Source: Paracoccaceae bacterium
GTDB lineage: Bacteria; Pseudomonadota; Alphaproteobacteria; Rhodobacterales; Rhodobacteraceae
Length of the DNA: 64,000 bases
Assembly (NCBI GenBank): GCA_024742705.1
Contig: JANSXZ010000002.1
Span: 186,001 to 250,000 of the forward strand
Reading direction: 5' to 3'
The first letter of the stretch is position 1. Every line of letters starts with the position of its first letter. The position numbers were made by a program, and so were the translations under genes. The notes beneath the pieces are model-generated. The model did not search any database. It was not told the origin of the DNA and worked only from the letters and a program-made list of their open reading frames with translations. This document shows positions 1-64,000 of the stretch, piece after piece.

Positions 1-639
1 CCGCGCGCGCGGCCCGCCCTGTATCCACAGATTGCCGAACCGCTTGTTGCGCTTGATCGTGTAGTTGCCGCTGTCGAACCACCGCGCGATCTCGAACGGA
101 TCCTGGCCTTCGGTATAGGGCTGCGCGCCGATGCGGCCCTTGGGGTACATGTCCAGAAGCATGGCCCCGAAGCTTTTGATCGACGACGCGTCCAGCCAAT
201 CGGTCAACGCCGGCAACGGCCGGGTATCGCAAAACGGATAGACCAGGAATTCATCCGGGTCGACCACCAGCGCCCAGTGGCCGTGAGCATATGTGTTCTG
301 CAATCCGTTCAGCCAATCGACACCGTAGCGGGCGCGCTTGTAGCTGTGCGCTGTGTGCCAGACCGATACATCGGGCTGAACCTCAAGGTATTCCCGCCCG
401 CCATCGTCGCTGTCGTTGTCGACGATCAGGAAATGCGCGACACCCATCCGGCGGTAGTAATCCAGAAAAAACGGCAGCCGCACCCTTTCGTTGCGAAGAG
501 TGGAAAACAACAGGATGTCGCCCGCGCCGATCTGCGCCGTTCGGTCGCGCAGCAGGCGCAGTTCGCGCCTTTTTCTCCAGGCGCGCAGACGAAAGCGCTT
601 GCGCTGAAGCCTCAGGCGATACGACTGCCAAACGCCCAA
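1..639 (-). CDS. Glycosyltransferase family 2-like protein, C-terminally cut by the window edge
   Basis: A minus-strand frame is open from a TTG start at 637-639 to base 1, so 213 codons are seen and the C-terminus is missing. The TTG is preceded by a good AGGAAGG ribosome site about 7 nt upstream; no ATG fits. After a basic N-terminus rich in Arg come ILLFSTLRNERVRLPFFLDYY and FLIVDNDSDDG, then WALVVDPDEFLVYP. This is the pattern of the Glyco_tranf_2_4 type of family 2 enzyme, where D-x-D-E coordinates the sugar nucleotide. It lies 37 nt downstream of the GT4 gene in the same polysaccharide cluster and is probably co-transcribed with it. The donor and acceptor sugars cannot be told. Confidence 0.8.
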   Translation of the reverse strand, partial: MGVWQSYRLRLQRKRFRLRAWRKRRELRLLRDRTAQIGAGDILLFSTLRNERVRLPFFLDYYRRMGVAHFLIVDNDSDDGGREYLEVQPDVSVWHTAHSYKRARYGVDWLNGLQNTYAHGHWALVVDPDEFLVYPFCDTRPLPALTDWLDASSIKSFGAMLLDMYPKGRIGAQPYTEGQDPFEIARWFDSGNYTIKRNKRFGNLWIQGGPRAR

Positions 640-676
640 ATACCGGCCCCTTCCTGTAATCGCGACCTGGCCGTTA

Positions 677-1933
677 TCAGACCCGGCTCAAGACGGTGTT
701 AAAATGATCCTGCCACGCGGGCGCGGCGAAATCACGGCTGGTTTGTGGATCCTGCCCGGACCTGGCGGCATGTGTCAGCCGCTCGATACTGTTGCGCCAT
801 TGATAACGGTCTGTTTCTGATGCGTAAACGGGAATGTCACCCAGAACCTCGCGCAGCGCGGGCAGTGGCGTTGCGACAACCGGAACGCCCAGCGCCGCCG
901 CCTCTACCGGCGGCAGGCCAAAGCCTTCGGCGATGCTGGGAAACAGCAGGCCGGCCGACCCGGCCAGAAGCGCGGCCAGCGTGGCATCGTCGAGATCGTT
1001 GAACTCATGCACCGGGCCGCCGGAGGGCAAGGCATCCAGCCGCGCGAACACCGCCGCGTTTGACCAGCCCCGCGCGCCGCAGATCACCAGCCGGGGCATG
1101 GTTTCGGCGCTGTGACTGCGCGCCATGTCTTCCCAAAGATCCAGCAAAAGCGCGTGGTTCTTGCGCGGCTCGATGGTGCCGATGGCCATGAAATAGGGCC
1201 GCGGGATCGCCAAACCGGCAGGCAATGGGCCCGGCACCGCGACATCCACACCCAGATGCGCGACGATACCGTCGGGGCGGCGGCCCCATCGGTCGAAATG
1301 GCGCTGCGCGGTCTGCCGCGAATGTTCCGAGTTGTAGATCACCAGATCGGCCCGGCGGCCCACGCGCTGCATCCGCGCGGCGAAAACCCGGGGCGTGCCG
1401 GGGCGCTGGAACTGGGGATAGTCCAGAGGGATCACATCGTGCACCAGAACCGCGATCCGGCCTCCGGCGGATTTGATGGCGATCAGGGTCTGGTCCGTCA
1501 GGTTGCTGTGCCCGGTGTTGAGATACCAGAACCCTGGCCCGAGATGTGCCCGCAACATGCGCGCCAGACCGCGCGGCAGGCACCTGGCCCGCGCCGCACG
1601 CCGCAGATCGGTCTCTGCGCGCGCCTGCATGGGCGATTTGCGCCGGGACAGACGCGACAGCAGGCCCGCAGGGCCCCACGCGGCGGCGCCGGTCAGCTGC
1701 GGGCGCACCGCCTGCAACCCCTCCCGATCGATCAGAAGATACCCCAGCGATGTCCGCACAAGGCCAAAGACCGGGTTCGGATGGTCCAGAAGATGCGTCA
1801 GATAGGCCTGTTCGACACGGTCGACACCGGTGGCCACACGGCCCGCGCGGCTGACCAGGCGGGTCAGATCCAACAGCCGCGGCGGGAGCGGATTATTTGT
1901 CGTAATGTCCAGTTTGGTGCCACCGCCATGCAT
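677..1933 (-). CDS. Glycosyltransferase family 4 (GT-B fold)
   Basis: This 418-aa cytoplasmic enzyme probably transfers a sugar from a nucleotide sugar during surface polysaccharide assembly. The C-terminal half carries the GT4 signature: FMAIGTIEPRKNH for the donor-binding loop, then EGFGLPPVEAAALGVPVV with the E-x7-E motif. The N-terminal half, beginning LDLTRLVSRAGRVATGVDRVE, is less conserved. The ATG at 1933 overlaps the end of galE by 41 nt and has no strong ribosome site, so translation may depend on coupling to galE or the true start may lie inside the overlap. It sits between galE and another glycosyltransferase in one transcription direction. The substrate is unknown. Confidence 0.85.
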   Translation of the reverse strand: MHGGGTKLDITTNNPLPPRLLDLTRLVSRAGRVATGVDRVEQAYLTHLLDHPNPVFGLVRTSLGYLLIDREGLQAVRPQLTGAAAWGPAGLLSRLSRRKSPMQARAETDLRRAARARCLPRGLARMLRAHLGPGFWYLNTGHSNLTDQTLIAIKSAGGRIAVLVHDVIPLDYPQFQRPGTPRVFAARMQRVGRRADLVIYNSEHSRQTAQRHFDRWGRRPDGIVAHLGVDVAVPGPLPAGLAIPRPYFMAIGTIEPRKNHALLLDLWEDMARSHSAETMPRLVICGARGWSNAAVFARLDALPSGGPVHEFNDLDDATLAALLAGSAGLLFPSIAEGFGLPPVEAAALGVPVVATPLPALREVLGDIPVYASETDRYQWRNSIERLTHAARSGQDPQTSRDFAAPAWQDHFNTVLSRV

Positions 1934-2879
1934 CTGCGATCATTGTGCCCAGATCCGACCGGGTGGGGCGCCACCCCAGTTCTTCCGCGGCGCGCACCGA
2001 TCCCGAAACCAGCTTCGTGCAATCGCCGGCGCGGCGTGGCCCGATCTGAAAGGGCACCTCGCGGTTGGTGACGCTGCGCGAATGGTCGATCACCTCGCGC
2101 ACGGAAAACCCGCTGCCGGTGCCAAGGTTGAAAACCCGGCTGCCCTTGCCCTCCTGCAACCAGAGCAGGCCCAGAACATGCGCATCGACCAGATCGCAGA
2201 CATGCACATAATCGCGGATGCAGGTGCCGTCGGGCGTGTCGTAATCGGTGCCGAACACCGTCAGCGCCTCGCGCTTGCCTTCGATCGCGTCCAGCATCAG
2301 CGGAACCAGGTGTGTCTCGGGGCGGTGGAATTCACCCACCTCACCGTCGGGATCGGCACCGGCCACGTTGAAATAGCGAAAGATCACCGATTGCAGGCCC
2401 GCCGCGTACTCGAAGTCGCGCAGCATGTCCTCGATCGCGCGCTTTGACGCGCCGTATGAATTCAGAGGTGCCTGGACGCTGTGTTCGTCCAGAACTACGT
2501 TGTCCTGATCGCCGTAGGTTGCGCAGGTGGAGGAAAAGACGAACTGCAAACAACCGGCGTTAACCGCCGCCTCGATCAGGTTCAGCGATCCGGTGACATT
2601 GTTGCGCCAGTATCGCCCCGGCTCGGTCATCGCCTCGCCCACCTGGCTGAGCGCGGCGAAATGCATTACCGCGACCGGGCGATAGGCTTCGAAAACCGCG
2701 TCCAGCCGCGCGCGGTCCAGCAGATCGCCCTCTTCCGCGGGGCCGAATTTCACGGCGTCCTTCCAGCCGGTGGCGAAATTGTCATATGTGACGGGTACGA
2801 AACCCTCTGCCTTCAATGCCTTGCATGCGTGCGACCCGATGTATCCCGCGCCACCCGTAACCAGAATGTTCCGCACCAT
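1893..2879 (-). CDS. galE: UDP-glucose 4-epimerase
   Basis: The 328-aa extended short-chain dehydrogenase interconverts UDP-glucose and UDP-galactose with bound NAD, feeding galactose into surface glycans. The Rossmann GxxGxxG motif is at residues 9-15 (GGAGYIG), the catalytic triad elements are the SST around 116-118 and the YGASK tyrosine and lysine at 142 and 146, and length is typical. The start MVRNILVTGG at 2879 is chosen because a 70-residue upstream extension in the same frame overlaps galU and is not epimerase-like. It follows galU by 13 nt, so galU and galE form a UDP-sugar supply pair for the adjacent glycosyltransferases. Confidence 0.95.
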   Translation of the reverse strand: MVRNILVTGGAGYIGSHACKALKAEGFVPVTYDNFATGWKDAVKFGPAEEGDLLDRARLDAVFEAYRPVAVMHFAALSQVGEAMTEPGRYWRNNVTGSLNLIEAAVNAGCLQFVFSSTCATYGDQDNVVLDEHSVQAPLNSYGASKRAIEDMLRDFEYAAGLQSVIFRYFNVAGADPDGEVGEFHRPETHLVPLMLDAIEGKREALTVFGTDYDTPDGTCIRDYVHVCDLVDAHVLGLLWLQEGKGSRVFNLGTGSGFSVREVIDHSRSVTNREVPFQIGPRRAGDCTKLVSGSVRAAEELGWRPTRSDLGTMIADAWRWHQTGHYDK

Positions 2880-2892
2880 TATGCCCTTCGAC

Positions 2893-3789
2893 CTATTGCG
2901 CCGCCTTGTCGATATGCTTGATCTCGCTGAGATAGCGCGACAGGTCGTCCCGCAGATCGTCGCGTGCCAGCGCAAAGGCGACGGTTGCCTGAAGGAACCC
3001 CGCCTTTGATCCGCAATCGAAACGCTGCCCCCGGAAACGATAGCCGAAGACGCCGCGCCCTTCCTTGCCGATTTCCTCGGCGATGGCATCTGTCAGCTGG
3101 ATTTCACCGCCGGCGCCTTTCTTCTTGTGGTTCAGGTTGTTCAGCACAGAGGGATTCAGGATGTAGCGCCCGATCACCGCCAGGTTGGAAGGCGATTCGT
3201 CGGGCTTGGGCTTTTCGACCATGTCCTTGACCTCGACGATCGAGCCCATGTCGCGCGACACGTCCAGCATCCCGTAGGACGATGATTTCTCGGGCAGAAC
3301 CTCCATCGCGGCAACCATGCTGCCGCCGGTTTCCTCGTAGGCTTCGACCATCTGTTGCAGGCAAGGCGTTTCGGCCGCGATCACATCGTCGGGCAGCATG
3401 ACGGCAAAGGGTTCGTTGCCGATCAGACGCCGCGCGCACCACACCGCATGGCCCAGGCCCAAAGCCTTGTGCTGACGGATGTAGGCAATCGCGCCGCTTT
3501 CCATGTAGGTATCCTTGAGGACGTTCAGGAGGTCGGTCTTGCCCTTCGCCTCGAGTTCTGCCTCAAGCGTCGGCGCGTGGTCAAAATAATCCTCGAGAGC
3601 GCCCTTGCCGCGCGATGTCACGAAAATGAATTCCTTGATGCCGGCGGCACGCGCCTCGTCGATGGCGTATTGCACCAAGGGCCGGTCAACCAGGGTCATG
3701 ATTTCCTTTGGCACCGATTTCGTTGCCGGAAGAAAGCGTGTACCGAGGCCCGCTACCGGGAAAATTGCCTTGGTGACCTTCTTACGCAT
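2893..3789 (-). CDS. galU: UTP-glucose-1-phosphate uridylyltransferase
   Basis: GalU makes UDP-glucose from UTP and glucose-1-phosphate, the precursor for galE and many glycosyltransferases. The 298-aa protein has the nucleotidyltransferase signature GLGTRFLPATKSVPKE at residues 14-29, the LPDD motif in the middle (FAVMLPDDVI), and EIQLTDAI plus FDCGSKAGFL near the C-terminus, all as in bacterial GalU. The ATG is preceded by GGAG at good spacing. A 118-nt gap separates it from the upstream glycosyltransferase. A CTGACC/TATGGG pair with 17-nt spacing in that gap could be a weak promoter, but this is uncertain. Confidence 0.96.
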   Translation of the reverse strand: MRKKVTKAIFPVAGLGTRFLPATKSVPKEIMTLVDRPLVQYAIDEARAAGIKEFIFVTSRGKGALEDYFDHAPTLEAELEAKGKTDLLNVLKDTYMESGAIAYIRQHKALGLGHAVWCARRLIGNEPFAVMLPDDVIAAETPCLQQMVEAYEETGGSMVAAMEVLPEKSSSYGMLDVSRDMGSIVEVKDMVEKPKPDESPSNLAVIGRYILNPSVLNNLNHKKKGAGGEIQLTDAIAEEIGKEGRGVFGYRFRGQRFDCGSKAGFLQATVAFALARDDLRDDLSRYLSEIKHIDKAAQ

Positions 3790-3907
3790 CGTATTCTCCG
3801 ATCAAAGTTCTCTTGGTTGCTATCCTGTGCATGTCCCTACCCATAAAAAGTGACGAATGCATGGTCAGTTTTGGAACTTGACCTGCTTATCACGCGGGAT
3901 TCATCTT

Positions 3908-5164
3908 TCATTCAGGCCCGCCCCTCGGGATCGGCGGGATTTCGCGCAATTCCGACGTCAGCATGGTTTCGCGACGGACCCGGCTGGCAAACCGCCAGAA
4001 TCGCACAAGGGGATCGGTGCGCAGGCTTTTACCAAACAGGCCGCCGCGTTGCACCCAGAAGCCTTCGGGCTGAAACACGCGGATATGATACCGGGTATCC
4101 GGTGAAAACAGCAACACCGTGACAACATGGCCCTTTGCCGTCAGGTCGCGGGCCTGCGCGCGCAGACGATCGCGCGACCAGATGCGGCCAGCCAGAACAC
4201 GATGCGGCGCGCGGCTGCGCAGCGGCATCGGCCGCAGCCCCTCGGCGGCGCGCGTCAGCGCCGGCATCAGCGATGCCGAGCGCGCCAGACCGGCGGCGTG
4301 CCCCTCGCGCAGCGATGCCATCAGCCGGCGCACGTCGCGCGGCTCGAGCCGCCCGGCGATCATATGGCCCAGCGCCCTGCGCCTTTCGGATTGCGTGACA
4401 GCCTGCATCGCCGCATCGCGCCGGTCGGCCGGGCAATGCTTGCGCAGGAACACCGCCCAGCTGGCACCGATCTGGAACAGGTCGCGCGGCACCCGGCGCG
4501 CGGTGCGCGTGGCGCTGGCGGCATATCCGTGGTGCACCATGGCACGCGGCACCAGGGCGGTCTTGCACCCGGCATCGGCCAGCCGCAGGTTCAGATCGGT
4601 TTCGTCATGGAAGTAATGGAAATTGAGATCGAATCCGCCCATCTCGGCCAGAATCGTACGGCGCACCGCCATGTTGGTGCCTTCAGTCTTGATCGCGCGG
4701 TCGGGCGTCGGGGTCAGAACTACGGGCGCATCCGAGACCAGCTTCAGCCCATGCGCCTGGCCGTCGCGGCCCACCCACCGCGCACCCCATTGCAGCGAAA
4801 ACCCGTTGCGGCCAAGAACATGCCCCCCGGCGCAGGCCACGTCGGCCTCGGCGAAAGGCGCGGCAAGGTGGCTCAGCCAGGTCGGTTCGGGCACCGCGTC
4901 ATCGTCGATGAAGGCAATGATTTCACCGGCGGCCCGCGCCACGCCGGCATTGCGCGCCGCCGAGATGTTGGGCTGATCGAAGGGCACCAGCTTGATCTCG
5001 TCGGCGAAGGCCAGGCGCCCGACCGCCGCGCAGCCTTGCGGATCGGCGACCACCACGATCTCGAAAGGGGCATAGGCGACCCGTGCAATCCCGGCCAGAC
5101 ACGTCGTCAGACGGTCGGGCCTGCCCCGGCTGACGACGATCACGCTGACCGAAGGGGGCTGCAT
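3908..5164 (-). CDS. Glycosyltransferase family 2
   Basis: This 418-aa enzyme has a GT-A fold at the N-terminus: SVSVIVVSRGRPDRL at 5-19, ISAARNAGVARAAGE near 67-81 and the metal-binding DDD at 87-89 followed by VPEPTWL. The central segment FNFHYFHDETDLNLRL-like (around D/E-T-D) is the usual ED/ETDL motif of GT2 enzymes. The C-terminal 150 residues are basic and not recognised. It begins 6 nt before the end of the cysQ gene's intergenic stretch and runs in the same direction as galU-galE, which suggests a polysaccharide cluster. The acceptor is unknown. Confidence 0.85.
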   Translation of the reverse strand: MQPPSVSVIVVSRGRPDRLTTCLAGIARVAYAPFEIVVVADPQGCAAVGRLAFADEIKLVPFDQPNISAARNAGVARAAGEIIAFIDDDAVPEPTWLSHLAAPFAEADVACAGGHVLGRNGFSLQWGARWVGRDGQAHGLKLVSDAPVVLTPTPDRAIKTEGTNMAVRRTILAEMGGFDLNFHYFHDETDLNLRLADAGCKTALVPRAMVHHGYAASATRTARRVPRDLFQIGASWAVFLRKHCPADRRDAAMQAVTQSERRRALGHMIAGRLEPRDVRRLMASLREGHAAGLARSASLMPALTRAAEGLRPMPLRSRAPHRVLAGRIWSRDRLRAQARDLTAKGHVVTVLLFSPDTRYHIRVFQPEGFWVQRGGLFGKSLRTDPLVRFWRFASRVRRETMLTSELREIPPIPRGGPE

Positions 5165-5170
5165 CGCCTG

Positions 5171-5968
5171 TCAGGCGGGTTTCAGATCGACGCCCGGCGC
5201 GCAGGCGATGAAGAACGGGTTGGCATAGCCCGGTTTGCCGTAGGCCAGCGGGGTCAGATCGTCGAACCGCACCACCCGGCCGCCGGCCCCGATCAGCACC
5301 GCGTGGCCTGCCGCCGTGTCCCATTCCATCGTCCGGCCCAGGCGCGGATACAGATCCGCCTCGCCGGTGGCGATCAGGCAGAACTTGAGAGACGATCCCG
5401 CGCTGGTCATGTCGCGCACGGCGTATCGGGCGATATAGTCATCGGTGGCCTGATCACGGTGCGACTTGCTGGCCACCACCATCAAGGCGGCATTGTCGGG
5501 CTGCGACACCGCGATCGGCTGGGTGGGTCCGGGCGTTTCAAGATCGAAATCGCCGGTTTCCTCGACGGTGGTTCCATCGGGGCGGGTCCAGAACATCCGG
5601 TTGCGCGCGGGCGCATAGACCACGCCGCGCGTCGGAACACCCTTTTCCACAAGCGCGATGTTGACGGTGAAATCGCCCCGGCGATTTATGAACTCCTTGG
5701 TTCCGTCCAGCGGATCGACGATCAGAAATGTATCGCCCGTGGCGGCGTGGCTTTCAGCCTGCTCTTCGGTCACCAGCATCACATCGGGAAAGGCCGCGCG
5801 CAGCCCGCGCGAAATCAGCGCGTCGGCGGCTTCGTCGGCGGCTGTTACCGGGCTTTCGTCAGACTTCACCTTCACGCCGAAATCGTCGGAATTGTAAATC
5901 TCCATGATCCGCGCGCCCGCCTCGATGGCCAGCTTGCGTATCACCGGAATTAAATGGTCATATGTCAC
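5171..5968 (-). CDS. cysQ: 3'(2'),5'-bisphosphate nucleotidase (CysQ family)
   Basis: An inositol monophosphatase-fold enzyme that removes the 3'-phosphate of PAP or PAPS. The start is taken at the GTG at 5968 (MTYDHLIPVI), with AGGCG just upstream; the frame extends further but that extension overlaps the divergent permease leader. The 265 aa match CysQ length. Visible motifs: KSDESPVTAAD at 35-45, EE at 68-69, the metal-binding DPLDGT at 85-90, and EWDTAAGHAVL near residue 210. In Rhodobacteraceae it may serve sulfate assimilation or sulfonated glycans; its place beside glycosyltransferases is suggestive but not proof. Confidence 0.88.
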   Translation of the reverse strand: MTYDHLIPVIRKLAIEAGARIMEIYNSDDFGVKVKSDESPVTAADEAADALISRGLRAAFPDVMLVTEEQAESHAATGDTFLIVDPLDGTKEFINRRGDFTVNIALVEKGVPTRGVVYAPARNRMFWTRPDGTTVEETGDFDLETPGPTQPIAVSQPDNAALMVVASKSHRDQATDDYIARYAVRDMTSAGSSLKFCLIATGEADLYPRLGRTMEWDTAAGHAVLIGAGGRVVRFDDLTPLAYGKPGYANPFFIACAPGVDLKPA

Positions 5969-6096
5969 GAAATCGCCTGTTTTCTGATGTTTGTTGAAAT
6001 CGTCAGCGCCCGCGACTATGGTTGAGCGTCGACCGAACATCAAGCCGCCCGTGCCACGCTGGCCACCCTATTCGGAACACACGGAACACCGCGCCC

Positions 6097-6918
6097 ATGT
6101 TTCAGACCGCAAGGCCAAAGTCCGGCTTCGCCACCGCGCTGGCGCTGTTCGAACTGATCTATCATTCGATCGTGCGCAGCGTGCGCAAATCGCACGGAAA
6201 CGCCTTCATGGCGATCGGCACGAACATGCTTCAGGTGATCATTTTCGTCCTTGCCTTCTATGTGATGTTCTCGGTTCTGGGGCTGCGCGGGGCGGCGGTG
6301 CGCGGCGATTTCCTGATCTACATCATGACCGGCATCTTCCTGTACATGACGCACGTCAAGACGTTGTCGGCGGTCGCCGGGTCGGAAGGTCCGTCCAGTC
6401 CGATGATGAAACACGCACCGATGAACACCATCATCGCCATCGCCTCGGCGGCGCTGGGCGCGCTTTACATCCAGGTGCTGTCGCTGTTCGTGATCCTGTT
6501 CGGCTACCATGTCGCCTTCACCCCCGTCGAGATCGACGACCCGGTCGGCGCTTTCGGAATGGTGATGATTGCCTGGTTCACCGGGCTGGCGCTGGGGCTG
6601 GTGCTGCTGGCGTTGAAGCCGTGGTTTCCGACCGGCGTGAACGTGTTCACCCAGATCTATCAGCGCGCCAACATGATCGCCTCGGGCAAGATGTTCGTGG
6701 CGAATTCGCTGCCGGGCTTCATGCTGGCCATGTTCGACTGGAACCCGCTGTTTCATGTGATCGACCAGGCCCGCGGCTTTTCGTTCATCAACTACAATCC
6801 GCGCTACAGCGATTGGGAATATGCGCTTCTGGTCGGCGTCGTTCTGGTGGTGATCGGCATGATGGGCGAATTCTACACCCGCCGGAACACCTCGGCCAGC
6901 TGGTACGCCCGCCGCTAA
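6097..6918 (+). CDS. ABC-2 type polysaccharide export permease (KpsM/RkpT-like)
   Basis: A 273-aa inner-membrane protein with about six hydrophobic segments (around residues 38-58, 70-85, 105-130, 147-168, 215-235 and 245-262). The pattern fits the ABC-2 permease that moves capsule or O-polysaccharide across the inner membrane. The start MFQTARPK at 6097 is chosen because the residues before it are not membrane-protein-like. The partner ATPase (KpsT type) that normally sits next to it is absent: cysQ lies divergently upstream and alkB convergently downstream with a 4-nt overlap. Family assignment is good; the cargo is inferred from the neighbouring glycosyltransferases. Confidence 0.8.
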   Translation: MFQTARPKSGFATALALFELIYHSIVRSVRKSHGNAFMAIGTNMLQVIIFVLAFYVMFSVLGLRGAAVRGDFLIYIMTGIFLYMTHVKTLSAVAGSEGPSSPMMKHAPMNTIIAIASAALGALYIQVLSLFVILFGYHVAFTPVEIDDPVGAFGMVMIAWFTGLALGLVLLALKPWFPTGVNVFTQIYQRANMIASGKMFVANSLPGFMLAMFDWNPLFHVIDQARGFSFINYNPRYSDWEYALLVGVVLVVIGMMGEFYTRRNTSASWYARR

Positions 6919-7517
6919 TCCACCACGCGCAGCGTCAGGTTCAGGCGTCCGCCACGCGGCAGAAGGCGCGATGACCGGAAGCGGATCCGGTCGACCCCGT
7001 GGAAGATCAGCCGCGCGGCCCCCCCCATCACCACCGCATCGCCCGAACTCAGCCAGACCGATTCGGTCTTGCCCCCGCGGGTGGTGTTGCCGATGCGGAA
7101 AAGGCCGTCGTCCCCCAGCGAAACCGACACGACGGGATAGCCAAAGTCGGCCTCGTCCTTGTCCTGATGCAGACCCATGCGGGCACCTTCGCCATAGTAG
7201 TTGATCAGGCAGCAATCGGGTGGCCGGGTTTCGCCGGTCAGTTGCGACCAGATCCGCAGGACCGCGTCGGGGATTGCAGGCCATGCGCCGCCGGCCGGGT
7301 GCTGCGTGGCATAGCGATAACCCGCGCTGTCCGACACCCACCCATAGCGCCCCGCCGATGTCATGCGCACCGACATCGGTTTGCCCTGCGGCGTGACCGG
7401 CGAAAACAGTGGCGCGGCCTTCAGAACCGGGCGCAGCGCCTCGATCAGCCCGGCCTGCGCCGCCGCATCCAGATACCCCTTGTGCACAGCCACGTCCCGC
7501 ACGTCCAGACGGACCAT
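6915..7517 (-). CDS. alkB: AlkB-type DNA repair dioxygenase
   Basis: A 200-aa 2-oxoglutarate/Fe(II) dioxygenase that removes alkyl groups from 1-methyladenine and 3-methylcytosine. The iron ligands are visible as H117 and D119 (GLHQDKDE) and H173 (FHGVDR). The 2-oxoglutarate-binding arginine motif R191-x5-R197 (RLNLTLR) closes the protein, and NYYGEGARMG precedes the HxD as in E. coli AlkB. Its last 4 bases overlap the end of the convergent permease gene. No Ada-type regulator is nearby, so regulation as part of an adaptive response cannot be read from the sequence. Confidence 0.93.
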   Translation of the reverse strand: MVRLDVRDVAVHKGYLDAAAQAGLIEALRPVLKAAPLFSPVTPQGKPMSVRMTSAGRYGWVSDSAGYRYATQHPAGGAWPAIPDAVLRIWSQLTGETRPPDCCLINYYGEGARMGLHQDKDEADFGYPVVSVSLGDDGLFRIGNTTRGGKTESVWLSSGDAVVMGGAARLIFHGVDRIRFRSSRLLPRGGRLNLTLRVVD

Positions 7518-7591
7518 CGTCTAACCCCCTTCGCACCTTCGCAAAATGTCGGAAAATCTGCACCGAATTGGCCCGCCCGCCCCGACAGAAC

Positions 7592-7622
7592 GGTTGAAGC
7601 CCCCGAACGCTCTCCTTATATA
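7592..7622 (+). promoter_or_regulatory. Heat-shock (RpoH-type) promoter of dnaK
   Basis: GGTTGAAG (7592-7599) and CTTATATA (7615-7622), with 16 nt between TTGAA and CTTATATA, match the alphaproteobacterial RpoH pattern of a CTTG-like -35 element and a CYTATNT -10 element. The dnaK start is about 106 nt downstream, leaving a leader of roughly 100 nt. No CIRCE inverted repeat is seen here. Confidence 0.6.
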
Positions 7623-7728
7623 CGCCGGGACGCGAAGGTGCAGCACCTTTGCCACAACAGATCGGAACAGAGCGCCGCAACGGGTTCGCGTTTCGTGACA
7701 TCGCCTTGAGTTTAGAAGGGATCAAAAA

Positions 7729-9636
7729 ATGGCCAAAGTTATTGGTATCGACCTCGGGACCACCAACAGCTGCGTTGCGATCATGGATGGATCGCACCCG
7801 CGGGTGATTGAAAACGCCGAAGGCACCCGGACAACCCCGTCCATCGTGGCCTTCACCGAAAGCGAACGCCTTGTCGGGCAGCCGGCCAAACGGCAGGCCG
7901 TGACCAACGCGGACAACACGATTTTCGGTGTCAAGCGCCTGATCGGCCGCCGCAACGACGATGCGGATCTGGCCAAGGACAAGAAAAACCTGCCGTTCAA
8001 CGTGATCGATGGCGGCAATGGCGATGCATGGGTCGAGGCGCGCGGCGAGAAGTATTCGCCCAGCCAGATCAGCGCGTTCATCCTGGGCAAGATGAAGGAA
8101 ACCGCCGAAAGCTATCTGGGCGAGGAAGTGACGCAGGCCGTCATCACCGTGCCCGCGTATTTCAACGATGCCCAGCGGCAAGCCACCAAGGACGCCGGCA
8201 AGATCGCCGGGCTCGAGGTGCTGCGGATCATCAACGAACCGACAGCAGCGGCCCTTGCCTATGGTCTGGACAAGGAAAACACCCAGACGATCGCCGTCTA
8301 TGACCTCGGTGGAGGCACGTTCGACGTGACCATCCTGGAAATCGACGACGGTCTCTTCGAGGTGAAGTCGACCAACGGCGACACCTTCCTTGGCGGTGAA
8401 GATTTCGACATGCGGATCGTCAACTATCTGGCCGATGAATTCCGCAAGGAACATCAGGTCGATCTGACGAAGGACAAAATGGCCCTGCAACGCCTCAAGG
8501 AAGCGGCGGAAAAGGCCAAGATCGAACTCTCCTCATCCTCGCAGACGGAAATTAACCAGCCGTTCATCTCGATGGGATCGAACGGGCAGCCGCTTCACAT
8601 GGTGATGAAGCTGACCCGCGCCAAGCTGGAAAGCCTGGTGGGCGATCTGATCAAGGCGTCGATGAAGCCATGCCAGGCAGCCTTGAAGGATGCCGGCATC
8701 AGCGCCTCGGATATCGACGAAGTGGTGCTGGTCGGCGGCATGACGCGGATGCCCAAGGTGGTCGAGGAAGTCACCAAGTTCTTCGGCAAAGAGCCGCACA
8801 AGGGTGTGAACCCCGATGAGGTGGTCGCGATGGGCGCGGCCATTCAAGCCGGCGTTCTGCAGGGCGATGTCAAGGACGTTGTGCTGCTGGACGTTACCCC
8901 TCTCAGCCTGGGGATTGAAACGCTGGGTGGCGTGTTCACCCGCCTGATCGACCGCAACACCACGATACCGACGAAGAAATCGCAGATCTTCTCGACCGCC
9001 GAAGACAACCAGAACGCCGTGACGATCCGGGTGTTCCAGGGCGAACGCGAGATGGCCGCCGATAACAAGATCCTGGGCCAGTTCAATCTGGAAAACATCC
9101 CGCCCGCACCGCGCGGAATGCCCCAGATCGAGGTGACCTTCGATATTGACGCCAACGGCATCGTTTCGGTCGGCGCGATGGACAAGGGCACCGGCAAGGA
9201 GCAGAAGATCACGATCCAGGCGTCGGGTGGTCTGTCGGATGACGACATCGAGAAAATGGTCAAGGATGCCGAAGAGAACGCGGAAGCCGACAAGGCGCGT
9301 CGCGAGCTGATCGAATCCAAGAACCAGGCCGAAAGCCTGATCCACTCGACAGAAAAGTCGATGGAAGAACACGCGGACAAGGTGGATCCTTCGACCATCG
9401 AAGCCATCGAACTGGCCATCGCCGCGCTGAAGGACGAACTGGAAAAAGACAATGCCGACAAGATCAAGTCGGGCATCCAGAACGTGACCGAAGCGGCGAT
9501 GAAACTGGGCGAAGCGATCTACAAGGCCAGCCAGGAAGGGGCCGAAGATGACGGCCCCGCGCCCGCTGACGGCCCGGCGGATGACGACATCGTCGATGCA
9601 GAGTTCGAAGATCTGGACGACAACAAGCGTGCCTGA
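7729..9636 (+). CDS. dnaK: Hsp70 chaperone DnaK
   Basis: The 635-aa ATP-dependent chaperone works with DnaJ and GrpE in folding nascent and stressed proteins in the cytoplasm. The N-terminal ATPase domain shows [15 protein letters not shown], the [17 protein letters not shown] segment, [11 protein letters not shown] and [12 protein letters not shown]. The hydrophobic linker [19 protein letters not shown] leads to the substrate-binding domain. The C-terminus ends in an acidic tail with AEFEDLDD, the alphaproteobacterial version of the EEV-like end. An AAGGGA ribosome site precedes the ATG. It is followed by dnaJ 79 nt downstream; grpE lies far away at 57.6 kb with hrcA. Confidence 0.98.
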
Positions 9637-9658
9637 GGCATAGATCCGGGGCGTTTTT

Positions 9659-9685
9659 GGGCCGGTCCGACGTACGGGCCGGCCC
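9659..9685 (+). other. Strong hairpin between dnaK and dnaJ
   Basis: GGGCCGGTCC (9659-9668) and GGGCCGGCCC (9676-9685) form a 10-bp stem with one G-T pair around a 7-nt loop. No run of T follows, so it is not a classical terminator. It could stabilise the dnaK 3' end or lower read-through into dnaJ, giving more DnaK than DnaJ. That role is inference. Confidence 0.55.
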
Positions 9686-9715
9686 CATTTCGTTCCGTGA
9701 GAGAGGACATTCACG

Positions 9716-10867
9716 ATGTCGAAAAAAGACTTCTATGATGTGCTGGGCGTATCCAAGGGCGCTTCGGCCGATGAAATAAAGAAGGCCTACCGCCAGAAGG
9801 CCAAGGAATTCCACCCCGACCGGAACGCCGACAATCCGAACGCCGAGGCCCAGTTCAAGGAAGCCAACGAGGCCTACGAGGTTCTCAAGGACGCGGACAA
9901 GAAAGCGGCCTATGATCGGTTTGGCCACGCCGCCTTCGAAGGTGGCATGGGCGGTGGCGGACAACGCAGCGGTGGCCGTGGTTTTGGCGGCCAGGCCGAC
10001 TTCTCGAGCGCGTTCTCCGATGTCTTCGACGATCTGTTCGGCGATTTCATGGGCGGACAGCGTGGTGGCGGGCGGCGCGCGGCGCGCGGCTCGGACCTGC
10101 GCTATAACCTCAGGATCAACCTCGACGAGGCGTTTGCCGGTCTGCAAAAGACCATCAAGGTGCCCACCGCGATCATGTGCGAATCCTGCGATGGGTCGGG
10201 CGCCGAAGGCGGTGGCGAACCTTCGACATGCCCCACCTGCTCCGGTATGGGCAAGGTCCGTGCGCAGCAGGGGTTCTTTACGGTCGAACGCACCTGCCCG
10301 ACGTGTTCCGGGATCGGCCAGATCATCAAGAACCCCTGTAAATCCTGCGGCGGTGCCGGTCGGGTGGAAAAGGACCGCGCACTGAACGTCAACATACCCG
10401 CTGGTGTTGAAACCGGAACCCGCATCCGGCTTGCCGGTGAAGGCGAAGCAGGTATGCGCGGCGGCCCTCCGGGCGACCTCTACATTTTTGTCGAGGTCAC
10501 CAAGCATGATCTGTTCGAACGCGATGGTGTGAACCTCTATTGCCGTGTGCCGGTTTCCATGTCGAAGGCCGCTCTGGGCGGATCCATCGAAGTGCCCACG
10601 ATCGACGGAGGGCGCGGGCGGGTGCAGATACCTGCCGGTTCCCAATCCGGCCGGCAGATGCGCCTGCGCAGCAAGGGTATGCCCGCGCTGCGCGGTGGGG
10701 GAACGGGCGATATGTTCATCGAACTGGCCGTCGAAACGCCGGTGAACCTGACGGCCCGGCAAAAGGAACTTCTCGAAGAGTTCGACAAACTGAGCGAAGA
10801 TAACAACCCTGAATCGAAATCGTTCTTCTCCTCGGTGAAGGGCTTTTGGGACGGAATGAAGGGATAG
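9716..10867 (+). CDS. dnaJ: Hsp40 co-chaperone DnaJ
   Basis: The 383-aa type I J-protein stimulates DnaK ATPase and binds unfolded substrates. The J domain (1-70) has HPD at 33-35, followed by a Gly/Phe-rich stretch at about 75-115. The zinc domain has four CxxCxGxG repeats beginning CESC, CPTC, CPTC and CKSC, and the C-terminal domains end at [10 protein letters not shown]. The ATG follows GAGAGGA at normal distance. It is in the dnaK operon and is followed by a good intrinsic terminator. Confidence 0.98.
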
Positions 10868-10890
10868 ACCCCTCTGGTTAAGACTTCCTG

Positions 10891-10922
10891 AAGGCGGACA
10901 GAGTTGTTCGCCTTTTGTTTTT
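10891..10922 (+). terminator. Intrinsic terminator after dnaJ
   Basis: AAGGCGGAC (10891-10899) pairs with GTTCGCCTT (10906-10914) with one G-T pair around AGAGTT, and TTGTTTTT follows. This closes the dnaK-dnaJ operon before radC. Confidence 0.8.
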
Positions 10923-10979
10923 CTCGTGGGCACTTCGCTGTTAACCTGGCGGTAACCGTATCCGTGCTTTCAATGGTAC

Positions 10980-11741
10980 ATGGTCCGCGATTCTGCCTTT
11001 TCAGAAGCCCCCTTGCCGCTTTTCGACAGCGACGAAGCCTTGCCCGTGCCGCTGGCAAAGGGACGCCTGCCATCCTATATCGCCGATCATCGGGCCCGGC
11101 TGCGCGACCGGTTTGCCGTCGGTGGCGCTCAGGCCATCCCTGACTATGAACTGCTCGAATTGCTGCTGTTCAGGTCCATCCCCCGCCAGGATGTGAAACC
11201 CCTCGCGCGTTGCCTGATCGAACGTTTCGGCGATTTCAATCGCGTGCTGACCGCGCCACCCGAAAGGCTGCAGGAAATCAGGGGCGTAGGACCGGCAACC
11301 GTGACCGATCTGAAGATCGTCGAAGCCGCCGCGCACCGTATGGCCCGCGCCCGCATAATCCAACGTCACGTCATATCGGGTTGGGGCGCTCTGCTCGATT
11401 ATTGCCATACGACGATGGCACATCGTGAAACCGAACAGTTTCGCGTGTTCTACCTCGATCGGAAGAACACTCTGATCGCCGACGAGGAACAGGCCCGCGG
11501 CACCGTCGATCACGTACCCGTCTACCCACGCGAAGTGGCCAAGCGCGCGCTGGAACTGAACGCTTCGGCGATTATCGTGGTCCACAATCACCCCTCGGGT
11601 GATCCGACCCCGTCGCAGGCCGATATCGGGATGACGGCTCAAATCCAGGCCGCATGCGATGCACTTGGGCTCACGTTGCACGATCACATCATCATCGGAA
11701 AATCGACGGAACTCAGCTTTCGCTCGGAAGGGTACCTGTGA
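10980..11741 (+). CDS. radC: RadC/JAB-domain protein
   Basis: A 253-aa RadC-family protein. The N-terminal UPF0758 region contains a helix-hairpin-helix-like IRGVGPATVTDLK at about 100-112. The C-terminal JAB/MPN domain has the metal site H202, H204 and D215 in VVHNHPSGDPTPSQAD. The family was named for DNA repair in E. coli, but that role has been questioned and the real substrate of the JAB domain is unknown. It starts 60 nt after the dnaJ terminator and is probably transcribed alone. The downstream gene is convergent, ending 10 nt away. Confidence 0.92.
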   Translation: MVRDSAFSEAPLPLFDSDEALPVPLAKGRLPSYIADHRARLRDRFAVGGAQAIPDYELLELLLFRSIPRQDVKPLARCLIERFGDFNRVLTAPPERLQEIRGVGPATVTDLKIVEAAAHRMARARIIQRHVISGWGALLDYCHTTMAHRETEQFRVFYLDRKNTLIADEEQARGTVDHVPVYPREVAKRALELNASAIIVVHNHPSGDPTPSQADIGMTAQIQAACDALGLTLHDHIIIGKSTELSFRSEGYL

Positions 11742-11751
11742 TGCCCGCCAC

Positions 11752-13308
11752 CTACCGCACCCAGACTTCGACCCGCCGGTTCACCTGCCGGCCCCAATCG
11801 CTGTCATCGCAGGCCATCGGCATCGCCTCGCCAAAAGCCGCCACTTCCAGCGTCACCCGGTCCGTGCCACCTGTGGTCGCCGTAGCCACGGCATCGCGGA
11901 CTGCACGCGCCCTTTGGCGTGCAATTACAAGGTTGCCCGAGGCCGCGCCGACTCCGTCGCTGAAACCCACGAACACCAGGCGGCGGGCGTCATAGGTGCC
12001 CGCATCCAGCGCCGCGGCCAACTGGGCCACATTGGACCGCGATTGCGCATCGAGGCGGCTGGATCCGGTTTCAAATCGAAAAGACGTGGTGAGGCGCGCC
12101 AGAGGTCGCAAGGTGCGCACAAGATCCTGGAGCACATCCAGACCGATCTCTGGTCCGGCCGAAGATATCGCGTTAACCAACCGATCGCCCTGCGCGTTCC
12201 AGGCGATTTCTTCAGGTGCCTGATCGACGAGACCGACCCGCCGGATCACAACCTGCGCCGCTGGGCCGCGGGCAAAGGCCAGAAAATCCCGCGCGATCTT
12301 CGGGAACCGCCGGGCCGGGAAATAGAGAAACATCGGAGAGGTCAGCGGATAGTCTTCGGTCTTGACCGTCCGCCGCGTCGCGGCGAGCGCATATCCACAA
12401 ACTCCTGTGAGAGTCAGCATTCGTGCGCTTCCCAACTCGGCGAAACTGGTCAGGCCGATGGCGAAGGGATCGCGCACCACGGCTTCGGCCAAATGCGCCC
12501 CACGCGCGTGGCGCTGCACATCGCCCGCCAGCGTCAGCCGGACGGGCGCCATCAGGCCATCTTCAACCGCCTGCGCCAGGCCCGAGCCGGCCAGGGGCAA
12601 ATGCAACGCTATCGGTGCATCGGGCCCGCCCAACTGAACCCAGTTGTCGATCTGGCCCGAAAACACCGCGGCCAGATCCGGGGTCGAGATCTGACGCACC
12701 GGATTGCCGGGCGACACGACCGGCACCAGCGCATCCAGCGCCAGAACGCGGCTTCTGTTCGCCTCGGTCAGATCGCCCAACCCGGCCTCGCGGGCGCGGG
12801 CACGTTCGCCCGGCCGTATCTCGCGCAGGGCCATGACGATATCCGCCTCATTGGCCAAAAGATCGGCAAATCCTTCATCGGTCGTGGTTACACGAAATCC
12901 GAATATGGCGCGCAGCTTGCCAGTGGTGCGGTCGGACAGGTGGTATTCGAAGCGGGTGTCCGACAGCGGTGTTTGCGCCACCGAAAAGCCGTTGCGCTGC
13001 GCGAATCCTTCGATCAACCCCGGCAACAGCGCATCGCCCATCGTTGCCGAACCGGAAAAGAACAACTCGGCCACATAGTCCGAGAGGTTGGGACAACCTG
13101 GGCCGTCACACGACACACCGGATCCATCCACCGTCAGTTCGCCATAAACCGTTTCGACGCGGTAGAATTCGCCATCGAACCCCAGAAGGGTGCCATTGAT
13201 TTCGACCGCGCCGTCAGGCGATGTCAGCGTCACATCCTGTGCAACGCCGGGGCCTGCGATCAGCAATGCAAAAAGTGCGGCGAAAACCACCGCACAGATC
13301 CTTTTCAT
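11752..13308 (-). CDS. Periplasmic PstS-like binding domain fused to an OmpA C-terminal domain
   Basis: The 518-aa protein has a signal peptide (MKRICAVVFAALFALLIAG, cleavage near VAQ-D at 24) and two recognisable modules. Residues about 80-370 look like a periplasmic binding protein of the phosphate/PBP-like type (FSGSATMGDALLPGLIEGF, ADIVMALREI, LVPVVSPGNPV, FSGQIDNW). Residues about 395-518 form an OmpA peptidoglycan-binding domain (FETGSSRLD, VFVGFSDGVGAASGNLVIARQRA, closing with NRRVEVWVR). It would therefore be held on the cell wall while binding a small ligand, perhaps an anion. No transporter partner is adjacent. It is followed closely (21 nt gap) by an anchored orphan gene that lies upstream in transcription. 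Confidence 0.8.
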   Translation of the reverse strand: MKRICAVVFAALFALLIAGPGVAQDVTLTSPDGAVEINGTLLGFDGEFYRVETVYGELTVDGSGVSCDGPGCPNLSDYVAELFFSGSATMGDALLPGLIEGFAQRNGFSVAQTPLSDTRFEYHLSDRTTGKLRAIFGFRVTTTDEGFADLLANEADIVMALREIRPGERARAREAGLGDLTEANRSRVLALDALVPVVSPGNPVRQISTPDLAAVFSGQIDNWVQLGGPDAPIALHLPLAGSGLAQAVEDGLMAPVRLTLAGDVQRHARGAHLAEAVVRDPFAIGLTSFAELGSARMLTLTGVCGYALAATRRTVKTEDYPLTSPMFLYFPARRFPKIARDFLAFARGPAAQVVIRRVGLVDQAPEEIAWNAQGDRLVNAISSAGPEIGLDVLQDLVRTLRPLARLTTSFRFETGSSRLDAQSRSNVAQLAAALDAGTYDARRLVFVGFSDGVGAASGNLVIARQRARAVRDAVATATTGGTDRVTLEVAAFGEAMPMACDDSDWGRQVNRRVEVWVR

Positions 13309-13329
13309 GGCACAGCCTTCGGATGGGTA

Positions 13330-14286
13330 TCACTTTCCGGCGACTGTCAGGTCATCGACCAGATTATTCAACACCAGAAAGTTCCCGACAGCGGCGCAGC
13401 CCGGAACGGACATTCCAACGTCGCTTGTGCGCAACACTCCGTCGTCGCGCAGTTCAAGGGTTTGCGCCTCGATCTCGCGGCCACAGTTGCGCGCTGTCAC
13501 TTCGGTTTCGATGCTCAGTGCGATCACACCATCCTGCGAGGCCGTGGCCCGCGGAAAGGTGTAGATGTCGGCGATCAGAGGTGACGGCGCATCGGCATCG
13601 CCCAGACGGGTCAGAAAGCCCTGATTGCCCATGGCTGCGGCATCCGGTGCGCGCGGGGCCCCATGCCAAACGTGCCCCGCCTCGCCATAGCCTGCGCCGA
13701 ACTCGCGCGCGTGCAATTCGAAACCGGTATCACCCGCCCATTGCAGCACCACCCGGTCATAAAACGCGAGCGAAGGCACCTGTGTCGTCGCCACCGCGCC
13801 ATTGCCGTTCGCGAATTCGACGATCATCACCGCAACAGGGGCCAGCGCAGGCACTCGCACCCGAATTTCGCCCGCAGAGTCGGTTGTATCCGTGAACATC
13901 ATTCCATTGTGATGCACAGTCAGGCGTTCGTTTGCCATGCATGGCGCCTGCACACGCAGATCCACCATGGCGCCCGGCAGCGTTTCCGCATCGGCCTCGA
14001 CCGCGCAGGAGGCCGCCACCGCCGGCGCCGTATCGGGCAGCTTCGGCACCACGTTTTGCGCCACGGTGCGCAGCTCTGCCTCATGTTCGGCTGCTGTCAG
14101 CGCGATGCCCGACACATCAAGCGTCGTGTTGTCATCGTCAAGATTCATGGCGACCAGCACGCCGGCCTGCACATCGGGCCCGTAGCCCAGGCTTTGCGGG
14201 GTGGCATCCATCTGCATCACATAGCCGATGCCCAACGCCACCGCTATGGTTCCGCCGGTCAAGCCGAATTGACGCAGTCGTTGCAT
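13330..14286 (-). CDS. Membrane-anchored protein of unknown function
   Basis: The 318-aa product has one N-terminal hydrophobic segment (about residues 8-23, GLTGGTIAVALGIGYVM), best read as an uncleaved anchor or signal peptide, followed by a periplasmic domain with few recognisable motifs and several cysteines. The start at 14286 is preferred over the ATG 12 nt upstream because GGAG lies 6 nt before it. It lies downstream of secA (about 100 nt) and just upstream of the binding-protein/OmpA fusion on the same strand, so the two orphans may work together at the envelope. I cannot assign a family or function. Confidence 0.7.
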   Translation of the reverse strand: MQRLRQFGLTGGTIAVALGIGYVMQMDATPQSLGYGPDVQAGVLVAMNLDDDNTTLDVSGIALTAAEHEAELRTVAQNVVPKLPDTAPAVAASCAVEADAETLPGAMVDLRVQAPCMANERLTVHHNGMMFTDTTDSAGEIRVRVPALAPVAVMIVEFANGNGAVATTQVPSLAFYDRVVLQWAGDTGFELHAREFGAGYGEAGHVWHGAPRAPDAAAMGNQGFLTRLGDADAPSPLIADIYTFPRATASQDGVIALSIETEVTARNCGREIEAQTLELRDDGVLRTSDVGMSVPGCAAVGNFLVLNNLVDDLTVAGK

Positions 14287-14387
14287 GACATACTCCATCC
14301 CTCAAAAGGTTGGACAAAATATGTTAACAAAACGGGGCCAAGATGTGGCACCGCGGCGGAGTCATTGCGGCACCGCCGCCGGCCGGA

Positions 14388-17084
14388 TCACACGAGGCGA
14401 CCGTGGCAGTGTTTGAACTTCTTGCCCGAACCGCAGGGGCAGGCATCATTGCGGCCCGGATTGCCCCAAGTCGCCGGATCGTTTTCATCGAAGCCGCCCG
14501 CAGCCTCCGCCGGGGCCGTGGTGGGGGCATTGGTTTCGGCCGCGCGCAGCATGTCGGCCTGTTGCGCCGCCATCTGCTCGATCATCTGGCGCTGTTCTTC
14601 TTCGCTGATGGGGCGCACATGGGCCAGTTGCTGAGCCACGGTGCTGCGCAGACCGTCCAGCAGCCCTTCGAACAGCTGGAACGCCTCGCTCTTGTATTCG
14701 TTCAGCGGGTCGCGGTTGGCATATCCGCGAAACCCGACCACCGATCGCAGGTGTTCCAGCGTCAACAGATGCTCGCGCCACTTTGAATCGATGGTTTGCA
14801 GAAGAACCTGCTTTTCGATCATACGCATCGTTTCCGGGCCAAAGCCGGCGGCCTTGCGCGCCATCAGTTCATCGCTGGCCTTGCTCAGCCGTTCGATGAT
14901 CTGCTCGTCGTCCACACCGTCTTCCTCGGCCCATTCGATCACCGGCACATCAAGGCCCAGCTTTTCGATCGACGCGGCATAGAGACCCTGGGTGTTCCAC
15001 TGGTCGGCGTAGGTTTTGGGCGGCATGAATTCATCGACCAGATCTTCGATGACCTGGTGGCGCATGTCGCTGGTGATCTCCGACAGGTCCGCGGCGGCCA
15101 TGATTTCCAGACGCTGGCCAAAGATCACCTTGCGCTGATCGTTCATCACGTCGTCGAACTTCAGAACCTGTTTGCGCATGTCAAAGTTGCGGCCTTCGAC
15201 CTTGGCCTGCGCCCGCTCGAGCGATTTGTTCACCCAGGGGTGAATGATCGCCTCGCCTTCCTTCATCCCCAGTGTCCGCAATACCTTGTCGAGCCGCTCT
15301 GACCCGAAGATCCGCATCAGATCGTCCTCGAGCGACAGGTAGAAGGCCGACCGCCCCGGATCGCCCTGCCGGCCCGAGCGGCCGCGCAGCTGGTTGTCGA
15401 TCCGACGGCTTTCGTGGCGTTCGGACGCCAGCACATACAGACCGCCAGCGGCGATCACCTTCGCCTTCTCGTCGGCGTGTTCGGCTTCGATCCGCGCGCG
15501 CAACGCATCGACATCGGCGTCGGGATCGGCCACCAGCGCCTCGAGAACCTTCATCTCGACGTTTCCGCCCAACTGGATGTCGGTGCCGCGCCCGGCCATG
15601 TTGGTCGCGATGGTGACGGCGCCCAGCTTGCCCGCATCGGCGACGATCTGCGCTTCCTGTTCATGCTGCCGGGCGTTCAGAACGTTGTGCCGCACCTGCT
15701 GCGCCGTCAGCATCTGGCTGAGCATTTCCGATTTCTCGATCGACGTCGTGCCCACCAGAACCGGCTGGCCCTTTTCGTTGGCGCGCTTGATCTCGTCGAT
15801 CATCGCCTGGTACTTTTCCGCCGCCGTGCGATACACCTTGTCGTCTTCGTCCTCGCGCGCAACCGGCTTGTTCGTGGGCACCTCGACAACGCCGAGGCCA
15901 TAGATCTCCTGAAATTCCTCGGCTTCGGTCGCTGCCGTGCCGGTCATCCCCGCCAGTTTGTCATACAGCCGGAAGAAATTCTGGAACGTCACGCTGGCCA
16001 GTGTCACGTTCTCGGGCTGGATCTTGACGCCCTCCTTGGCCTCTATGGCCTGGTGCAGCCCTTCCGACAGCCGCCTGCCGGCCATCATGCGGCCGGTGAA
16101 TTCGTCGATCAGAACCACATCGCCGTCACGAACGATATAGTCCTTGTCGCGCTGAAACATGTGATGCGCGCGCAGACCCTGATTGACATGATGCACGATC
16201 GTCGTGCTTTCGGGATCGTACAGCGACTGATCCGCGTTCAGCAGACCCCGTGCCTGAAGCTGTTGTTCGAGGTATTCGTTGCCATCCTCGGTGAACGTGA
16301 CCGACCGCGTCTTTTCATCTATCTCGTAGTGGTCGGGCGTCAGCAGCGGGATCACCGCGTCAATCGCGACGTACAGGTCAGAGCGGTCCTGCGAGGGGCC
16401 GGAAATGATCAGCGGGGTGCGCGCTTCGTCGATCAGGATGCTGTCGACCTCGTCGACGATCGCGAAATGATGGTCGCGCTGGAACATTTCGGACAGTTCC
16501 GATTTCATGTTGTCGCGCAGATAGTCAAAGCCCAGTTCGTTGTTGGTTGCGTAGGTCACGTCGCAGGCATAAGCGGCCTTCTTCTCGTCGTTGGGCATGT
16601 TGGAATACACATGCCCCGTGGTCATCCCCAATGCGGCGTAAACTTTGCCCATCCACTCGCTGTCGCGTTTGGCGAGGTAATCGTTGACGGTGACGATATG
16701 CACGCTTTTGCCGACCAGCGCGTTCAAATAGGCCGGAAAGGTGGCCACCAGGGTCTTGCCTTCGCCGGTCTTCATTTCGGCGATGTTGCCCTGATGCATG
16801 AAGATCCCGCCCAGCAGCTGCACATCGAACGCGCGCAACCCCAATGCACGGCGCGCGGCCTCGCGGCAATTGGCGAAAGCTTCGGGCAGAATGTCGTCGA
16901 GGCTTTCGCCTGCGGCCACGCGCTGACGGAAAGCTTCGGTCTTTTCGATCAGGCCGGCATCGCTCAGGGCCTCGAATTCGGGCTCGAGCGCGTTGATCCG
17001 TTCGACCAGCGGGCGCGTAGCCTTGACCTTGCGGTCGTTCGGCGTTCCGAAGACCTTTTTGGCGATAGTTCCGATACCCAGCAT
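14388..17084 (-). CDS. secA: Preprotein translocase ATPase SecA
   Basis: SecA drives unfolded preproteins through SecYEG. The 898-aa protein has Walker A MKTGEGKT at 104-111, the [13 protein letters not shown] Walker B/helicase motif near 208-220, the second nucleotide fold with GTTSIEKSE and [12 protein letters not shown], and a C-terminal zinc site C882, C884, C893, H894 that binds SecB and phospholipid. The ATG at 17084 is preferred to the GTG at 17090 because GGAG sits 5 nt before it. It is divergent from the parvulin gene across 174 nt, which must hold both promoters. Confidence 0.98.
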
Positions 17085-17258
17085 GCTCACTCCAGCGGCT
17101 CTGACCTAATCGTGCCCGGCGAAGCCTTGCCCGCCCCGCACGCAGCCCGTAGATACGTTGGTGAAGACGGCCCTGCGCCAAGCCATGAGGCGATGTAAGG
17201 GGCGCGTCATACAGTGTCAACGCCGTGCCCCGTCACGGCTCTGCAATAGGATGATTCT

Positions 17259-18110
17259 ATGCCGAAAGGTCTCACTTTTTTGCCCGCTCTCGCTCTGGCG
17301 GGGGTGCTGGCGCTGCCACTCGGCGCCCAGGAAACCCCAACCGCCGAAACGGTGGTGGCCACGGTCAACGGTCAGGAGATCACGCTGGGCCATATGATCA
17401 TCGCCCATGCCACGCTGCCCGAACAGTACCGCCAATTGCCGGCCAACGTGCTGTTTGACGGTATTTTGGAACAATTGATCCAGCAAAGCGCGCTGGCGCA
17501 GTCGTTCAGCGGCGATCTGCCGTCGCGGGTCACGCTTTCGCTGGAAAACGAGGAACGGTCGCTTCTGGCCGCCGAGGTTGTCGAAGACATCATGCGCGAC
17601 GCCGCCAGCGACGATGAAATCGCCGCCGCCTATGCCGAAACCTATGCCAATGGCGATATGGGCGAGGAATACAACGCGTCGCATATCCTGGTGGAAACCG
17701 AAGAAGCGGCCCGTCAGATCAAGGCCGATCTTGATGCCGGCGCGGATTTCGCGGAAACCGCACGCGAGAAATCGACCGGTCCGTCGGGGCCGGGCGGCGG
17801 TGCGTTGGGTTGGTTTGGAACCGGCATGATGGTTCCCGATTTCGAGGCCGCGGTCATCGCGCTCAGCCCCGGCGAAGTGTCCGCCCCGGTCCAGACGCAG
17901 TTCGGCTGGCATGTGATCCTGCTGAACGAAACGCGGGTAAAGGCAGCGCCGGCGCTGGAAGACGTGCGCGAGGAAATCGCCAACGGGATTCGCCAGCAAG
18001 CCGCGACCAACTTCATCAACGCCGCAGCCGAAAGCGCCGATGTCCAGCGCCCCGATCTGAGCGGACTGGCACCCGAAATCCTGCGCAGCATGTCATTGCT
18101 GGAGAATTGA
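17259..18110 (+). CDS. Periplasmic parvulin-type peptidyl-prolyl isomerase
   Basis: The 283-aa protein has a Sec signal peptide (residues 1 to about 23, ending LGAQ), so it acts in the periplasm on newly exported proteins, apt for its place beside secA. The PpiC/parvulin domain spans about 142-232: NASHILVETEEAA, GPGGGALGWFGTGMMVPDFE and FGWHVILLNETR are the conserved strands. The N-terminal part resembles the SurA/PrsA chaperone arm. argJ starts 1 nt after its stop codon, so the two are probably translated from one message. Confidence 0.9.
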   Translation: MPKGLTFLPALALAGVLALPLGAQETPTAETVVATVNGQEITLGHMIIAHATLPEQYRQLPANVLFDGILEQLIQQSALAQSFSGDLPSRVTLSLENEERSLLAAEVVEDIMRDAASDDEIAAAYAETYANGDMGEEYNASHILVETEEAARQIKADLDAGADFAETAREKSTGPSGPGGGALGWFGTGMMVPDFEAAVIALSPGEVSAPVQTQFGWHVILLNETRVKAAPALEDVREEIANGIRQQAATNFINAAAESADVQRPDLSGLAPEILRSMSLLEN

Positions 18111-18111
18111 T

Positions 18112-19338
18112 TTGGCCAAGATCACCAAGGTTTCGCCGCTGGCTCCCGCGGCATTTCCCGATATACCGCCGATCGGCGGTGTTGAATTCGCGGTGGTCCA
18201 GGCCGGCGTGCGCTATGCCGGCAGGACCGATGTGATGCTGGCGCGGCTGGCGCCGGGCACGGCGGTGGCGGGTGTGTTCACGCGGTCGGCCACGCGGTCG
18301 GCACCGGTGCGCGATTGCCAGGCCAAGCTGGGCGGCGATGCAACGGGCGCAGCCGCGATCCTGGTGAATGCGGGCAATTCCAATGCCTTCACCGGCCATT
18401 TCGGGCAGACGTCGGTTGCCGAGATTACCGCAGCGGTGGCTGAATGCCTGGAGGTCGCGCCCGAACGGGTGTTCACCGCGTCAACCGGGGTGATCGGCGA
18501 ACCCTTGCCACACGACCGCATCGTCGCCCGGCTGGCCGATCTCAGGGACACCCTCGCAAGCGACGCCATTCGGGCGGCAGCCGGTGCGATCATGACCACC
18601 GACACCTTCGCCAAGGGCGCCTTCGTGTCGGTGGATGTAGACGGCACGCCCGTGCGCATCGCCGGCATCGCCAAGGGTTCGGGCATGATAGCGCCCGACA
18701 TGGCGACGATGCTGGTGTACATCTTCACCGACGCGCGGGTCGAGCAGACAGCGTTGCAGACGCTGGTGTCCAACCTTACCGGGCCCACGTTCAACGCCAT
18801 TACCGTGGACAGCGACACATCGACATCCGACAGTCTGATGGTCTGCGCAACCGGCGCGGCGGGTGTCGATGCTACCGGCGACCGGGGGTTTGCGGATGCA
18901 CTGCATCACGTCATGCACGATCTCGCGCTACAGGTCGTGCGCGATGGCGAAGGCGCGACAAAGCTGGTCGAGATCCGTGTGACCGGTGCCCGGAACGATT
19001 CTGACGCCCGTGTCCATGCGATGGCAATTGCCAATTCGCCGCTGGTCAAGACCGCTATCGCAGGCGAAGATCCCAACTGGGGGCGGATCGTCATGGCCAT
19101 CGGAAAATCCGGCGCCGAAGCCGACCGCGACCTTCTGAGCATCCGTTTCGGAACGATCCTGGTGGCCGAGAACGGCTGGGTCAGCCCAGACTACAGTGAA
19201 GCCGACGCCGCCGCTTACATGAAAGGCGACACGCTGACGATATCCGTGGACCTGGGTCTGGAAACAGGTGCCTTCACCGCATGGACCTGCGATCTGACGC
19301 ATGGTTACATCGACATTAACGCCGACTACCGGTCATGA
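18112..19338 (+). CDS. argJ: Bifunctional glutamate N-acetyltransferase/ornithine acetyltransferase
   Basis: ArgJ recycles the acetyl group from acetylornithine to glutamate in arginine synthesis, and can also use acetyl-CoA. The 408-aa precursor cuts itself before Thr199 in the sequence GMIAPDMATML; the motif KGSGMIAPDMAT at 188-199 is clear. The start is a TTG with GGAG 7 nt upstream, overlapping the region just after the parvulin stop; no ATG is available nearby. It overlaps mutT by 4 nt (ATGA). argG is elsewhere in the window (48 kb), so the arginine genes are dispersed. Confidence 0.95.
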   Translation: MAKITKVSPLAPAAFPDIPPIGGVEFAVVQAGVRYAGRTDVMLARLAPGTAVAGVFTRSATRSAPVRDCQAKLGGDATGAAAILVNAGNSNAFTGHFGQTSVAEITAAVAECLEVAPERVFTASTGVIGEPLPHDRIVARLADLRDTLASDAIRAAAGAIMTTDTFAKGAFVSVDVDGTPVRIAGIAKGSGMIAPDMATMLVYIFTDARVEQTALQTLVSNLTGPTFNAITVDSDTSTSDSLMVCATGAAGVDATGDRGFADALHHVMHDLALQVVRDGEGATKLVEIRVTGARNDSDARVHAMAIANSPLVKTAIAGEDPNWGRIVMAIGKSGAEADRDLLSIRFGTILVAENGWVSPDYSEADAAAYMKGDTLTISVDLGLETGAFTAWTCDLTHGYIDINADYRS

Positions 19339-19736
19339 CTCGGGTGATTCTGGTGGCTGCTGTCGCGCTTGTCGATGTCGACGGGCGCATCCTGCTGGCG
19401 CAGCGGCCCGAGGGCAAATCCATGGCCGGCCTCTGGGAGTTTCCGGGCGGCAAGGTTGAGCCGGGCGAAACCCCGGAGGTCGCTCTGATCCGCGAGTTGC
19501 ACGAGGAACTGGGTATCGACACGTGGCAATCGTGTCTGGCGCCACTGACCTTCGCCAGCCACGCCTACGATGATTTCCACCTGCTCATGCCGTTGTTCGT
19601 GTGCCGCAAGTGGCAGGGGGTCGCCCGCCCGCGCGAGGGCCAGACCCTCGCCTGGGTGCATGCCCGCGATCTCAGAAACTATCCGATGCCACCCGCCGAC
19701 ATACCGCTGATTCCGATTCTGCGCGATCTATTGTGA
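19335..19736 (+). CDS. mutT: 8-oxo-dGTP diphosphatase MutT-type Nudix hydrolase
   Basis: A 133-aa Nudix enzyme expected to hydrolyse 8-oxo-dGTP and so prevent A-to-C errors. The Nudix box GGKVEPGETPEVALIRELHEELGI spans residues 38-61 with all acidic residues present, preceded by AGLWEFPGG as in MutT proper. Its ATG overlaps the argJ stop (ATGA), showing translational coupling. A 377-nt stretch follows before infB (convergent); it holds a short ORF and a terminator. Confidence 0.9.
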   Translation: MTRVILVAAVALVDVDGRILLAQRPEGKSMAGLWEFPGGKVEPGETPEVALIRELHEELGIDTWQSCLAPLTFASHAYDDFHLLMPLFVCRKWQGVARPREGQTLAWVHARDLRNYPMPPADIPLIPILRDLL

Positions 19737-19901
19737 CGCAACGCGCGCGGCGGGCCGTTCGCCGACGCAGGATTGTTTCCAAATCGCCGACAAAAACAGC
19801 ATAATTCCATATTTTCCGCTCAATTGTGTCTCTTTTGTGAAAGACCTTGAAGGGACTTTCGGTGTATAACCCTTCTTGAAATCTTTTGGGGAGACTTCAC
19901 A

Positions 19902-20036
19902 ATGCTTCGCACGATCACTCTCGGGACTTGCGTGTCCATTCAGGGCATCTATGTAAAAGACCTTCCAGATGGCCGCATTCAGGTGCGCGTCGGAAATACG
20001 GAATACACCGGAAATCCGGTCAATCGCGCGGCCTGA
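19902..20036 (+). CDS. Small 44-aa protein of unknown function
   Basis: The frame begins at an ATG preceded by TTGGGGAGA about 7 nt upstream and ends in TGA, giving MLRTITLGTCVSIQGIYVKD followed by a Gly/Asp-rich LPDGRIQVRVGNTEYTGNPV. The codon use is native, and the protein pattern of alternating hydrophobic and polar residues suggests a small beta-strand fold. A TATAAC at 19865-19870 could be a -10 element, but no good -35 goes with it. A strong hairpin terminator follows 25 nt after the stop. The 165 nt between mutT and this ORF show nothing else recognisable. It is an unassigned gene candidate. Confidence 0.6.
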   Translation: MLRTITLGTCVSIQGIYVKDLPDGRIQVRVGNTEYTGNPVNRAA

Positions 20037-20060
20037 CACCCGCCGATCTTGCAAAATGAC

Positions 20061-20091
20061 AAAAGGGACGGGCGGGTCGCCTGTCCCTTTT
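20061..20091. terminator. Bidirectional terminator between the 44-aa ORF and infB
   Basis: AAAAGGGACGGGCG (20061-20074) and CGCCTGTCCCTTTT (20078-20091) form a 14-bp stem with one G-T pair and a 3-nt loop. The A-run on one side and T-run on the other make it functional in both directions, ending the small ORF transcript and the rimP-nusA-ylxR-infB transcript. Confidence 0.85.
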
Positions 20092-20113
20092 GTCGTTCAG
20101 GTCGGGTGTCGCA

Positions 20114-22615
20114 TCACGACAGGGTGCGGGTTACTTCCTCGCGCTCGAAGATCTCAATGACATCGCCGGGGCGGATATCTTCGTAGTTGTCGAACGCCAT
20201 GCCACATTCCTGGCCCGACTGCACTTCCGACACTTCGTCCTTGAACCGCTTGAGCGTCTTCAGCGTGCCTTCGTGGATCACGACGTTGTCGCGCAGCAGG
20301 CGCACACCCGCCGAACGGCGCGCTATGCCTTCTGTCACCAGACAGCCGGCAACCTTGCCAACGTTGGAAACCTTGAACACATCCTTGATTTCCGCATAGC
20401 CGATGAAGTTCTCGCGGATTTCGTTGCTCAGCAAACCCGAAGCAGCGGCCTTCACGTCATCCACAAGATCGTAGATCACCGAATAATAACGGATCTCGAC
20501 ACCCTTCTGGTTGGCCGTGTTGCGCGCCGAGGCATTGGCCCGCACATTGAAGCCCATGATCGGCGCGCGGCTGGCTTCGGCCAGGCCCACATCGGTTTCG
20601 GTGATCGCACCGACGCCGTAATGCAGAACACGCACCCGCACTTCGTCGTTGCCGATCTTTTCCATTGCCTGAACAATCGCCTCGGCCGAGCCTTGCACAT
20701 CGGCCTTTACCAGGATCGGAAGCTCGCTGACGTTTTCGTCGGCCTTGGCGTTGGCCATCAGCTGTTCCAGCGTCGTGGCCGCGCCCGCGGCGGCGCGCTT
20801 GTCCTTGGCGGCGTTGGCGCGGTATTCGGCGATTTCACGCGCCTGCGCCTCGGTGGCCACCACGTTCAGCACATCGCCGGCTTCGGGCGTGCCGTTCAGG
20901 CCCAGAACCTCGACAGGCACCGACGGGCCAGCGGTCTTCACCCGCGCGCCCTTGTCGTTTTCCATCGCACGCACCTTGCCCCATTGTTCGCCGACGACAA
21001 AGATATCGCCCTGCTTCAAGGTGCCGGTCTGCACCAGAACGGTGGCAACAGGGCCACGGCCCACGTCGAGTTGCGCCTCGATAACCGCACCCTGCGCGGC
21101 GCGCTCGGGGTTGGCCTTCAGTTCCAGGATTTCCGCCTGAAGCGCGATCGCCTCAAGAAGCTCGTCCAGGCCCTGGCCGGTGATGGCCGAAACCTCGACA
21201 TCCTGCACGTCGCCGGACATCTTTTCGACAACGACTTCGTGCTGCAACAGATCGGTGCGCACCTTGTCGGGGTTCGCGTCGTGCTTGTCGATCTTGTTGA
21301 TCGCCACGATCATCGGCACCTTCGCCGCTTGCGCATGTTTGATCGCCTCGACGGTCTGCGGCATCACCGCATCGTCGGCGGCCACCACCAGCACGACGAT
21401 ATCCGTCACCTGCGCACCGCGCGACCGCATCGATGTAAAGGCAGCGTGGCCCGGCGTATCGAGGAAGGTCAGAAGCTGCCCGTCCGTGGTGTTCACCTGG
21501 TACGCACCGATATGCTGGGTGATGCCACCCGCTTCGCCGGCAACGACCTTGGCGTTGCGGATTGCGTCCAGAAGCGATGTCTTGCCGTGGTCGACGTGGC
21601 CCATGACGGTGATGACCGGCGGGCGCGGTGTCAGCGCGTCGTCGTCGTCTTCGACCTGGGCGATCACCTGTTCCACATCGGCATCCGACACCCGTACGAT
21701 GCGATGGCCGAATTCCTCGACAATCAGTTCGGCGGTGTCGGCGTCGATGGTCTGGTTCTGGGTGACCATCATGCCATTGTTCATCAGCGCCTTGACCACT
21801 TCGCCGACACGTTCGGCCATGCGGTTCGCCAGTTCGCTGACAACGATGGCCTCGGGCACCTGCACGTCGCGCACGATCTTTTCGCGTTCGACGTTTTGGC
21901 CCATGGCCTTCTGCCGCGCGCGTTCCTGTTTGCGCTTCATCGCCGCCATTGAACGCTGACGGCCACCTTCGCCACCGGCCAGCGCCTGGTTCAGCGTAAG
22001 CTTGCCCGAGCGGCGGTTGTCATCGCCGCCCTTGCCGCGATTCGGCCGCTGCTGTTCGCGTTCACGCTCGGCCTTGCGCGGCGTCGATGCGGGCGCCGGG
22101 CCACGGTTGGGCGCGCTGCGCGGCTCGGCCGTGGCGGCTGCATCGGGTTGCGCGGCGGGTGCGGCGGCACGTTTGGCGGCATCTTCGGCCTCCTTGCGCG
22201 CACGCTCTTCCTCGGCGGCCTTGGCTTTCAGCGCCTCTTCGCGCTCGCGCTCTTCGCGTTCCTTGGCCTCGGCCTCGGCACGGCGGCGTTCACGATCTTC
22301 GGCACGGGCCTTTTCTTCGGCGGCGCGGGCTGCGGCTTCTTCGGACTCGCGTGCCTTGGCGGCCTGAACCGCCTTCAGACGGCGTTCCATTTCGGCATCG
22401 GTTATGCCGGCAGGACGACGCGACGGGTCGCCCTGGATGACGCCCGTGGCCGTGTTGGCCTTGCCTGCGCCCGGCTTGGGGACCACGACGCGCTTGCGCT
22501 TGGTTTCCACCACGACATTCTTGGTGCGCCCGTGGCTGAAACTCTGTTTCACGTTCCCCGGACGGGAACCTCCGCCGCGCAGACCCAGTGTCTTTTTGCC
22601 GTCAGTATCGCTCAT
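20114..22615 (-). CDS. infB: Translation initiation factor IF-2
   Basis: IF-2 is the GTPase that places fMet-tRNA on the 30S subunit and promotes subunit joining. The 833-aa protein has a long charged, probably coiled N-terminal part (about 75-240, rich in Glu, Lys, Arg, Ala), an IF2_N segment near 252-320, the G1 motif GHVDHGKT at 339-346, DTPGHAAF and NKIDK, and four C-terminal beta/C domains. The start [12 protein letters not shown] at 22615 is chosen because the upstream extension in frame runs into ylxR and is not IF-2-like. It is the last gene of its operon, 8 nt after ylxR. Confidence 0.97.
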
Positions 22616-22623
22616 AAAGCTTT

Positions 22624-23244
22624 TTATCCTTCCCGACGCCCGTTGACGCCGTCCTTTTCCCGCAGGCCCTGCAGTCTTTGGGCTTCCTCTACAACACGTT
22701 TCGTGAGTCCACCAGAGCCGAGCGCGGCATGTATCACAGTTTGCCGCCCGAATGCCATGCCCAGCTCGTCCGACGTCAGCCACCCGATATAGCGCCCGAA
22801 GTGCGGTGTACTCAGTTTCGACTTCCCACGACCGGATCCATCAGACGCCTGAATCAGAACCGATGCTTCTTCTTTCTCCAGCCAGTCCTTGACCTTTTCA
22901 TAGCCGGCCACGGCCAGACCGGATTTGCGCGCGAGGCTGATCAGATCCACCACGCGACGCGACAGTTGTCGCTCGACCTCGGCGACCAGCCCCTCGGGGA
23001 CGACAACCTGCGACTTAAAACCGCGCGCGAACAGCCGCTTGGCGACCGCCTTGTCCAGCGCCTCACGTTGTGACGAGACGTATACACCACGTCCGGGCAA
23101 TTTGCCCAGCACATCCGGCACCACCTGGCCATCGGGGCCCAGAACGAACCGCACGAGGCCGCATTTGGGCGCGACCTCGCCAGTGGCAAGGCATTTGCGC
23201 TCTGGCCCCCCGGTCCGATCCTTTTCGGCACCTCCGCGCCCCAT
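22624..23244 (-). CDS. ylxR: YlxR/DUF448 RNA-binding protein with C-terminal L7Ae-like region
   Basis: A 206-aa nucleic-acid-binding protein. The N-terminal YlxR domain shows [12 protein letters not shown] and [10 protein letters not shown] (the GRGxYV motif). The second half, [21 protein letters not shown], matches the ribosomal-protein-L7Ae-like helix usually fused to YlxR in alphaproteobacteria. The ATG at 23244 is preferred to one 6 nt upstream because GGAGG is 6 nt from it. The place between nusA and infB is typical; a role in transcription or ribosome assembly is assumed from that, not proven. Confidence 0.88.
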
Positions 23245-23269
23245 GTCCATCCTCCCGGGGTGCCGCGCT

Positions 23270-24886
23270 TCAGGCGCTGGTCTCTTCGGTTTCTTCGTCG
23301 GCCTCGGCGTCTCCATCCGCCTCGAGTTCGCTGGGATCGACCCAGCCCAGAAGGATGCGCGCCGTCATGATCAGCTGCTGCGCTTCTTCCAACGACATGT
23401 CGAAGGGTTCCAGAAGGCCATCGTCCTTGACCCTTTCGCCGCCTTCGGTGGTCCAGCCTCCGGCCAGTTCCCAATCGGCGCAGGTCGCGAAATCTTCCAG
23501 CGTCTTGACCCCGTCCTTGGCCAGCGCTTCGATCATCTGGGGTGTCAGGCCGTCAAAGTCAACCAGGCTGTCCTCGACACCCAGGCTGCGGGCGTTTTCC
23601 AGGGCGGCCTTGTTCACCGCCTCCAGATAGTCCTGCGCACGCGCCTGAAGTTCGGCGGCGGTGTCCTCGTCGACGCCGTCGATCACCAGAAGCTCGTCCT
23701 GTTCGACATAGGCGACTTCTTCCAGATTGGTGAAGCCTTCCGACACCAGAAGCTGGGCAAAGAATTCATCCAGATCCAGCGTGTCCATGAACAGCCGCGT
23801 GCGCTCTTCGAATTCCTTCTGGCGGCGCGCGCTTTCCTGCTCCTCGGTCATGATGTCGATGTCCAGACCGGTCAGCTGCGACGCAAGCCGCACGTTCTGG
23901 CCGCGACGGCCGATGGCAAGGCTCAGCTGTTCCTCGGGCACCACCACCTCGATTCGCTCGGCTTCCTCGTCCAGAACCACCTTGGTCACTTCCGCGGGTT
24001 GCAACGCGTTCACAAGGAACGTTGGCTGGTCCTCGTTCCACGGAATGATGTCGATCTTTTCGCCTTGCAGTTCGTTCACCACGGCCTGTACCCGGCTGCC
24101 GCGCATCCCGACACAGGCGCCCACCGGATCGATCGAATTGTCATACGAGATCACCGCGATTTTCGCGCGGCTGCCCGGATCGCGGGCCACGGCCTTGATT
24201 TCGATGATGCCGTCGTAGATTTCGGGAACTTCCATCTTGAACAGTTCGGCCATGAATTCGGGCGCTGTCCGCGACAGGAATATCTGCGGCCCGCGCTGTT
24301 CGCGGCGCACGTCCTTGATATAGACGCGGATGCGGTCGTTGGGGCGGTACACCTCGCGGCCGATCTTCTCGTTGCGGCGCAGGATCGCTTCGCCAGCGCC
24401 CACATCGACGATGACGTTGCCGTACTCCTCGCGCTTGACCAGACCGTTGATGATGGTGCCGGCGCGATCCTTGAATTCCTCGTACTGGCGGTCACGCTCG
24501 GCCTCGCGCACCTTTTGCAGGATCACCTGCTTGGCCGACTGCGCCGCGATACGGCCCATTTCAACCGGCGGAACCTCTTCCACGAAGGTATCGCCCACCT
24601 TGGGATCGGCCATGTACTGGCGCGCCTGTTCCACGGTGAATTCGGCCTGGTAATTTTCCAGCTCATCTTCCTCGACCACGGTGCGCACACGGGTAAAGGT
24701 GGCGCGTCCGGTCTTGCGGTCGATCGACACGCGAATGTCCATTTCGCTGCCGTAGCGGCTCTTGGCGGCGCGGGCCAGCGATTCCTCCATCGCCTCGACG
24801 ACCAGGCCGGGGTCGATCATCTTTTCACGGGCCACGGCCTCGGCGGTTTGCAGCAACTCAAGCTGGTTCGCGGATGTAATCGCCAT
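23270..24886 (-). CDS. nusA: Transcription termination/antitermination factor NusA
   Basis: NusA binds RNA polymerase and nascent RNA to control pausing and termination. The 538-aa protein shows the N-terminal polymerase-binding domain, S1 domain ([19 protein letters not shown]), KH domains ([19 protein letters not shown] and [17 protein letters not shown]) and two C-terminal acidic helix-hairpin-helix repeats ([27 protein letters not shown]-like). The ATG overlaps the rimP stop in ATGA, so the two are coupled. ylxR follows 25 nt later. Confidence 0.97.
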
Positions 24887-25473
24887 CAGGTGTTCTCCTC
24901 GTCGGACCCTTCGGTCTCTATCGTGTCAAATGCATCTTCGTTCAGTGCGCCCGCCGCCTTGCGCTGACGCAGCATTTCCTTGATCAGGTCGTCGGTCAGC
25001 ACCAGCTTGGCGTCGCTCAGCCATTCGAATTTCAGACCGATGGTGCCTTCTTCTATGTTGATCAGAACCTCGTCGCCGTCCACACCGGCCAGTTCGCCCT
25101 TGAACCGCCGCCGCCCGTCGATCAGCTCGGCGGTTTCGATCTTGGCCTCATAGCCCTCGAAGGCGTCAAAGTCCTTGAGCCGGGTCAAGGGCCGGTCGAT
25201 TCCCGGGCTCGACACCTCCAGCGTGTATTGGTCCAGGATCGGATCCTCGACATCCAGAACCGCGCTGACCGCGTTCGATATCTGCGCGCAATCGTCCACC
25301 TCGATGCCGCCATCGGGCCGGTCGGCCATGATCTGCAAGGTCGCAACCTTGCCGGACATCAGGCGCACACGCACCAGTTCGAAACCCATGTCCTCGATCA
25401 CGGGCGTCAGGATTTCCGCCATCCGGCGGTCCATCGCGGCTTTTGCAATCAGATCATTCACGGAACGGTCCAT
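24886..25473 (-). CDS. rimP: Ribosome maturation factor RimP
   Basis: RimP helps assemble the 30S subunit. The 195-aa protein begins [17 protein letters not shown]; a GTG four codons later (25461) is an equally possible start, since neither has a strong ribosome site. Conserved parts are [36 protein letters not shown] and [12 protein letters not shown]. It is the first gene of the rimP-nusA-ylxR-infB operon, which starts downstream of an intrinsic terminator at 25531-25554. The operon promoter must lie in the 58 nt between, or transcription passes through that terminator. Confidence 0.95.
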
Positions 25474-25530
25474 GCGGTTGGGGCCAGGCGGCTGGGGCCG
25501 GGCATGTCGGAGGCCGCTGGCAAGCGGACA

Positions 25531-25554
25531 CAAAAAAACGGGCGCGCGGCCCGT
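25531..25554 (-). terminator. Intrinsic terminator between the binding-protein gene and rimP
   Basis: Read on the minus strand, ACGGGC and GCCCGT (25538-25554) form a 6-bp stem around CGCGC, followed by seven T. It ends the pip/binding-protein transcript, or could act as an attenuator for rimP-nusA if the promoter lies upstream. Confidence 0.75.
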
Positions 25555-25647
25555 CACTGGTTCGGTGGGCATCGGGTGTGGACCCCGGCGCGCCGCTGTT
25601 ATGCTGCATATACGCCCGGCATCGCCATTCCGCAAGAGGCTTCGGAT

Positions 25648-26478
25648 TCAGCCGGCGATCCACCAGCGTTCGGCGATACGCCCATCGTCCAGCGGGTGCC
25701 GCGCACCGATCACCGCAGGCATGCCCACACGGGGGTGCGCGGCCAGCGCCATGTCGCGTGGGCCGGGATGACACAGAAACCGCCCCGCCGCGCGCAACGT
25801 CTCGGCGTCGGGGGCCTCGGACACATCGACAAAACCGTCGCGCAACGCCTCGGCCCGGATCCGCGCATCGGGAATCACCAGCACCTCGATCCGGTCGGCC
25901 CAGCCTGCGCGCCCGGCCTTGTGGTGCAACTGCACCCGTTCGGCGCGCATGAAACGGCCGGGCCGCAGGGCGGTCACCCGGTACATGCCGGTGCCCATGC
26001 CCTGTGCCAGAGCGGCGTCAAGGCCATCCGCAGGCAACATTCCGTGCGCTGGGTCGGCCAGCCGGATCGCAAGGTCGGGATCGGCGCGCTCCAGGCGCAC
26101 TTCGACGCGGTGCGCCCCGGCCACACGCGCATCCAGCCCGGCACGCCGCAGCGATGCAACCGCATCTCGCGGCCCGAAACCACGCCCATCGTGAAACCGC
26201 ACATCGTCGCGCAGATCGAAACGCCACCGGCACGCGTCGGCATCAACATGCCAATCGGTCGCCAGGGCATCGCGCAAAACGCCGTTGGGGGCGATCTCGG
26301 TCAGTGTTTCGAAGGCGGCGCCCTGCAATCCCGGCACCGATCCGTCACCCGGCCGCGCGACCGCAATGCGCAGGTGCCCGCCATGGCGCGGCGGCGCGGC
26401 CAGCGCCACACCCGAAGCCGCCAGCAAGGCCGAGGCCGCACCCGAAGCGATCAGCGCGCGCCGGTCCAGCCGCGCCAT
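25648..26478 (-). CDS. Short periplasmic peptide-type binding protein (SBP_bac_5 family)
   Basis: A 276-aa protein with a twin-arginine signal (MARLDRRALIASGAASALLA, cleavage near residue 27). The mature part starts PPRHGGHLRIAV and contains FETLTEIAPNGVLRDALATDWHVD and WRFDLRDDVRFHDGR, the N-lobe pattern of oligopeptide-type binding proteins. Those are normally 500 aa or more, so this is a compact or shortened form; no frameshift or remnant of a longer gene is seen after the stop. It starts 1 nt after the pip stop, so it is co-translated with an aminopeptidase, which suggests peptide use. No permease genes are nearby. Confidence 0.72.
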   Translation of the reverse strand: MARLDRRALIASGAASALLAASGVALAAPPRHGGHLRIAVARPGDGSVPGLQGAAFETLTEIAPNGVLRDALATDWHVDADACRWRFDLRDDVRFHDGRGFGPRDAVASLRRAGLDARVAGAHRVEVRLERADPDLAIRLADPAHGMLPADGLDAALAQGMGTGMYRVTALRPGRFMRAERVQLHHKAGRAGWADRIEVLVIPDARIRAEALRDGFVDVSEAPDAETLRAAGRFLCHPGPRDMALAAHPRVGMPAVIGARHPLDDGRIAERWWIAG

Positions 26479-26479
26479 C

Positions 26480-27457
26480 TCAGGCCGCGGCCTCTGCCAG
26501 CTGGTCCATGACCCGCACCAGCTCGGCGCTGATACCCGGCTCGGACAGCGCATGGCCAGCGTTGCGAATCATCTTCAGTTCGCTGGCGGGCCAGTTCTCG
26601 GCTAGCCGCCAGGCCGATACCGGCGGACAGATCATGTCATAGCGCCCCTGCACGATCACACCCGGAATATGTGCGATGCGCCCCATATGCGCCAGGATCT
26701 GACCGTCGAATTCAAGGAATCCGCGGTTGATGAAGTAATGGTTCTCGATCCGCGCAAAGGCGCGCGCATACTCGCCCGGGCTCTCGCCCGAAGCGCCGCT
26801 GGAATGGATCGATGCCAGGGCGTTCTCCCATGCCGACCACGCCCGGCCATAGCGGATTTCCATGCTCAGATCGCCACTGAACAACCGCCGGTGATAGGCC
26901 GCGATCATGTCCTCCCGCTCGTCCTGCGGAATCAGCGAAACGAAACGCCCCCAGGTCTCAGGCCAGAACTTGCCCGCGCCGCCGCCATAGAACCAGTCCA
27001 GCTCTTCCTTCGTCATCAGGAACACGCCGCGCAGGATCAGCTGCGTCACCCGGTCCGGATGGGTCTGGGCATACACCAGCGACAGGGTGGCGCCCCAACT
27101 GCCGCCAAAGACATGCCAGGCATCGATCTCCAGAAGCTTGCGGATCCGTTCGATATCCTCGACCAGATGCCAGGTTGTGTTGTTGGCCACCGTCGCATGG
27201 GGCCGCGACCGGCCGCACCCGCGCTGATCGAACAGAATCACCCGGTAAACACGCGGATCGAAATACCGCCGCATCGCCGGGCTGCACCCTCCGCCGGGCC
27301 CGCCATGCAGAACCACAACGGGTATCCCATTGGGATTGCCGCATTGTTCAACGTAAATCTGATGGCTCTGCCCGACATCCAGCATCCGCTGATCGAAAGG
27401 GTCGATCGGCGGGTAAAGATACTGAACTGCGCGCTTTTGATCCGAGAATTTGTCCAT
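26480..27457 (-). CDS. pip: Prolyl aminopeptidase (proline iminopeptidase)
   Basis: A 325-aa alpha/beta hydrolase of peptidase family S33 that removes N-terminal proline from peptides. The oxyanion-hole motif HGGPGGG is at 51-57, the nucleophile elbow GGSWGA has Ser120, and the catalytic Asp and His are expected in YDMICP and NAGHAL near the C-terminus. The start MDKFSDQKR at 27457 is used; the further 13 in-frame residues overlap the divergent ubiG leader. It faces ubiG across 49 nt and is followed directly by the short binding protein. Confidence 0.93.
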
Positions 27458-27506
27458 GTCCGTCCTATATAGACCGCAGCAGCCAACAAAACACATGGAG
27501 GCCGGA

Positions 27507-28253
27507 ATGCAAACGCATCAAAACACCGTCGACCCCGGCGAAATCGCCAAATTCGAAGCGATGGCCACCGAATGGTGGGATCCCAAGGGCAAATTCAAAC
27601 CCCTGCACATGCTCAACCCCTGCCGTCTCGACTATATCACGAACCAGATCGCCGGGGAATTCGACCGCGACCTGAAAACCGCCGCCCCTTTCGCCGGGCT
27701 GCGCATTCTCGATATCGGTTGCGGCGGCGGCCTGCTGGCCGAACCCATGGCACGCCTGGGCGCCGATGTGGTGGGCGCGGATGCGGCCGAGCGCAACATC
27801 CCCGTCGCCCGCGTTCACGCCGACCGTTCCGGCCTCGCCATCGACTATCGCCACACCACCGCCGAAGCACTGGCCACCGCCAGCGAAACCTTCGACGTGG
27901 TTCTCAACATGGAAGTTGTCGAACACGTCGCCGATCCGCCCGCCTACCTCTCCGCCTGCCACGACCTTCTGCGCCCCGGCGGGCTCCACATCTGTTCCAC
28001 GATCAACCGGAATCCCAAAAGCTACGCCATGGCCATCGTCGGCGCCGAACAGGTGATGCGCTGGCTGCCGCGCGGCACCCACGAATGGTCCAAGTTCATA
28101 ACACCCGACGAACTCTTCGAACTGCTGCGCGGCGCGGGTCTCGATCCGGTCGACCGCAAGGGCTTTGTCTTCAACCCCCTCACCTGGAGCTGGCGCCTGT
28201 CCTCCCGCGACCTCAGCGTCAACTACGTCACCGCCAGCCTGCGGCCGGCCTGA
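27507..28253 (+). CDS. ubiG: Bifunctional ubiquinone O-methyltransferase UbiG
   Basis: The 248-aa SAM-dependent enzyme methylates the two hydroxyls in ubiquinone synthesis. The glycine-rich SAM motif DIGCGGGLL is at 69-77, followed by EVVEHVADP and [10 protein letters not shown], characteristic of UbiG. The start MQTHQNTVD at 27507 is preferred to ATG 27495 because GGAGG (27498-27502) is 4 nt upstream with right spacing. A CCTATATAG in the 49-nt divergent gap could be its -10 region. A 41-bp dispersed repeat lies just after its stop. Confidence 0.95.
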
Positions 28254-28259
28254 TCGCCA

Positions 28260-28300
28260 CCTTCATCTTGCCGGACAAACTCCCGCCGGAGGCTCCCGAA
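28260..28300. repeat. 41-bp intergenic repeat, copy 1
   Basis: CCTTCATCTTGCCGG then (A/G)(C/T)AAACTCCCGCCGGAGGCTCCCGAA lies 6 nt after the ubiG stop. A second copy at 57571-57611 matches at 39 of 41 positions and sits likewise 6 nt after a stop codon (mutS) before a convergent gene. Each copy is followed by a GC-rich, partly self-complementary stretch. Confidence 0.8.
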
Positions 28301-28326
28301 ACCGCCACCGGCGGGCCGGCGCCGCC

Positions 28327-28770
28327 CTAGTCGTCGGCTTCCAGCCGCCGGCGCAGATCGCGCAGGATCGGCAGGGCGGCGCGCACCGCCTCGTCGCCCA
28401 GCGCGCCGACAACCTGGCGGATCATCGGTGTGATCGACAGGATGGCCCGGTCCCGCGCCTGCCGCCCCGCCGGGCTGATCGAAACCAGCTTGCGGCGGGC
28501 GTCGTCCCAATCGGGCCTGACGTGGATGTATCCCGCCCACTCCAGCTTGGCCAGGGTGTTGCTCATCGCCCCCCGCGTGACATGAAAGGTCTTGGCCAAC
28601 TGCGCCGGGGTCCGCTCTTCCCCGGTGAACGCCAGCGCGTTCAGCACCGAAAAATGCGAAATCTCCATCCCCTTGGGCAACACCCGCGAAAGACGGTTCC
28701 GGACCAGTTGATCCGCCGTCAGTATCTCCGAAAAAAGTGTGACGGCCAACGCGCCGGCTTCATCCGTCAT
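28327..28770 (-). CDS. MarR-family transcriptional regulator
   Basis: A 147-aa winged-helix protein. The DNA-binding part reads LNALAFTGEERTPAQLAKTFHVTRGAMSNTLAKLEWAGYIHV, with the wing DWDDARRKLVSISPAGR, the typical MarR D-x-R-D/A-x-R wing. Such regulators usually repress nearby genes and respond to phenolics or oxidants. It starts directly at the stop of the nitrilase-family gene (no gap), so it is the last gene of the comF-grxC-nitrilase-marR operon. What it controls cannot be read here. Confidence 0.88.
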   Translation of the reverse strand: MTDEAGALAVTLFSEILTADQLVRNRLSRVLPKGMEISHFSVLNALAFTGEERTPAQLAKTFHVTRGAMSNTLAKLEWAGYIHVRPDWDDARRKLVSISPAGRQARDRAILSITPMIRQVVGALGDEAVRAALPILRDLRRRLEADD

Positions 28771-29604
28771 TCAGGGCCCGTCGAAATCCCTTGTGTGGCT
28801 CAGCGCGGGCACCCGCGCCCGCGCCTCTCCAACCAAACTAGCGTCCAGATCGAAAATGTGTATCCCCGGATCTGTTCCGGCTTCGGTCAGCACTTCACCC
28901 CAGGGCGCAATCGCCATCGAATGGCCATAGGTACGGCGTGGCCGGCCGCCATCCTCGCGGGGGTGCGTGCCGCATTGCGCCGGCGCCAGAACAAAGCAGC
29001 CGGTCTCGATCGCCCGCGCCCGCAACAGCGTTGCCCAATGCGCTGCACCCGTCACCGGCGAAAACGCCGCCGGAACTGTCAGTACATCCGCCCCCGCCCG
29101 CGCCAGCCGGTGGTAGAGATGCGCGAACCGCACATCATAGCAAACCGTCATGCCGATCCGGGCAAAGCCGGCCGATGCCAGAACCGCGCGGGCGCCCGGC
29201 CGATATCCGTCGGATTCTCGGAACGTTTCTTCCGGTGTCACCGCCACGTCGAACATATGGATCTTGTCATACCAGGCCACGATCGCCCCGTCCGGCCCGA
29301 TCAGGAACGACCGGTTGGCGAACCGCCCATCGGCGTCATCTGTTTTCAACGCAAGCGAGCCGATCAACAGCCAGAGGCCCAGGTCGGCGGCCTGGGCGCG
29401 CAGCGCCGCAAGGGTGATGTCATCCGCCTCGTGCTGCAACACCGCCTGTTGCCGGCTGCGGCTGGTCGATACGCAGTTGGTCACCTCGGGCGTCAGAACG
29501 AAACCGGCGCCCCGCGCCGCCGCTTCGGCGATCAGGTTTTGCGTCACCGGCAGGTTAACCGCCGGATCGTCACCCGAACATAACTGGATCAGTGCGGTTT
29601 TCAT
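28771..29604 (-). CDS. Carbon-nitrogen hydrolase (Nit/omega-amidase branch)
   Basis: A 277-aa nitrilase-superfamily amidase with the Glu-Lys-Cys triad at E40 (TPEVTN), K114 (WYDKIHMFDV) and C155 (VCYDVRF). The sequence around KIHMFDV and TVCYDVRFAHLYHRLARAGAD matches the Nit1/Nit2 group, which repairs deaminated glutathione or acts as omega-amidase. The association with a glutaredoxin immediately upstream (4-nt ATGA overlap) fits the deaminated-glutathione role, but that is inference. The in-frame N-terminal extension overlaps grxC and is not family-like. Confidence 0.88.
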   Translation of the reverse strand: MKTALIQLCSGDDPAVNLPVTQNLIAEAAARGAGFVLTPEVTNCVSTSRSRQQAVLQHEADDITLAALRAQAADLGLWLLIGSLALKTDDADGRFANRSFLIGPDGAIVAWYDKIHMFDVAVTPEETFRESDGYRPGARAVLASAGFARIGMTVCYDVRFAHLYHRLARAGADVLTVPAAFSPVTGAAHWATLLRARAIETGCFVLAPAQCGTHPREDGGRPRRTYGHSMAIAPWGEVLTEAGTDPGIHIFDLDASLVGEARARVPALSHTRDFDGP

Positions 29605-29861
29605 TCCGCCGACAGCAGCGCATCCAGCTTGCCCGCCCGTTCCAGCGCATAAAGATCGTCGCAGCCCCCCACGTGGGTGCCGCCGATGAAAATCTGCGGA
29701 ACGGTGCGGCCGCCGTTGGCGCGCTGGATCATCTCGGGCTTGCGCCCCGGTTCGGCCCAGATGTCGACCTCGGAGAACCCGACGCCCTTTTGCGACAACA
29801 GCCGCTTGGCCGCATGGCAAAAACCGCAGAGCGGCGATGTATAGATTTCGACCTGTTGCAT
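29601..29861 (-). CDS. grxC: Glutaredoxin 3
   Basis: An 86-aa thioredoxin-fold protein that reduces disulfides with glutathione. The active site is C12-G-F-C15 (YTSPLCGFC) in place of the commoner CPYC; both redox cysteines remain. The cis-Pro motif TVPQIFIGGTHVGGCDDL is typical of GrxC. An AAAGGAG ribosome site precedes the ATG at 29861. It lies 34 nt after comF and overlaps the nitrilase start by 4 nt, so it is in a four-gene operon. Confidence 0.94.
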   Translation of the reverse strand: MQQVEIYTSPLCGFCHAAKRLLSQKGVGFSEVDIWAEPGRKPEMIQRANGGRTVPQIFIGGTHVGGCDDLYALERAGKLDALLSAE

Positions 29862-29895
29862 GGCAGGCTCCTTTCGTTCCACGTTTGTCGTGGAT

Positions 29896-30624
29896 TTAGG
29901 CCGGCTTTGCAACGCGCGCCAGTGCCAGCACGAAAACGTCAGCCGCACCGGCGGCCTGGCAGGCGGCGGTACAGGCGCTCAGCGTGGCGCCCGTGGTCAG
30001 GACATCGTCCACCAGAACCACGGCGCGTCCGGCCATCGCGGCGCGCCGCGCGGGATGCGCCCGGATCGCGCCGTCCAGCGCCAGGGCCCTCGCGGCGGTG
30101 TTGCGCCCTTCCAGCGTCGGCGTCATCCGCACCCTCTGCAAAAGGTCGGGACAACAGGCCAGGCCGGTCTCGCGGGCCACCGATTGCGCCAGAAGCGCCG
30201 ATTGGTTGTATCTGCGGCGGATCAACCGCGTCCAGTGCAGCGGAACCGGCGCGATCAGCATGTCATCGCGCAAAAAAGGCGCCCCGGCGCGTGCCATCCA
30301 GAGACCGGCCGGACGCGCGATATCGGCCCGGTCACCATGTTTCAGCGCCAGCACCAGCCGCCGCGCCTGGCCCTCATATGTCAGCGCGGCCCGGCCCTGT
30401 CGCCAGGGGCGCGGGCGGGCCATGCAGTCGTCACATTCGATCCGGTGGCCGTCGGGCTCACCGATCAACGGCACGCCGCAGGCGTCGCAGACCAATCCCC
30501 CGATGAAAGGAGTCTGAGCCCAGCAGGTGCCGCACAGCCCGAAGTCGGTCTCGACCAGCGCGCGGCACCCGAGGCACTGGGGCGGGTACAACAACTGCAC
30601 AAGCGTTTGAAACCTGAAGCCCAT
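29896..30624 (-). CDS. comF: ComF-family phosphoribosyltransferase-like protein
   Basis: A 242-aa ComF homologue. The N-terminus has four Cys pairs expected to bind zinc (CLGC, CGTC, CDAC, CDDC). The C-terminal PRTase fold shows APVPLHWTRLIRRRYNQSALLAQ and the PRPP-type loop VVLVDDVLTTGAT. In naturally competent bacteria ComF helps take up DNA; in others it is conserved without a known role. The start MGFRFQTLV at 30624 leaves a 17-nt divergent gap to the methyltransferase gene. It heads the comF-grxC-nitrilase-marR operon. Confidence 0.9.
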   Translation of the reverse strand: MGFRFQTLVQLLYPPQCLGCRALVETDFGLCGTCWAQTPFIGGLVCDACGVPLIGEPDGHRIECDDCMARPRPWRQGRAALTYEGQARRLVLALKHGDRADIARPAGLWMARAGAPFLRDDMLIAPVPLHWTRLIRRRYNQSALLAQSVARETGLACCPDLLQRVRMTPTLEGRNTAARALALDGAIRAHPARRAAMAGRAVVLVDDVLTTGATLSACTAACQAAGAADVFVLALARVAKPA

Positions 30625-30641
30625 TGACCTATCTACGTGGC

Positions 30642-31457
30642 ATGAACGCCGCCCCCGCCCTGTTTGACCGTTCGGCCCTGTCCCGCAACCGTGCCCGCGC
30701 CGGGCACGACCCTTTTCTGCACCGGCTTGCGGTGGACGAGGTCGAGGATCGTCTGACAATGGTTAACAGGACGTTTACGTCGATGGCCGTGGTCACGCCC
30801 TTCGCCGGCCTTTGGACCTCGCGCTTTGCCGATGCCGTCTGCGTGCCCGACGATGAAACCCTCGGGCTTGGCGTCGGTGAACACGATCTGGTGGTGCATG
30901 CGATGGCGCTGCACTGGGCCAACGATCCGGTTGGCCAACTTATTCAATGCTGCCGCGCGCTGCGGCCCGATGGCCTTTTGCTGGCCATATGTCTGGGCGG
31001 CCAGACCCTGACGGAGTTGCGGCAGGCGCTATCGCAGGCGGAAATCGCGGAAACCGGCGGGCTGTCACCGCGCATTGCGCCAATGGGCGAAATCCGCGAC
31101 CTCGGCGGGCTTTTGCAGCGCGCCGGGCTGGCGTTGCCGGTGGCCGACAGCGTGGTGATCACGGCGGAATACCACGACCTGCTGCACCTGATGCGCGACC
31201 TGCGCGCGATGGGAGAAACCAACGCTCTCAGCGAACGGCTGCGCCGGCCCACCCGCCGCGCGGTGATCGCACGGGCCGCGGCGCTCTATGATGCCGGGTT
31301 CCGCACACCCCGCGGCACCCTTCCCGCCAGCTTTGAAATCGTCACCCTGACAGGTTGGGCACCAGCCGATTCACAGCCCCGGCCGCTGCGGCCAGGTTCG
31401 GCGCAGCAACGCCTGGCCGACGCGCTGGCGACACAAGAATCCCGCTTGCAAGATTGA
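30642..31457 (+). CDS. SAM-dependent methyltransferase, NDUFAF5/BioC-like
   Basis: A 271-aa class I methyltransferase. The N-terminus LFDRSALSRNRARAG and the segments DLVVHAMALHWANDP and LRPDGLLLAICLGG resemble the NDUFAF5 family (a hydroxylase/assembly factor of complex I) and BioC. The usual glycine-rich SAM motif is weak, as in that branch. The ATG at 30642 has only a poor ribosome site; an in-frame TTG at 30624 is an alternative. The divergent comF start is 17 nt away, so promoters overlap coding sequence. Function in complex I biogenesis is possible but not shown. Confidence 0.78.
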   Translation: MNAAPALFDRSALSRNRARAGHDPFLHRLAVDEVEDRLTMVNRTFTSMAVVTPFAGLWTSRFADAVCVPDDETLGLGVGEHDLVVHAMALHWANDPVGQLIQCCRALRPDGLLLAICLGGQTLTELRQALSQAEIAETGGLSPRIAPMGEIRDLGGLLQRAGLALPVADSVVITAEYHDLLHLMRDLRAMGETNALSERLRRPTRRAVIARAAALYDAGFRTPRGTLPASFEIVTLTGWAPADSQPRPLRPGSAQQRLADALATQESRLQD

Positions 31458-31461
31458 CCTG

Positions 31462-31475
31462 AACGGAAATCCGTT
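31462..31475. promoter_or_regulatory. Inverted repeat in the hemH leader, possible operator
   Basis: AACGGA-AA-TCCGTT is a perfect 6-bp inverted repeat. It lies between a TTGACC (31454-31459) and a TATCTC (31476-31481) that could form a promoter with 16-nt spacing, about 30 nt before the hemH start. The placement suits a repressor site; no binding protein can be named. Confidence 0.35.
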
Positions 31476-31509
31476 TATCTCAGCCCAAATCATGTAAAAT
31501 CGGGAAGCA

Positions 31510-32574
31510 ATGATGCTGGATACCACAAAGAAAGCCACATGCCCTGTTCATGCTCCGGAAGATCATCCGCCGGTGCCTGGTCAGAAGGTTGGCATTCTGC
31601 TGGCCAATCTCGGCACGCCTGACAACTACGACTATTGGTCGATGCGCCGATACCTGAACGAATTCCTGTCGGATAAACGGGTTATCGACTACTCTGCCTG
31701 GGTCTGGCAGCCGCTTTTGCAGCTTATCATCCTGTCCAAACGGCCCTTCAGCTCGGGTGCGGCGTATAAATCCATCTGGAACGAAGAGGCCGATGAAAGC
31801 CCTCTGATGACCATCACGAAACAGCAGGCGGCCAAGCTGACCCAGACGATGGCGAATCGTTATGGCGATCAGGTGATGGTGGATTTCTGCATGCGCTACG
31901 GCAACCCTTCGACACAATCGAAGGTGCGCGCGATGGTCGAGGCCGGTTGCCAGAAGATCCTGTTCTTCCCGCTATATCCGCATTACGCCGGCGCCACTTC
32001 GGCCACCGCCAACGATCAGTTCTTTCGCGCACTGATGCAGGAAAAATGGCAGCCGACGACGCGCACCGTCGAACCCTACTTCGAACATCCGCTATACATC
32101 GAGGCGCTGGCCCAGTCCATCGAACGTGCCTATGCCGGGCTGGACAAGCGGCCCGACATTCTGGTGTGTTCCTATCACGGTGTGCCGATCCGCTATCTGA
32201 TGGAGGGCGACCCCTATCATTGCCAATGTCAGAAAACCACGCGCCTGCTGAAGGAACGTCTGGGTTGGGCCGATACCGAAATCGTGACCACCTTCCAGTC
32301 GAAGTTCGGACCCGAGGAGTGGCTGAAACCCTACACCGTGGAAGAGGTGGCGCGGTTGGCCGGAGCCGGCAAGAAAAACATCGCCGTCTGCGCACCGGCG
32401 TTTTCGGCGGACTGCATCGAAACGCTGGAAGAGATCAACGAAGAGATCAAGGAGAGCTTCGAGGAAGCCGGCGGCGAAACCTTCACCTACATTCCCTGCC
32501 TCAACGACGACGATGCCCACATCAAGGCGCTGGGCGCGGTGATCGAAACGAACCTGCGCGGCTGGATCGACTGA
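31510..32574 (+). CDS. hemH: Ferrochelatase
   Basis: HemH inserts Fe(II) into protoporphyrin IX, the last step of haem synthesis, at the inner membrane. The 354-aa protein has LLANLGTPDNYDYWSMRRYL at the start, FPLYPHYAGAT, and the catalytic His223 in CSYHGVPIRYLMEGDPYHCQC, then CAPAFSADCIETLEEI with the conserved Glu. Two ATGs are adjacent (31510 and 31513); GGGAAG is better spaced for the second, so the protein may be one residue shorter. A strong terminator follows 27 nt after the stop. Confidence 0.97.
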   Translation: MMLDTTKKATCPVHAPEDHPPVPGQKVGILLANLGTPDNYDYWSMRRYLNEFLSDKRVIDYSAWVWQPLLQLIILSKRPFSSGAAYKSIWNEEADESPLMTITKQQAAKLTQTMANRYGDQVMVDFCMRYGNPSTQSKVRAMVEAGCQKILFFPLYPHYAGATSATANDQFFRALMQEKWQPTTRTVEPYFEHPLYIEALAQSIERAYAGLDKRPDILVCSYHGVPIRYLMEGDPYHCQCQKTTRLLKERLGWADTEIVTTFQSKFGPEEWLKPYTVEEVARLAGAGKKNIAVCAPAFSADCIETLEEINEEIKESFEEAGGETFTYIPCLNDDDAHIKALGAVIETNLRGWID

Positions 32575-32600
32575 TTTCGCGATACGCGGCGATACTCGGG

Positions 32601-32646
32601 CACAAAAAAAAGACGGTGGTTTTGCCACCGTCTTTCTTTTTTGTCC
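32601..32646. terminator. Bidirectional terminator between hemH and a small membrane-protein gene
   Basis: AAAGACGGTGG (32609-32619) and CCACCGTCTTT (32625-32635) form a perfect 11-bp stem around TTTTG. A run of A precedes and a run of T follows, so it stops both the hemH transcript and the facing small gene. Confidence 0.9.
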
Positions 32647-32665
32647 TGACGGACCGACCGAAAAA

Positions 32666-32848
32666 TCAGTCGGAAGCGACAGCAGCAGCCACGATGACGA
32701 GCAGCAGCAGCGGCAGCAGGATACCTGCGGACGAGCCGGTTGCTTCTTCAACGATCACAGGTGCTTCAACGATCGGCTCTGCCAGGTTGCCGGCATATGC
32801 AGTCGAAGCAGCGCCAGCCAGGGCAGCGGCGAGAACGAGTTTCTTCAT
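32666..32848 (-). CDS. Small secreted or membrane protein of 60 aa, unknown function
   Basis: The frame starts at an ATG with a perfect GGAGG 5 nt upstream. The product has a signal peptide (residues 1-19, ending AYA), a short acidic and proline-containing stretch (LAEPIVEAPVIVEEA), and a C-terminal hydrophobic helix at about 42-58 ending in VASD. The mature protein would be about 40 aa, mostly one membrane helix with the acidic part in the periplasm. TTGCAA and TATCAA with 18-nt spacing lie some 70 nt upstream as a possible promoter. No family can be named from sequence alone. Confidence 0.75.
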   Translation of the reverse strand: MKKLVLAAALAGAASTAYAGNLAEPIVEAPVIVEEATGSSAGILLPLLLLVIVAAAVASD

Positions 32849-32986
32849 GTTAACCTCCAGAATTCGCGCGGACCGGAGCACGGACCACGCACCCAAGACT
32901 TTCCTCGTGAATTTTTGATATGCTGCAATCAGGGTAAATTGCAAACGCTTGTTTTCGGATCGGGCCGCGCGCCCGCCGCAATGTCG

Positions 32987-33589
32987 TCAAATTAGCAACA
33001 CCTGAGTGCCAACCCGTGTGCGTGCGAACAGTTCGGCGATGTGTTCGTTGTAAAGGCCGATGCAACCGTTCGAAGATTGCCGCCCGATCTTGCGCGTATC
33101 GTGGGTTCCGTGGATGCGATAATATTTCCAACTCAGATACAATGCGTGCGTTCCAAGCGGATTGTCCGGCCCCGGACCCACATAGGCAGGCCATTCGGGG
33201 TTCCGTTCCAGCATACGCGGGGTCGGGCTCCAGCTTGGGCCTTCCACCTTGCGGACGACGCGGGTGCGTCCGCGCCGCGTCATCTCTTCGGTCAACGGCA
33301 CGCTGGACGGATACAGCAGATATTCACCGTCATCTGCCCAGAAATGCAGCGCCCGCGACGTGACATCGACCAGAATCGCACCGTTGCGCAGCGAATTGAA
33401 ATAGGGTTTCCAGTCCTTTGACCGAAAGCTTGAGATATTCCGGCGCACCGCCGCTTCTTCCGTGTCGCGCTCGGTCTGGACCTCACCAAAGGGCGATGGA
33501 TCGCGGGCCAGGGCGGGAGTGCCGATAAAAGCCGCCCCTGTCGCCAGAAAAGCCCGCCGCGACGGGGGTTTGCCGGAAAAATGTGCCAT
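32987..33589 (-). CDS. Exported YkuD-domain L,D-transpeptidase
   Basis: A 200-aa protein with a twin-arginine type signal (PSRRAFLATGAAFIGTPALA) and a C-terminal YkuD domain. The catalytic motif is H160 (RIHGTHDT) followed by SSNGCIGLYN with the nucleophile Cys176. L,D-transpeptidases form 3-3 crosslinks in peptidoglycan or attach proteins to it. The residue after CI is Gly where many have Arg. The start MAHFSGKPPSRR at 33589 is used; seven further in-frame codons upstream have no ribosome site. A CAP-domain lipoprotein gene is divergent upstream, with a second YkuD gene beyond it. Confidence 0.9.
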   Translation of the reverse strand: MAHFSGKPPSRRAFLATGAAFIGTPALARDPSPFGEVQTERDTEEAAVRRNISSFRSKDWKPYFNSLRNGAILVDVTSRALHFWADDGEYLLYPSSVPLTEEMTRRGRTRVVRKVEGPSWSPTPRMLERNPEWPAYVGPGPDNPLGTHALYLSWKYYRIHGTHDTRKIGRQSSNGCIGLYNEHIAELFARTRVGTQVLLI

Positions 33590-33760
33590 GTGATCGCCTC
33601 CTGCGCACAAAGATCGTCGGTTTTACGGTCGCACAGTATGGTGGCAAAGCCGCAGTCGCAAATCAAACCGGCGTTTTGGCGCGCATCTTCGGGTTTGTGG
33701 GTTTGAAACGCATCGCCTGGCGCGGTATGAGCGTTAAACGTTAACTAAGGTGCTTCCATC

Positions 33761-34273
33761 ATGCGCATTTTGTCGATGCTATCGGTTCTGTTGCTGGTCC
33801 TTGCGGCCTGTACCGCCCCTGCGCCGACGCGGCAGTTGGGCGCCGATGGCCGCCCTCTGCCCCAGCTTTACCGCATCCGCCCGGCGGATACGGCCAAACT
33901 TCAGTTCCGCATGCTGGATTCGGTCAACGCCCTGCGCCAGGCTTCGGGAGGCGCGGCGGTGCAGCTCGATCCCCGCCTGAACGCCGCCGCCGCCACCCAT
34001 TCGCGCGATATGTCTGTGCAGAACCGGCCCTGGCACTTCGGGTCCGACGGATCCTCGCCAATCGATCGGGTGCGGCGGGTGGGATACACCGGCGAGATGC
34101 TGGGCGAGGTGATCTCGGAAACCTACGAGACCGAACTGGAAACCCTTGCCGCTTGGATGGACACGCCGGGCAGCCGCCAGGTGATACTTGACCCGCGCGC
34201 GGTGAACATGGGGTTTGCGTGGTTTCAGGAATCCAACGGCAAGATCTGGTGGACGATGATTCTGGGAAGCTGA
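33761..34273 (+). CDS. CAP/SCP-domain lipoprotein
   Basis: A 170-aa protein with a lipoprotein signal (MRILSMLSVLLLVLAACTAP; lipobox LAAC, Cys17) and a CAP (SCP/PR-1/YkwD) domain from about 45: MLDSVNALRQASG, LDPRLNAAAATHSRDM and GEMLGEVISETYET, with the late conserved WW-TMILG. Bacterial CAP proteins are envelope proteins with uncertain biochemistry. It lies between two convergent or divergent YkuD genes, suggesting a cell-wall role. A GTTAA-ACG-TTAAC inverted repeat lies 16 nt before the start at 33733-33745. Confidence 0.88.
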   Translation: MRILSMLSVLLLVLAACTAPAPTRQLGADGRPLPQLYRIRPADTAKLQFRMLDSVNALRQASGGAAVQLDPRLNAAAATHSRDMSVQNRPWHFGSDGSSPIDRVRRVGYTGEMLGEVISETYETELETLAAWMDTPGSRQVILDPRAVNMGFAWFQESNGKIWWTMILGS

Positions 34274-34294
34274 CCGGCGCGGGCAGTCCGGGGT

Positions 34295-34792
34295 TCAGGC
34301 GCGTATGGTGATCAGGGTGCCGGTTTCGACCATCGCCCAGATCTGCTCCATCTCGTGATTGTGCACGGCGATGCAGCCCAACGTCCAGTCCGGCTTTTTC
34401 ATGGTTTTACCGTTTGGATGGCCGTGGATGAAGATATCGCCGCCCGGATCCTTGCCGTGGGCCGCGGCAAAGGCCCGGTCATGCCAATTGGGATAGGATA
34501 TGCCCAGCGACAGGTGAAAACGGCTGTTTGGATTGCGCCGGTCGATCACATAGGTGCCTTCGGGGGTCTTGCCGTCGCCTTCGAACCGCTTGTGACCCTC
34601 TGGTTCGAACCCCAGATCGAAATTGTACTTCGCGACGATATCCTCCTGATGCAGGAGATACATGCGCCGCGGTGCCTTGTTCACCACCACCGAGGTGATG
34701 CGCGGGCCGTTATACTGAAATACACCACCGGAACTGCACGCGCCCAGCGCCAGGGCCGCCGCCGCGAGGGTGCCGAATTCTCTGCGTTTCAT
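34295..34792 (-). CDS. Lipoprotein with YkuD domain (YafK/DpaA-like branch)
   Basis: A 165-aa protein. The start at 34792 (MKRREFGTLAAAALALGAC) is preferred to ATG 34798 because GAGG lies 7 nt upstream. It has a lipobox LGAC and a YkuD domain with HGHPNGKTM (His123) and DWTLGCIAVHNHEM with Cys140. The usual SxGC-x-R is TLGCIA here: Ser becomes Thr and the Arg is absent. A similar Arg-less GC-x-A ending occurs in YafK/DpaA-type enzymes, which cut rather than make crosslinks, so an amidase-like activity is possible. That is inference. It is convergent with the CAP gene. Confidence 0.85.
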   Translation of the reverse strand: MKRREFGTLAAAALALGACSSGGVFQYNGPRITSVVVNKAPRRMYLLHQEDIVAKYNFDLGFEPEGHKRFEGDGKTPEGTYVIDRRNPNSRFHLSLGISYPNWHDRAFAAAHGKDPGGDIFIHGHPNGKTMKKPDWTLGCIAVHNHEMEQIWAMVETGTLITIRA

Positions 34793-34868
34793 TGCCATGC
34801 CTCGTTTCGTTTTTTGCCTATGGGGTACACCACAGGCGAAGCACGGCAAAACAAAAACGACAGCAGGG

Positions 34869-35642
34869 TTAGCGATCTTTGCTCAAACGATCCTCGATGG
34901 CCTGAAGACGGGCAAGAACCTCGTCGCGGTAGGCATCGGTGCGCTCGCCGTCCTCGGCGCTGTGGGCATCTTGCATCGAATTGACGATCAGACCGACCAG
35001 AAGGTTCACCACCGCGAAGGTCGTCACCATGATGAACGGCACAAAGAACATCCAGGCGTAGGGGTACACCTCCATGACCGGGCGGACGATGCCCATCGAC
35101 CAGCTTTCCAGTGTCATGATCTGGAACAGCGTATAGGCCGAACGGCCCAGATCGCCGAACCATTCCGGAAAGCTGGCGCTGAACAGCTTGGTCGCCATCA
35201 CCGCGCCGATATAGAAGATGATCGCCATCAAAAGGAACACGCTGCCCATGCCCGGCAGGGCGGTCACAAAGCCTTCGACCACGCGGCGCAGGCTGGGCGC
35301 CACGGATATCACCCGCAACACCCGCAGGATCCGCATTGCCCGCAGCACCGAGAGGCCCTGCGCCGCCGGCACCAGCGCAATGCCGACCACGACGAAATCG
35401 AAGATGTTCCATCCGTTGCGGAAGAACCGGTGCCCATAAGCGACAAGCTTCAGCACGATTTCGGTTACAAAGACCGCAAGGCACACGCTGTCCAGCGTCA
35501 CGATCAGATCGCCGGCGGCCGCCATCGCCCGTGGCGAGGTTTCAAGGCCCAGTAGAACCGCGTTGATCATGATGACGCCCACGATCACATTGCTGACCCA
35601 TGCCTGTTCCAGCCACCGCGCCAGGCCTTTGCGAAACTCCAT
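34869..35642 (-). CDS. Bacterial voltage-gated sodium channel (NavBac type)
   Basis: A 257-aa single-domain channel subunit, expected to form a tetramer. Six transmembrane segments are visible; S4 (about 97-118, LSVLRAMRILRVLRVI) carries arginines at 101, 104, 107 and 110, every third residue. The pore loop has the selectivity filter TLESWSM at 177-183, exactly the motif of bacterial Na+ channels. A short cytoplasmic C-terminal helix (about 230-257) can form the tetramer bundle. The start MEFRKGLARW at 35642 is chosen because the upstream in-frame residues are not channel-like. It follows the rRNA methyltransferase gene by 16 nt. Confidence 0.94.
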   Translation of the reverse strand: MEFRKGLARWLEQAWVSNVIVGVIMINAVLLGLETSPRAMAAAGDLIVTLDSVCLAVFVTEIVLKLVAYGHRFFRNGWNIFDFVVVGIALVPAAQGLSVLRAMRILRVLRVISVAPSLRRVVEGFVTALPGMGSVFLLMAIIFYIGAVMATKLFSASFPEWFGDLGRSAYTLFQIMTLESWSMGIVRPVMEVYPYAWMFFVPFIMVTTFAVVNLLVGLIVNSMQDAHSAEDGERTDAYRDEVLARLQAIEDRLSKDR

Positions 35643-35658
35643 TCTCGGTACCTTTCCC

Positions 35659-36891
35659 TCAATCCTGTCGCATATGGGGCAGCGCAAAAGCCGCAGCAAG
35701 TTCGGTGTGCGCGGACCAGCGGAATTGGTCCACCACCTGCACCCACGACAGGCCATACCCCGCCCCCAGCAATATGCGGGCATCGCGCGCGAAGGTCACC
35801 GGGTTGCACGAGACATAGGCGATGCGCAGCACGCCCGCGCCTGCGATTTCAGCGATCTGGGCTTCGGCTCCGGCGCGGGGCGGGTCCAGAACCACCGCAT
35901 CGGCACGCAGTTCGTCGGCCATCAGCGGCCGTCGAAAGAGATCGCGCGTCTGTGTCGTGACCTTTTTCAGCCCGGTCGCCTGCCGCCATCCCCGGTCAAG
36001 CGCGGCGATCATGGCCGCATCGCCCTCGACGGCCAGAACTTCGGCGTCGCGCGCCATCGGCAGGCTGAAAGTGCCGCAACCGGCAAACAGGTCGATCACC
36101 CGCCCGACCGGGCCCGTCGCCTCGCGGATGGCCTGCAACAGGGCGGCTTCACCGTGGCGCGTGGCCTGCAAGAACGCACCCGGAGGCGGCACAACGCGCG
36201 CCGCGCCAAAGATCTGCGCGGGCGGGGCGCGCAGGGCAACCACCTCGTCGTCCCAGGCCAGGCGGGCCATCCCGTGCCGTTCGGCCATCGGCCCCAGCGC
36301 CGCGCGCATGGCATCGTCAAGCGGCTTGCCGCCGCGCACCGCGATGTCGGGGCCTTCGGGCGATTCTGTCACCGTCACGGAAAGCGGCTGCTTGCGGCTG
36401 GCCCCCGCTTCGGCCAGCGCCCGTACCGCCGGCACTGCCGCCATCAGCGCGGGCGACAGCACATGGCAATCCTCGATTTCGGTAATGGCATCGCTGGCGC
36501 GGCCATAGAACCCCACCAGGGCGCCCTTCTTGGTGCGCCGCGCCGCCAGCACCGCGCGCCGGCGCGACCGGCCCGGCGAAGTCAACGGCGCGCGCAGGTC
36601 TGTCTCGATGCCCTGGGCGGCAAGCGCGTGGCGCACCATGTCAACTTTCCAGCCGGCGACGAAATCGTCCGCCGCATGCTGCAACTGGCATCCGCCACAG
36701 CTTCTGTAATGCCGGCATGGCGCGCTCACCCTGGCCGGCGACGGGGTTTCGATCCGAACATCGGTCAGACGTGTGCCGTCGACGTGCCCCGACACGGTTT
36801 CGCCCGGCAGACAGCGCGGAACATAGATCGGGCCGTCGGCAATGCCGTCGGCCTGATGACTGAGCCGGGTAATGAGATGAGAAGAAGCCAT
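35659..36891 (-). CDS. rRNA uracil-C5 methyltransferase (RumA/RlmD-like)
   Basis: The 410-aa class I enzyme methylates uracil C5 in rRNA (RlmD/RlmC) or tRNA (TrmA). An iron-sulfur site is formed by C59, C65 and C68 (CRHYRSCGGC) with C141 (EDCHVL). The SAM fold shows VIDLFAGCGTFSLPMA, the VVLDPPRAG motif, and the catalytic Cys362 in SCNPVTFARD, with Glu397 near the end as base. Which uridine it modifies cannot be fixed without comparison. It is followed by the sodium channel gene on the same strand. Confidence 0.9.
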   Translation of the reverse strand: MASSHLITRLSHQADGIADGPIYVPRCLPGETVSGHVDGTRLTDVRIETPSPARVSAPCRHYRSCGGCQLQHAADDFVAGWKVDMVRHALAAQGIETDLRAPLTSPGRSRRRAVLAARRTKKGALVGFYGRASDAITEIEDCHVLSPALMAAVPAVRALAEAGASRKQPLSVTVTESPEGPDIAVRGGKPLDDAMRAALGPMAERHGMARLAWDDEVVALRAPPAQIFGAARVVPPPGAFLQATRHGEAALLQAIREATGPVGRVIDLFAGCGTFSLPMARDAEVLAVEGDAAMIAALDRGWRQATGLKKVTTQTRDLFRRPLMADELRADAVVLDPPRAGAEAQIAEIAGAGVLRIAYVSCNPVTFARDARILLGAGYGLSWVQVVDQFRWSAHTELAAAFALPHMRQD

Positions 36892-36932
36892 GACCGCAGC
36901 GTCTAGCCTGTCCGGCGCGGCGGCAAAAGGGG

Positions 36933-38768
36933 CTATTCCGCCGCTTCGGTCCGGATGAACCCGCCCGACTGGCGGTTCCAGTATTGCGCATACAGGCCGC
37001 CCTTGGCCAACAGCGCCGAATGGCCGCCCACTTCGACGATGCGGCCCCGGTCCATCACCACGATGCGATCCATTTCCGACAGCGTCGACAGGCGGTGCGC
37101 GATGGCCAGAACGGTCTTGCCCTCCATCACCCGGTCAAGCGCGCTCTGGATCGCGGCCTCGACCTCGCTGTCCAGTGCGCTGGTCGCCTCGTCCAGCACA
37201 AGGATCGGCGCATCCTTCAGGATCGCCCGCGCCAGCGCGATGCGTTGGCGTTGCCCGCCCGACAGTTTGACACCGCGTTCACCCAGATGCGCAGCATAGC
37301 CGCGCCGGCCCTTGTGATCCTCGAGTTCTTCGATGAAATCATGCGCCTCGGCCTTGCGGGCGGCGGCGATCACCTCGGCCTCGGTGGCATCGGGGCGGCC
37401 ATAAAGGATATTGTCGCGCGCCGACCGGTTGAACATCGCCGTTTCCTGGGTGACCATGCCGATGTTGCGGCGCAGGCTCTCCTGAGTGATATCCGCGATG
37501 TTCTGCCCATCGATGCGGATTTCGCCGGCTTCGCCCTGGTAGAGCCGCAGCAACAGCGAAACCAGTGTCGATTTCCCCGCACCCGACGCCCCGACGATGC
37601 CCAGCTTTTCACCCGGCGCGACCGTCAGGTCGATCGCCTCGATCCCGCCCGACTGACGGCCATAAGCAAAGCTGATGCCATCGAACGAGATTTCGCCATC
37701 CGGCACGTGCAGCGCGCCCGCCTCGGGCGGATCGTCCAGCCGGGTGCGCGGCGTCAGGGTGCGCATCCCGTCCTCGATCTCGCCGACGTTGGAATAGATC
37801 GCCATCAACGTGAAGCTGACCCAGCCGGTCATCTGCGCGATGCGTATCGAAACCGCGCCCGCGGCCACGATATCGCCTTCGGTCGCCATGCCGCCCTGCC
37901 ACAGCCACAGCGTGCCGCCGATCAAGAGCACCGGAAGAACCCCGGCCAGAGTCATCAGGCAAAACCGGAAGCCCGCCGCCAGATACCCGAATTCAAGCGC
38001 GCGTTGCCGGAATGTGCCCATGGCGCCCAGCGCGGCACGGTCTTCGTGATCGGCATGGGCAAACAGCTTGACGGTCTTGATGTTGGTGATCGTGTCGACA
38101 ACCTGGCCCGAAACCATCGCTCGCGCCCCGGCACGCCCGGCGCTGCGCTGGCGGATGCGCGGCAGAAACCATTTGATCATGCCGAAATAGGCGATCAGCC
38201 ACAGAAAGAACACCGCCGCCATGCGGCCATCGATCGTGATCAACAGCAGGACCGACCCCAGAAGCGATGCCAGCGCAAAGGCAACCACGTTGATCACTTC
38301 GGCGGCCACATCGGTGACCGCGCGCGCCGCCTGCATCTGCTTTTGTGCGATGCGCCCGGCGAAATCGTCATCGAAAAACCCGATCGCCTGCCCCAGCGTC
38401 CAGCGGTGCAAACGTGACAACACCAGGGGGTTCACGTTGGGCTGCACGATGATCGCGTTGGCCGATGCCGACAGGCCAAACAGCAAGGGCCGCGCAATCA
38501 GGAAAAACGCGACCGCGGCAACGATCATCCCCAGGTTTTCGGTGTAGAAACCGTCGGGGCCGGTGCTGACCGCGCTGTCGATCACCAACCCCAGGATCAG
38601 AGCGGTGCCCGCCTCCATGGCGCCGGCCAGCGCCGACAGGATCGCCGCCAGCCACAGCGCCGGCCACGCCCCCGACAGGCACCATTTCATGAACGGCCCC
38701 AGCTGTTGCGGCGGCGGCCCCTCGGCGGGGCGGAACGGATCGATCATGTCTTCTGCTGCGGTCTTCAT
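36933..38768 (-). CDS. ABC exporter half-transporter, second of a tandem pair
   Basis: A 611-aa protein with an N-terminal six-helix export domain (about 30-320) and a C-terminal ATPase. The ATPase has Walker A GASGAGKST, signature LSGGQRQRI and Walker B ILVLDEATSALD, all canonical, so it is not a degenerate partner. Its start overlaps the stop of the upstream half-transporter by 4 nt (ATGA), so the two are produced together and probably form a heterodimer. Cargo (lipid, drug or peptide) cannot be told. Confidence 0.92.
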   Translation of the reverse strand: MKTAAEDMIDPFRPAEGPPPQQLGPFMKWCLSGAWPALWLAAILSALAGAMEAGTALILGLVIDSAVSTGPDGFYTENLGMIVAAVAFFLIARPLLFGLSASANAIIVQPNVNPLVLSRLHRWTLGQAIGFFDDDFAGRIAQKQMQAARAVTDVAAEVINVVAFALASLLGSVLLLITIDGRMAAVFFLWLIAYFGMIKWFLPRIRQRSAGRAGARAMVSGQVVDTITNIKTVKLFAHADHEDRAALGAMGTFRQRALEFGYLAAGFRFCLMTLAGVLPVLLIGGTLWLWQGGMATEGDIVAAGAVSIRIAQMTGWVSFTLMAIYSNVGEIEDGMRTLTPRTRLDDPPEAGALHVPDGEISFDGISFAYGRQSGGIEAIDLTVAPGEKLGIVGASGAGKSTLVSLLLRLYQGEAGEIRIDGQNIADITQESLRRNIGMVTQETAMFNRSARDNILYGRPDATEAEVIAAARKAEAHDFIEELEDHKGRRGYAAHLGERGVKLSGGQRQRIALARAILKDAPILVLDEATSALDSEVEAAIQSALDRVMEGKTVLAIAHRLSTLSEMDRIVVMDRGRIVEVGGHSALLAKGGLYAQYWNRQSGGFIRTEAAE

Positions 38769-40603
38769 TCGGCGGCCTCGGGATTCAGGAACCCGCCGGA
38801 TTGACGCGCCCAGAACGAAGCATATAGCCCACCCTGCGCCAAAAGCGCGGAATGCGAACCGTCTTCGACGATACGCCCCTGATCCATGACCAGAATCCGA
38901 TCCATCTGGGCAATCGTGCTGAGCCGGTGCGCGATGGCGATGACGGTCTTGCCCTCCATCATTCCATAGAGCGTGCCCTGAATCGCCGCTTCCACCTCGC
39001 TGTCCAGCGCGCTCGTCGCTTCGTCGAGCACCAGGATCGGCGCGTCCTTCAGGATCACCCGCGCCAGCGTGATCCGCTGTCTCTGCCCGCCTGACAACTT
39101 GACACCGCGTTCGCCAACCTGCGCGTCATAGCCGGCGCGGCCTTCGGGATCTGTCAGATCGAGGATGAAATCATGCGCCTCGGCCTGCCGCGCGGCGGCG
39201 ATCACCTCGGCCTCGGTGGCGTTGGGGCGGCCATAAAGGATGTTGTCGCGCACCGAACGGTGCAACAGCGCGCTGTCTTGCTGAACCATGCCGATGTGGC
39301 CCCGCAGGCTGTCCTGCTGCACCTTCGCGATGTCCTGACCATCGATCAGGATACGGCCGCTTTCGGCGTCATAGAACCGCAACAGCAGCTTGACCAGCGT
39401 GGATTTGCCGGCACCCGACCGCCCGATCAGGCCGATCTTCTGGCCCGGCTCGACCACAAGATCGATATGATCGAGGCCGCCGCCGGCCCGGCCATAGTGA
39501 TGCGTCAGCGCCTTCAGTTCGATCCGGCCCTCGGTCAGACGCAGCGGCGTGGCGTCCGGCGCATCCAACAGGTCGATCGGCTGGGCAATGGTGCGCATAC
39601 CTTCGGCAACCACGCCAAGCTGCCGGAAGAACGTGGTCAGCGCCCACATGATCCATCCAGTCATCCCGTTCAGCCGCAGCACCAGGGCTGTGGCCGCCGC
39701 CACGCCACCCACGGATGTCACGCCCTGCATCCACAACCATATCGCCCAGCCCACCAGCGCCACCATCAACAGCCCGTTCAGCGCGGTCAGCAGGATGTCC
39801 ATCGTCGTGAATATCCGCATTTCGGCAATGAAGGTGCGGCGGGTTTCGTCTATGGCTTCCTTGGCGTAGGACAGTTCGCGGTCGTGATGGGCGAACATCT
39901 TTACCGAATGGATGTTGGTATAGCTGTCGACGACGCGGCCCGTCACCGTCGACCGCGCGTCCGAAGCCGCCTCGGATGCGGGGCCCACGCGCGTCACCGT
40001 CCAGCGGATCAGCAACGCATAGAACACCAGCCAACCGGCCAGCGGCACCAGAAGGATCGGATCCGACACCGACAACAGGATCGCAGCGCCGACGATATAG
40101 GCAACCGAATACGAGATCGCGTCAAAGACCTGAAACATCACCTCGCCGGCGGCGGGCGGGGTCTGCATGATGCGGTTGGCGATGCGCCCGGCGAAATCGT
40201 TCTCGAACCAGCCGACCGACTGGCGCAGCACATGCCGGTGCGCACGCCAGCGGATCAACGTGCCGAAATTGGGCATGATTGCGTTGTTCAGGAACAACAC
40301 GTTCAGCCCTTGCACCAGGGGCCGCAGGAACACGACGAAAAGCGCCAGAATGATCAGTTCGGTGCCGTGCCGCGCCCAGACCTCGGCCGGGGTGCCCGAC
40401 AAAAGATCGACGACCCGCCCCATGTAGTAGATCATCAGGATCTCGATGGCGGCGACGCAGATCGAAAGCGCGAAGGTGATCGCCAGAACCGGGCGGAAGG
40501 GTTCGGCATAGGCCCGAAGAAACGGCCACAGACGGGTGGGCGGACGGTCTTCCTGCGGATAATCCACATAGGGATCGACGAGGTTTTCAAAAAATCTGAA
40601 CAT
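38765..40603 (-). CDS. ABC exporter half-transporter, first of a tandem pair
   Basis: A 612-aa ABC exporter with an N-terminal membrane domain (about 40-330) and ATPase with Walker A GRSGAGKST, LSGGQRQRI and ILVLDEATSALD. The start MFRFFENLVD at 40603 is chosen because the upstream extension lies in a region with its own regulatory look. It is closely similar in layout to the following gene, which suggests duplication. Upstream, within 210 nt, lie a putative promoter, a 10-codon leader ORF and a hairpin, described separately; these may regulate the pair. Confidence 0.92.
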   Translation of the reverse strand: MFRFFENLVDPYVDYPQEDRPPTRLWPFLRAYAEPFRPVLAITFALSICVAAIEILMIYYMGRVVDLLSGTPAEVWARHGTELIILALFVVFLRPLVQGLNVLFLNNAIMPNFGTLIRWRAHRHVLRQSVGWFENDFAGRIANRIMQTPPAAGEVMFQVFDAISYSVAYIVGAAILLSVSDPILLVPLAGWLVFYALLIRWTVTRVGPASEAASDARSTVTGRVVDSYTNIHSVKMFAHHDRELSYAKEAIDETRRTFIAEMRIFTTMDILLTALNGLLMVALVGWAIWLWMQGVTSVGGVAAATALVLRLNGMTGWIMWALTTFFRQLGVVAEGMRTIAQPIDLLDAPDATPLRLTEGRIELKALTHHYGRAGGGLDHIDLVVEPGQKIGLIGRSGAGKSTLVKLLLRFYDAESGRILIDGQDIAKVQQDSLRGHIGMVQQDSALLHRSVRDNILYGRPNATEAEVIAAARQAEAHDFILDLTDPEGRAGYDAQVGERGVKLSGGQRQRITLARVILKDAPILVLDEATSALDSEVEAAIQGTLYGMMEGKTVIAIAHRLSTIAQMDRILVMDQGRIVEDGSHSALLAQGGLYASFWARQSGGFLNPEAAE

Positions 40604-40666
40604 GTCGGATACGCCTTGAAAAGCGATGTATGTACGCAAATGCACTTAGGGCGATTGCAATGAAAT

Positions 40667-40684
40667 CACCCGAAAATACGGGTG
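40667..40684. other. Hairpin in the leader of the ABC exporter operon
   Basis: CACCCG (40667-40672) and CGGGTG (40679-40684) form a perfect 6-bp stem with loop AAAATA. In the minus-strand transcript it begins 3 nt after the stop of a 10-codon ORF and lies about 64 nt before the exporter start. No T-run follows. Confidence 0.5.
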
Positions 40685-40686
40685 TG

Positions 40687-40719
40687 TCAGCCGTGGCTGT
40701 ACCAAATCCCGTAATACAT
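40687..40719 (-). CDS. Possible 10-residue leader peptide of the ABC exporter operon
   Basis: ATG at 40717-40719 is preceded by GGAGGG (40727-40732), 7 nt away, a nearly ideal ribosome site. The ORF encodes MYYGIWYSHG and ends TGA at 40687. Four of ten residues are aromatic. The stop lies 3 nt before a hairpin, and the exporter gene begins 84 nt after the ORF. This is the arrangement of a ribosome-mediated attenuator, as known for some drug-exporter operons. It is supported only by layout; the peptide is not recognised. Confidence 0.35.
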   Translation of the reverse strand: MYYGIWYSHG

Positions 40720-40749
40720 TGCGCATCCCTCCGATCAGTGGATGATCGG

Positions 40750-40778
40750 GAAATAGCCCACGACACCCGGTTTGTCAC
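40750..40778 (-). promoter_or_regulatory. Possible promoter of the leader ORF and ABC exporter operon
   Basis: On the minus strand, GTGACA (40773-40778) and TATTTC (40750-40755) are spaced by 17 nt. The -35 element differs from TTGACA at one base; the -10 element matches TATAAT at only the first three positions, so it is weak. It would start transcription about 11 nt before the leader ribosome site. Confidence 0.35.
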
Positions 40779-40813
40779 CCCCCTTTCCCGGATTGAAGGC
40801 CGGCTGCCACAGG

Positions 40814-41968
40814 TCAGTCGGGGGCATTCAGAAGATCGCCGCGCGACAGGACAAACCCCGAGGCGATCCAGAGCGACCGCAAATGCTCCAGCCGGGCGCC
40901 CAGGGCGGGGCCCTGCCAACGCGGCATCAGATCCGGGGCCGAAACCGGAAACACCTTCCCGGCGGCCTCGGATGCCTGCGCCAAAGCCGCCGGATCGGGC
41001 GGCTGTTCCAGCAGCGCGGCGCGCAGGGCCAGAACGTCATGCGCCGTCTGCGCCCCGTGCCGGAATCCCAGTTCGGGCGCCGGCTGCGTGGATTGCACCA
41101 GCCTGCGCAGCAATTCCAGATGCCGGACCTGCGCACGCGCAAGGCGCAGGCCAGCACCCGCGTCGCCCAGCGCCGCGAGCCGGCGCAGGGGATCGGGATT
41201 CATGCCGTAACGGGCTTCGATGTCGATCAACGGCGCCAATGCCCTGTCGTCGACGCCGGGCAGCACCTGCATCAACACGCCGGTCTGGCGCATCGCCGCG
41301 ACCGCAGGTGCGGGATCGGGCGCCGCCAGAAGGCGCAGCAGTTCGGCCCCGACCCTTTCGCGCGACAGCTGGTCGAGGCCGTCAAGCTGACCGGCGATGG
41401 CGGCGAGGGCCTCGGCGTCCATCCCCGCGGCAGCGTTGCCGTACCAGGCATGAAAGCGGAAGAACCGCAGGCTGCGCAGGTAATCCTCGCGGATGCGGGC
41501 GTTGGCGTCGCCGATGAACCGGACGCGGCGCGCGGCCAGATCGGCCAGCCCGCCCAGAGGATCGAGCACATCGCCGTCGGGCGTGGCATAAAGCGCGTTC
41601 ATGGTAAAATCGCGCCGCGCCGCATCTTCGGCCATATCGCGCGAAAACGCCACCACGGCATGGCGCCCATCGGTGCGCACATCACGGCGGAAGGTTGTCA
41701 CCTCGTGTGGCACACCATCCGATACCACGGTCACGGTGCCATGGTCGGCACCGGTGGCGACAGGGCGCAGACCGGCATCTGCCGCGATGCGCATGACGGT
41801 GTCGGGTGTGGCATCGGTGGCGATGTCTATGTCGCGCACAGGCGCTCCGATCAGGGCGTTGCGCACGCACCCGCCGACAAACAGCGCCCGCGCGCCCGAT
41901 CCGGTCAGCGCGGTGCAGACGGCCTGCGTCGCCGGACGGTCAAGCCAGTCACCGCCGACCCGTGTCAT
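40814..41968 (-). CDS. cca: CCA tRNA nucleotidyltransferase
   Basis: The 384-aa class II polymerase adds or repairs the 3' CCA of tRNA. Conserved motifs are GGCVRNALIG at 32-41 (usually VRDALLG), the metal-binding DID at 46-48, RRDFTMNALY, and DPLGGLADL...RFIGD, with EDYLRSLRFFRFHAWYG in the helical part. The alphaproteobacterial length fits. It overlaps the following (upstream in genome, same operon) CoA diphosphatase by 4 nt (ATGA). Its stop lies about 35 nt before the ABC exporter promoter region. Confidence 0.95.
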   Translation of the reverse strand: MTRVGGDWLDRPATQAVCTALTGSGARALFVGGCVRNALIGAPVRDIDIATDATPDTVMRIAADAGLRPVATGADHGTVTVVSDGVPHEVTTFRRDVRTDGRHAVVAFSRDMAEDAARRDFTMNALYATPDGDVLDPLGGLADLAARRVRFIGDANARIREDYLRSLRFFRFHAWYGNAAAGMDAEALAAIAGQLDGLDQLSRERVGAELLRLLAAPDPAPAVAAMRQTGVLMQVLPGVDDRALAPLIDIEARYGMNPDPLRRLAALGDAGAGLRLARAQVRHLELLRRLVQSTQPAPELGFRHGAQTAHDVLALRAALLEQPPDPAALAQASEAAGKVFPVSAPDLMPRWQGPALGARLEHLRSLWIASGFVLSRGDLLNAPD

Positions 41969-42564
41969 TGCGCCATGCGAAGCGCCAGCGCCCGCAGCAT
42001 CCGCGCCGTCGCGCCCCAGACATAATAGGGCCCGAACGGCACCGCATAGTAGTACCGCATGCGGCCCTTCCAGCGACGGCCCTGAACCGTGTAATTGTCG
42101 AGGCCCAGGACATGCGACAGGGGCACCTGGAACACCTCTTCGACTTCGCCGGCTTCCGCCACCACGTCAAAACGCGCAGCGATCAGGCCGATCACCGGCG
42201 TCACCCGGAACCCGGTGACCGTTTCGTGTTCGGGCATCGTTCCGAGAACCCGGGCCGCGCCGTGCGGCAGCCCGATTTCCTCATGCGCCTCGCGCAGCGC
42301 CGCCGCGATCACATCCGCATCGCCGGGATCCTGTTTGCCGCCCGGAAAGGCGATCTGGCCGGGGTGATGCTTCAGCGCCGAAGACCGTTTTGTCAGGATC
42401 ACCTGCGGTTCAGAGCCATAAAGCGTCACGCCCACCAGCACGCCGGCGGGCCGCAGCTTGCGACCTGCCGGCAGCACCGTTTCGGGATTCAGATCGAAGT
42501 CCGACGAAGCGTCGCCCGGCCGCGCCAGCGCGTCGGCCAGCCGGGTTGCCACATCGTCAATCAT
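41965..42564 (-). CDS. CoA diphosphatase (Nudix family)
   Basis: A 199-aa Nudix hydrolase of the CoA-pyrophosphatase type. The family-specific LTKRSSALKHHPGQIAFPGGK precedes the Nudix box GGKQDPGDADVIAAALREAHEEIG, followed by FRVTPVIGLIA. It would cleave CoA or acyl-CoA to phosphopantetheine and 3',5'-ADP. The start MIDDVATRLADAL at 42564 is used; it overlaps the hslO end by 8 nt. It is in the hslO-CoA diphosphatase-cca operon. Confidence 0.92.
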   Translation of the reverse strand: MIDDVATRLADALARPGDASSDFDLNPETVLPAGRKLRPAGVLVGVTLYGSEPQVILTKRSSALKHHPGQIAFPGGKQDPGDADVIAAALREAHEEIGLPHGAARVLGTMPEHETVTGFRVTPVIGLIAARFDVVAEAGEVEEVFQVPLSHVLGLDNYTVQGRRWKGRMRYYYAVPFGPYYVWGATARMLRALALRMAQ

Positions 42565-43546
42565 CCTGTGCGCTGTCGGTGGCTTCGAACCCCAGCGTCG
42601 CAGGATCCAGATCATAATGCGCGCCGCAGAACTGGCAATCGGCGGTGACACGCCCGTCTTCCGTGGTCATGTGGGCGATATCACGCGCCGAATAGATCGA
42701 CATGCTCTGACGCACGCGCTCTTCCGAGCAGGTACAGCCAAAGCGCACCGGCTGGGCATCGAACACACGCGGGCGCTCTTCGTGAAACAGGCGCACCAGC
42801 AGATCCGTGGGCGGCAGCGACGGGCCGATCAGTTCCAGATCCTCGACCGTGTCCAGAAGCAGGTTCACCCGGCCCCAGTTCTCGGCTTCGTCGCCATCGA
42901 CCAGATCGTCGGCGCCCAGCAGATCGCCGCTGCCTTCACCCTGCGCCACGAAGGGCGAGGCCTTGGGCATATGCTGCAACATGATGCCACCCGCGCGCCA
43001 GTGTTCCTCGATGCCCGGCGCCGACGACCGCCCGAAACTGAGCGAAAACCGCGTCGGAAGCTGTTCGGACTGGGCAAAATACGATTCGGCGCAGGCGCGC
43101 AGCGATCCGCCGGTCAGCGGGGTGATGCCCTGGTAAGGCGTGGTCCCTTCGCCTTGATCGATCAGGATCGCAAAGTAACCCTCACCAATTTGGTCGAAGG
43201 GCGCGCCATCGGTCAGGCGATCGGCATCATAGCTGGCATAGGCGCGGATCCGCGCCGGTTCGCCTTCGACGCCGGGCGCGTAGTAATCGGTTGCGATCAT
43301 CCGCACCGCGCCTTTCGATTGCACCTGCAGGGACAGCTTCCAGCGCAGTTTCACAGTCTGGCCGATCAGTGCTGTCAACAGCGCCATTTCGGCGACCAAC
43401 GCCTCGACCTGATCGGGGTAGCTGTGCTGTTTCAGGATACCGCCCAGCGCTCCGTCGAGGCGCGCAACACGCCCGCGTATGTCAGATGCGTCGAGCTGAA
43501 ACGGCAGGACCGTGTCGTCCCACGCGATTTTCGATCCGAGGTTCAT
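42557..43546 (-). CDS. hslO: Redox-regulated chaperone Hsp33
   Basis: A 329-aa holdase active under oxidative stress. The four zinc-binding cysteines are C271 and C273 (CTC) and C304 and C307 (CQFC), in the CxC-(x)-CxxC pattern of Hsp33; oxidation releases zinc and activates the protein. The start MNLGSKIAWDD is supported by AAGGA 6 nt upstream. It heads an operon with CoA diphosphatase and cca and is divergent from a Nudix gene across 78 nt, where a TATATAG element may serve as the -10 region. Confidence 0.95.
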   Translation of the reverse strand: MNLGSKIAWDDTVLPFQLDASDIRGRVARLDGALGGILKQHSYPDQVEALVAEMALLTALIGQTVKLRWKLSLQVQSKGAVRMIATDYYAPGVEGEPARIRAYASYDADRLTDGAPFDQIGEGYFAILIDQGEGTTPYQGITPLTGGSLRACAESYFAQSEQLPTRFSLSFGRSSAPGIEEHWRAGGIMLQHMPKASPFVAQGEGSGDLLGADDLVDGDEAENWGRVNLLLDTVEDLELIGPSLPPTDLLVRLFHEERPRVFDAQPVRFGCTCSEERVRQSMSIYSARDIAHMTTEDGRVTADCQFCGAHYDLDPATLGFEATDSAQDD

Positions 43547-43624
43547 GGGGTTTCCTTCGCTGCCGAAGATTGGCATATCGCGCCTATATAGGGACTTCAA
43601 CCAAAGCGAAAAGGCAATGCAGCT

Positions 43625-44080
43625 ATGATCAGGCGTTTTGGCTCGGCTCCGCTGGGCGACCGGCGCTACCGGATGCGGCCCGGCGCCTATGCGATCCTGC
43701 CGCGAGACGGCGCGCTGTTGTTGACCCGGCAAATGGTGCCCGAAGTCGAAGTGCAGTTGCCCGGCGGCGGAATCGACACCGGAGAATCCCCGGTCAGTGC
43801 GCTGCACCGCGAGGTGTTCGAGGAAACCGGGTGGCTGATCGGCACGCCGCGCCGTCTGGGCGCTTTCCGCCGGTTCGTCTACATGCCCGAGTACGATCTC
43901 TGGGCGGAGAAGATCTGCACCATCTACATGGCCCGTCCGGTCGTGCGGCGCGGCCCGCCATCCGAGGCGGATCACGAGGTGGCCTGGATGTCGCCGGCCT
44001 CTGCCTTGCGCGCGCTGGGCAATCCCGGCGATCGTTGGTTCACCGCGCAGGCGCTTCGCGCCTCGCTCAGAAGCCGTTGA
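43625..44080 (+). CDS. Nudix hydrolase of unknown substrate
   Basis: A 151-aa Nudix protein with the box GGGIDTGESPVSALHREVFEETG intact, preceded by EVEVQLPGG. It resembles general NTP or dinucleotide pyrophosphatases but lacks a signature for a known substrate. It is divergent from hslO and overlaps the end of the response regulator/phosphatase gene by 14 nt (convergent). Confidence 0.85.
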   Translation: MIRRFGSAPLGDRRYRMRPGAYAILPRDGALLLTRQMVPEVEVQLPGGGIDTGESPVSALHREVFEETGWLIGTPRRLGAFRRFVYMPEYDLWAEKICTIYMARPVVRRGPPSEADHEVAWMSPASALRALGNPGDRWFTAQALRASLRSR

Positions 44081-45323
44081 ATTCCAGCAGCGTGGCGGAA
44101 ACGTCGTCCTGCATTCCGCCTTCGGTGGCCATCTGTTCGGTCAGCCGCCAGAACAGATCGTCGAGAAACTCGCGCCCGTCGGTGGCCCTGGACGAGGCTT
44201 GCACCAATCGCAAGAGGCCTTCTTCCTCAAGCATCCCGCCGCCGCGCAGCGGACATTCGGTGAAACCATCGGAATAGAGCAGCAGACGGTCGCCGACCGC
44301 CAGATGCAGTGTGAACTGTCCGAACTTGGCGTCGGGCAACAGCCCGATGGGCATCCCCCCGGTTCCGACGAATTCGCACCGGCCATTGGCGCGGATCAGC
44401 AGCGGGTGCGGGTGGCCGGCCTGAACGATGCGGGTCAGACCGTTGTTGAGGTCGATGATGCCATAAGCCATCGTGAAGTACTGATCCACGCCGGCATCCG
44501 CCACCAGACGGTTGTTCAGCAGCGTCGCGACCTCGCGTGGCTGGCGCAGCGCATAGAACCGGTTGAACCGCTTTTCCACAGCGACGTTCTGATCGAAATA
44601 GGTGTTGCTGAGATAGCCGCCCAATCGCGCGGTCATCATCGCCGAGGTGATGCCGTGCCCGGACACATCGATGTTGTAGAAACCCACGCGGGCCGGGCCG
44701 GGCGAGAACATGCCCACCAGATCGCCGCCCACATGGCCGCTGGGTTTCAAAAGCAGGCTGACCCGTGACGGCCCGTATTCGGCCACCAGATCCGGCACCA
44801 GCGATTCCTGAATCTTCTTGGCCTGCATCAGATCGCCGTCGATCACGTTATAGGCGTCCTGCAATTTGTCGAGCATGTCGGAAACGATACGATTCTGATG
44901 CGACAGTTCGCGTTGCATCCTCAGGATTCGGTCGCCAGCACGGATGCGGGCACGCAATTCCCCCGCATTGACAGGCTTGATCAGGAAATCATCGGCCCCC
45001 GCATCCAGTCCACGGGCGATTTCCACCTTGTCGCTCTTGGCGGTCAGCAGGATGAAATAGCCGTAGCGATCCGGTTGCAGCGCCCGGAAGGCGCCGCAGA
45101 ACGTCAGGCCATCCATGCCGGGCATCATCCAGTCGCTGATCACAAGATCCGGCATCGCACGGCGGCAGATTTCCAGTGCGCTCGCGCCATCGGCTGCTTC
45201 GAGCACCTCGAAACCCCACCCTTGCAGATAAGCGACCAGCACCCGCCGTTGCAGGGCGCTGTCCTCGACCACAAGAACCCGTTCGATCGACAGGACAGAC
45301 TGGGCGATGCCAGCGTTTTGCAT
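44067..45323 (-). CDS. Response regulator with PP2C-type (RsbU/SpoIIE) phosphatase output
   Basis: A 418-aa protein. The receiver domain (1 to about 130) has the phospho-acceptor D64 (VISDWMMPGMDG) and K116 (LIKPVN). After a coiled linker, the PP2C domain (about 190-418) shows the metal motifs GGDLVGM, DVSGHGITSAMMTA, LYSDGFTE and a terminal DDVSATLLEF. It would dephosphorylate an anti-sigma antagonist in a partner-switch, controlled by phosphorylation from a relay. An HPt gene is divergent, 188 nt away, and is the likely donor. The start MQNAGIAQSVL is uncertain; a GTG at 45338 is an alternative. Confidence 0.9.
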   Translation of the reverse strand: MQNAGIAQSVLSIERVLVVEDSALQRRVLVAYLQGWGFEVLEAADGASALEICRRAMPDLVISDWMMPGMDGLTFCGAFRALQPDRYGYFILLTAKSDKVEIARGLDAGADDFLIKPVNAGELRARIRAGDRILRMQRELSHQNRIVSDMLDKLQDAYNVIDGDLMQAKKIQESLVPDLVAEYGPSRVSLLLKPSGHVGGDLVGMFSPGPARVGFYNIDVSGHGITSAMMTARLGGYLSNTYFDQNVAVEKRFNRFYALRQPREVATLLNNRLVADAGVDQYFTMAYGIIDLNNGLTRIVQAGHPHPLLIRANGRCEFVGTGGMPIGLLPDAKFGQFTLHLAVGDRLLLYSDGFTECPLRGGGMLEEEGLLRLVQASSRATDGREFLDDLFWRLTEQMATEGGMQDDVSATLLEFNGF

Positions 45324-45511
45324 TTCCGGTGCCGCCACGCGATACCCCGTTGTTAACCAATGAACCCGGCCTTGCAGCGAACACTGGCACAACGCGCTTA
45401 ACTTTGGGTGAACGCCGGCCCCCGCCTTGTTTCCGCCATGAATCGCTCGCAGATTCTCCACTTTTGCGGCGCAGATTGACCGTTGGGGGCATCAGAGTGA
45501 GAGGCTGTGAC

Positions 45512-45835
45512 ATGATCTGCTGGTCGCGAATCGCGGAACTGCACGATGAAATCGGCGACGATGCCTTCGGCGAGGTTGTCATCCTTTTCCTGGAAGAGGT
45601 CGACGACACCACCGCCAGCCTGCCCGGCGCAACCGATCTGGGCGCGGCACTGCACTGCCTGAAAGGCAGCGCGCTGAACCTCGGGTTTCAGGCGGTGGCC
45701 GCCCTGTGCCAGCAGGGCGAAACCCTGTGCCGCGCCGGCCGCGCGGACCAAATCGATGTCAGCGCGATCATCCATTGCTATGCCGAATCGAAAACCGCGT
45801 TCCTGGCCAACATGACCATGCGCAAATCGGCCTGA
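45512..45835 (+). CDS. Histidine phosphotransfer (HPt) domain protein
   Basis: A 107-aa single-domain protein with the phosphorylatable His48 in ALHCLKGSALNLGF, the HPt core. GAGAGG stands 7 nt before the ATG, so the start is good; the upstream frame extension is not used. It is divergent from the receiver/PP2C gene and may pass phosphate to or from it. No cognate kinase is in the window. It ends 3 nt before the convergent SDR gene. Confidence 0.88.
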   Translation: MICWSRIAELHDEIGDDAFGEVVILFLEEVDDTTASLPGATDLGAALHCLKGSALNLGFQAVAALCQQGETLCRAGRADQIDVSAIIHCYAESKTAFLANMTMRKSA

Positions 45836-45838
45836 TCG

Positions 45839-46651
45839 CTAGAGCGTCTTGTAGAAGGCCTCGGGGCGGATCGCCCCCAGATCCGCCACGGCGCGCGCGC
45901 GCAGCATCTGCATTCCCTTCAGCCACCTGGCGTGATCGGTCGCGCGCAGGGCGACGTATTCGGCAACCTGCGGATGCGTCAGGATCAGGAACCGTTCTTC
46001 GGCCATCCCTTCCATGATCGCCGCGGCCGCCGCATGCGCCGTCATCAAATGGTCGCGCTGGCCCGCATCGGAATCTGTCAGCCCGATCAGCGGCGTCGTC
46101 ACATACTGTGGGCAGATCACAGAAACCTTCAGACCGTCGGCGCCGTGCGCGATGGCCAGCGATTCCGCAAAGCTGACGGCGGCGTGTTTGGTGGCGCTGT
46201 AGGCCGCATCGCCGACCTGGTTCAGAAGGCCCGCGGCCGATGCCATGTTCACAAGATACCCGTCGCCCCGCGCGATCATGCCCGGCAGGCAGGCGCGCGC
46301 CGCATAGACATGCGCCATCACATGCACCTGCCAGTTGACCTGCCAGACCGCATCGGTTGCCGATGCAGCGTGATCCGGTTCGCCGAATCCCAGCCCGGCG
46401 TTCGACACGAAGATATCGACCTGGCCGAACCGCGTTTCGGCCTCGGCCACGGCGGCGGCGATCTGATCTTCGCGGGTGACATCACAGGCCACCGCATGAC
46501 AGCCCAAGGTTTCCGCCAGATGCCGGGCGGCATCCACGTCGCGGTCGGCGATCAGAACCTGCGCACCCGCGTCGACCAACTGCCGCACCAGCGCGGCACC
46601 GATACCGCTGGCGCCGCCGGTCACCACCACGCCCTTGCCCGAAACATCCAT
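45839..46651 (-). CDS. Short-chain dehydrogenase/reductase
   Basis: A 270-aa classical SDR with TGGASGIG at 11-18 for NAD(P) binding, the NAG motif (SNAGLGFGEPD), Ser in MASAAGLL and YSATK for the catalytic Tyr-Lys near residue 155. The C-terminal part is 3-oxoacyl-reductase-like but the substrate is unknown. It lies 14 nt before ilvA in the same direction, so it may be co-transcribed with it. Confidence 0.88.
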   Translation of the reverse strand: MDVSGKGVVVTGGASGIGAALVRQLVDAGAQVLIADRDVDAARHLAETLGCHAVACDVTREDQIAAAVAEAETRFGQVDIFVSNAGLGFGEPDHAASATDAVWQVNWQVHVMAHVYAARACLPGMIARGDGYLVNMASAAGLLNQVGDAAYSATKHAAVSFAESLAIAHGADGLKVSVICPQYVTTPLIGLTDSDAGQRDHLMTAHAAAAAIMEGMAEERFLILTHPQVAEYVALRATDHARWLKGMQMLRARAVADLGAIRPEAFYKTL

Positions 46652-46665
46652 CTTCTTGCCCCCCG

Positions 46666-47892
46666 TCAGATCACGAACTGTGCCAGTGTTTCATCGTTGG
46701 TGATGTCGGTATAGGTAAACCCGGCGTCATCCAGCCGGGCGAACAGGCGGGTGAAATCCTCGGGTTTCCCGGTTTCGATACCGATCAGGACCGATCCGAA
46801 GTTGCGCGCGGATTTCTTCAGGTACTCGAACCGCGCGATATCGTCATTGGGTCCGAGAATACCCAGAAACTCGCGCAGCGCGCCGGGGCGCTGCGGCAAA
46901 CGCAGGATGAAGTACTTCTTCACACCGGAATACTTCTGGGCGCGCTCCTTCACCTCGGGCAGCCGTTCGAAATCGAAGTTGCCGCCTGACGTCACACAGA
47001 CCACGGTCTGGCCGCGCACCGCCTGCGCCACATCGCCCAGCGCCTCGACCGCCAGCGCGCCCGCAGGTTCCAGCACGATGCCCTCGACGTTGAGCATTTC
47101 GATGATCGTGGTGCAGATGCGATCTTCGGACAACACCAGCACGTCGCTCAGAGGCGTGTCCTTGAGCAGATCGAACGTCAGGTCGCCGATCCGCCCCACC
47201 GCCGCGCCATCCACAAAGGTATCGACCTTGCCGAGGCTGACCGGATGCCCCGCCGCCAGCGCCGCCCGCAGGCAGGCGCCGCCACGCGGTTCGATGAACC
47301 ACGGATGCGTCGCCTTGCCGAAATAGGTGGCCACCCCCGAAGACATGCCGCCGCCGCCCACCGGCAGCAGGATGTGATCGGGCGCGCGCCCCAGTTCCTG
47401 TTCGATCTCGACAGCGACCGACGCCTGCCCCTCGATCACATCCGCATCGTCGAACGGCGACAGGAAATGCCCGCCGTGGCTGCTGCAATAGCTACGCGCC
47501 TCGGCAAGGGTGGTATCGAAGTAGTCCCCGGTCAGAAAAATCTCGACCCGGTCGCCCCCGAACATCCGGGTTTTCTGGATCTTCTGCTGCGGCGTTGTCA
47601 CCGGCATGAAGATCACGCCGCGCACCCCGAAATGCCGGCACATGAAGGCCACGCCCTGTGCGTGATTGCCGGCGCTGGCGCAAACGAACAACTCGCGCCC
47701 CGGCTGCTTGCGCATCGCATTGAACGCCCCGCGCAGCTTGTACGACCGCACCGGGCTGAGATCCTCGCGTTTCAGCCATATGTCGGCGCCGTAGCGGTCG
47801 GATAGATGCACGTTGCGCTGCAACGGCGTGGGCCCGAAAACATCGCGCATCGCCGCCGTGGCCGCCCGGGCCTTGTTCTGAAAATCGTCCAT
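46666..47892 (-). CDS. ilvA: Threonine ammonia-lyase
   Basis: A 408-aa PLP enzyme that makes 2-oxobutyrate from threonine for isoleucine synthesis. The PLP lysine is K52 ([10 protein letters not shown]), with [11 protein letters not shown] and VGGGGMSSG as the phosphate-binding loops, and [17 protein letters not shown] single ACT-like regulatory domain follows ([19 protein letters not shown]), so isoleucine inhibition is likely. The start MDDFQNKAR at 47892 is chosen over a long in-frame extension that overlaps argG. It is divergent from argG across 105 nt; no leader or riboswitch was seen. Confidence 0.95.
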
Positions 47893-47997
47893 CCGCCTGA
47901 TTTGCCCCATGCCGGGCCCGGTTACAAGCGCGCCGCCTTGCCCAGGCCGGCAAAACCGGGTATCGCGCAGCCCAGCAAATTCCGAAGGAAACGCCCC

Positions 47998-49218
47998 ATG
48001 TCCGCGCCCAAGAAAGTCGTGCTCGCCTATTCCGGCGGTCTTGATACCTCGATCATCCTGAAATGGTTGCAAACCGAATATGGCTGCGAGGTGGTGACAT
48101 TCACCGCCGATCTGGGCCAGGGCGAAGAACTGGAACCGGCGCGCGCCAAGGCCGAGATGATGGGCGCCAGCGCGATCTACATCGAAGACCTGCGCGAGGA
48201 ATTCGTCCGCGATTTCGTGTTTCCCATGTTCCGCGCCAACGCCGTTTACGAGGGCCTGTATCTTCTGGGCACATCCATTGCGCGGCCGCTGATTTCCAAA
48301 CGTCTGGTCGAGATCGCCGAAGCCGAAGGCGCCGATGCGGTCGCCCACGGAGCCACCGGCAAGGGCAACGACCAGGTGCGGTTCGAACTGGCGGCCTATG
48401 CGCTGAACCCTTCGATCAAGGTCATCGCGCCCTGGCGCGAATGGGATCTGACCAGCCGCACCCGGCTGATCGACTTTGCCGAGAAGAACCAGATCCCGAT
48501 TGCCAAGGACAAGCGCGGCGAAGCGCCGTTTTCGGTGGATGCGAACCTGCTGCACACCTCGTCCGAGGGCAAGGTTCTGGAAGACCCGGCCGTTGACGCG
48601 CCCGACTACGTCTATCAGCGCACGGTCAACCCCGAAGATGCGCCCGACACGCCCGAATACGTCGAGGTCGGGTTCGAAAAGGGCGATGCGGTCAGCATCA
48701 ATGGCGAAGCGATGTCGCCCGCCGCGATTCTGACCCGGCTGAACGAACTGGGCGGCAAGCACGGCTGCGGACGTCTGGACCTGGTCGAAGGCCGCTTTGT
48801 CGGGATGAAGTCGCGCGGCATCTACGAAACGCCGGGCGGCACGCTGCTTCTCGAAGCGCACCGCGCCATCGAATCCATCACGCTGGATCGCGGGGCGATG
48901 CATCTCAAGGACGAACTGATGCCGCGCTATGCCGAACTGATCTACAACGGTTTCTGGTTCTCGCCGGAACGTGAAATGTTGCAGGCCGCCATCGACGCCA
49001 GCCAGACCCATGTAACCGGCACCGTTCGTCTGAAACTTTACAAGGGACATGTGCGCACCGTTGGGCGGTGGTCGGATCATTCGCTGTATTCCGAAGCGCA
49101 TGTCACCTTCGAAGACGACGCGGGCGCCTATGATCAGAAAGACGCAGCCGGTTTCATCCAGTTGAACGCGCTGCGCCTGAAACTGATCGCGGCACGCGAC
49201 AGGCGGCTGCGCGGCTGA
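47998..49218 (+). CDS. argG: Argininosuccinate synthase
   Basis: ArgG joins citrulline and aspartate using ATP, an arginine synthesis step. The 406-aa protein has the P-loop [15 protein letters not shown] at 10-24, then [14 protein letters not shown], and conserved RKG-type stretches; length is usual. The ATG follows GAAGGAAACG as ribosome site. It is divergent from ilvA. The sulfotransferase gene ends 4 nt away on the other strand. Confidence 0.97.
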
Positions 49219-49222
49219 TCGG

Positions 49223-49945
49223 TCAGCCCAGCGTCAGGGCGGCGCCGCGCATGTGATCGTAGATCGGCATCGCCCGGTCCAGAAGATCGCGGCTGGCTTC
49301 GGGCACCTCGGGCAGCGGGCCTTCGGGCCCTGCGAAACCTGTGGAACGGTGCACCGCGCCGTACCAATGGGCCGCCCACACACCATCTGCGGGATGGCCC
49401 CCGGCGGGCCACCGCAACATCGCCGGATCAAAATCCAGGTCGATGGCCGCGCACAGCTTTCGCAACATGGCGGCGGGATCGGCGCGGATGTCCGTGCTGT
49501 CGATGACAACAGGCGCCTGCCCCAGCGCATGTGCCAGATCGAACAGCTCGGCCTGTTGCCGGAATCCCAGATCGTCCAGCGTCGGCGCCTCGCGTTTGGC
49601 GGCATAGCTGGCGATCACCCGCGCCGGGTGGCGGATCAGAAACACATTGGTGACATCACGCATCCACATGCGCGGCATCACCCGGCCCATGTGATGGGTC
49701 ATCAGTTTCATGTACAGATGCGGCACACCGTCTGGTATCGCCGAAACCAGGTCGTGCGCCACCATCGTGGGATCCTGCGCCTGCGACGCCAGGATCGCCT
49801 CGCGCATCGGATGATCCAGCCCGGTATCGGCCAGGTAGCTGGCATAGAACGGCTCGTCCACCACGGCACAATCCGCGCGCGCGCCAAAGCTGTACATCAA
49901 CGCCGTCGACAGGTTGCGCGGCCCCGACCACATGGCGATCCGCAT
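49223..49945 (-). CDS. Sulfotransferase-family protein
   Basis: A 240-aa protein with the 5'-phosphosulfate loop WSGPRNLSTALMYSF at 6-20 and a 3'-phosphate motif RHPARVIASY, the two PAPS contacts of sulfotransferases. It would transfer sulfate from PAPS to a hydroxyl or amine, though some members of this group have other roles. Its ATG overlaps the stop of the aminotransferase gene (ATGA), so the two are coupled and may act on one metabolite. Confidence 0.82.
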   Translation of the reverse strand: MRIAMWSGPRNLSTALMYSFGARADCAVVDEPFYASYLADTGLDHPMREAILASQAQDPTMVAHDLVSAIPDGVPHLYMKLMTHHMGRVMPRMWMRDVTNVFLIRHPARVIASYAAKREAPTLDDLGFRQQAELFDLAHALGQAPVVIDSTDIRADPAAMLRKLCAAIDLDFDPAMLRWPAGGHPADGVWAAHWYGAVHRSTGFAGPEGPLPEVPEASRDLLDRAMPIYDHMRGAALTLG

Positions 49946-50853
49946 CAGGCGCACTCCCGCGCGATCAGATCCTTGTACAACGCACGGATCCTTTCTGTCA
50001 TCGGGCCGATCTGCCCGGTGCCGATCACCCTGCCATCGATTTCGCCCACCGGCGTCTGAGCGCCGAACGTACCTGTCAGGAACGCCTCGTCGGCGCCATA
50101 GGTGTCCACCAGGCTGAAGTTGCGCTCGAACACCGGGATGCCATCGGCGCGGCACAGGTCGATCACCTTCTGCCGGGTGATTCCGTTCATGCAGTAATCG
50201 CCCGTACTGGTCCACACCGCGCCCCGGCGCACAATGAAGAAGTTGCAAGCGTTGGTGGTGTTCACAAAGCCATGCACATCCAACATCAAGGCTTCGTCCG
50301 CACCCGCCTTTTCGGCAGCGATACAGGCCAGGATGCAGTTCAGCTTGGAATGCGAATTCAGCTTGGGATCCTGCGTCATCGGCAGCCCGCGCATATGCGG
50401 TACGGTGGCGAGGCGGATGGGACGCGGGATGTTGGGGGTGGAATGTTCCATGATGATCACCATCGTCGGACCCGACCGCGACAGCGACGGATGCTGGAAC
50501 GGCCGATGCTTCACACCGCGCGTCACCATCAGGCGGGCATGTGCATCTGTTGTCATTCCGTTGGCGGCCTGCGTGTCGCACAGCGCGGCGACGATGGCCG
50601 CCCGGTCCCGCCCCGGATCCAGATCAATGGCGCGGGCGGCTTCGAACAGTCGGTCCAGATGATCGTCGAGAAAGGCCCAAACCCCATCATAGAGCCGCAT
50701 ACCCTCCCAGATTCCGTCTCCCAGCATGAAACCGCTGTCATACACGCTGACAGTCGCCTGAGCGCGTGGCACCAGCCGGCCATCGACCCAGATCAGAAGG
50801 TTTTCGTTGCGCGCATCTTCCTGCGCCTGGTGGGTGGTCTGGGCTTCGGTCAT
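49945..50853 (-). CDS. Class IV aminotransferase (branched-chain/D-amino acid type), atypical
   Basis: A 302-aa fold-type IV PLP enzyme. The PLP lysine is K170 (NSHSKLNCILA), with ATVSVYDSGFMLGDGIWEG at the N-terminus and TGTFGAQTPVGEIDGRVIG near the C-terminus. The motif GFVNTTNACNFF at 195-206 has Thr199 where nearly all members have the Glu that holds the PLP ring nitrogen. It may be a divergent aminotransferase, a lyase, or have reduced activity. It is translationally coupled to the sulfotransferase. BCAT-like annotation should be used with care. Confidence 0.85.
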   Translation of the reverse strand: MTEAQTTHQAQEDARNENLLIWVDGRLVPRAQATVSVYDSGFMLGDGIWEGMRLYDGVWAFLDDHLDRLFEAARAIDLDPGRDRAAIVAALCDTQAANGMTTDAHARLMVTRGVKHRPFQHPSLSRSGPTMVIIMEHSTPNIPRPIRLATVPHMRGLPMTQDPKLNSHSKLNCILACIAAEKAGADEALMLDVHGFVNTTNACNFFIVRRGAVWTSTGDYCMNGITRQKVIDLCRADGIPVFERNFSLVDTYGADEAFLTGTFGAQTPVGEIDGRVIGTGQIGPMTERIRALYKDLIARECA

Positions 50854-51002
50854 CGGATCCTCGCGTTTGTCCAGACGCTAGGCCGGCGGTCGGCACGTGC
50901 CAAGTGGTAAACTGTGGTCACCAACCCGTGACAATGAACGACATGGGATTGCGCGGCCCGGCCCGGCGGGCACACTATTGTGGCGCAACAGGAGGGTGTT
51001 CC

Positions 51003-51665
51003 ATGTTCTTCAAGGAAATGCTGAAATCCGCCGCACTGGCGCTGTTTATCGTGGTCGGGATGCTTGTGCAGGGCCACAAGGCACATGCGGCCAGCGAGGA
51101 AACGCTGATCGTGGCCGGCGGTTGCTTCTGGTGCGTCGAGGCGGATTTCGAAAGCCTTCCGGGCGTGACCGAAGCAGTATCGGGGTTCATCGGCGGAACG
51201 GTTGAAAACCCCACCTACAAACAGGTGGTGAAGGGCGGGACCGGCCATTTCGAGGCGGTCGAGATCACATTCGATCCGGCCCGCGTTTCCCGCGCGACAC
51301 TTCTGAACGCGTTTTTCCGGTCGATCGACCCCACCGATGACGGCGGCCAGTTCTGCGACCGGGGCGCGCCATACCGCACTGCCGTCTTTGTCAGCGGAAA
51401 GGGCGAAATGGCTTTGGCCGCGCGCGCCAAGTCCGACGCGCAGGGCGCATTGGGCCAGACCGTCGTAACCCCGATCCTGCCGCGCACCGCGTTCTATCCC
51501 GCCGAGGCCTATCATCAGGACTATTACAAAGGCACAAAACTGGTGCTGACACGCTTCGGCCCCAAGTCGCAGGCGAATGCCTACAAGGCCTACCGCGATG
51601 CCTGCGGCCGCGATCAGCGGGTGCGCCAGCTTTGGGGCGATGCGGCGCCCTTTGCGGGCAGCTGA
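51003..51665 (+). CDS. msrA: Exported peptide methionine sulfoxide reductase MsrA
   Basis: A 220-aa enzyme reducing methionine S-sulfoxide. A signal peptide (residues 1 to about 29, LALFIVVGMLVQGHKAHA) puts it in the periplasm, unlike the usual cytosolic form. The catalytic motif GGCFWC has Cys41 with Cys44, and Cys near 199 (DACGRD) may resolve. AGGAGG precedes the ATG at normal distance. No msrB or msrP gene is nearby. It is convergent with a sugar-kinase gene with zero gap: TGA of one abuts TCA of the other. Confidence 0.94.
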   Translation: MFFKEMLKSAALALFIVVGMLVQGHKAHAASEETLIVAGGCFWCVEADFESLPGVTEAVSGFIGGTVENPTYKQVVKGGTGHFEAVEITFDPARVSRATLLNAFFRSIDPTDDGGQFCDRGAPYRTAVFVSGKGEMALAARAKSDAQGALGQTVVTPILPRTAFYPAEAYHQDYYKGTKLVLTRFGPKSQANAYKAYRDACGRDQRVRQLWGDAAPFAGS

Positions 51666-52541
51666 TCAGCCCAGGCGCATGTCCTGAACCTCGCGCAGGT
51701 CGGGGATCACGTCGGCGGTGCCACGCCTTGTCACCATCAAGGCCGCCGCCTGGCTGGCCAGGGCAATGGCCTGGGCCATCGGCATGCCCCTGTCCAGTCC
51801 GGCCAGAACGTAACCGGTGAACGTGTCGCCCGCCCCGGTGGTATCAACCGGCGTGACAGGAACCGCCGGACAACGGTGTTCGTGGCCCGTTGCGGTTTCG
51901 ATCCACAGGCTGCCCTGGGCACCCAGCGTCACGATCACATGCGCCACCGGCAAAGCGCCTGGCGCCATGCCGGTCGCTGTTTCCAGCTGCGATGCCTCGA
52001 CCGCGTTCAACACCAGAAGATCAAGGTAGGGCAACACCGCGCGCACCGCCCCGGCATCGAAGGGCGCCGCCGCATAGCAAACGCGCAGCCCCATCCGCGC
52101 GCCGGTTTCAGCCGCCAGTACCTGGCCGTTGGTTTCGTTTTGCAGCACCAGGATGTCGCCGGCATGGGCCTGGGTCAGCGCCAGGCCGATCCGGTCGTCC
52201 GAGATCGCGTGGTTCGCACCGGCAAACAGCACGATCAGGTTTTCGCCCCCGGCATCGACAGCTATGATCGCGTGGCCGGTCGGATCCGCGACTTCGGCGA
52301 TATGTCGGGTGTCGACACCGTATTCCAGCAACCGCTCTGCGGCCCAGCGCCCGTCCGCGCCAACCGCGCCGATGTGGTGCACATGCGCCGCCGCGCGGGC
52401 CGCCGCCACCGACATATTGGCCCCCTTGCCGCCGAGACATCTCAGAACCTGCGTCGCCGCGATGGTTTCACCCCGCCCCGGCAGATGCGGCACGTCATAG
52501 ATCAGATCCGCGTTGATCGACCCGAGGTTCCAGATCGCCAT
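51666..52541 (-). CDS. Ribokinase-like PfkB carbohydrate kinase
   Basis: A 291-aa PfkB-family kinase. The N-terminus WNLGSINADLIYDV and LGGKGANMSVAAARA are the sugar-binding signature, and DTTGAGDTFTGYVLAGL holds the anion hole and catalytic Asp near residue 240. It most resembles ribokinase, giving ribose-5-phosphate, but other sugars or nucleosides are possible. It follows the maeB gene by 5 nt on the same strand and ends against msrA. Confidence 0.85.
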   Translation of the reverse strand: MAIWNLGSINADLIYDVPHLPGRGETIAATQVLRCLGGKGANMSVAAARAAAHVHHIGAVGADGRWAAERLLEYGVDTRHIAEVADPTGHAIIAVDAGGENLIVLFAGANHAISDDRIGLALTQAHAGDILVLQNETNGQVLAAETGARMGLRVCYAAAPFDAGAVRAVLPYLDLLVLNAVEASQLETATGMAPGALPVAHVIVTLGAQGSLWIETATGHEHRCPAVPVTPVDTTGAGDTFTGYVLAGLDRGMPMAQAIALASQAAALMVTRRGTADVIPDLREVQDMRLG

Positions 52542-52546
52542 GCCGA

Positions 52547-54802
52547 TCAGCCGATTTCGCAGGCGGCCAGAACCGCCATGTTCAGAATGTCGCTGGCCGT
52601 CGCCCCCGTCGAACAGACCTGGATCGGCCGGTCGACACCGCTGAGAATCGGGCCGATCACGGTGGCACCGCCCATTTCCTGCATCAGCTTCACCGAAATG
52701 CTGGCGGAATGGCGCGCCGGCACCACCAGGATGTTGGCCGGTCCGGTCAGCCTCTGGAACGGATACTGCGCCTGTGCGCGGGTGTTCAGCGCGACATCCA
52801 CGGTCATTTCGCCCTCGTACTCGAAGCTGACGCCGCGCCGCTCCAGCACCTTGGGCGCCTGTTGCATCTTTTCCGCGCGTTCCGATACGGGGCTGCCGAA
52901 TGTGGAAAAACTGACAAAGGCGACCCGCGGCTCAAGGCCCATGTCGCGCGCAACCGTGGCCGCGCGTTCCGCGATGTTGGCCAGATCTTCCGCATCGGGC
53001 CATTCGTGCACCAGCGTGTCGGCGATCAGAACGATCCGGCCTTTCAGGATCAGCGCGGTGATGCCCGCCGCGCCATTGCGGGCGTCAGCATCGAAGACGT
53101 GGTTGATCGCCTGCAACACATGCGCCGACTTGCGGGTTGCGCCGGTGATCAGCCCGTCGCCGTGGCCATGCGCCAGCATCAGCGCGGAAAACACATGCCG
53201 GTCGCGCGCGGCCAGGCGGTGTACGTCCTGCTGATCGAACCCGCGCCGTTGCAAGCGGTCGTAGAGGAACTGCTTGTACTGATCCAGATGCGGTGTGTTG
53301 GCCGCGTTCACCACCTCGATCTCACGCACCGCATCGCCCAGTCCCGCTGTTTCAAGCCGCTTGCGAACGTCGTCGTCGCGGCCCACCACCAGCGCCTTGC
53401 CCATGCCCGACCGCTGATACATCACCGCCGCGCGCAGAACGCGCGCATCGTCGCCTTCGGCGAAGATCATGCGGCCCTGCGCCGCGCGCGCGCGGGCGTT
53501 CAGCCCACGCAGGATGCTGGCGGTGGGATCCATGCGCGATTTCAGGTTTGCCTCATAGGCTTCCATGTCGATGATCGGCCGCCGCGCCGCGCCGGTGTCG
53601 ATTCCGGCCTTGGCCACCGCCGGCGGAATCCGCCAGATCAGGCGCGGATCGAACGGCGTCGGGATGATGTAATCGCGCCCGAAGGTCAGGTTGCGCCCGT
53701 AGGCCAGCGCGACCTCGTCGGGCACGTCCTCACGCGCCAGAGCGGCCAGCGCTTCGGCACAGGCGATTTTCATTTCATCGTTGATGGCACGGGCGTGGAT
53801 ATCCAGTGCCCCGCGAAACAAATAGGGGAATCCAAGGACATTGTTGACCTGATTGGGATAATCGCTGCGCCCGGTGGCCACGATTGCATCCACACGCACC
53901 GCATGCGCCTCTTCGGGGGTGATTTCGGGATCGGGATTGGCCATCGCGAAGATCACCGGGTTATCGGCCATGCTGGCCACCATTTCCGGCGTCACCGCCC
54001 CCTTGACCGACACGCCAAGGAACACGTCGGCGCCCACCATGGCCTCGGCGAGGTCACGCAGATCGGTCTTGACCGCATGGGCCGACTTCCATTGGTTCAT
54101 CCCCTCGGTGCGGCCCTGATAGATCACGCCCTTGGTATCGCACATGATGCAGTTTTCATGCCGCGCCCCCATGGATTTGAGGAGCTCAAGGCAGGCGATG
54201 CCGGCGGCCCCGGCCCCGTTCAGAACGATCCGCACGTCTTCGATCTTCTTGCGCGACAGGTGCAGCGCATTGATCAACCCCGCCGCACAGATCACCGCCG
54301 TGCCATGCTGATCGTCGTGAAAGACCGGAATGTCCATTTCCTCTTTCAGGCGCTGTTCGATGATGAAACATTCGGGCGCCTTGATGTCTTCGAGGTTGAT
54401 GCCGCCAAATGTCGGCCCCATCAGCTTGACAGCGTTGCAAAAGGCGTCGGGGTCCTCGGTGTCCAGCTCGATGTCGATGGAATTGACATCCGCGAACCGC
54501 TTGAACAGAACCGCCTTGCCTTCCATCACCGGCTTTGATCCCAGCGCGCCCAGGTTGCCCAGCCCCAGAACCGCGGTGCCGTTCGAAATCACCGCCACAA
54601 GGTTGCCCTTGTTGGTATAGTCGTAAGCGGTTTCGGGGTTCTCCGAAATCGCCATGCAGGGCACCGCGACACCAGGCGAATAAGCCAGAGACAGATCCCG
54701 CTGCGTGGTCATCGGCACGGTTGCCGTGATCTCGAACTTGCCCGGTGTGGGCTCGAGGTGGAACGCCAGCGCCTCCTCGTCGGTGATCTTCGTGTTGGCC
54801 AT
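52547..54802 (-). CDS. maeB: NADP-dependent malic enzyme with phosphotransacetylase domain
   Basis: A 751-aa fusion typical of alphaproteobacteria. The malic domain (1 to about 430) has LSLAYSPGVAVPCMAI, FHDDQHGTAVICAAG and the NADP fold LNGAGAAGIACLELL. The C-terminal part (about 430-751) is a phosphate acetyltransferase-like domain that usually serves regulation rather than catalysis. It converts malate to pyruvate with NADPH. A GGGAGAGACAGG ribosome region precedes the ATG. It is divergent from mutS by 131 nt. Confidence 0.95.
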   Translation of the reverse strand: MANTKITDEEALAFHLEPTPGKFEITATVPMTTQRDLSLAYSPGVAVPCMAISENPETAYDYTNKGNLVAVISNGTAVLGLGNLGALGSKPVMEGKAVLFKRFADVNSIDIELDTEDPDAFCNAVKLMGPTFGGINLEDIKAPECFIIEQRLKEEMDIPVFHDDQHGTAVICAAGLINALHLSRKKIEDVRIVLNGAGAAGIACLELLKSMGARHENCIMCDTKGVIYQGRTEGMNQWKSAHAVKTDLRDLAEAMVGADVFLGVSVKGAVTPEMVASMADNPVIFAMANPDPEITPEEAHAVRVDAIVATGRSDYPNQVNNVLGFPYLFRGALDIHARAINDEMKIACAEALAALAREDVPDEVALAYGRNLTFGRDYIIPTPFDPRLIWRIPPAVAKAGIDTGAARRPIIDMEAYEANLKSRMDPTASILRGLNARARAAQGRMIFAEGDDARVLRAAVMYQRSGMGKALVVGRDDDVRKRLETAGLGDAVREIEVVNAANTPHLDQYKQFLYDRLQRRGFDQQDVHRLAARDRHVFSALMLAHGHGDGLITGATRKSAHVLQAINHVFDADARNGAAGITALILKGRIVLIADTLVHEWPDAEDLANIAERAATVARDMGLEPRVAFVSFSTFGSPVSERAEKMQQAPKVLERRGVSFEYEGEMTVDVALNTRAQAQYPFQRLTGPANILVVPARHSASISVKLMQEMGGATVIGPILSGVDRPIQVCSTGATASDILNMAVLAACEIG

Positions 54803-54933
54803 GGCCTGTCTCTCCCTGTCGGCGGTCGGAGCGTCTTAGCGCAGCCTCGGGCGCGTCTCAATGACAGGTTTAGCCTTTCATGCCCCGGCGGCGGTTTGTA
54901 CTATCGCAGCGGCACGATACCGGGGGGTGAACC

Positions 54934-57564
54934 GTGGGCAATACAACGCCGATGATGGCGCAGTATCTAGAGATCAAGGCCGCACATCCCGATGCGCTTC
55001 TGTTCTACCGGATGGGCGATTTCTACGAGATGTTCTTCGACGATGCCGTGGCCGCGTCGCAGGCGCTGGACATCACACTGACCCGGCGCGGCAAACACGA
55101 CAACGGCGAAATCCCCATGTGCGGGGTGCCGCATCACGCCGCCGAAGGCTATTTCCTGACGCTGATCCGCAAGGGGTTCCGCGTTGCCATCTGCGAACAG
55201 ATGGAGAGCCCGGCAGAAGCCCGCAAACGCGGCCACAAATCCGTTGTCCGGCGTGAGGTCGTGCGGCTGGTCACGCCCGGAACGCTCACCGAAGATGCGC
55301 TGCTGAGCGCACGCAGCCACAATTTCCTGGCCGCCTATGCCGCGGTGCGCGATCAGGGCGCGCTGGCATGGGCCGATATCTCTACCGGCGATCTGCATGT
55401 GCTGGGCACCGGCCCCGGCCGTCTGGGCCCGGAACTGGCGCGGCTCGCCCCCGCCGAACTGGTGGTGAACGATGCGCTGGCCCAGGAAAACCTGGCTGTC
55501 TTTGCAGATCTGGGTATTCCCACCGCACCCCTCGGCGCTTCGGCCTTTGACAGCGCCGGCGCCGAAAAGCGCCTGTTGCAGATCTTCCAGGTGCGGTCGC
55601 TTGATGCGTTCGGCAGCTTCAGCCGGGCCGAAATCGCGGCGCTGGGCGCGCTGGTCGCCTACCTCGAGATCACCCAGAAAGGCAAACTGCCGCTGCTGAA
55701 ACCGCCCCGTCGCGAAACCGCCGACCGCGTGGTGCGCATCGATGCAGCCACCCGGCGCAACCTGGAACTGACGCGCGGCGCGGATGGCGGACGCGCCGGA
55801 TCGCTTCTTTCGGTCATCGACCGCAGCGCAACGGCCGGCGGCGCGCGGCTTCTGGAACAGCGCCTGTCCAGCCCGCTGCGCGACGCCGAAACGATCACCC
55901 ACAGGCTCGATGCCATCGGTTTCGCCATGGACCGGCCCCAGCTCGCCGTCGATGCGGTCGCCGCGCTGAAACGCGCCCCCGATCTCGAACGCGCCCTGTC
56001 CCGGCTGTCGCTCGACCGGGCCGGACCGCGTGACCTCGCGGCGGTGCGCAACGCGCTGGCCCAGGGTGCGCTGATCCACGATCTGCTGACGGCAGCAGAT
56101 CCGCCACGCATTCTGGCGGATGCCGCCCGCGACCTGACCGGCCAGGACGATCTGGTGGATCTGCTCGACAACGCCTTGGTCGCCGACCCGCCGCTCGCGG
56201 TCCGCGACGGCGGCTTCATCGCCGCCGGCCATGACAGCGATCTCGACAACGCGCGCCACCTGCGCGACGAAGGCCGTGGCGTCATCGCCGGTCTGCAACG
56301 CAGATACGCCGAAGACACCGGGATCGGCGGACTGCGGATCAAACACAACAACGTGCTGGGGTACTTCATCGAAACCACGGCCACCCACGCGGAAAAGATG
56401 CTGTCGCCACCGCTGTCCGAACGTTTCATACATCGTCAGACCACCGCAAATCAGGTCCGCTTCTCCACCGTCGAACTCTCGGATCTGGAAACCCGCATCC
56501 TCAACGCCGGCAACCTGGCCCAGGACCGCGAGAAGGCGCTCTACGAGGATCTGCGCGCGCGGGTTATGGTCAGGGCAGGTCCCGTGGCCGCCGCAGCGCG
56601 CGCTCTGGCCGAAATCGACCTGACCTTCGCCCTCGCCGATCTGGCCCGCGGCGAAGATTGGTGCCGCCCGAAAGTCGACGGATCGCGCGCCTTTCTTGTG
56701 GAAAACGGTCGCCACCCTGTGGTCGAAGACGCAATGCGCCGGCAATCGGGCGATCCCTTCATCGCCAATACCTGCGATCTCAGCGCCACCGATTCCGCCG
56801 CCATCTGGCTGCTGACCGGGCCCAATATGGCCGGCAAATCCACTTTCCTGCGCCAGAACGCGCTGATCGCGATACTCGCACAGATCGGCAGCTACGTTCC
56901 CGCCAGCAATGCCCACATCGGGCTGGTCAGCCAGATCTTCAGCCGCGTCGGCGCCTCCGACGATCTGGCACGGGGCCGGTCGACCTTCATGGTCGAAATG
57001 GTCGAAACCGCCGCGATCCTCAATCAGGCGGACGACCGCGCGTTGGTCATACTTGACGAAATCGGCCGCGGCACCGCCACCTACGACGGTCTGTCCATCG
57101 CATGGGCGACGCTGGAACACCTTCACGCGGTCAATCGCAGCCGCGCTCTGTTTGCCACCCACTATCACGAACTCACCGGCCTCGCGGCCAAACTCGAAGG
57201 CGTCGAAAACGCCACCGTCAGCGTCAAGGAATGGCAGGGCGAGGTGATCTTCCTGCACGAGGTACGCAAGGGCGCCGCCGATCGGTCCTACGGCGTCCAG
57301 GTGGCGCAGCTCGCGGGGCTGCCGAAATCCGTCGTCGATCGCGCGCGCAGCGTACTTCAACAGCTCGAGGCAGGAGATCGCGATGCCACCGCGCGGCGGC
57401 CACGGGTGATCGACGATCTGCCCCTGTTCTCGGCCGCCGCCGCCGCTCCGGCCCCGGCGGCCTCTCCGCTGCGCGACATGCTGGCCGAAGTGCAGCCCGA
57501 CGACCTGACCGCGCGCGAGGCGCTCGATCTGGTCTATCGCCTCAAGGCCGCCCTCGAGGCGTGA
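54934..57564 (+). CDS. mutS: DNA mismatch repair protein MutS
   Basis: MutS recognises base mismatches and small loops. The 876-aa protein has the mismatch-binding GDFYEMF motif (Phe and Glu at the N-terminus), the clamp and lever regions, and the ATPase Walker A GPNMAGKST near residue 628, LDEIGRGTATYDG, and ATHYHELTGLA. The start is GTG with GGGGGGTGA upstream; an internal ATG at 54952 is the alternative. It is convergent with grpE, and the second copy of a 41-bp repeat lies in the gap. Confidence 0.96.
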   Translation: MGNTTPMMAQYLEIKAAHPDALLFYRMGDFYEMFFDDAVAASQALDITLTRRGKHDNGEIPMCGVPHHAAEGYFLTLIRKGFRVAICEQMESPAEARKRGHKSVVRREVVRLVTPGTLTEDALLSARSHNFLAAYAAVRDQGALAWADISTGDLHVLGTGPGRLGPELARLAPAELVVNDALAQENLAVFADLGIPTAPLGASAFDSAGAEKRLLQIFQVRSLDAFGSFSRAEIAALGALVAYLEITQKGKLPLLKPPRRETADRVVRIDAATRRNLELTRGADGGRAGSLLSVIDRSATAGGARLLEQRLSSPLRDAETITHRLDAIGFAMDRPQLAVDAVAALKRAPDLERALSRLSLDRAGPRDLAAVRNALAQGALIHDLLTAADPPRILADAARDLTGQDDLVDLLDNALVADPPLAVRDGGFIAAGHDSDLDNARHLRDEGRGVIAGLQRRYAEDTGIGGLRIKHNNVLGYFIETTATHAEKMLSPPLSERFIHRQTTANQVRFSTVELSDLETRILNAGNLAQDREKALYEDLRARVMVRAGPVAAAARALAEIDLTFALADLARGEDWCRPKVDGSRAFLVENGRHPVVEDAMRRQSGDPFIANTCDLSATDSAAIWLLTGPNMAGKSTFLRQNALIAILAQIGSYVPASNAHIGLVSQIFSRVGASDDLARGRSTFMVEMVETAAILNQADDRALVILDEIGRGTATYDGLSIAWATLEHLHAVNRSRALFATHYHELTGLAAKLEGVENATVSVKEWQGEVIFLHEVRKGAADRSYGVQVAQLAGLPKSVVDRARSVLQQLEAGDRDATARRPRVIDDLPLFSAAAAAPAPAASPLRDMLAEVQPDDLTAREALDLVYRLKAALEA

Positions 57565-57570
57565 CAGGGT

Positions 57571-57611
57571 CCTTCATCTTGCCGGGTAAACTCCCGCCGG
57601 AGGCTCCCGAA
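57571..57611. repeat. 41-bp intergenic repeat, copy 2
   Basis: CCTTCATCTTGCCGG followed by GTAAACTCCCGCCGGAGG and CTCCCGAA, 6 nt after the mutS stop. It matches the copy at 28260-28300 except for two adjacent bases. Here it lies between convergent mutS and grpE, 27 nt from the grpE end. Confidence 0.8.
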
Positions 57612-57637
57612 CGCGCCGCGGCGCCCCGGCCTGCCCC

Positions 57638-58204
57638 TCAGGCGGCGGGCATCGACGAAACGCCCACCTGGGCGGGCCGCAAGAGCCGGTCGTGCAGCAT
57701 GAACCCTTCAGCCGACACCTGGATGATCTCGCCCGCGATGGTCCCCGGAAGCGGCGCCTCGAACATCGCCTCATGCACCTGCGGATCGAACTTGTCGCCC
57801 ACTTGCGGCACGATCACCTCGATGCCATGGCGCTTGAACACGTTCAGCAGCTCACGCATCGTCAGCTCGATCCCCTCGATCAGGGCCGATGCCGCCGCGC
57901 GCTGTTCTTCGGTCACGGTGTCAAGCGCGCGCTTGAGGTTGTCGTAGACCGGCAGCATGTCGCGCGACAGTTTCGAACCGCCGTATTGCTCGGCCTCGCG
58001 CCGGTGCTTGTCGGATCGTTTGCGCGCATTTTCCGCTTCCGCCAGAGCGCGCATGAACCGGTCCTTCAGAGCATCGCGTTCGGCGCGCAGCTCTTCCAGT
58101 TCCAGCGCCTCAGGGTCGATCTCGCCCATTTCTTCCGCGTATTCGTCCGCTTCCGCGGCTTCGATGTCATCAAGAAAATCGTCGTTCTTCGGCTCTGCCA
58201 TCAT
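57638..58204 (-). CDS. grpE: Nucleotide exchange factor GrpE
   Basis: GrpE releases ADP from DnaK. The 188-aa protein has an acidic N-terminus, a coiled-coil dimerisation helix (about 35-80, LEELRAERDALKDRFMRALAE) and the C-terminal beta domain with VGDKFDPQVHEAM and the GF(M)LHDRLLRPAQV end. Two adjacent ATGs could start it; GAGG is better spaced for the second (58201). It lies 6 nt after hrcA, forming the hrcA-grpE pair, apart from dnaK-dnaJ. Confidence 0.95.
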   Translation of the reverse strand: MMAEPKNDDFLDDIEAAEADEYAEEMGEIDPEALELEELRAERDALKDRFMRALAEAENARKRSDKHRREAEQYGGSKLSRDMLPVYDNLKRALDTVTEEQRAAASALIEGIELTMRELLNVFKRHGIEVIVPQVGDKFDPQVHEAMFEAPLPGTIAGEIIQVSAEGFMLHDRLLRPAQVGVSSMPAA

Positions 58205-58210
58205 TCACCT

Positions 58211-59275
58211 CTAACTCCGGTCGGAAATCATTCGTCCGACCAGCTGCGCCGTATAATCCACAATCGGCACGATCCGTCCGTAATTCAGACGTGTGGGCCC
58301 GATGACCCCCACCGCGCCGATGATCTTACGGTCCGCGTTCATATATGGGGAAACCACCAAAGAGGAACCCGAAAGTGAGAAAAGTTTGTTCTCCGAGCCG
58401 ATAAAAATGCGCACGCCCTCGCCCTCTTCGGTCAGTTCCAGGAAGTCGGCGATGTCGCGCTTGCGTTCCAGATCGTCGAACAGCGATCTGATGCGTTCCA
58501 GTTCCGCCTCTTCGCCGGATTCGCCCAGAAGGTTCGCGCGGCCGCGCACGATCAGGCGTTCCGAATCGCTGCCCTGTGCCTCCCAGACGGCCAGGCCGCT
58601 TTTCACCAGTTCCTGGCTCAGCACGTCGATCTCCTGACGCCGGCGCACGATCTCCTGTTCGATCAGGGTGCGTGCATCGCTCAGCGTGCGGCCTTCGATC
58701 AGCGCATTGAGGAAATTCGCCGCCTCGCGCATCGAACTTGGGGTCTGTCCCGGCGGCGGGTGAAACAGCCGGTTTTCCACATGGCCATCCGAAAACACCA
58801 GAACCACCAGGGCACGGTCATGGCCAAGGGCGACGAATTCGATGTGCCTGATCTCGGCATCGTGTTTCGGCGTCAGCACCAGCGAAGCACCGCGTGTAAC
58901 CCCCGAAAGCGCCGAACCGATGCGATCCAGCATGCCGCCCACGTCCGAAGTGTTGGATTCCATGGTCGCGTCGATCTTTTCGCGGTCGTTGGCGTCCAGA
59001 TCGCCCACCTCGAGAAGACCGTCGACAAACATCCGCAGTCCCATCTGCGTCGGCACCCGGCCGGCGCTTATGTGCGGGCTGCCCAGCAGTCCGAGAAACT
59101 CGAGATCCTGCATCACGTTGCGGATCGTCGCAGCACTGACCTTTTCGCTGAGGGTGCGCGTCAGGGTGCGGCTGCCCACCGGATCGCCGCTTTCCAGATA
59201 GGTTTCGACGACGCGGCGGAAAACCTCACGCGAGCGGTCGTTCATATCGGCCAGAATCTTCGATGCTTCGGACAT
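58211..59275 (-). CDS. hrcA: Heat-inducible transcription repressor HrcA
   Basis: HrcA binds CIRCE operators to repress heat-shock genes. The 354-aa protein begins with a winged helix (LSEKVSAATIRNVMQDLEFLGLLGSPHISAGRVPT) and continues with the GAF-like and inserted dimerising domain; the end VVSPYMNADRKIIGAVGVIGPTRLNYGRIVPIVD is characteristic. No CIRCE repeat was seen in the window, so its targets (probably groESL) lie elsewhere. A TTGACC with a poor -10 lies in the 117-nt divergent gap to rph. Confidence 0.95.
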   Translation of the reverse strand: MSEASKILADMNDRSREVFRRVVETYLESGDPVGSRTLTRTLSEKVSAATIRNVMQDLEFLGLLGSPHISAGRVPTQMGLRMFVDGLLEVGDLDANDREKIDATMESNTSDVGGMLDRIGSALSGVTRGASLVLTPKHDAEIRHIEFVALGHDRALVVLVFSDGHVENRLFHPPPGQTPSSMREAANFLNALIEGRTLSDARTLIEQEIVRRRQEIDVLSQELVKSGLAVWEAQGSDSERLIVRGRANLLGESGEEAELERIRSLFDDLERKRDIADFLELTEEGEGVRIFIGSENKLFSLSGSSLVVSPYMNADRKIIGAVGVIGPTRLNYGRIVPIVDYTAQLVGRMISDRS

Positions 59276-59392
59276 ATCTGACTTTCACCTGCTTCGCGCC
59301 CATTAAAGATCACGGAACACAAAGGTCAATCGGGCTTGCGTCATGGCGTTGGACGGGTCTATCCCTCGGCCAGATCAACAAAGGATTTTACA

Positions 59393-60103
59393 ATGCGGCC
59401 CTCCGGACGTCAGCTAAGCGAAATGCGCCAGGTTTCAATGGAAACCGGATTCACCAAGCACGCCGAGGGGTCATGCCTGATCCGCATGGGCGACACTCAT
59501 GTCCTGTGCACCGCCACCATAGAAGACCGGGTACCGCCGTTCATCAAGGGATCGGGGCTGGGCTGGGTCACCGCCGAATACGGGATGCTGCCGCGCGCCA
59601 CCAACACGCGCATGCGCCGCGAGGCCGCGACCGGCAAACAGGGCGGCCGCACCGTCGAAATCCAGCGTCTGATCGGCCGTGCGCTGCGCGCAGGCGTGGA
59701 CCGGTCGGCGCTGGGCGAACGCCAGATCACTGTGGATTGCGATGTTCTCCAGGCCGATGGCGGCACCCGCTGCGCTTCGATCACCGGCGGCTGGGTCGCG
59801 CTGCGCTTGGCGGTCAACAAGCTGATGAAGGCCGGCGATGTCATCAGCGATCCGCTGGTCGATCCGGTTGCGGCGGTCAGCTGCGGTATCTATGCCGGTC
59901 AGGCGGTTCTGGATCTGGACTATCCCGAAGACAGCGAAGCCGGCGTCGATGGCAATTTCATCCTGACTGGATCGGGCCGCCTGATCGAAGTGCAGATGTC
60001 GGCCGAAGGCGCCACCTTCAGCCGCGCCCAGATGGATGACCTTCTGGACCTGGCGCAAAAGGGCGTGGGCGAATTGGTCGCCGCGCAAAAGGCGGCCATA
60101 TGA
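59393..60103 (+). CDS. rph: Ribonuclease PH
   Basis: RNase PH trims tRNA 3' ends by phosphorolysis. The 236-aa protein starts [20 protein letters not shown] with AAAGGA 7-8 nt upstream, and has the family hallmarks [17 protein letters not shown] and [33 protein letters not shown] and GTG-like [17 protein letters not shown]. It overlaps rdgB by 4 nt and heads the rph-rdgB-hemW operon, divergent from hrcA-grpE. Confidence 0.96.
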
Positions 60104-60711
60104 CACGACGTTTCACCGGCGACAAACTGCTGGTCGCCACCCACAACGCAGGCAAGCTGGAAGAAATCGCGGCGCTGCTGGCACCGTTTTCGGTGTCGGT
60201 CGTCGGTGCCGCGGAATTGAACCTGCCCGAGCCCGAGGAGACCGAGACAACATTCGCCGGCAATGCGCGGATCAAGGCCCACGCGGCGGCGCGCGCAACC
60301 GGTCTGCCCGCGCTGGCCGACGATTCAGGCCTGGCTGTCGATGCGTTGAACGGGGCGCCCGGCGTCTACACAGCCGATTGGGCTGAAACCCCGAAGGGGC
60401 GCGATTTCACCATGGCGATGGAGCGGCTGCATCGCGCGCTTCTTGATTCAGCGGCGCCACAACCGCATCGGGCACAATTCTGCTGTACACTGGTTCTGGC
60501 CTGGCCCGATGGAACCGATGCGGTCTTTGCCGGGGAAATGCCCGGTCGGGTGGTCTGGCCCATGCGTGGCGATCAGGGCCACGGATATGACCCGATCTTC
60601 ATTCCCGACGGCCACGACATAACCTTCGGGGAAATGGACCGCTGGGAGAAAAACCGCATCAGCCACCGTGCCGATGCCTTTGCCAAGTTCGTCGCAGGCT
60701 GCTTTGGCTGA
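60100..60711 (+). CDS. rdgB: Non-canonical purine NTP pyrophosphatase (dITP/XTP)
   Basis: The 203-aa Ham1/RdgB-family enzyme removes dITP and XTP from the nucleotide pool. The family motif [11 protein letters not shown] near 13-23, the catalytic region [23 protein letters not shown] and the C-terminal [19 protein letters not shown] are clear. It overlaps rph by ATGA, and its end overlaps the start of hemW by about 40 nt. Confidence 0.96.
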
Positions 60712-61858
60712 GGACTGGGCCGAAGGCGGCTTTGGGCTCTATGTGCATTGGCCCTATTGCGCCGCCAAATGCCCCTATTGCGACTTCAACAGCCACGTCG
60801 CCCGCTTTATCGACCACCCGCGCTGGCGCCGGGCCTATGCCGCCGAACTGGCCCGCTCCGCCAGTGAAACCCCCGGCCGTGTTCTGCACAGCATCTTTTT
60901 CGGCGGCGGCACCCCCAGCCTTATGGAGCCGGAAACCGTCGCCGGGATCATCGCGGCCGCCCGACGTCTGTGGCCGGTGGCGAACGATATGGAAATCACG
61001 CTTGAGGCGAACCCCGGTTCGGTCGAGGCGGACCGTTTCGCCGCCTTCCGCGCTGCTGGCGTCACCCGGATTTCGATGGGTGTACAGGCGCTCAACGATA
61101 CCGATCTGCGGCGTCTGGGGCGGATTCATACGGTGGCCGAAGCCCGCGGCGCGTTCGATATCGCCCGCGACACCTTTGAAAGGGTCAGCTTCGATCTGAT
61201 CTATGCGCGGCAGGACCAGACGCTGGACCAATGGCGCGCCGAACTGAACGAAGCCCTGGCCATGTCGGTGGACCACCTGTCGCTGTACCAGCTGACGGTG
61301 GAAGACGGGACCGCTTTTGGTGATCGCTATGCCCTGGGAAAACTGCGCGGTATGCCAAATGAAGACCTTTCCGCCGACATGTACGCCATGACACAAGATA
61401 TATGCGGCACGGCGGGGATGCCCGCATATGAAGTATCAAATCATGCGGTTCCAGGCGCGGAATCTCGGCATAACCTGATCTATTGGCGCTATGGCGACTA
61501 TGTCGGGATCGGTCCTGGCGCGCATGGGCGTATCACGTTGGGCGGGCAGAGATACGCAACCGAGTGCCCCAAGGCGCCGATCCAATGGTTGGATGCCGTG
61601 GATCGCGGATCAGGTGAGTTGCCCAGACAAGCATTGGACAGCGCAGAGCAGGCGCAGGAGTTCGTGATGATGGGCCTGCGCGTTCGGCAAGGTATTGATC
61701 CAGCGAGATTTCAACGTATTGCCGGCACCCCCCTGCCCCCCGACCGCATCGCCGAACTTGTGGACATGGGGATGCTCTACCGTGATCAAAACCGGGTCTG
61801 CGCGACGCCGCAGGGGTTCATGGTGCTAAACGCCGTCGTGGCCGCGCTTCTGACGTGA
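60674..61858 (+). CDS. hemW: Radical SAM haem chaperone HemW
   Basis: A 394-aa radical-SAM protein once annotated as anaerobic coproporphyrinogen oxidase, now linked to haem delivery. The cluster motif CxxxCxxC is C29, C33, C36 (YCAAKCPYC). HSIFFGGGTPSL and EITLEANPGSVE follow as in HemW. The start is uncertain: ATG 60674 overlaps rdgB by 38 nt; a GTG at 60668 and a TTG at 60707 are alternatives. Bases 61310 to about 61730 have AGA and ATA codons and A/T-ending codons unlike the rest, a possible recombination patch. Confidence 0.92.
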   Translation: MPLPSSSQAALAEDWAEGGFGLYVHWPYCAAKCPYCDFNSHVARFIDHPRWRRAYAAELARSASETPGRVLHSIFFGGGTPSLMEPETVAGIIAAARRLWPVANDMEITLEANPGSVEADRFAAFRAAGVTRISMGVQALNDTDLRRLGRIHTVAEARGAFDIARDTFERVSFDLIYARQDQTLDQWRAELNEALAMSVDHLSLYQLTVEDGTAFGDRYALGKLRGMPNEDLSADMYAMTQDICGTAGMPAYEVSNHAVPGAESRHNLIYWRYGDYVGIGPGAHGRITLGGQRYATECPKAPIQWLDAVDRGSGELPRQALDSAEQAQEFVMMGLRVRQGIDPARFQRIAGTPLPPDRIAELVDMGMLYRDQNRVCATPQGFMVLNAVVAALLT

Positions 61859-62752
61859 TCAGGACCCGCTCAGCAGTCGGCACAGGGTATCCAGATCTTC
61901 AAGCGTGGCGTATTTGATCCGAAGCTCGCCCGCTTCCTGATCGGGCGTGTGCAGAATTTCCACCGGCAGACCCAGAGCGGCGGACAAGTCCGCCTCAAGC
62001 GCCTGCGTATCGGCATCCTTCGCCGGTTTTCCCGCACCGCTTTTGCGGCGTGATGTCTTCTGTGTGCCCTGACGCTTGGCAAGCTGTTCGGTGGCCCGCA
62101 CCGACAGCCCGCCCTTGATCACCTCGGCCGCGAGGGTGGACGGATTTTCGACAACCACCAGTGCACGCGCGTGGCCCGCGCTCAGCCGTCCCTCGCGCAG
62201 ATGCTCCTGAACGTCGCCTGGCAGGTTCAGAAGCCGTAGAAGGTTGGCGATATGGCTGCGGCTCTTGCCCAGGGCTTCGGCCATTTTCTCTTGCGTATGC
62301 CCGAACTTGTCCATCAGCTGGCGATAGCCGGCCGCTTCCTCGACCGGGTTCAGATCTGCCCGCTGGATGTTTTCGATAATCGCAACTTCCAGCACCTCGG
62401 TGTCGGTGAAATCGCGGATCAAGACCGGCAGTTCATGCAGCTGGGCCTGCTGCGCCGCGCGCCACCTGCGCTCCCCGGCGACGATTTCATAGGTGCCACC
62501 CTCCCGCGGGCGCACGATCAGCGGCTGAATGACACCCTTGGCCGCAATCGACGCGGCCAGATCGTTCAGATCGTCCTGGCCGAACCTGCGGCGCGGCTGG
62601 TTCGGGTTTGCAAACAACTTTTCAATCGGAACGGTCGTGTCGCGCCGCGGCGCCGTATCGTCATCGGATCGGGGCGCAACCGGCGCGACATCGGCCATCA
62701 GCGCGGACAAGCCACGCCCCAGCCCACGGGGTTTTGGTTTGGGATCGGCCAT
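61859..62752 (-). CDS. parB: Chromosome partitioning protein ParB
   Basis: ParB binds parS near the origin and spreads along DNA using CTP. The 297-aa protein has RGLGRGLSALMAD at the N-terminus, the CTP-binding GERRWRA at 93-99 with ENIQRADLNPVEEA, and the helix-turn-helix EALGKSRSHIANLLRLL. The start MADPKPKPRG at 62752 is chosen because the residues before it overlap the parA stop. It is 16 nt after parA. The stop (TCA) abuts the hemW TGA with no gap. No full parS site was found in the window. Confidence 0.96.
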   Translation of the reverse strand: MADPKPKPRGLGRGLSALMADVAPVAPRSDDDTAPRRDTTVPIEKLFANPNQPRRRFGQDDLNDLAASIAAKGVIQPLIVRPREGGTYEIVAGERRWRAAQQAQLHELPVLIRDFTDTEVLEVAIIENIQRADLNPVEEAAGYRQLMDKFGHTQEKMAEALGKSRSHIANLLRLLNLPGDVQEHLREGRLSAGHARALVVVENPSTLAAEVIKGGLSVRATEQLAKRQGTQKTSRRKSGAGKPAKDADTQALEADLSAALGLPVEILHTPDQEAGELRIKYATLEDLDTLCRLLSGS

Positions 62753-62768
62753 ATCTTGTATCCTGCGT

Positions 62769-63578
62769 CTAGGCGGCAACCATACTGTGTTTGCCCATCA
62801 ATTCCTGAGCGAGCGCCCGATAAGCCCGCGCCCCCTGCGATGTGCTGTCATACGACAGAACCGGCATGGCGAAAGACGGGGCCTCGCTCACCCGTACGTT
62901 GCGCGGTATCACCGTGGTAAACACCAGTTCGCCAAGGTTGTCGCGTGCGTCTTGCTCAACCTGCTGCGACAGGTTGTTGCGGCGGTCGCTCATCGTCATG
63001 AGCACACCTTCGATGCGCAGGTCGGGGTTGGCGGTCTGGCGTACTTCGCGAATCGAAATCATGAGTTGCGAAAGCCCTTCCAGCGCAAAAAACTCGCTCT
63101 GCAACGGGACCAGAACGGAGTGCGCAGCCACCATGGCATTCACCGTCAGCAAACTAAGCGAGGGCGGGCAATCTATCAGAATATAATCCCAACGAAACGC
63201 CGCCATGCCTGGCTGGCGCAATGCGTCGTGCAGAAGAAAGCTGCGTTTTGCGTTGTCGATCAAGGCGATGTCCGCCGAACTGAGATCGACATTCGCGGGG
63301 ATCAGTCCAAGGCCTTCAATAGATGTGGGCCGGATCGCCTCGCCCAATGGGGCGTTGTCAACCAGCAGATCATACGAGGTGACAATGCGATCGGTCGTTT
63401 CAATGCCCAATCCCGTCGAAGCATTGCCCTGCGGATCAAGATCGACAAGCAGCACCCGCGCGCCTTCTTCAACCAGTGCCGCGGCAAGGTTGATCGCGGT
63501 CGTCGTCTTTCCGACACCGCCTTTCTGGTTGGCAACGGCAATGATCCGGGGCCCTTCCGGGCGCGACATTTCAGACAC
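62769..63578 (-). CDS. parA: Chromosome partitioning ATPase ParA
   Basis: A 269-aa Walker-type ATPase that positions origins with ParB. The deviant Walker A KGGVGKTT starts at K19, and DLDPQGNAS and [13 protein letters not shown] are the other ATPase motifs. Translation starts at GTG (63578) with AAGGAG about 6 nt upstream; an ATG three codons later is the alternative. It overlaps the end of rsmG by 8 nt. Confidence 0.97.
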
Positions 63579-64000
63579 GCGAGACTCCTTGGATTCTCAA
63601 AATTGCGGCTTGGGGTTCGGTTTTACTTGTAAGGCTTTCGCAATCGAATTGCCATTCCCGACGTGCGGTCGACACCTCGTTTTCCCATGTTCCGCCTTTC
63701 GGGAACAAGGCGGTTCCACCATTGGCCAAATGGCGGGCAGTCAGCGAACAAAGCACGCCCAGGTCTGCCAGCGCACGGGCCGAAACGACATCTGCGTTCA
63801 AGGGCGCCAGAACTTCGGCGCGGGCCGTTTCCACCCGTGCATTCACGCCCGTCTCACGAATCGCCGTCCGCAGAAACACGGCCTTTCGCTGATCGCTTTC
63901 AACCATGACAACGGATGCATCGGGCGCTCGCTCTGCCGCCTGAATCGCAACCACCATCGCGGGTAGCCCACCACCGCTGCCCAGATCGGCCCACAGCCTG
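63571..64000 (-). CDS. rsmG: 16S rRNA (guanine527-N7)-methyltransferase RsmG, start beyond the window
   Basis: The C-terminal part (143 complete codons) of RsmG (GidB), which methylates G527 of 16S rRNA; loss gives low-level streptomycin resistance. The SAM loop [18 protein letters not shown] is present next to the window edge, and [16 protein letters not shown] is the downstream RAxA motif. The N-terminus is outside. It precedes parA-parB, the usual origin-proximal order after mnmG in many bacteria. Confidence 0.93.

Follow-up and report, generated by a model that had tools for sequence, protein, structure and literature searches.

Does the 210-nt gap before a tandem ABC exporter in a Paracoccaceae bacterium hold a regulatory leader and, if so, how might it act on the exporter? 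We analyzed a window of 64,000 nt (positions 186,001 to 250,000 of contig JANSXZ010000002.1, GCA_024742705.1, an assembly of 41 contigs and 3.7 Mb). The gap occupies positions 40604-40813 of the window; on the minus strand it separates the stop of a CCA-enzyme-like gene from exporter half 1 (Table 1). A preliminary description had listed a GTGACA/TATTTC promoter-like pair with 17-nt spacing, a GGAGGG ribosome site, a 10-codon ORF (MYYGIWYSHG) and a perfect 6-bp hairpin (CACCCG/CGGGTG). All of these are present on the minus strand, the hairpin beginning at the third base past the stop. An alternative in-frame GTG at 40645 exists for exporter half 1; relatives align at ATG 40603.

Table 1 Features of the leader region and the neighboring genes in the window
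Feature	Position	Strand	Basis or remark
CCA-enzyme-like gene with poly(A)-polymerase head domain	40814-41968	-	gene upstream of the gap
-35-like hexamer GTGACA	40773-40778	-	sequence read; TGAC[AT] kept in relatives
-10-like hexamer TATTTC, 17-nt spacer	40750-40755	-	sequence read; TA at 17-18 nt in relatives
P0 5' strand UCGGA, overlaps leader Shine-Dalgarno; partner 40609-40605	40730-40734	-	minimum-energy fold and swap test
Leader Shine-Dalgarno GGAGGG, 7 nt before ATG 40719	40727-40732	-	GGAGG conserved in relatives
P1 5' strand GCGCAATGTAT (leader start region); partner element E, 40645-40634	40714-40724	-	P 0.80 and 0.95; swap z -9.6
Leader ORF MYYGIWYSHG, ATG 40719, TGA 40689-40687	40687-40719	-	sequence and relatives
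Segment A, TACGGG (ORF codons 3-4)	40708-40713	-	P 0.92; A:B swap z -5.9
Segment B, CCCGTA; pairs with A, also part of the alternative helix	40677-40682	-	window fold
Alternative helix B:C, CACCCG 40684-40679 / CGGGTG 40672-40667	40667-40684	-	P 0.016 free; swap z -3.7 (94 sequences)
Hairpin C:D, GGGTGATT/AATCGCCC	40649-40671	-	P 0.96; swap z -9.0
Element E, P1 3' strand, GTGCA...TTGCGT	40634-40645	-	window fold and swap test
P4 hairpin CGCTT/AGGCG over exporter Shine-Dalgarno region; GCTC/GAGC in relatives	40612-40625	-	P 0.83; no own-pair excess in swap test
P0 3' strand, spacer and first base of exporter start codon	40603-40609	-	minimum-energy fold
ABC exporter half 1, 612 aa, ATG 40603	38765-40603	-	reading frame
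ABC exporter half 2, 611 aa, 4-nt overlap with half 1	36933-38768	-	reading frame

The leader recurs before the same exporter in one roseobacter family

The window contains one match to the ORF start pattern, and none of 100 shuffles contains any. Among leaders of relatives with enough upstream sequence, TGAC[AT] is found in 106/106, with a TA 17-18 nt after it in 95/106; a strict sigma-70 consensus scan of the window region gave no promoter match. The 6-bp hairpin on its own is not significant although flagged by a terminator-like scan, since shuffles average 0.6 such sites. The z-score of the window fold is only -2.20, and 6/200 shuffles are equally or more stable. A chance ORF and hairpin as the explanation is ruled out by the shuffles, the exporter-linked relatives and the model matches given below.

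The relatives, all from one family, of roseobacter type to judge by its named members, share a layout of a promoter-like pair, a Shine-Dalgarno sequence, an ORF of 8-12 codons, hairpins and the exporter ~115 nt downstream. With the gap DNA as query, matches were obtained in 52 of 295 family genomes (E up to 0.1); 13 of the 29 other loci fetched from these matches carry the leader, in short matching stretches of 70-92% identity, while the remainder appear chance-like. The pattern ATG-Tyr-[Tyr/His]-Gly-x-Trp was found at 35 places in 34/394 family genomes (10 matches for the reversed-pattern control), and at least 5 of 30 loci fetched from its matches are unrelated. A scan of named genomes yielded at least 118 stretches; those among the 80 matches listed come mostly from Ruegeria, Leisingera, Phaeobacter, Roseovarius and their relatives.

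The exporter lies downstream in 110 of 124 distinct pattern matches, 107 assigned by script and 3 by eye. The 17 set aside by the script were these 3 true leaders, in which the exporter start had been missed, together with the 14 others, of which 3 are cut by the locus end and 11 are unrelated. In the 107 leaders, the distance from leader start to exporter start is 107-150 nt and a stop follows after 8-10 codons in every case, though the pattern did not require one (TAA 73, TGA 33, TAG 1). The Trp codon is fixed as TGG by the pattern (107/107), while Gly is encoded by GGG in 103/107 with other Gly codons allowed.

Searches with a covariance model, R1, matched 50 of 196 genomes of the order and 21 of 88 genera, at one place per genome and all in one family; the listed non-matching genomes of this sample belong to the same family too, so it carries little information on other families. 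A search of a sample of the class matched 3/240 genomes, all in the window's family, under stricter filters, which lose weak matches.

The exporter is commoner than its leader, its N-terminus being found in 126/159 family genomes. Upstream regions were read for 90 loci out of 136 exporter places found, at least two of which (L238 and L263) were unreadable, and the leader was recognized by reading in 31/90. The same exporter stands under two quite different upstream regions.

A search against Rfam gave no match to the leader region at the gathering threshold, and the two matches up to E 10 in positions 40560-40813 scored far below their gathering thresholds and were unrelated in kind. Elsewhere in the window, Rfam Cis2_sRNA (RF02645, Ruegeria cis2 sRNA) matches positions 6661-6813 on the minus strand (117.9 bits, E 1.1e-23). 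By eye, many leaderless exporter loci (L086, L087, L210 and others) have a TATAT-like box and a C-rich spacer directly before the start.

A conserved fold joins the leader start to the exporter start

The minimum-energy folds of most relatives shown form one nested structure composed of P0, P1, A:B, C:D and P4. In this structure, codons 3-5 pair with a post-stop segment (A:B), the hairpin next downstream is C:D, and the leader Shine-Dalgarno/start region pairs with the sequence before, and at, the exporter start (P1 and P0). In the window, P0 is part of the minimum-energy fold but not of the best fold with more coding sequence included.

We compared the pairing of each 5' strand with its own 3' strand and with that of another sequence, in an alignment-free swap test. 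This test, and the model of exporter-start opening below, used 98 of 129 sequences after removal of near-duplicates (L268, L097 and L128 are not among the 129). Own partners were preferred in P0 (z -10.4), P1 (-9.6), A:B (-5.9) and C:D (-9.0), with 0/2000 permutations in each case, against +0.8, +0.8 and +2.5 for three control pairings. P4 showed no own-pair excess (0.0) in these 98 sequences, in which it is near-invariant. A covariance model built from 21 sequences aligned 89/95 sources with 76.6% of cells paired and two-sided changes in 41/42 pairs; its covariation score of 0.330 exceeded those obtained with shuffled letters (0.163) and with slid structures (0.044-0.080). Because the covariance-model alignment leans towards its model, the swap test gives cleaner evidence. 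RNAalifold returned only 5 pairs on the plain alignment A2 and weaker, partial structures on 54 sequences, and a ribosum-scored consensus fold on an alignment similar to A2 reached -39 kcal/mol.

The alternative helix B:C was treated separately. With the first windows its z was -2.2 overall, -1.3 in the main group (MYxGxW-type leaders) and -2.5 in the divergent group. Values from five other window sets (-3.1 to -8.5 main, -1.0 to -2.6 divergent) were discarded, as their windows overlap C:D in many sequences. With B and the C arm cut for each sequence (C begins 15 nt past the leader stop in the window), z was -3.7 overall (94 sequences, 0/2000), -2.3 in the main and -3.2 in the divergent group, with controls A:C and B:D at +0.9 to +2.8; the C:D value of this version is not evidence, since the arms were chosen by C:D pairing. 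The mean energy of the own B:C duplex is -9.8 kcal/mol versus -9.0 when swapped, and -4.3 and -4.5 for the control pairings. B and C show little variation while remaining complementary throughout, so that swapping costs B:C little. In the sequences compared, P0, P1, A:B and C:D covary, and B:C shows a weaker, modest covariation. The comparison with relatives that the preliminary description had proposed supports it in that the ORF and the pairing are both conserved, with covariation.

Base pairing is more conserved than the peptide

We then considered 73 leaders that were not chosen by peptide, comprising upstream readings and matches of a model trained on MYYG/MYHG sequences. The script that read them required a Shine-Dalgarno sequence and 6-12 residues, and preferred M..G[ILM] if several ATGs fitted. 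The core consists of 62 leaders of the form M..[GR][ILM]; two of the 11 outside it (L073 and L250) are probably spurious. Residue 3 is one of ten different amino acids in the core leaders, and the third base of its codon is C in 56/62. The Gly4 codon is GGG in 56/58, Tyr2 is present in 48/62 and Trp6 in 52/62. Divergent leaders such as MIYRIRTALV and MENGLIRHLI retain the complementarity between codons 3-5 and the post-stop segment with other letters (CAGGATC/GATCCTG or GAATGGG/CCCATTC).

To judge by these sequences, the RNA pairing is more conserved than the peptide, and codons 3-4 look to be held by base pairing, while the peptide may account for the retention of Tyr2 and Trp6. A purely peptide-conserved leader is rejected, as the residue at codon 3 varies and its third base hardly does. 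Of the earlier proposal, the ORF is indeed conserved before the same exporter, but its amino-acid sequence is not conserved throughout. Because residue 3 varies and divergent leaders keep the pairing despite sharing few residues, arrest on an aromatic peptide is at most possible, and in the MYxGIW group only.

Modeled ribosome position selects between helices

B:C competes with both A:B and C:D. We masked a footprint of ~30 nt step by step along the leader to represent the ribosome, in the 94/98 sequences with a clear C:D hairpin (the set also used for the C-arm test of B:C; 95/98 were used for the T-tract count below). Without a ribosome, B:C was ahead of C:D in 0/79 main-group sequences. It was ahead in 42, 45, 55, 58 and 61 of the 79 with the ribosome at codons 1-5, respectively, gave a mixed result at codon 6 (33/79), and fell to 19, 4, 1 and 0 at codons 7-10. 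Among the divergent leaders, B:C was ahead in 7-10 of 15 with the ribosome at codons 1-5. The full off-on-off course was followed by 57/79 real sequences versus 20/246 shuffled trials. Chimeras with the 3' part of another relative also switch (65 of 145 usable, 164 made), because B and C are conserved. The expected number of P1 pairs was 10.2 in the free RNA, 0-2.1 with the ribosome at codons 1-5, 5.7 at codon 6 and 9.8 at codon 8.

In the window, the modeled probability of B:C is 0.016 in the free RNA. A ribosome at codons 1-3, 5 or 6 raises it to 0.69-0.85, whereas it is 0.22 for codon 4, 0.45 for codon 7 and at most 0.12 for codons 8-10. The hairpin noted at the outset, which is B:C, is accordingly a minor conformer of the free RNA, and is predicted to become the major one when a ribosome occupies early codons. 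The alternative pairing that the preliminary description had lacked is found in the models, with A:B and C:D set against B:C by ribosome position. The folding models therefore describe mutually exclusive helices, with the topology of an attenuator, and the conserved MYxGIW segment roughly coincides with the modeled stall window.

A proposed switch and its alternatives

We propose that in this gap the exporter operon has a leader RNA controlled by the ribosome, in which early arrest would switch exporter translation on, and give this proposal an even chance. With no ribosome on the leader ORF, A:B and C:D would form and P1 and P0 would close the exporter start, lowering exporter translation. 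When a ribosome initiates or is arrested on codons 1-5, P1 and A:B would break, as would P0 at codons 1-2; B would then pair with C and the exporter start site would be loosened, the ON state. A ribosome near the stop would cover B, so that C:D and P1/P0 re-form, the OFF state. As for the signal, we infer early arrest of leader translation, most plausibly by translation-inhibiting compounds, and in the MYxGIW group the peptide may assist the arrest.

The modeled output agrees with this proposal in part. A ribosome at the leader start raised the unpaired fraction of the exporter spacer and AUG from 0.29 to 0.64, in a thermodynamic model that omits the bulk of the ribosome inside the loop. An opening of >0.2 was seen in 60/82 main-group sequences versus 17/328 shuffles, and in 7/16 divergent members versus 1/64. 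A control mask of comparable length placed over C:D opened this site in part too (0.42), and the excess closure of free leaders relative to shuffles is only moderate (0.29 vs 0.40 unpaired). With the ribosome at codons 3-10, the modeled exporter start is nearly as closed as in the free RNA (0.29-0.35 vs 0.29). The window's own longer fold showed no clear ribosome effect, the exporter start being unpaired at 0.59 when free, 0.44 with the ribosome at codon 1 and 0.52-0.70 elsewhere. Further points against the proposal are the weak B:C covariation of the main group, the 5 pairs of RNAalifold on A2 and the many relatives whose exporter has no leader. The predicted opening of the exporter start is convincing at codons 1-2 only and is the weakest part of the mechanism. 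This restriction to the first two codons would suit a fold that simply tuned exporter translation, by translational coupling or as an RNA thermometer, with the ORF merely keeping the fold open. Such constitutive or temperature-type control would also fit the divergent group, in which the peptides are not conserved. However, it has no need of a reset at codons 6-8, just past MYxGIW, nor of conserved A and B segments and an alternative B:C helix, and we regard it as improbable.

Control could instead fall on transcription, as in bmrBCD or msrDL, with C:D, or a Rho-dependent site behind it, stopping the polymerase unless a stalled ribosome allows B:C. The topology (1:2/3:4 versus 2:3) and the logic of ribosome position are identical, and terminator-like hairpins occur in 19/98 leaders, versus a mean of 3.65 and a maximum of 9 in shuffles. 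A subset with MYYGIWFG/DS leaders, several from Ruegeria, has a short T-rich tract after C:D, and this subset possibly employs additional transcription attenuation. However, the 8 nt that follow C:D contain at least five T in just 5/80 main-group and 1/15 divergent members, and the window has TAAGTGCA at this place, with no U-tract. An intrinsic terminator as a general rule is therefore rejected, the U-tract being missing in most members including the window. Moreover, P0 and P1 covary and extend to the exporter start region, and a terminator would have no use for either. Since U-tracts are few and P0 and P1 link the start regions of leader and exporter, we favor control at exporter translation over control at termination; attenuation of transcription is unlikely, though less so than the thermometer-like alternative. 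Among the individual loci, L100, L132, L140 and L185 have a T-rich tract directly after C:D that is terminator-like, unlike the window.

The frequent Tyr2 and Trp6 of the core leaders, with codons inside or bordering the modeled stall window, would suit a sensor of amino acids in which the ribosome halts at codon 2, 3 or 6 on Tyr or Trp starvation. Yet several divergent leaders keep the RNA fold with neither Tyr nor Trp, the leaders have no single-codon run and an exporter would be an unexpected target, making this reading very improbable. A closer relative of our proposal is a peptide-independent detector of early translation arrest. In such a detector the leader ribosome-entry site would lock that of the exporter, any ribosome on the first codons would open it and completion of the ORF would close it, with the peptide drifting between genera as the RNA co-evolves. 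We hold this version tentatively, below our main proposal and above attenuation of transcription. The retest of B:C led us to lower the ribosome-controlled, early-arrest leader from slightly better than even, to trim the detector by a smaller step, and to raise two of the rivals slightly.

Relation to known systems and significance

By sequence, the closest solved structures to both exporter halves are eukaryotic ABCB proteins, namely plant ABCB19/ABCB1 and mammalian P-glycoprotein. For each half, none of the 25 NCBIfam models shown reaches its cut-off. Walker A, LSGGQ, Walker B DE and H-switch motifs are present in both halves and both ATP sites look canonical by sequence. BmrCD reportedly has one degenerate ATP site; the present exporter differs, as both of its sites look intact.

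In erm translational attenuators, a ribosome stalled on a short leader ORF frees the downstream ribosome-binding site. The genes controlled there encode methylases, whereas here an exporter follows, and we know of no sequence relation between erm leaders and the present one.

In Salmonella mgtQ-mgtB (PMC8092293), an 8-aa ORF precedes a transporter gene, 1:2/3:4 stem-loops alternate with 2:3, and leader translation frees the transporter ribosome-binding site. The short ORF before a transporter gene and the alternative stem-loops are alike. However, mgtQ lies between two operon genes and acts via ribosome-destabilizing Asp/Glu codons (PMC8092293), whereas the present leader has no conserved acidic codons and uses its own start region as pairing partner of that of the exporter. 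The bmrB leader of Bacillus subtilis has 53 codons with an intrinsic terminator inside (PMC4191407). It resembles the present RNA in its leader ORF before a tandem ABC exporter, its alternative stem-loops and the ribosome as presumed sensor, and differs in that the present leader has 8-12 codons, no general terminator, and helices that extend to the exporter start region. The likeness to this system that the preliminary description had drawn thus holds for the ORF and the alternative helices and fails for the terminator, because of which we do not file the leader as bmrBCD-type; the preliminary interpretation as a whole is partly supported. The Streptococcus msrDL leader (MYLIFM) stalls at the stop codon and acts via an intrinsic terminator (PMC10314930). 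It is likewise a very short hydrophobic leader starting MY, with ribosome-mediated attenuation of a resistance gene, but a ribosome near the stop would correspond to the OFF state in our model.

Within the same order, uORFC-8-2 is a uORF attenuator candidate in the Rhodobacterales cysS leader, with tandem Cys codons and a terminator U-run (PMC8632094); gene, Cys codons and U-run all set it apart from the present RNA. A motif uORFC-8-1, implied by the numbering in that text, may be identical to the present RNA. Our literature search, which covered openly readable papers and the main text of PMC8632094, found no description of the present leader, and 'MYYGIW' or 'MYHGIW' in no paper. Within this scope, it is a conserved leader RNA without an Rfam match that is undescribed in the literature searched.

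The finding contributes a uORF-bearing leader, both conserved and structured, that precedes a P-glycoprotein-like exporter pair in an ecologically large group of marine bacteria. If the proposed switch is true, these bacteria would induce the pump when translation is poisoned, with no transcription factor involved, and translation inhibitors would be suggested as its inducers and candidate substrates. The two ribosome-entry sites would then mask one another, in a design that leaves the leader peptide mostly free to vary.
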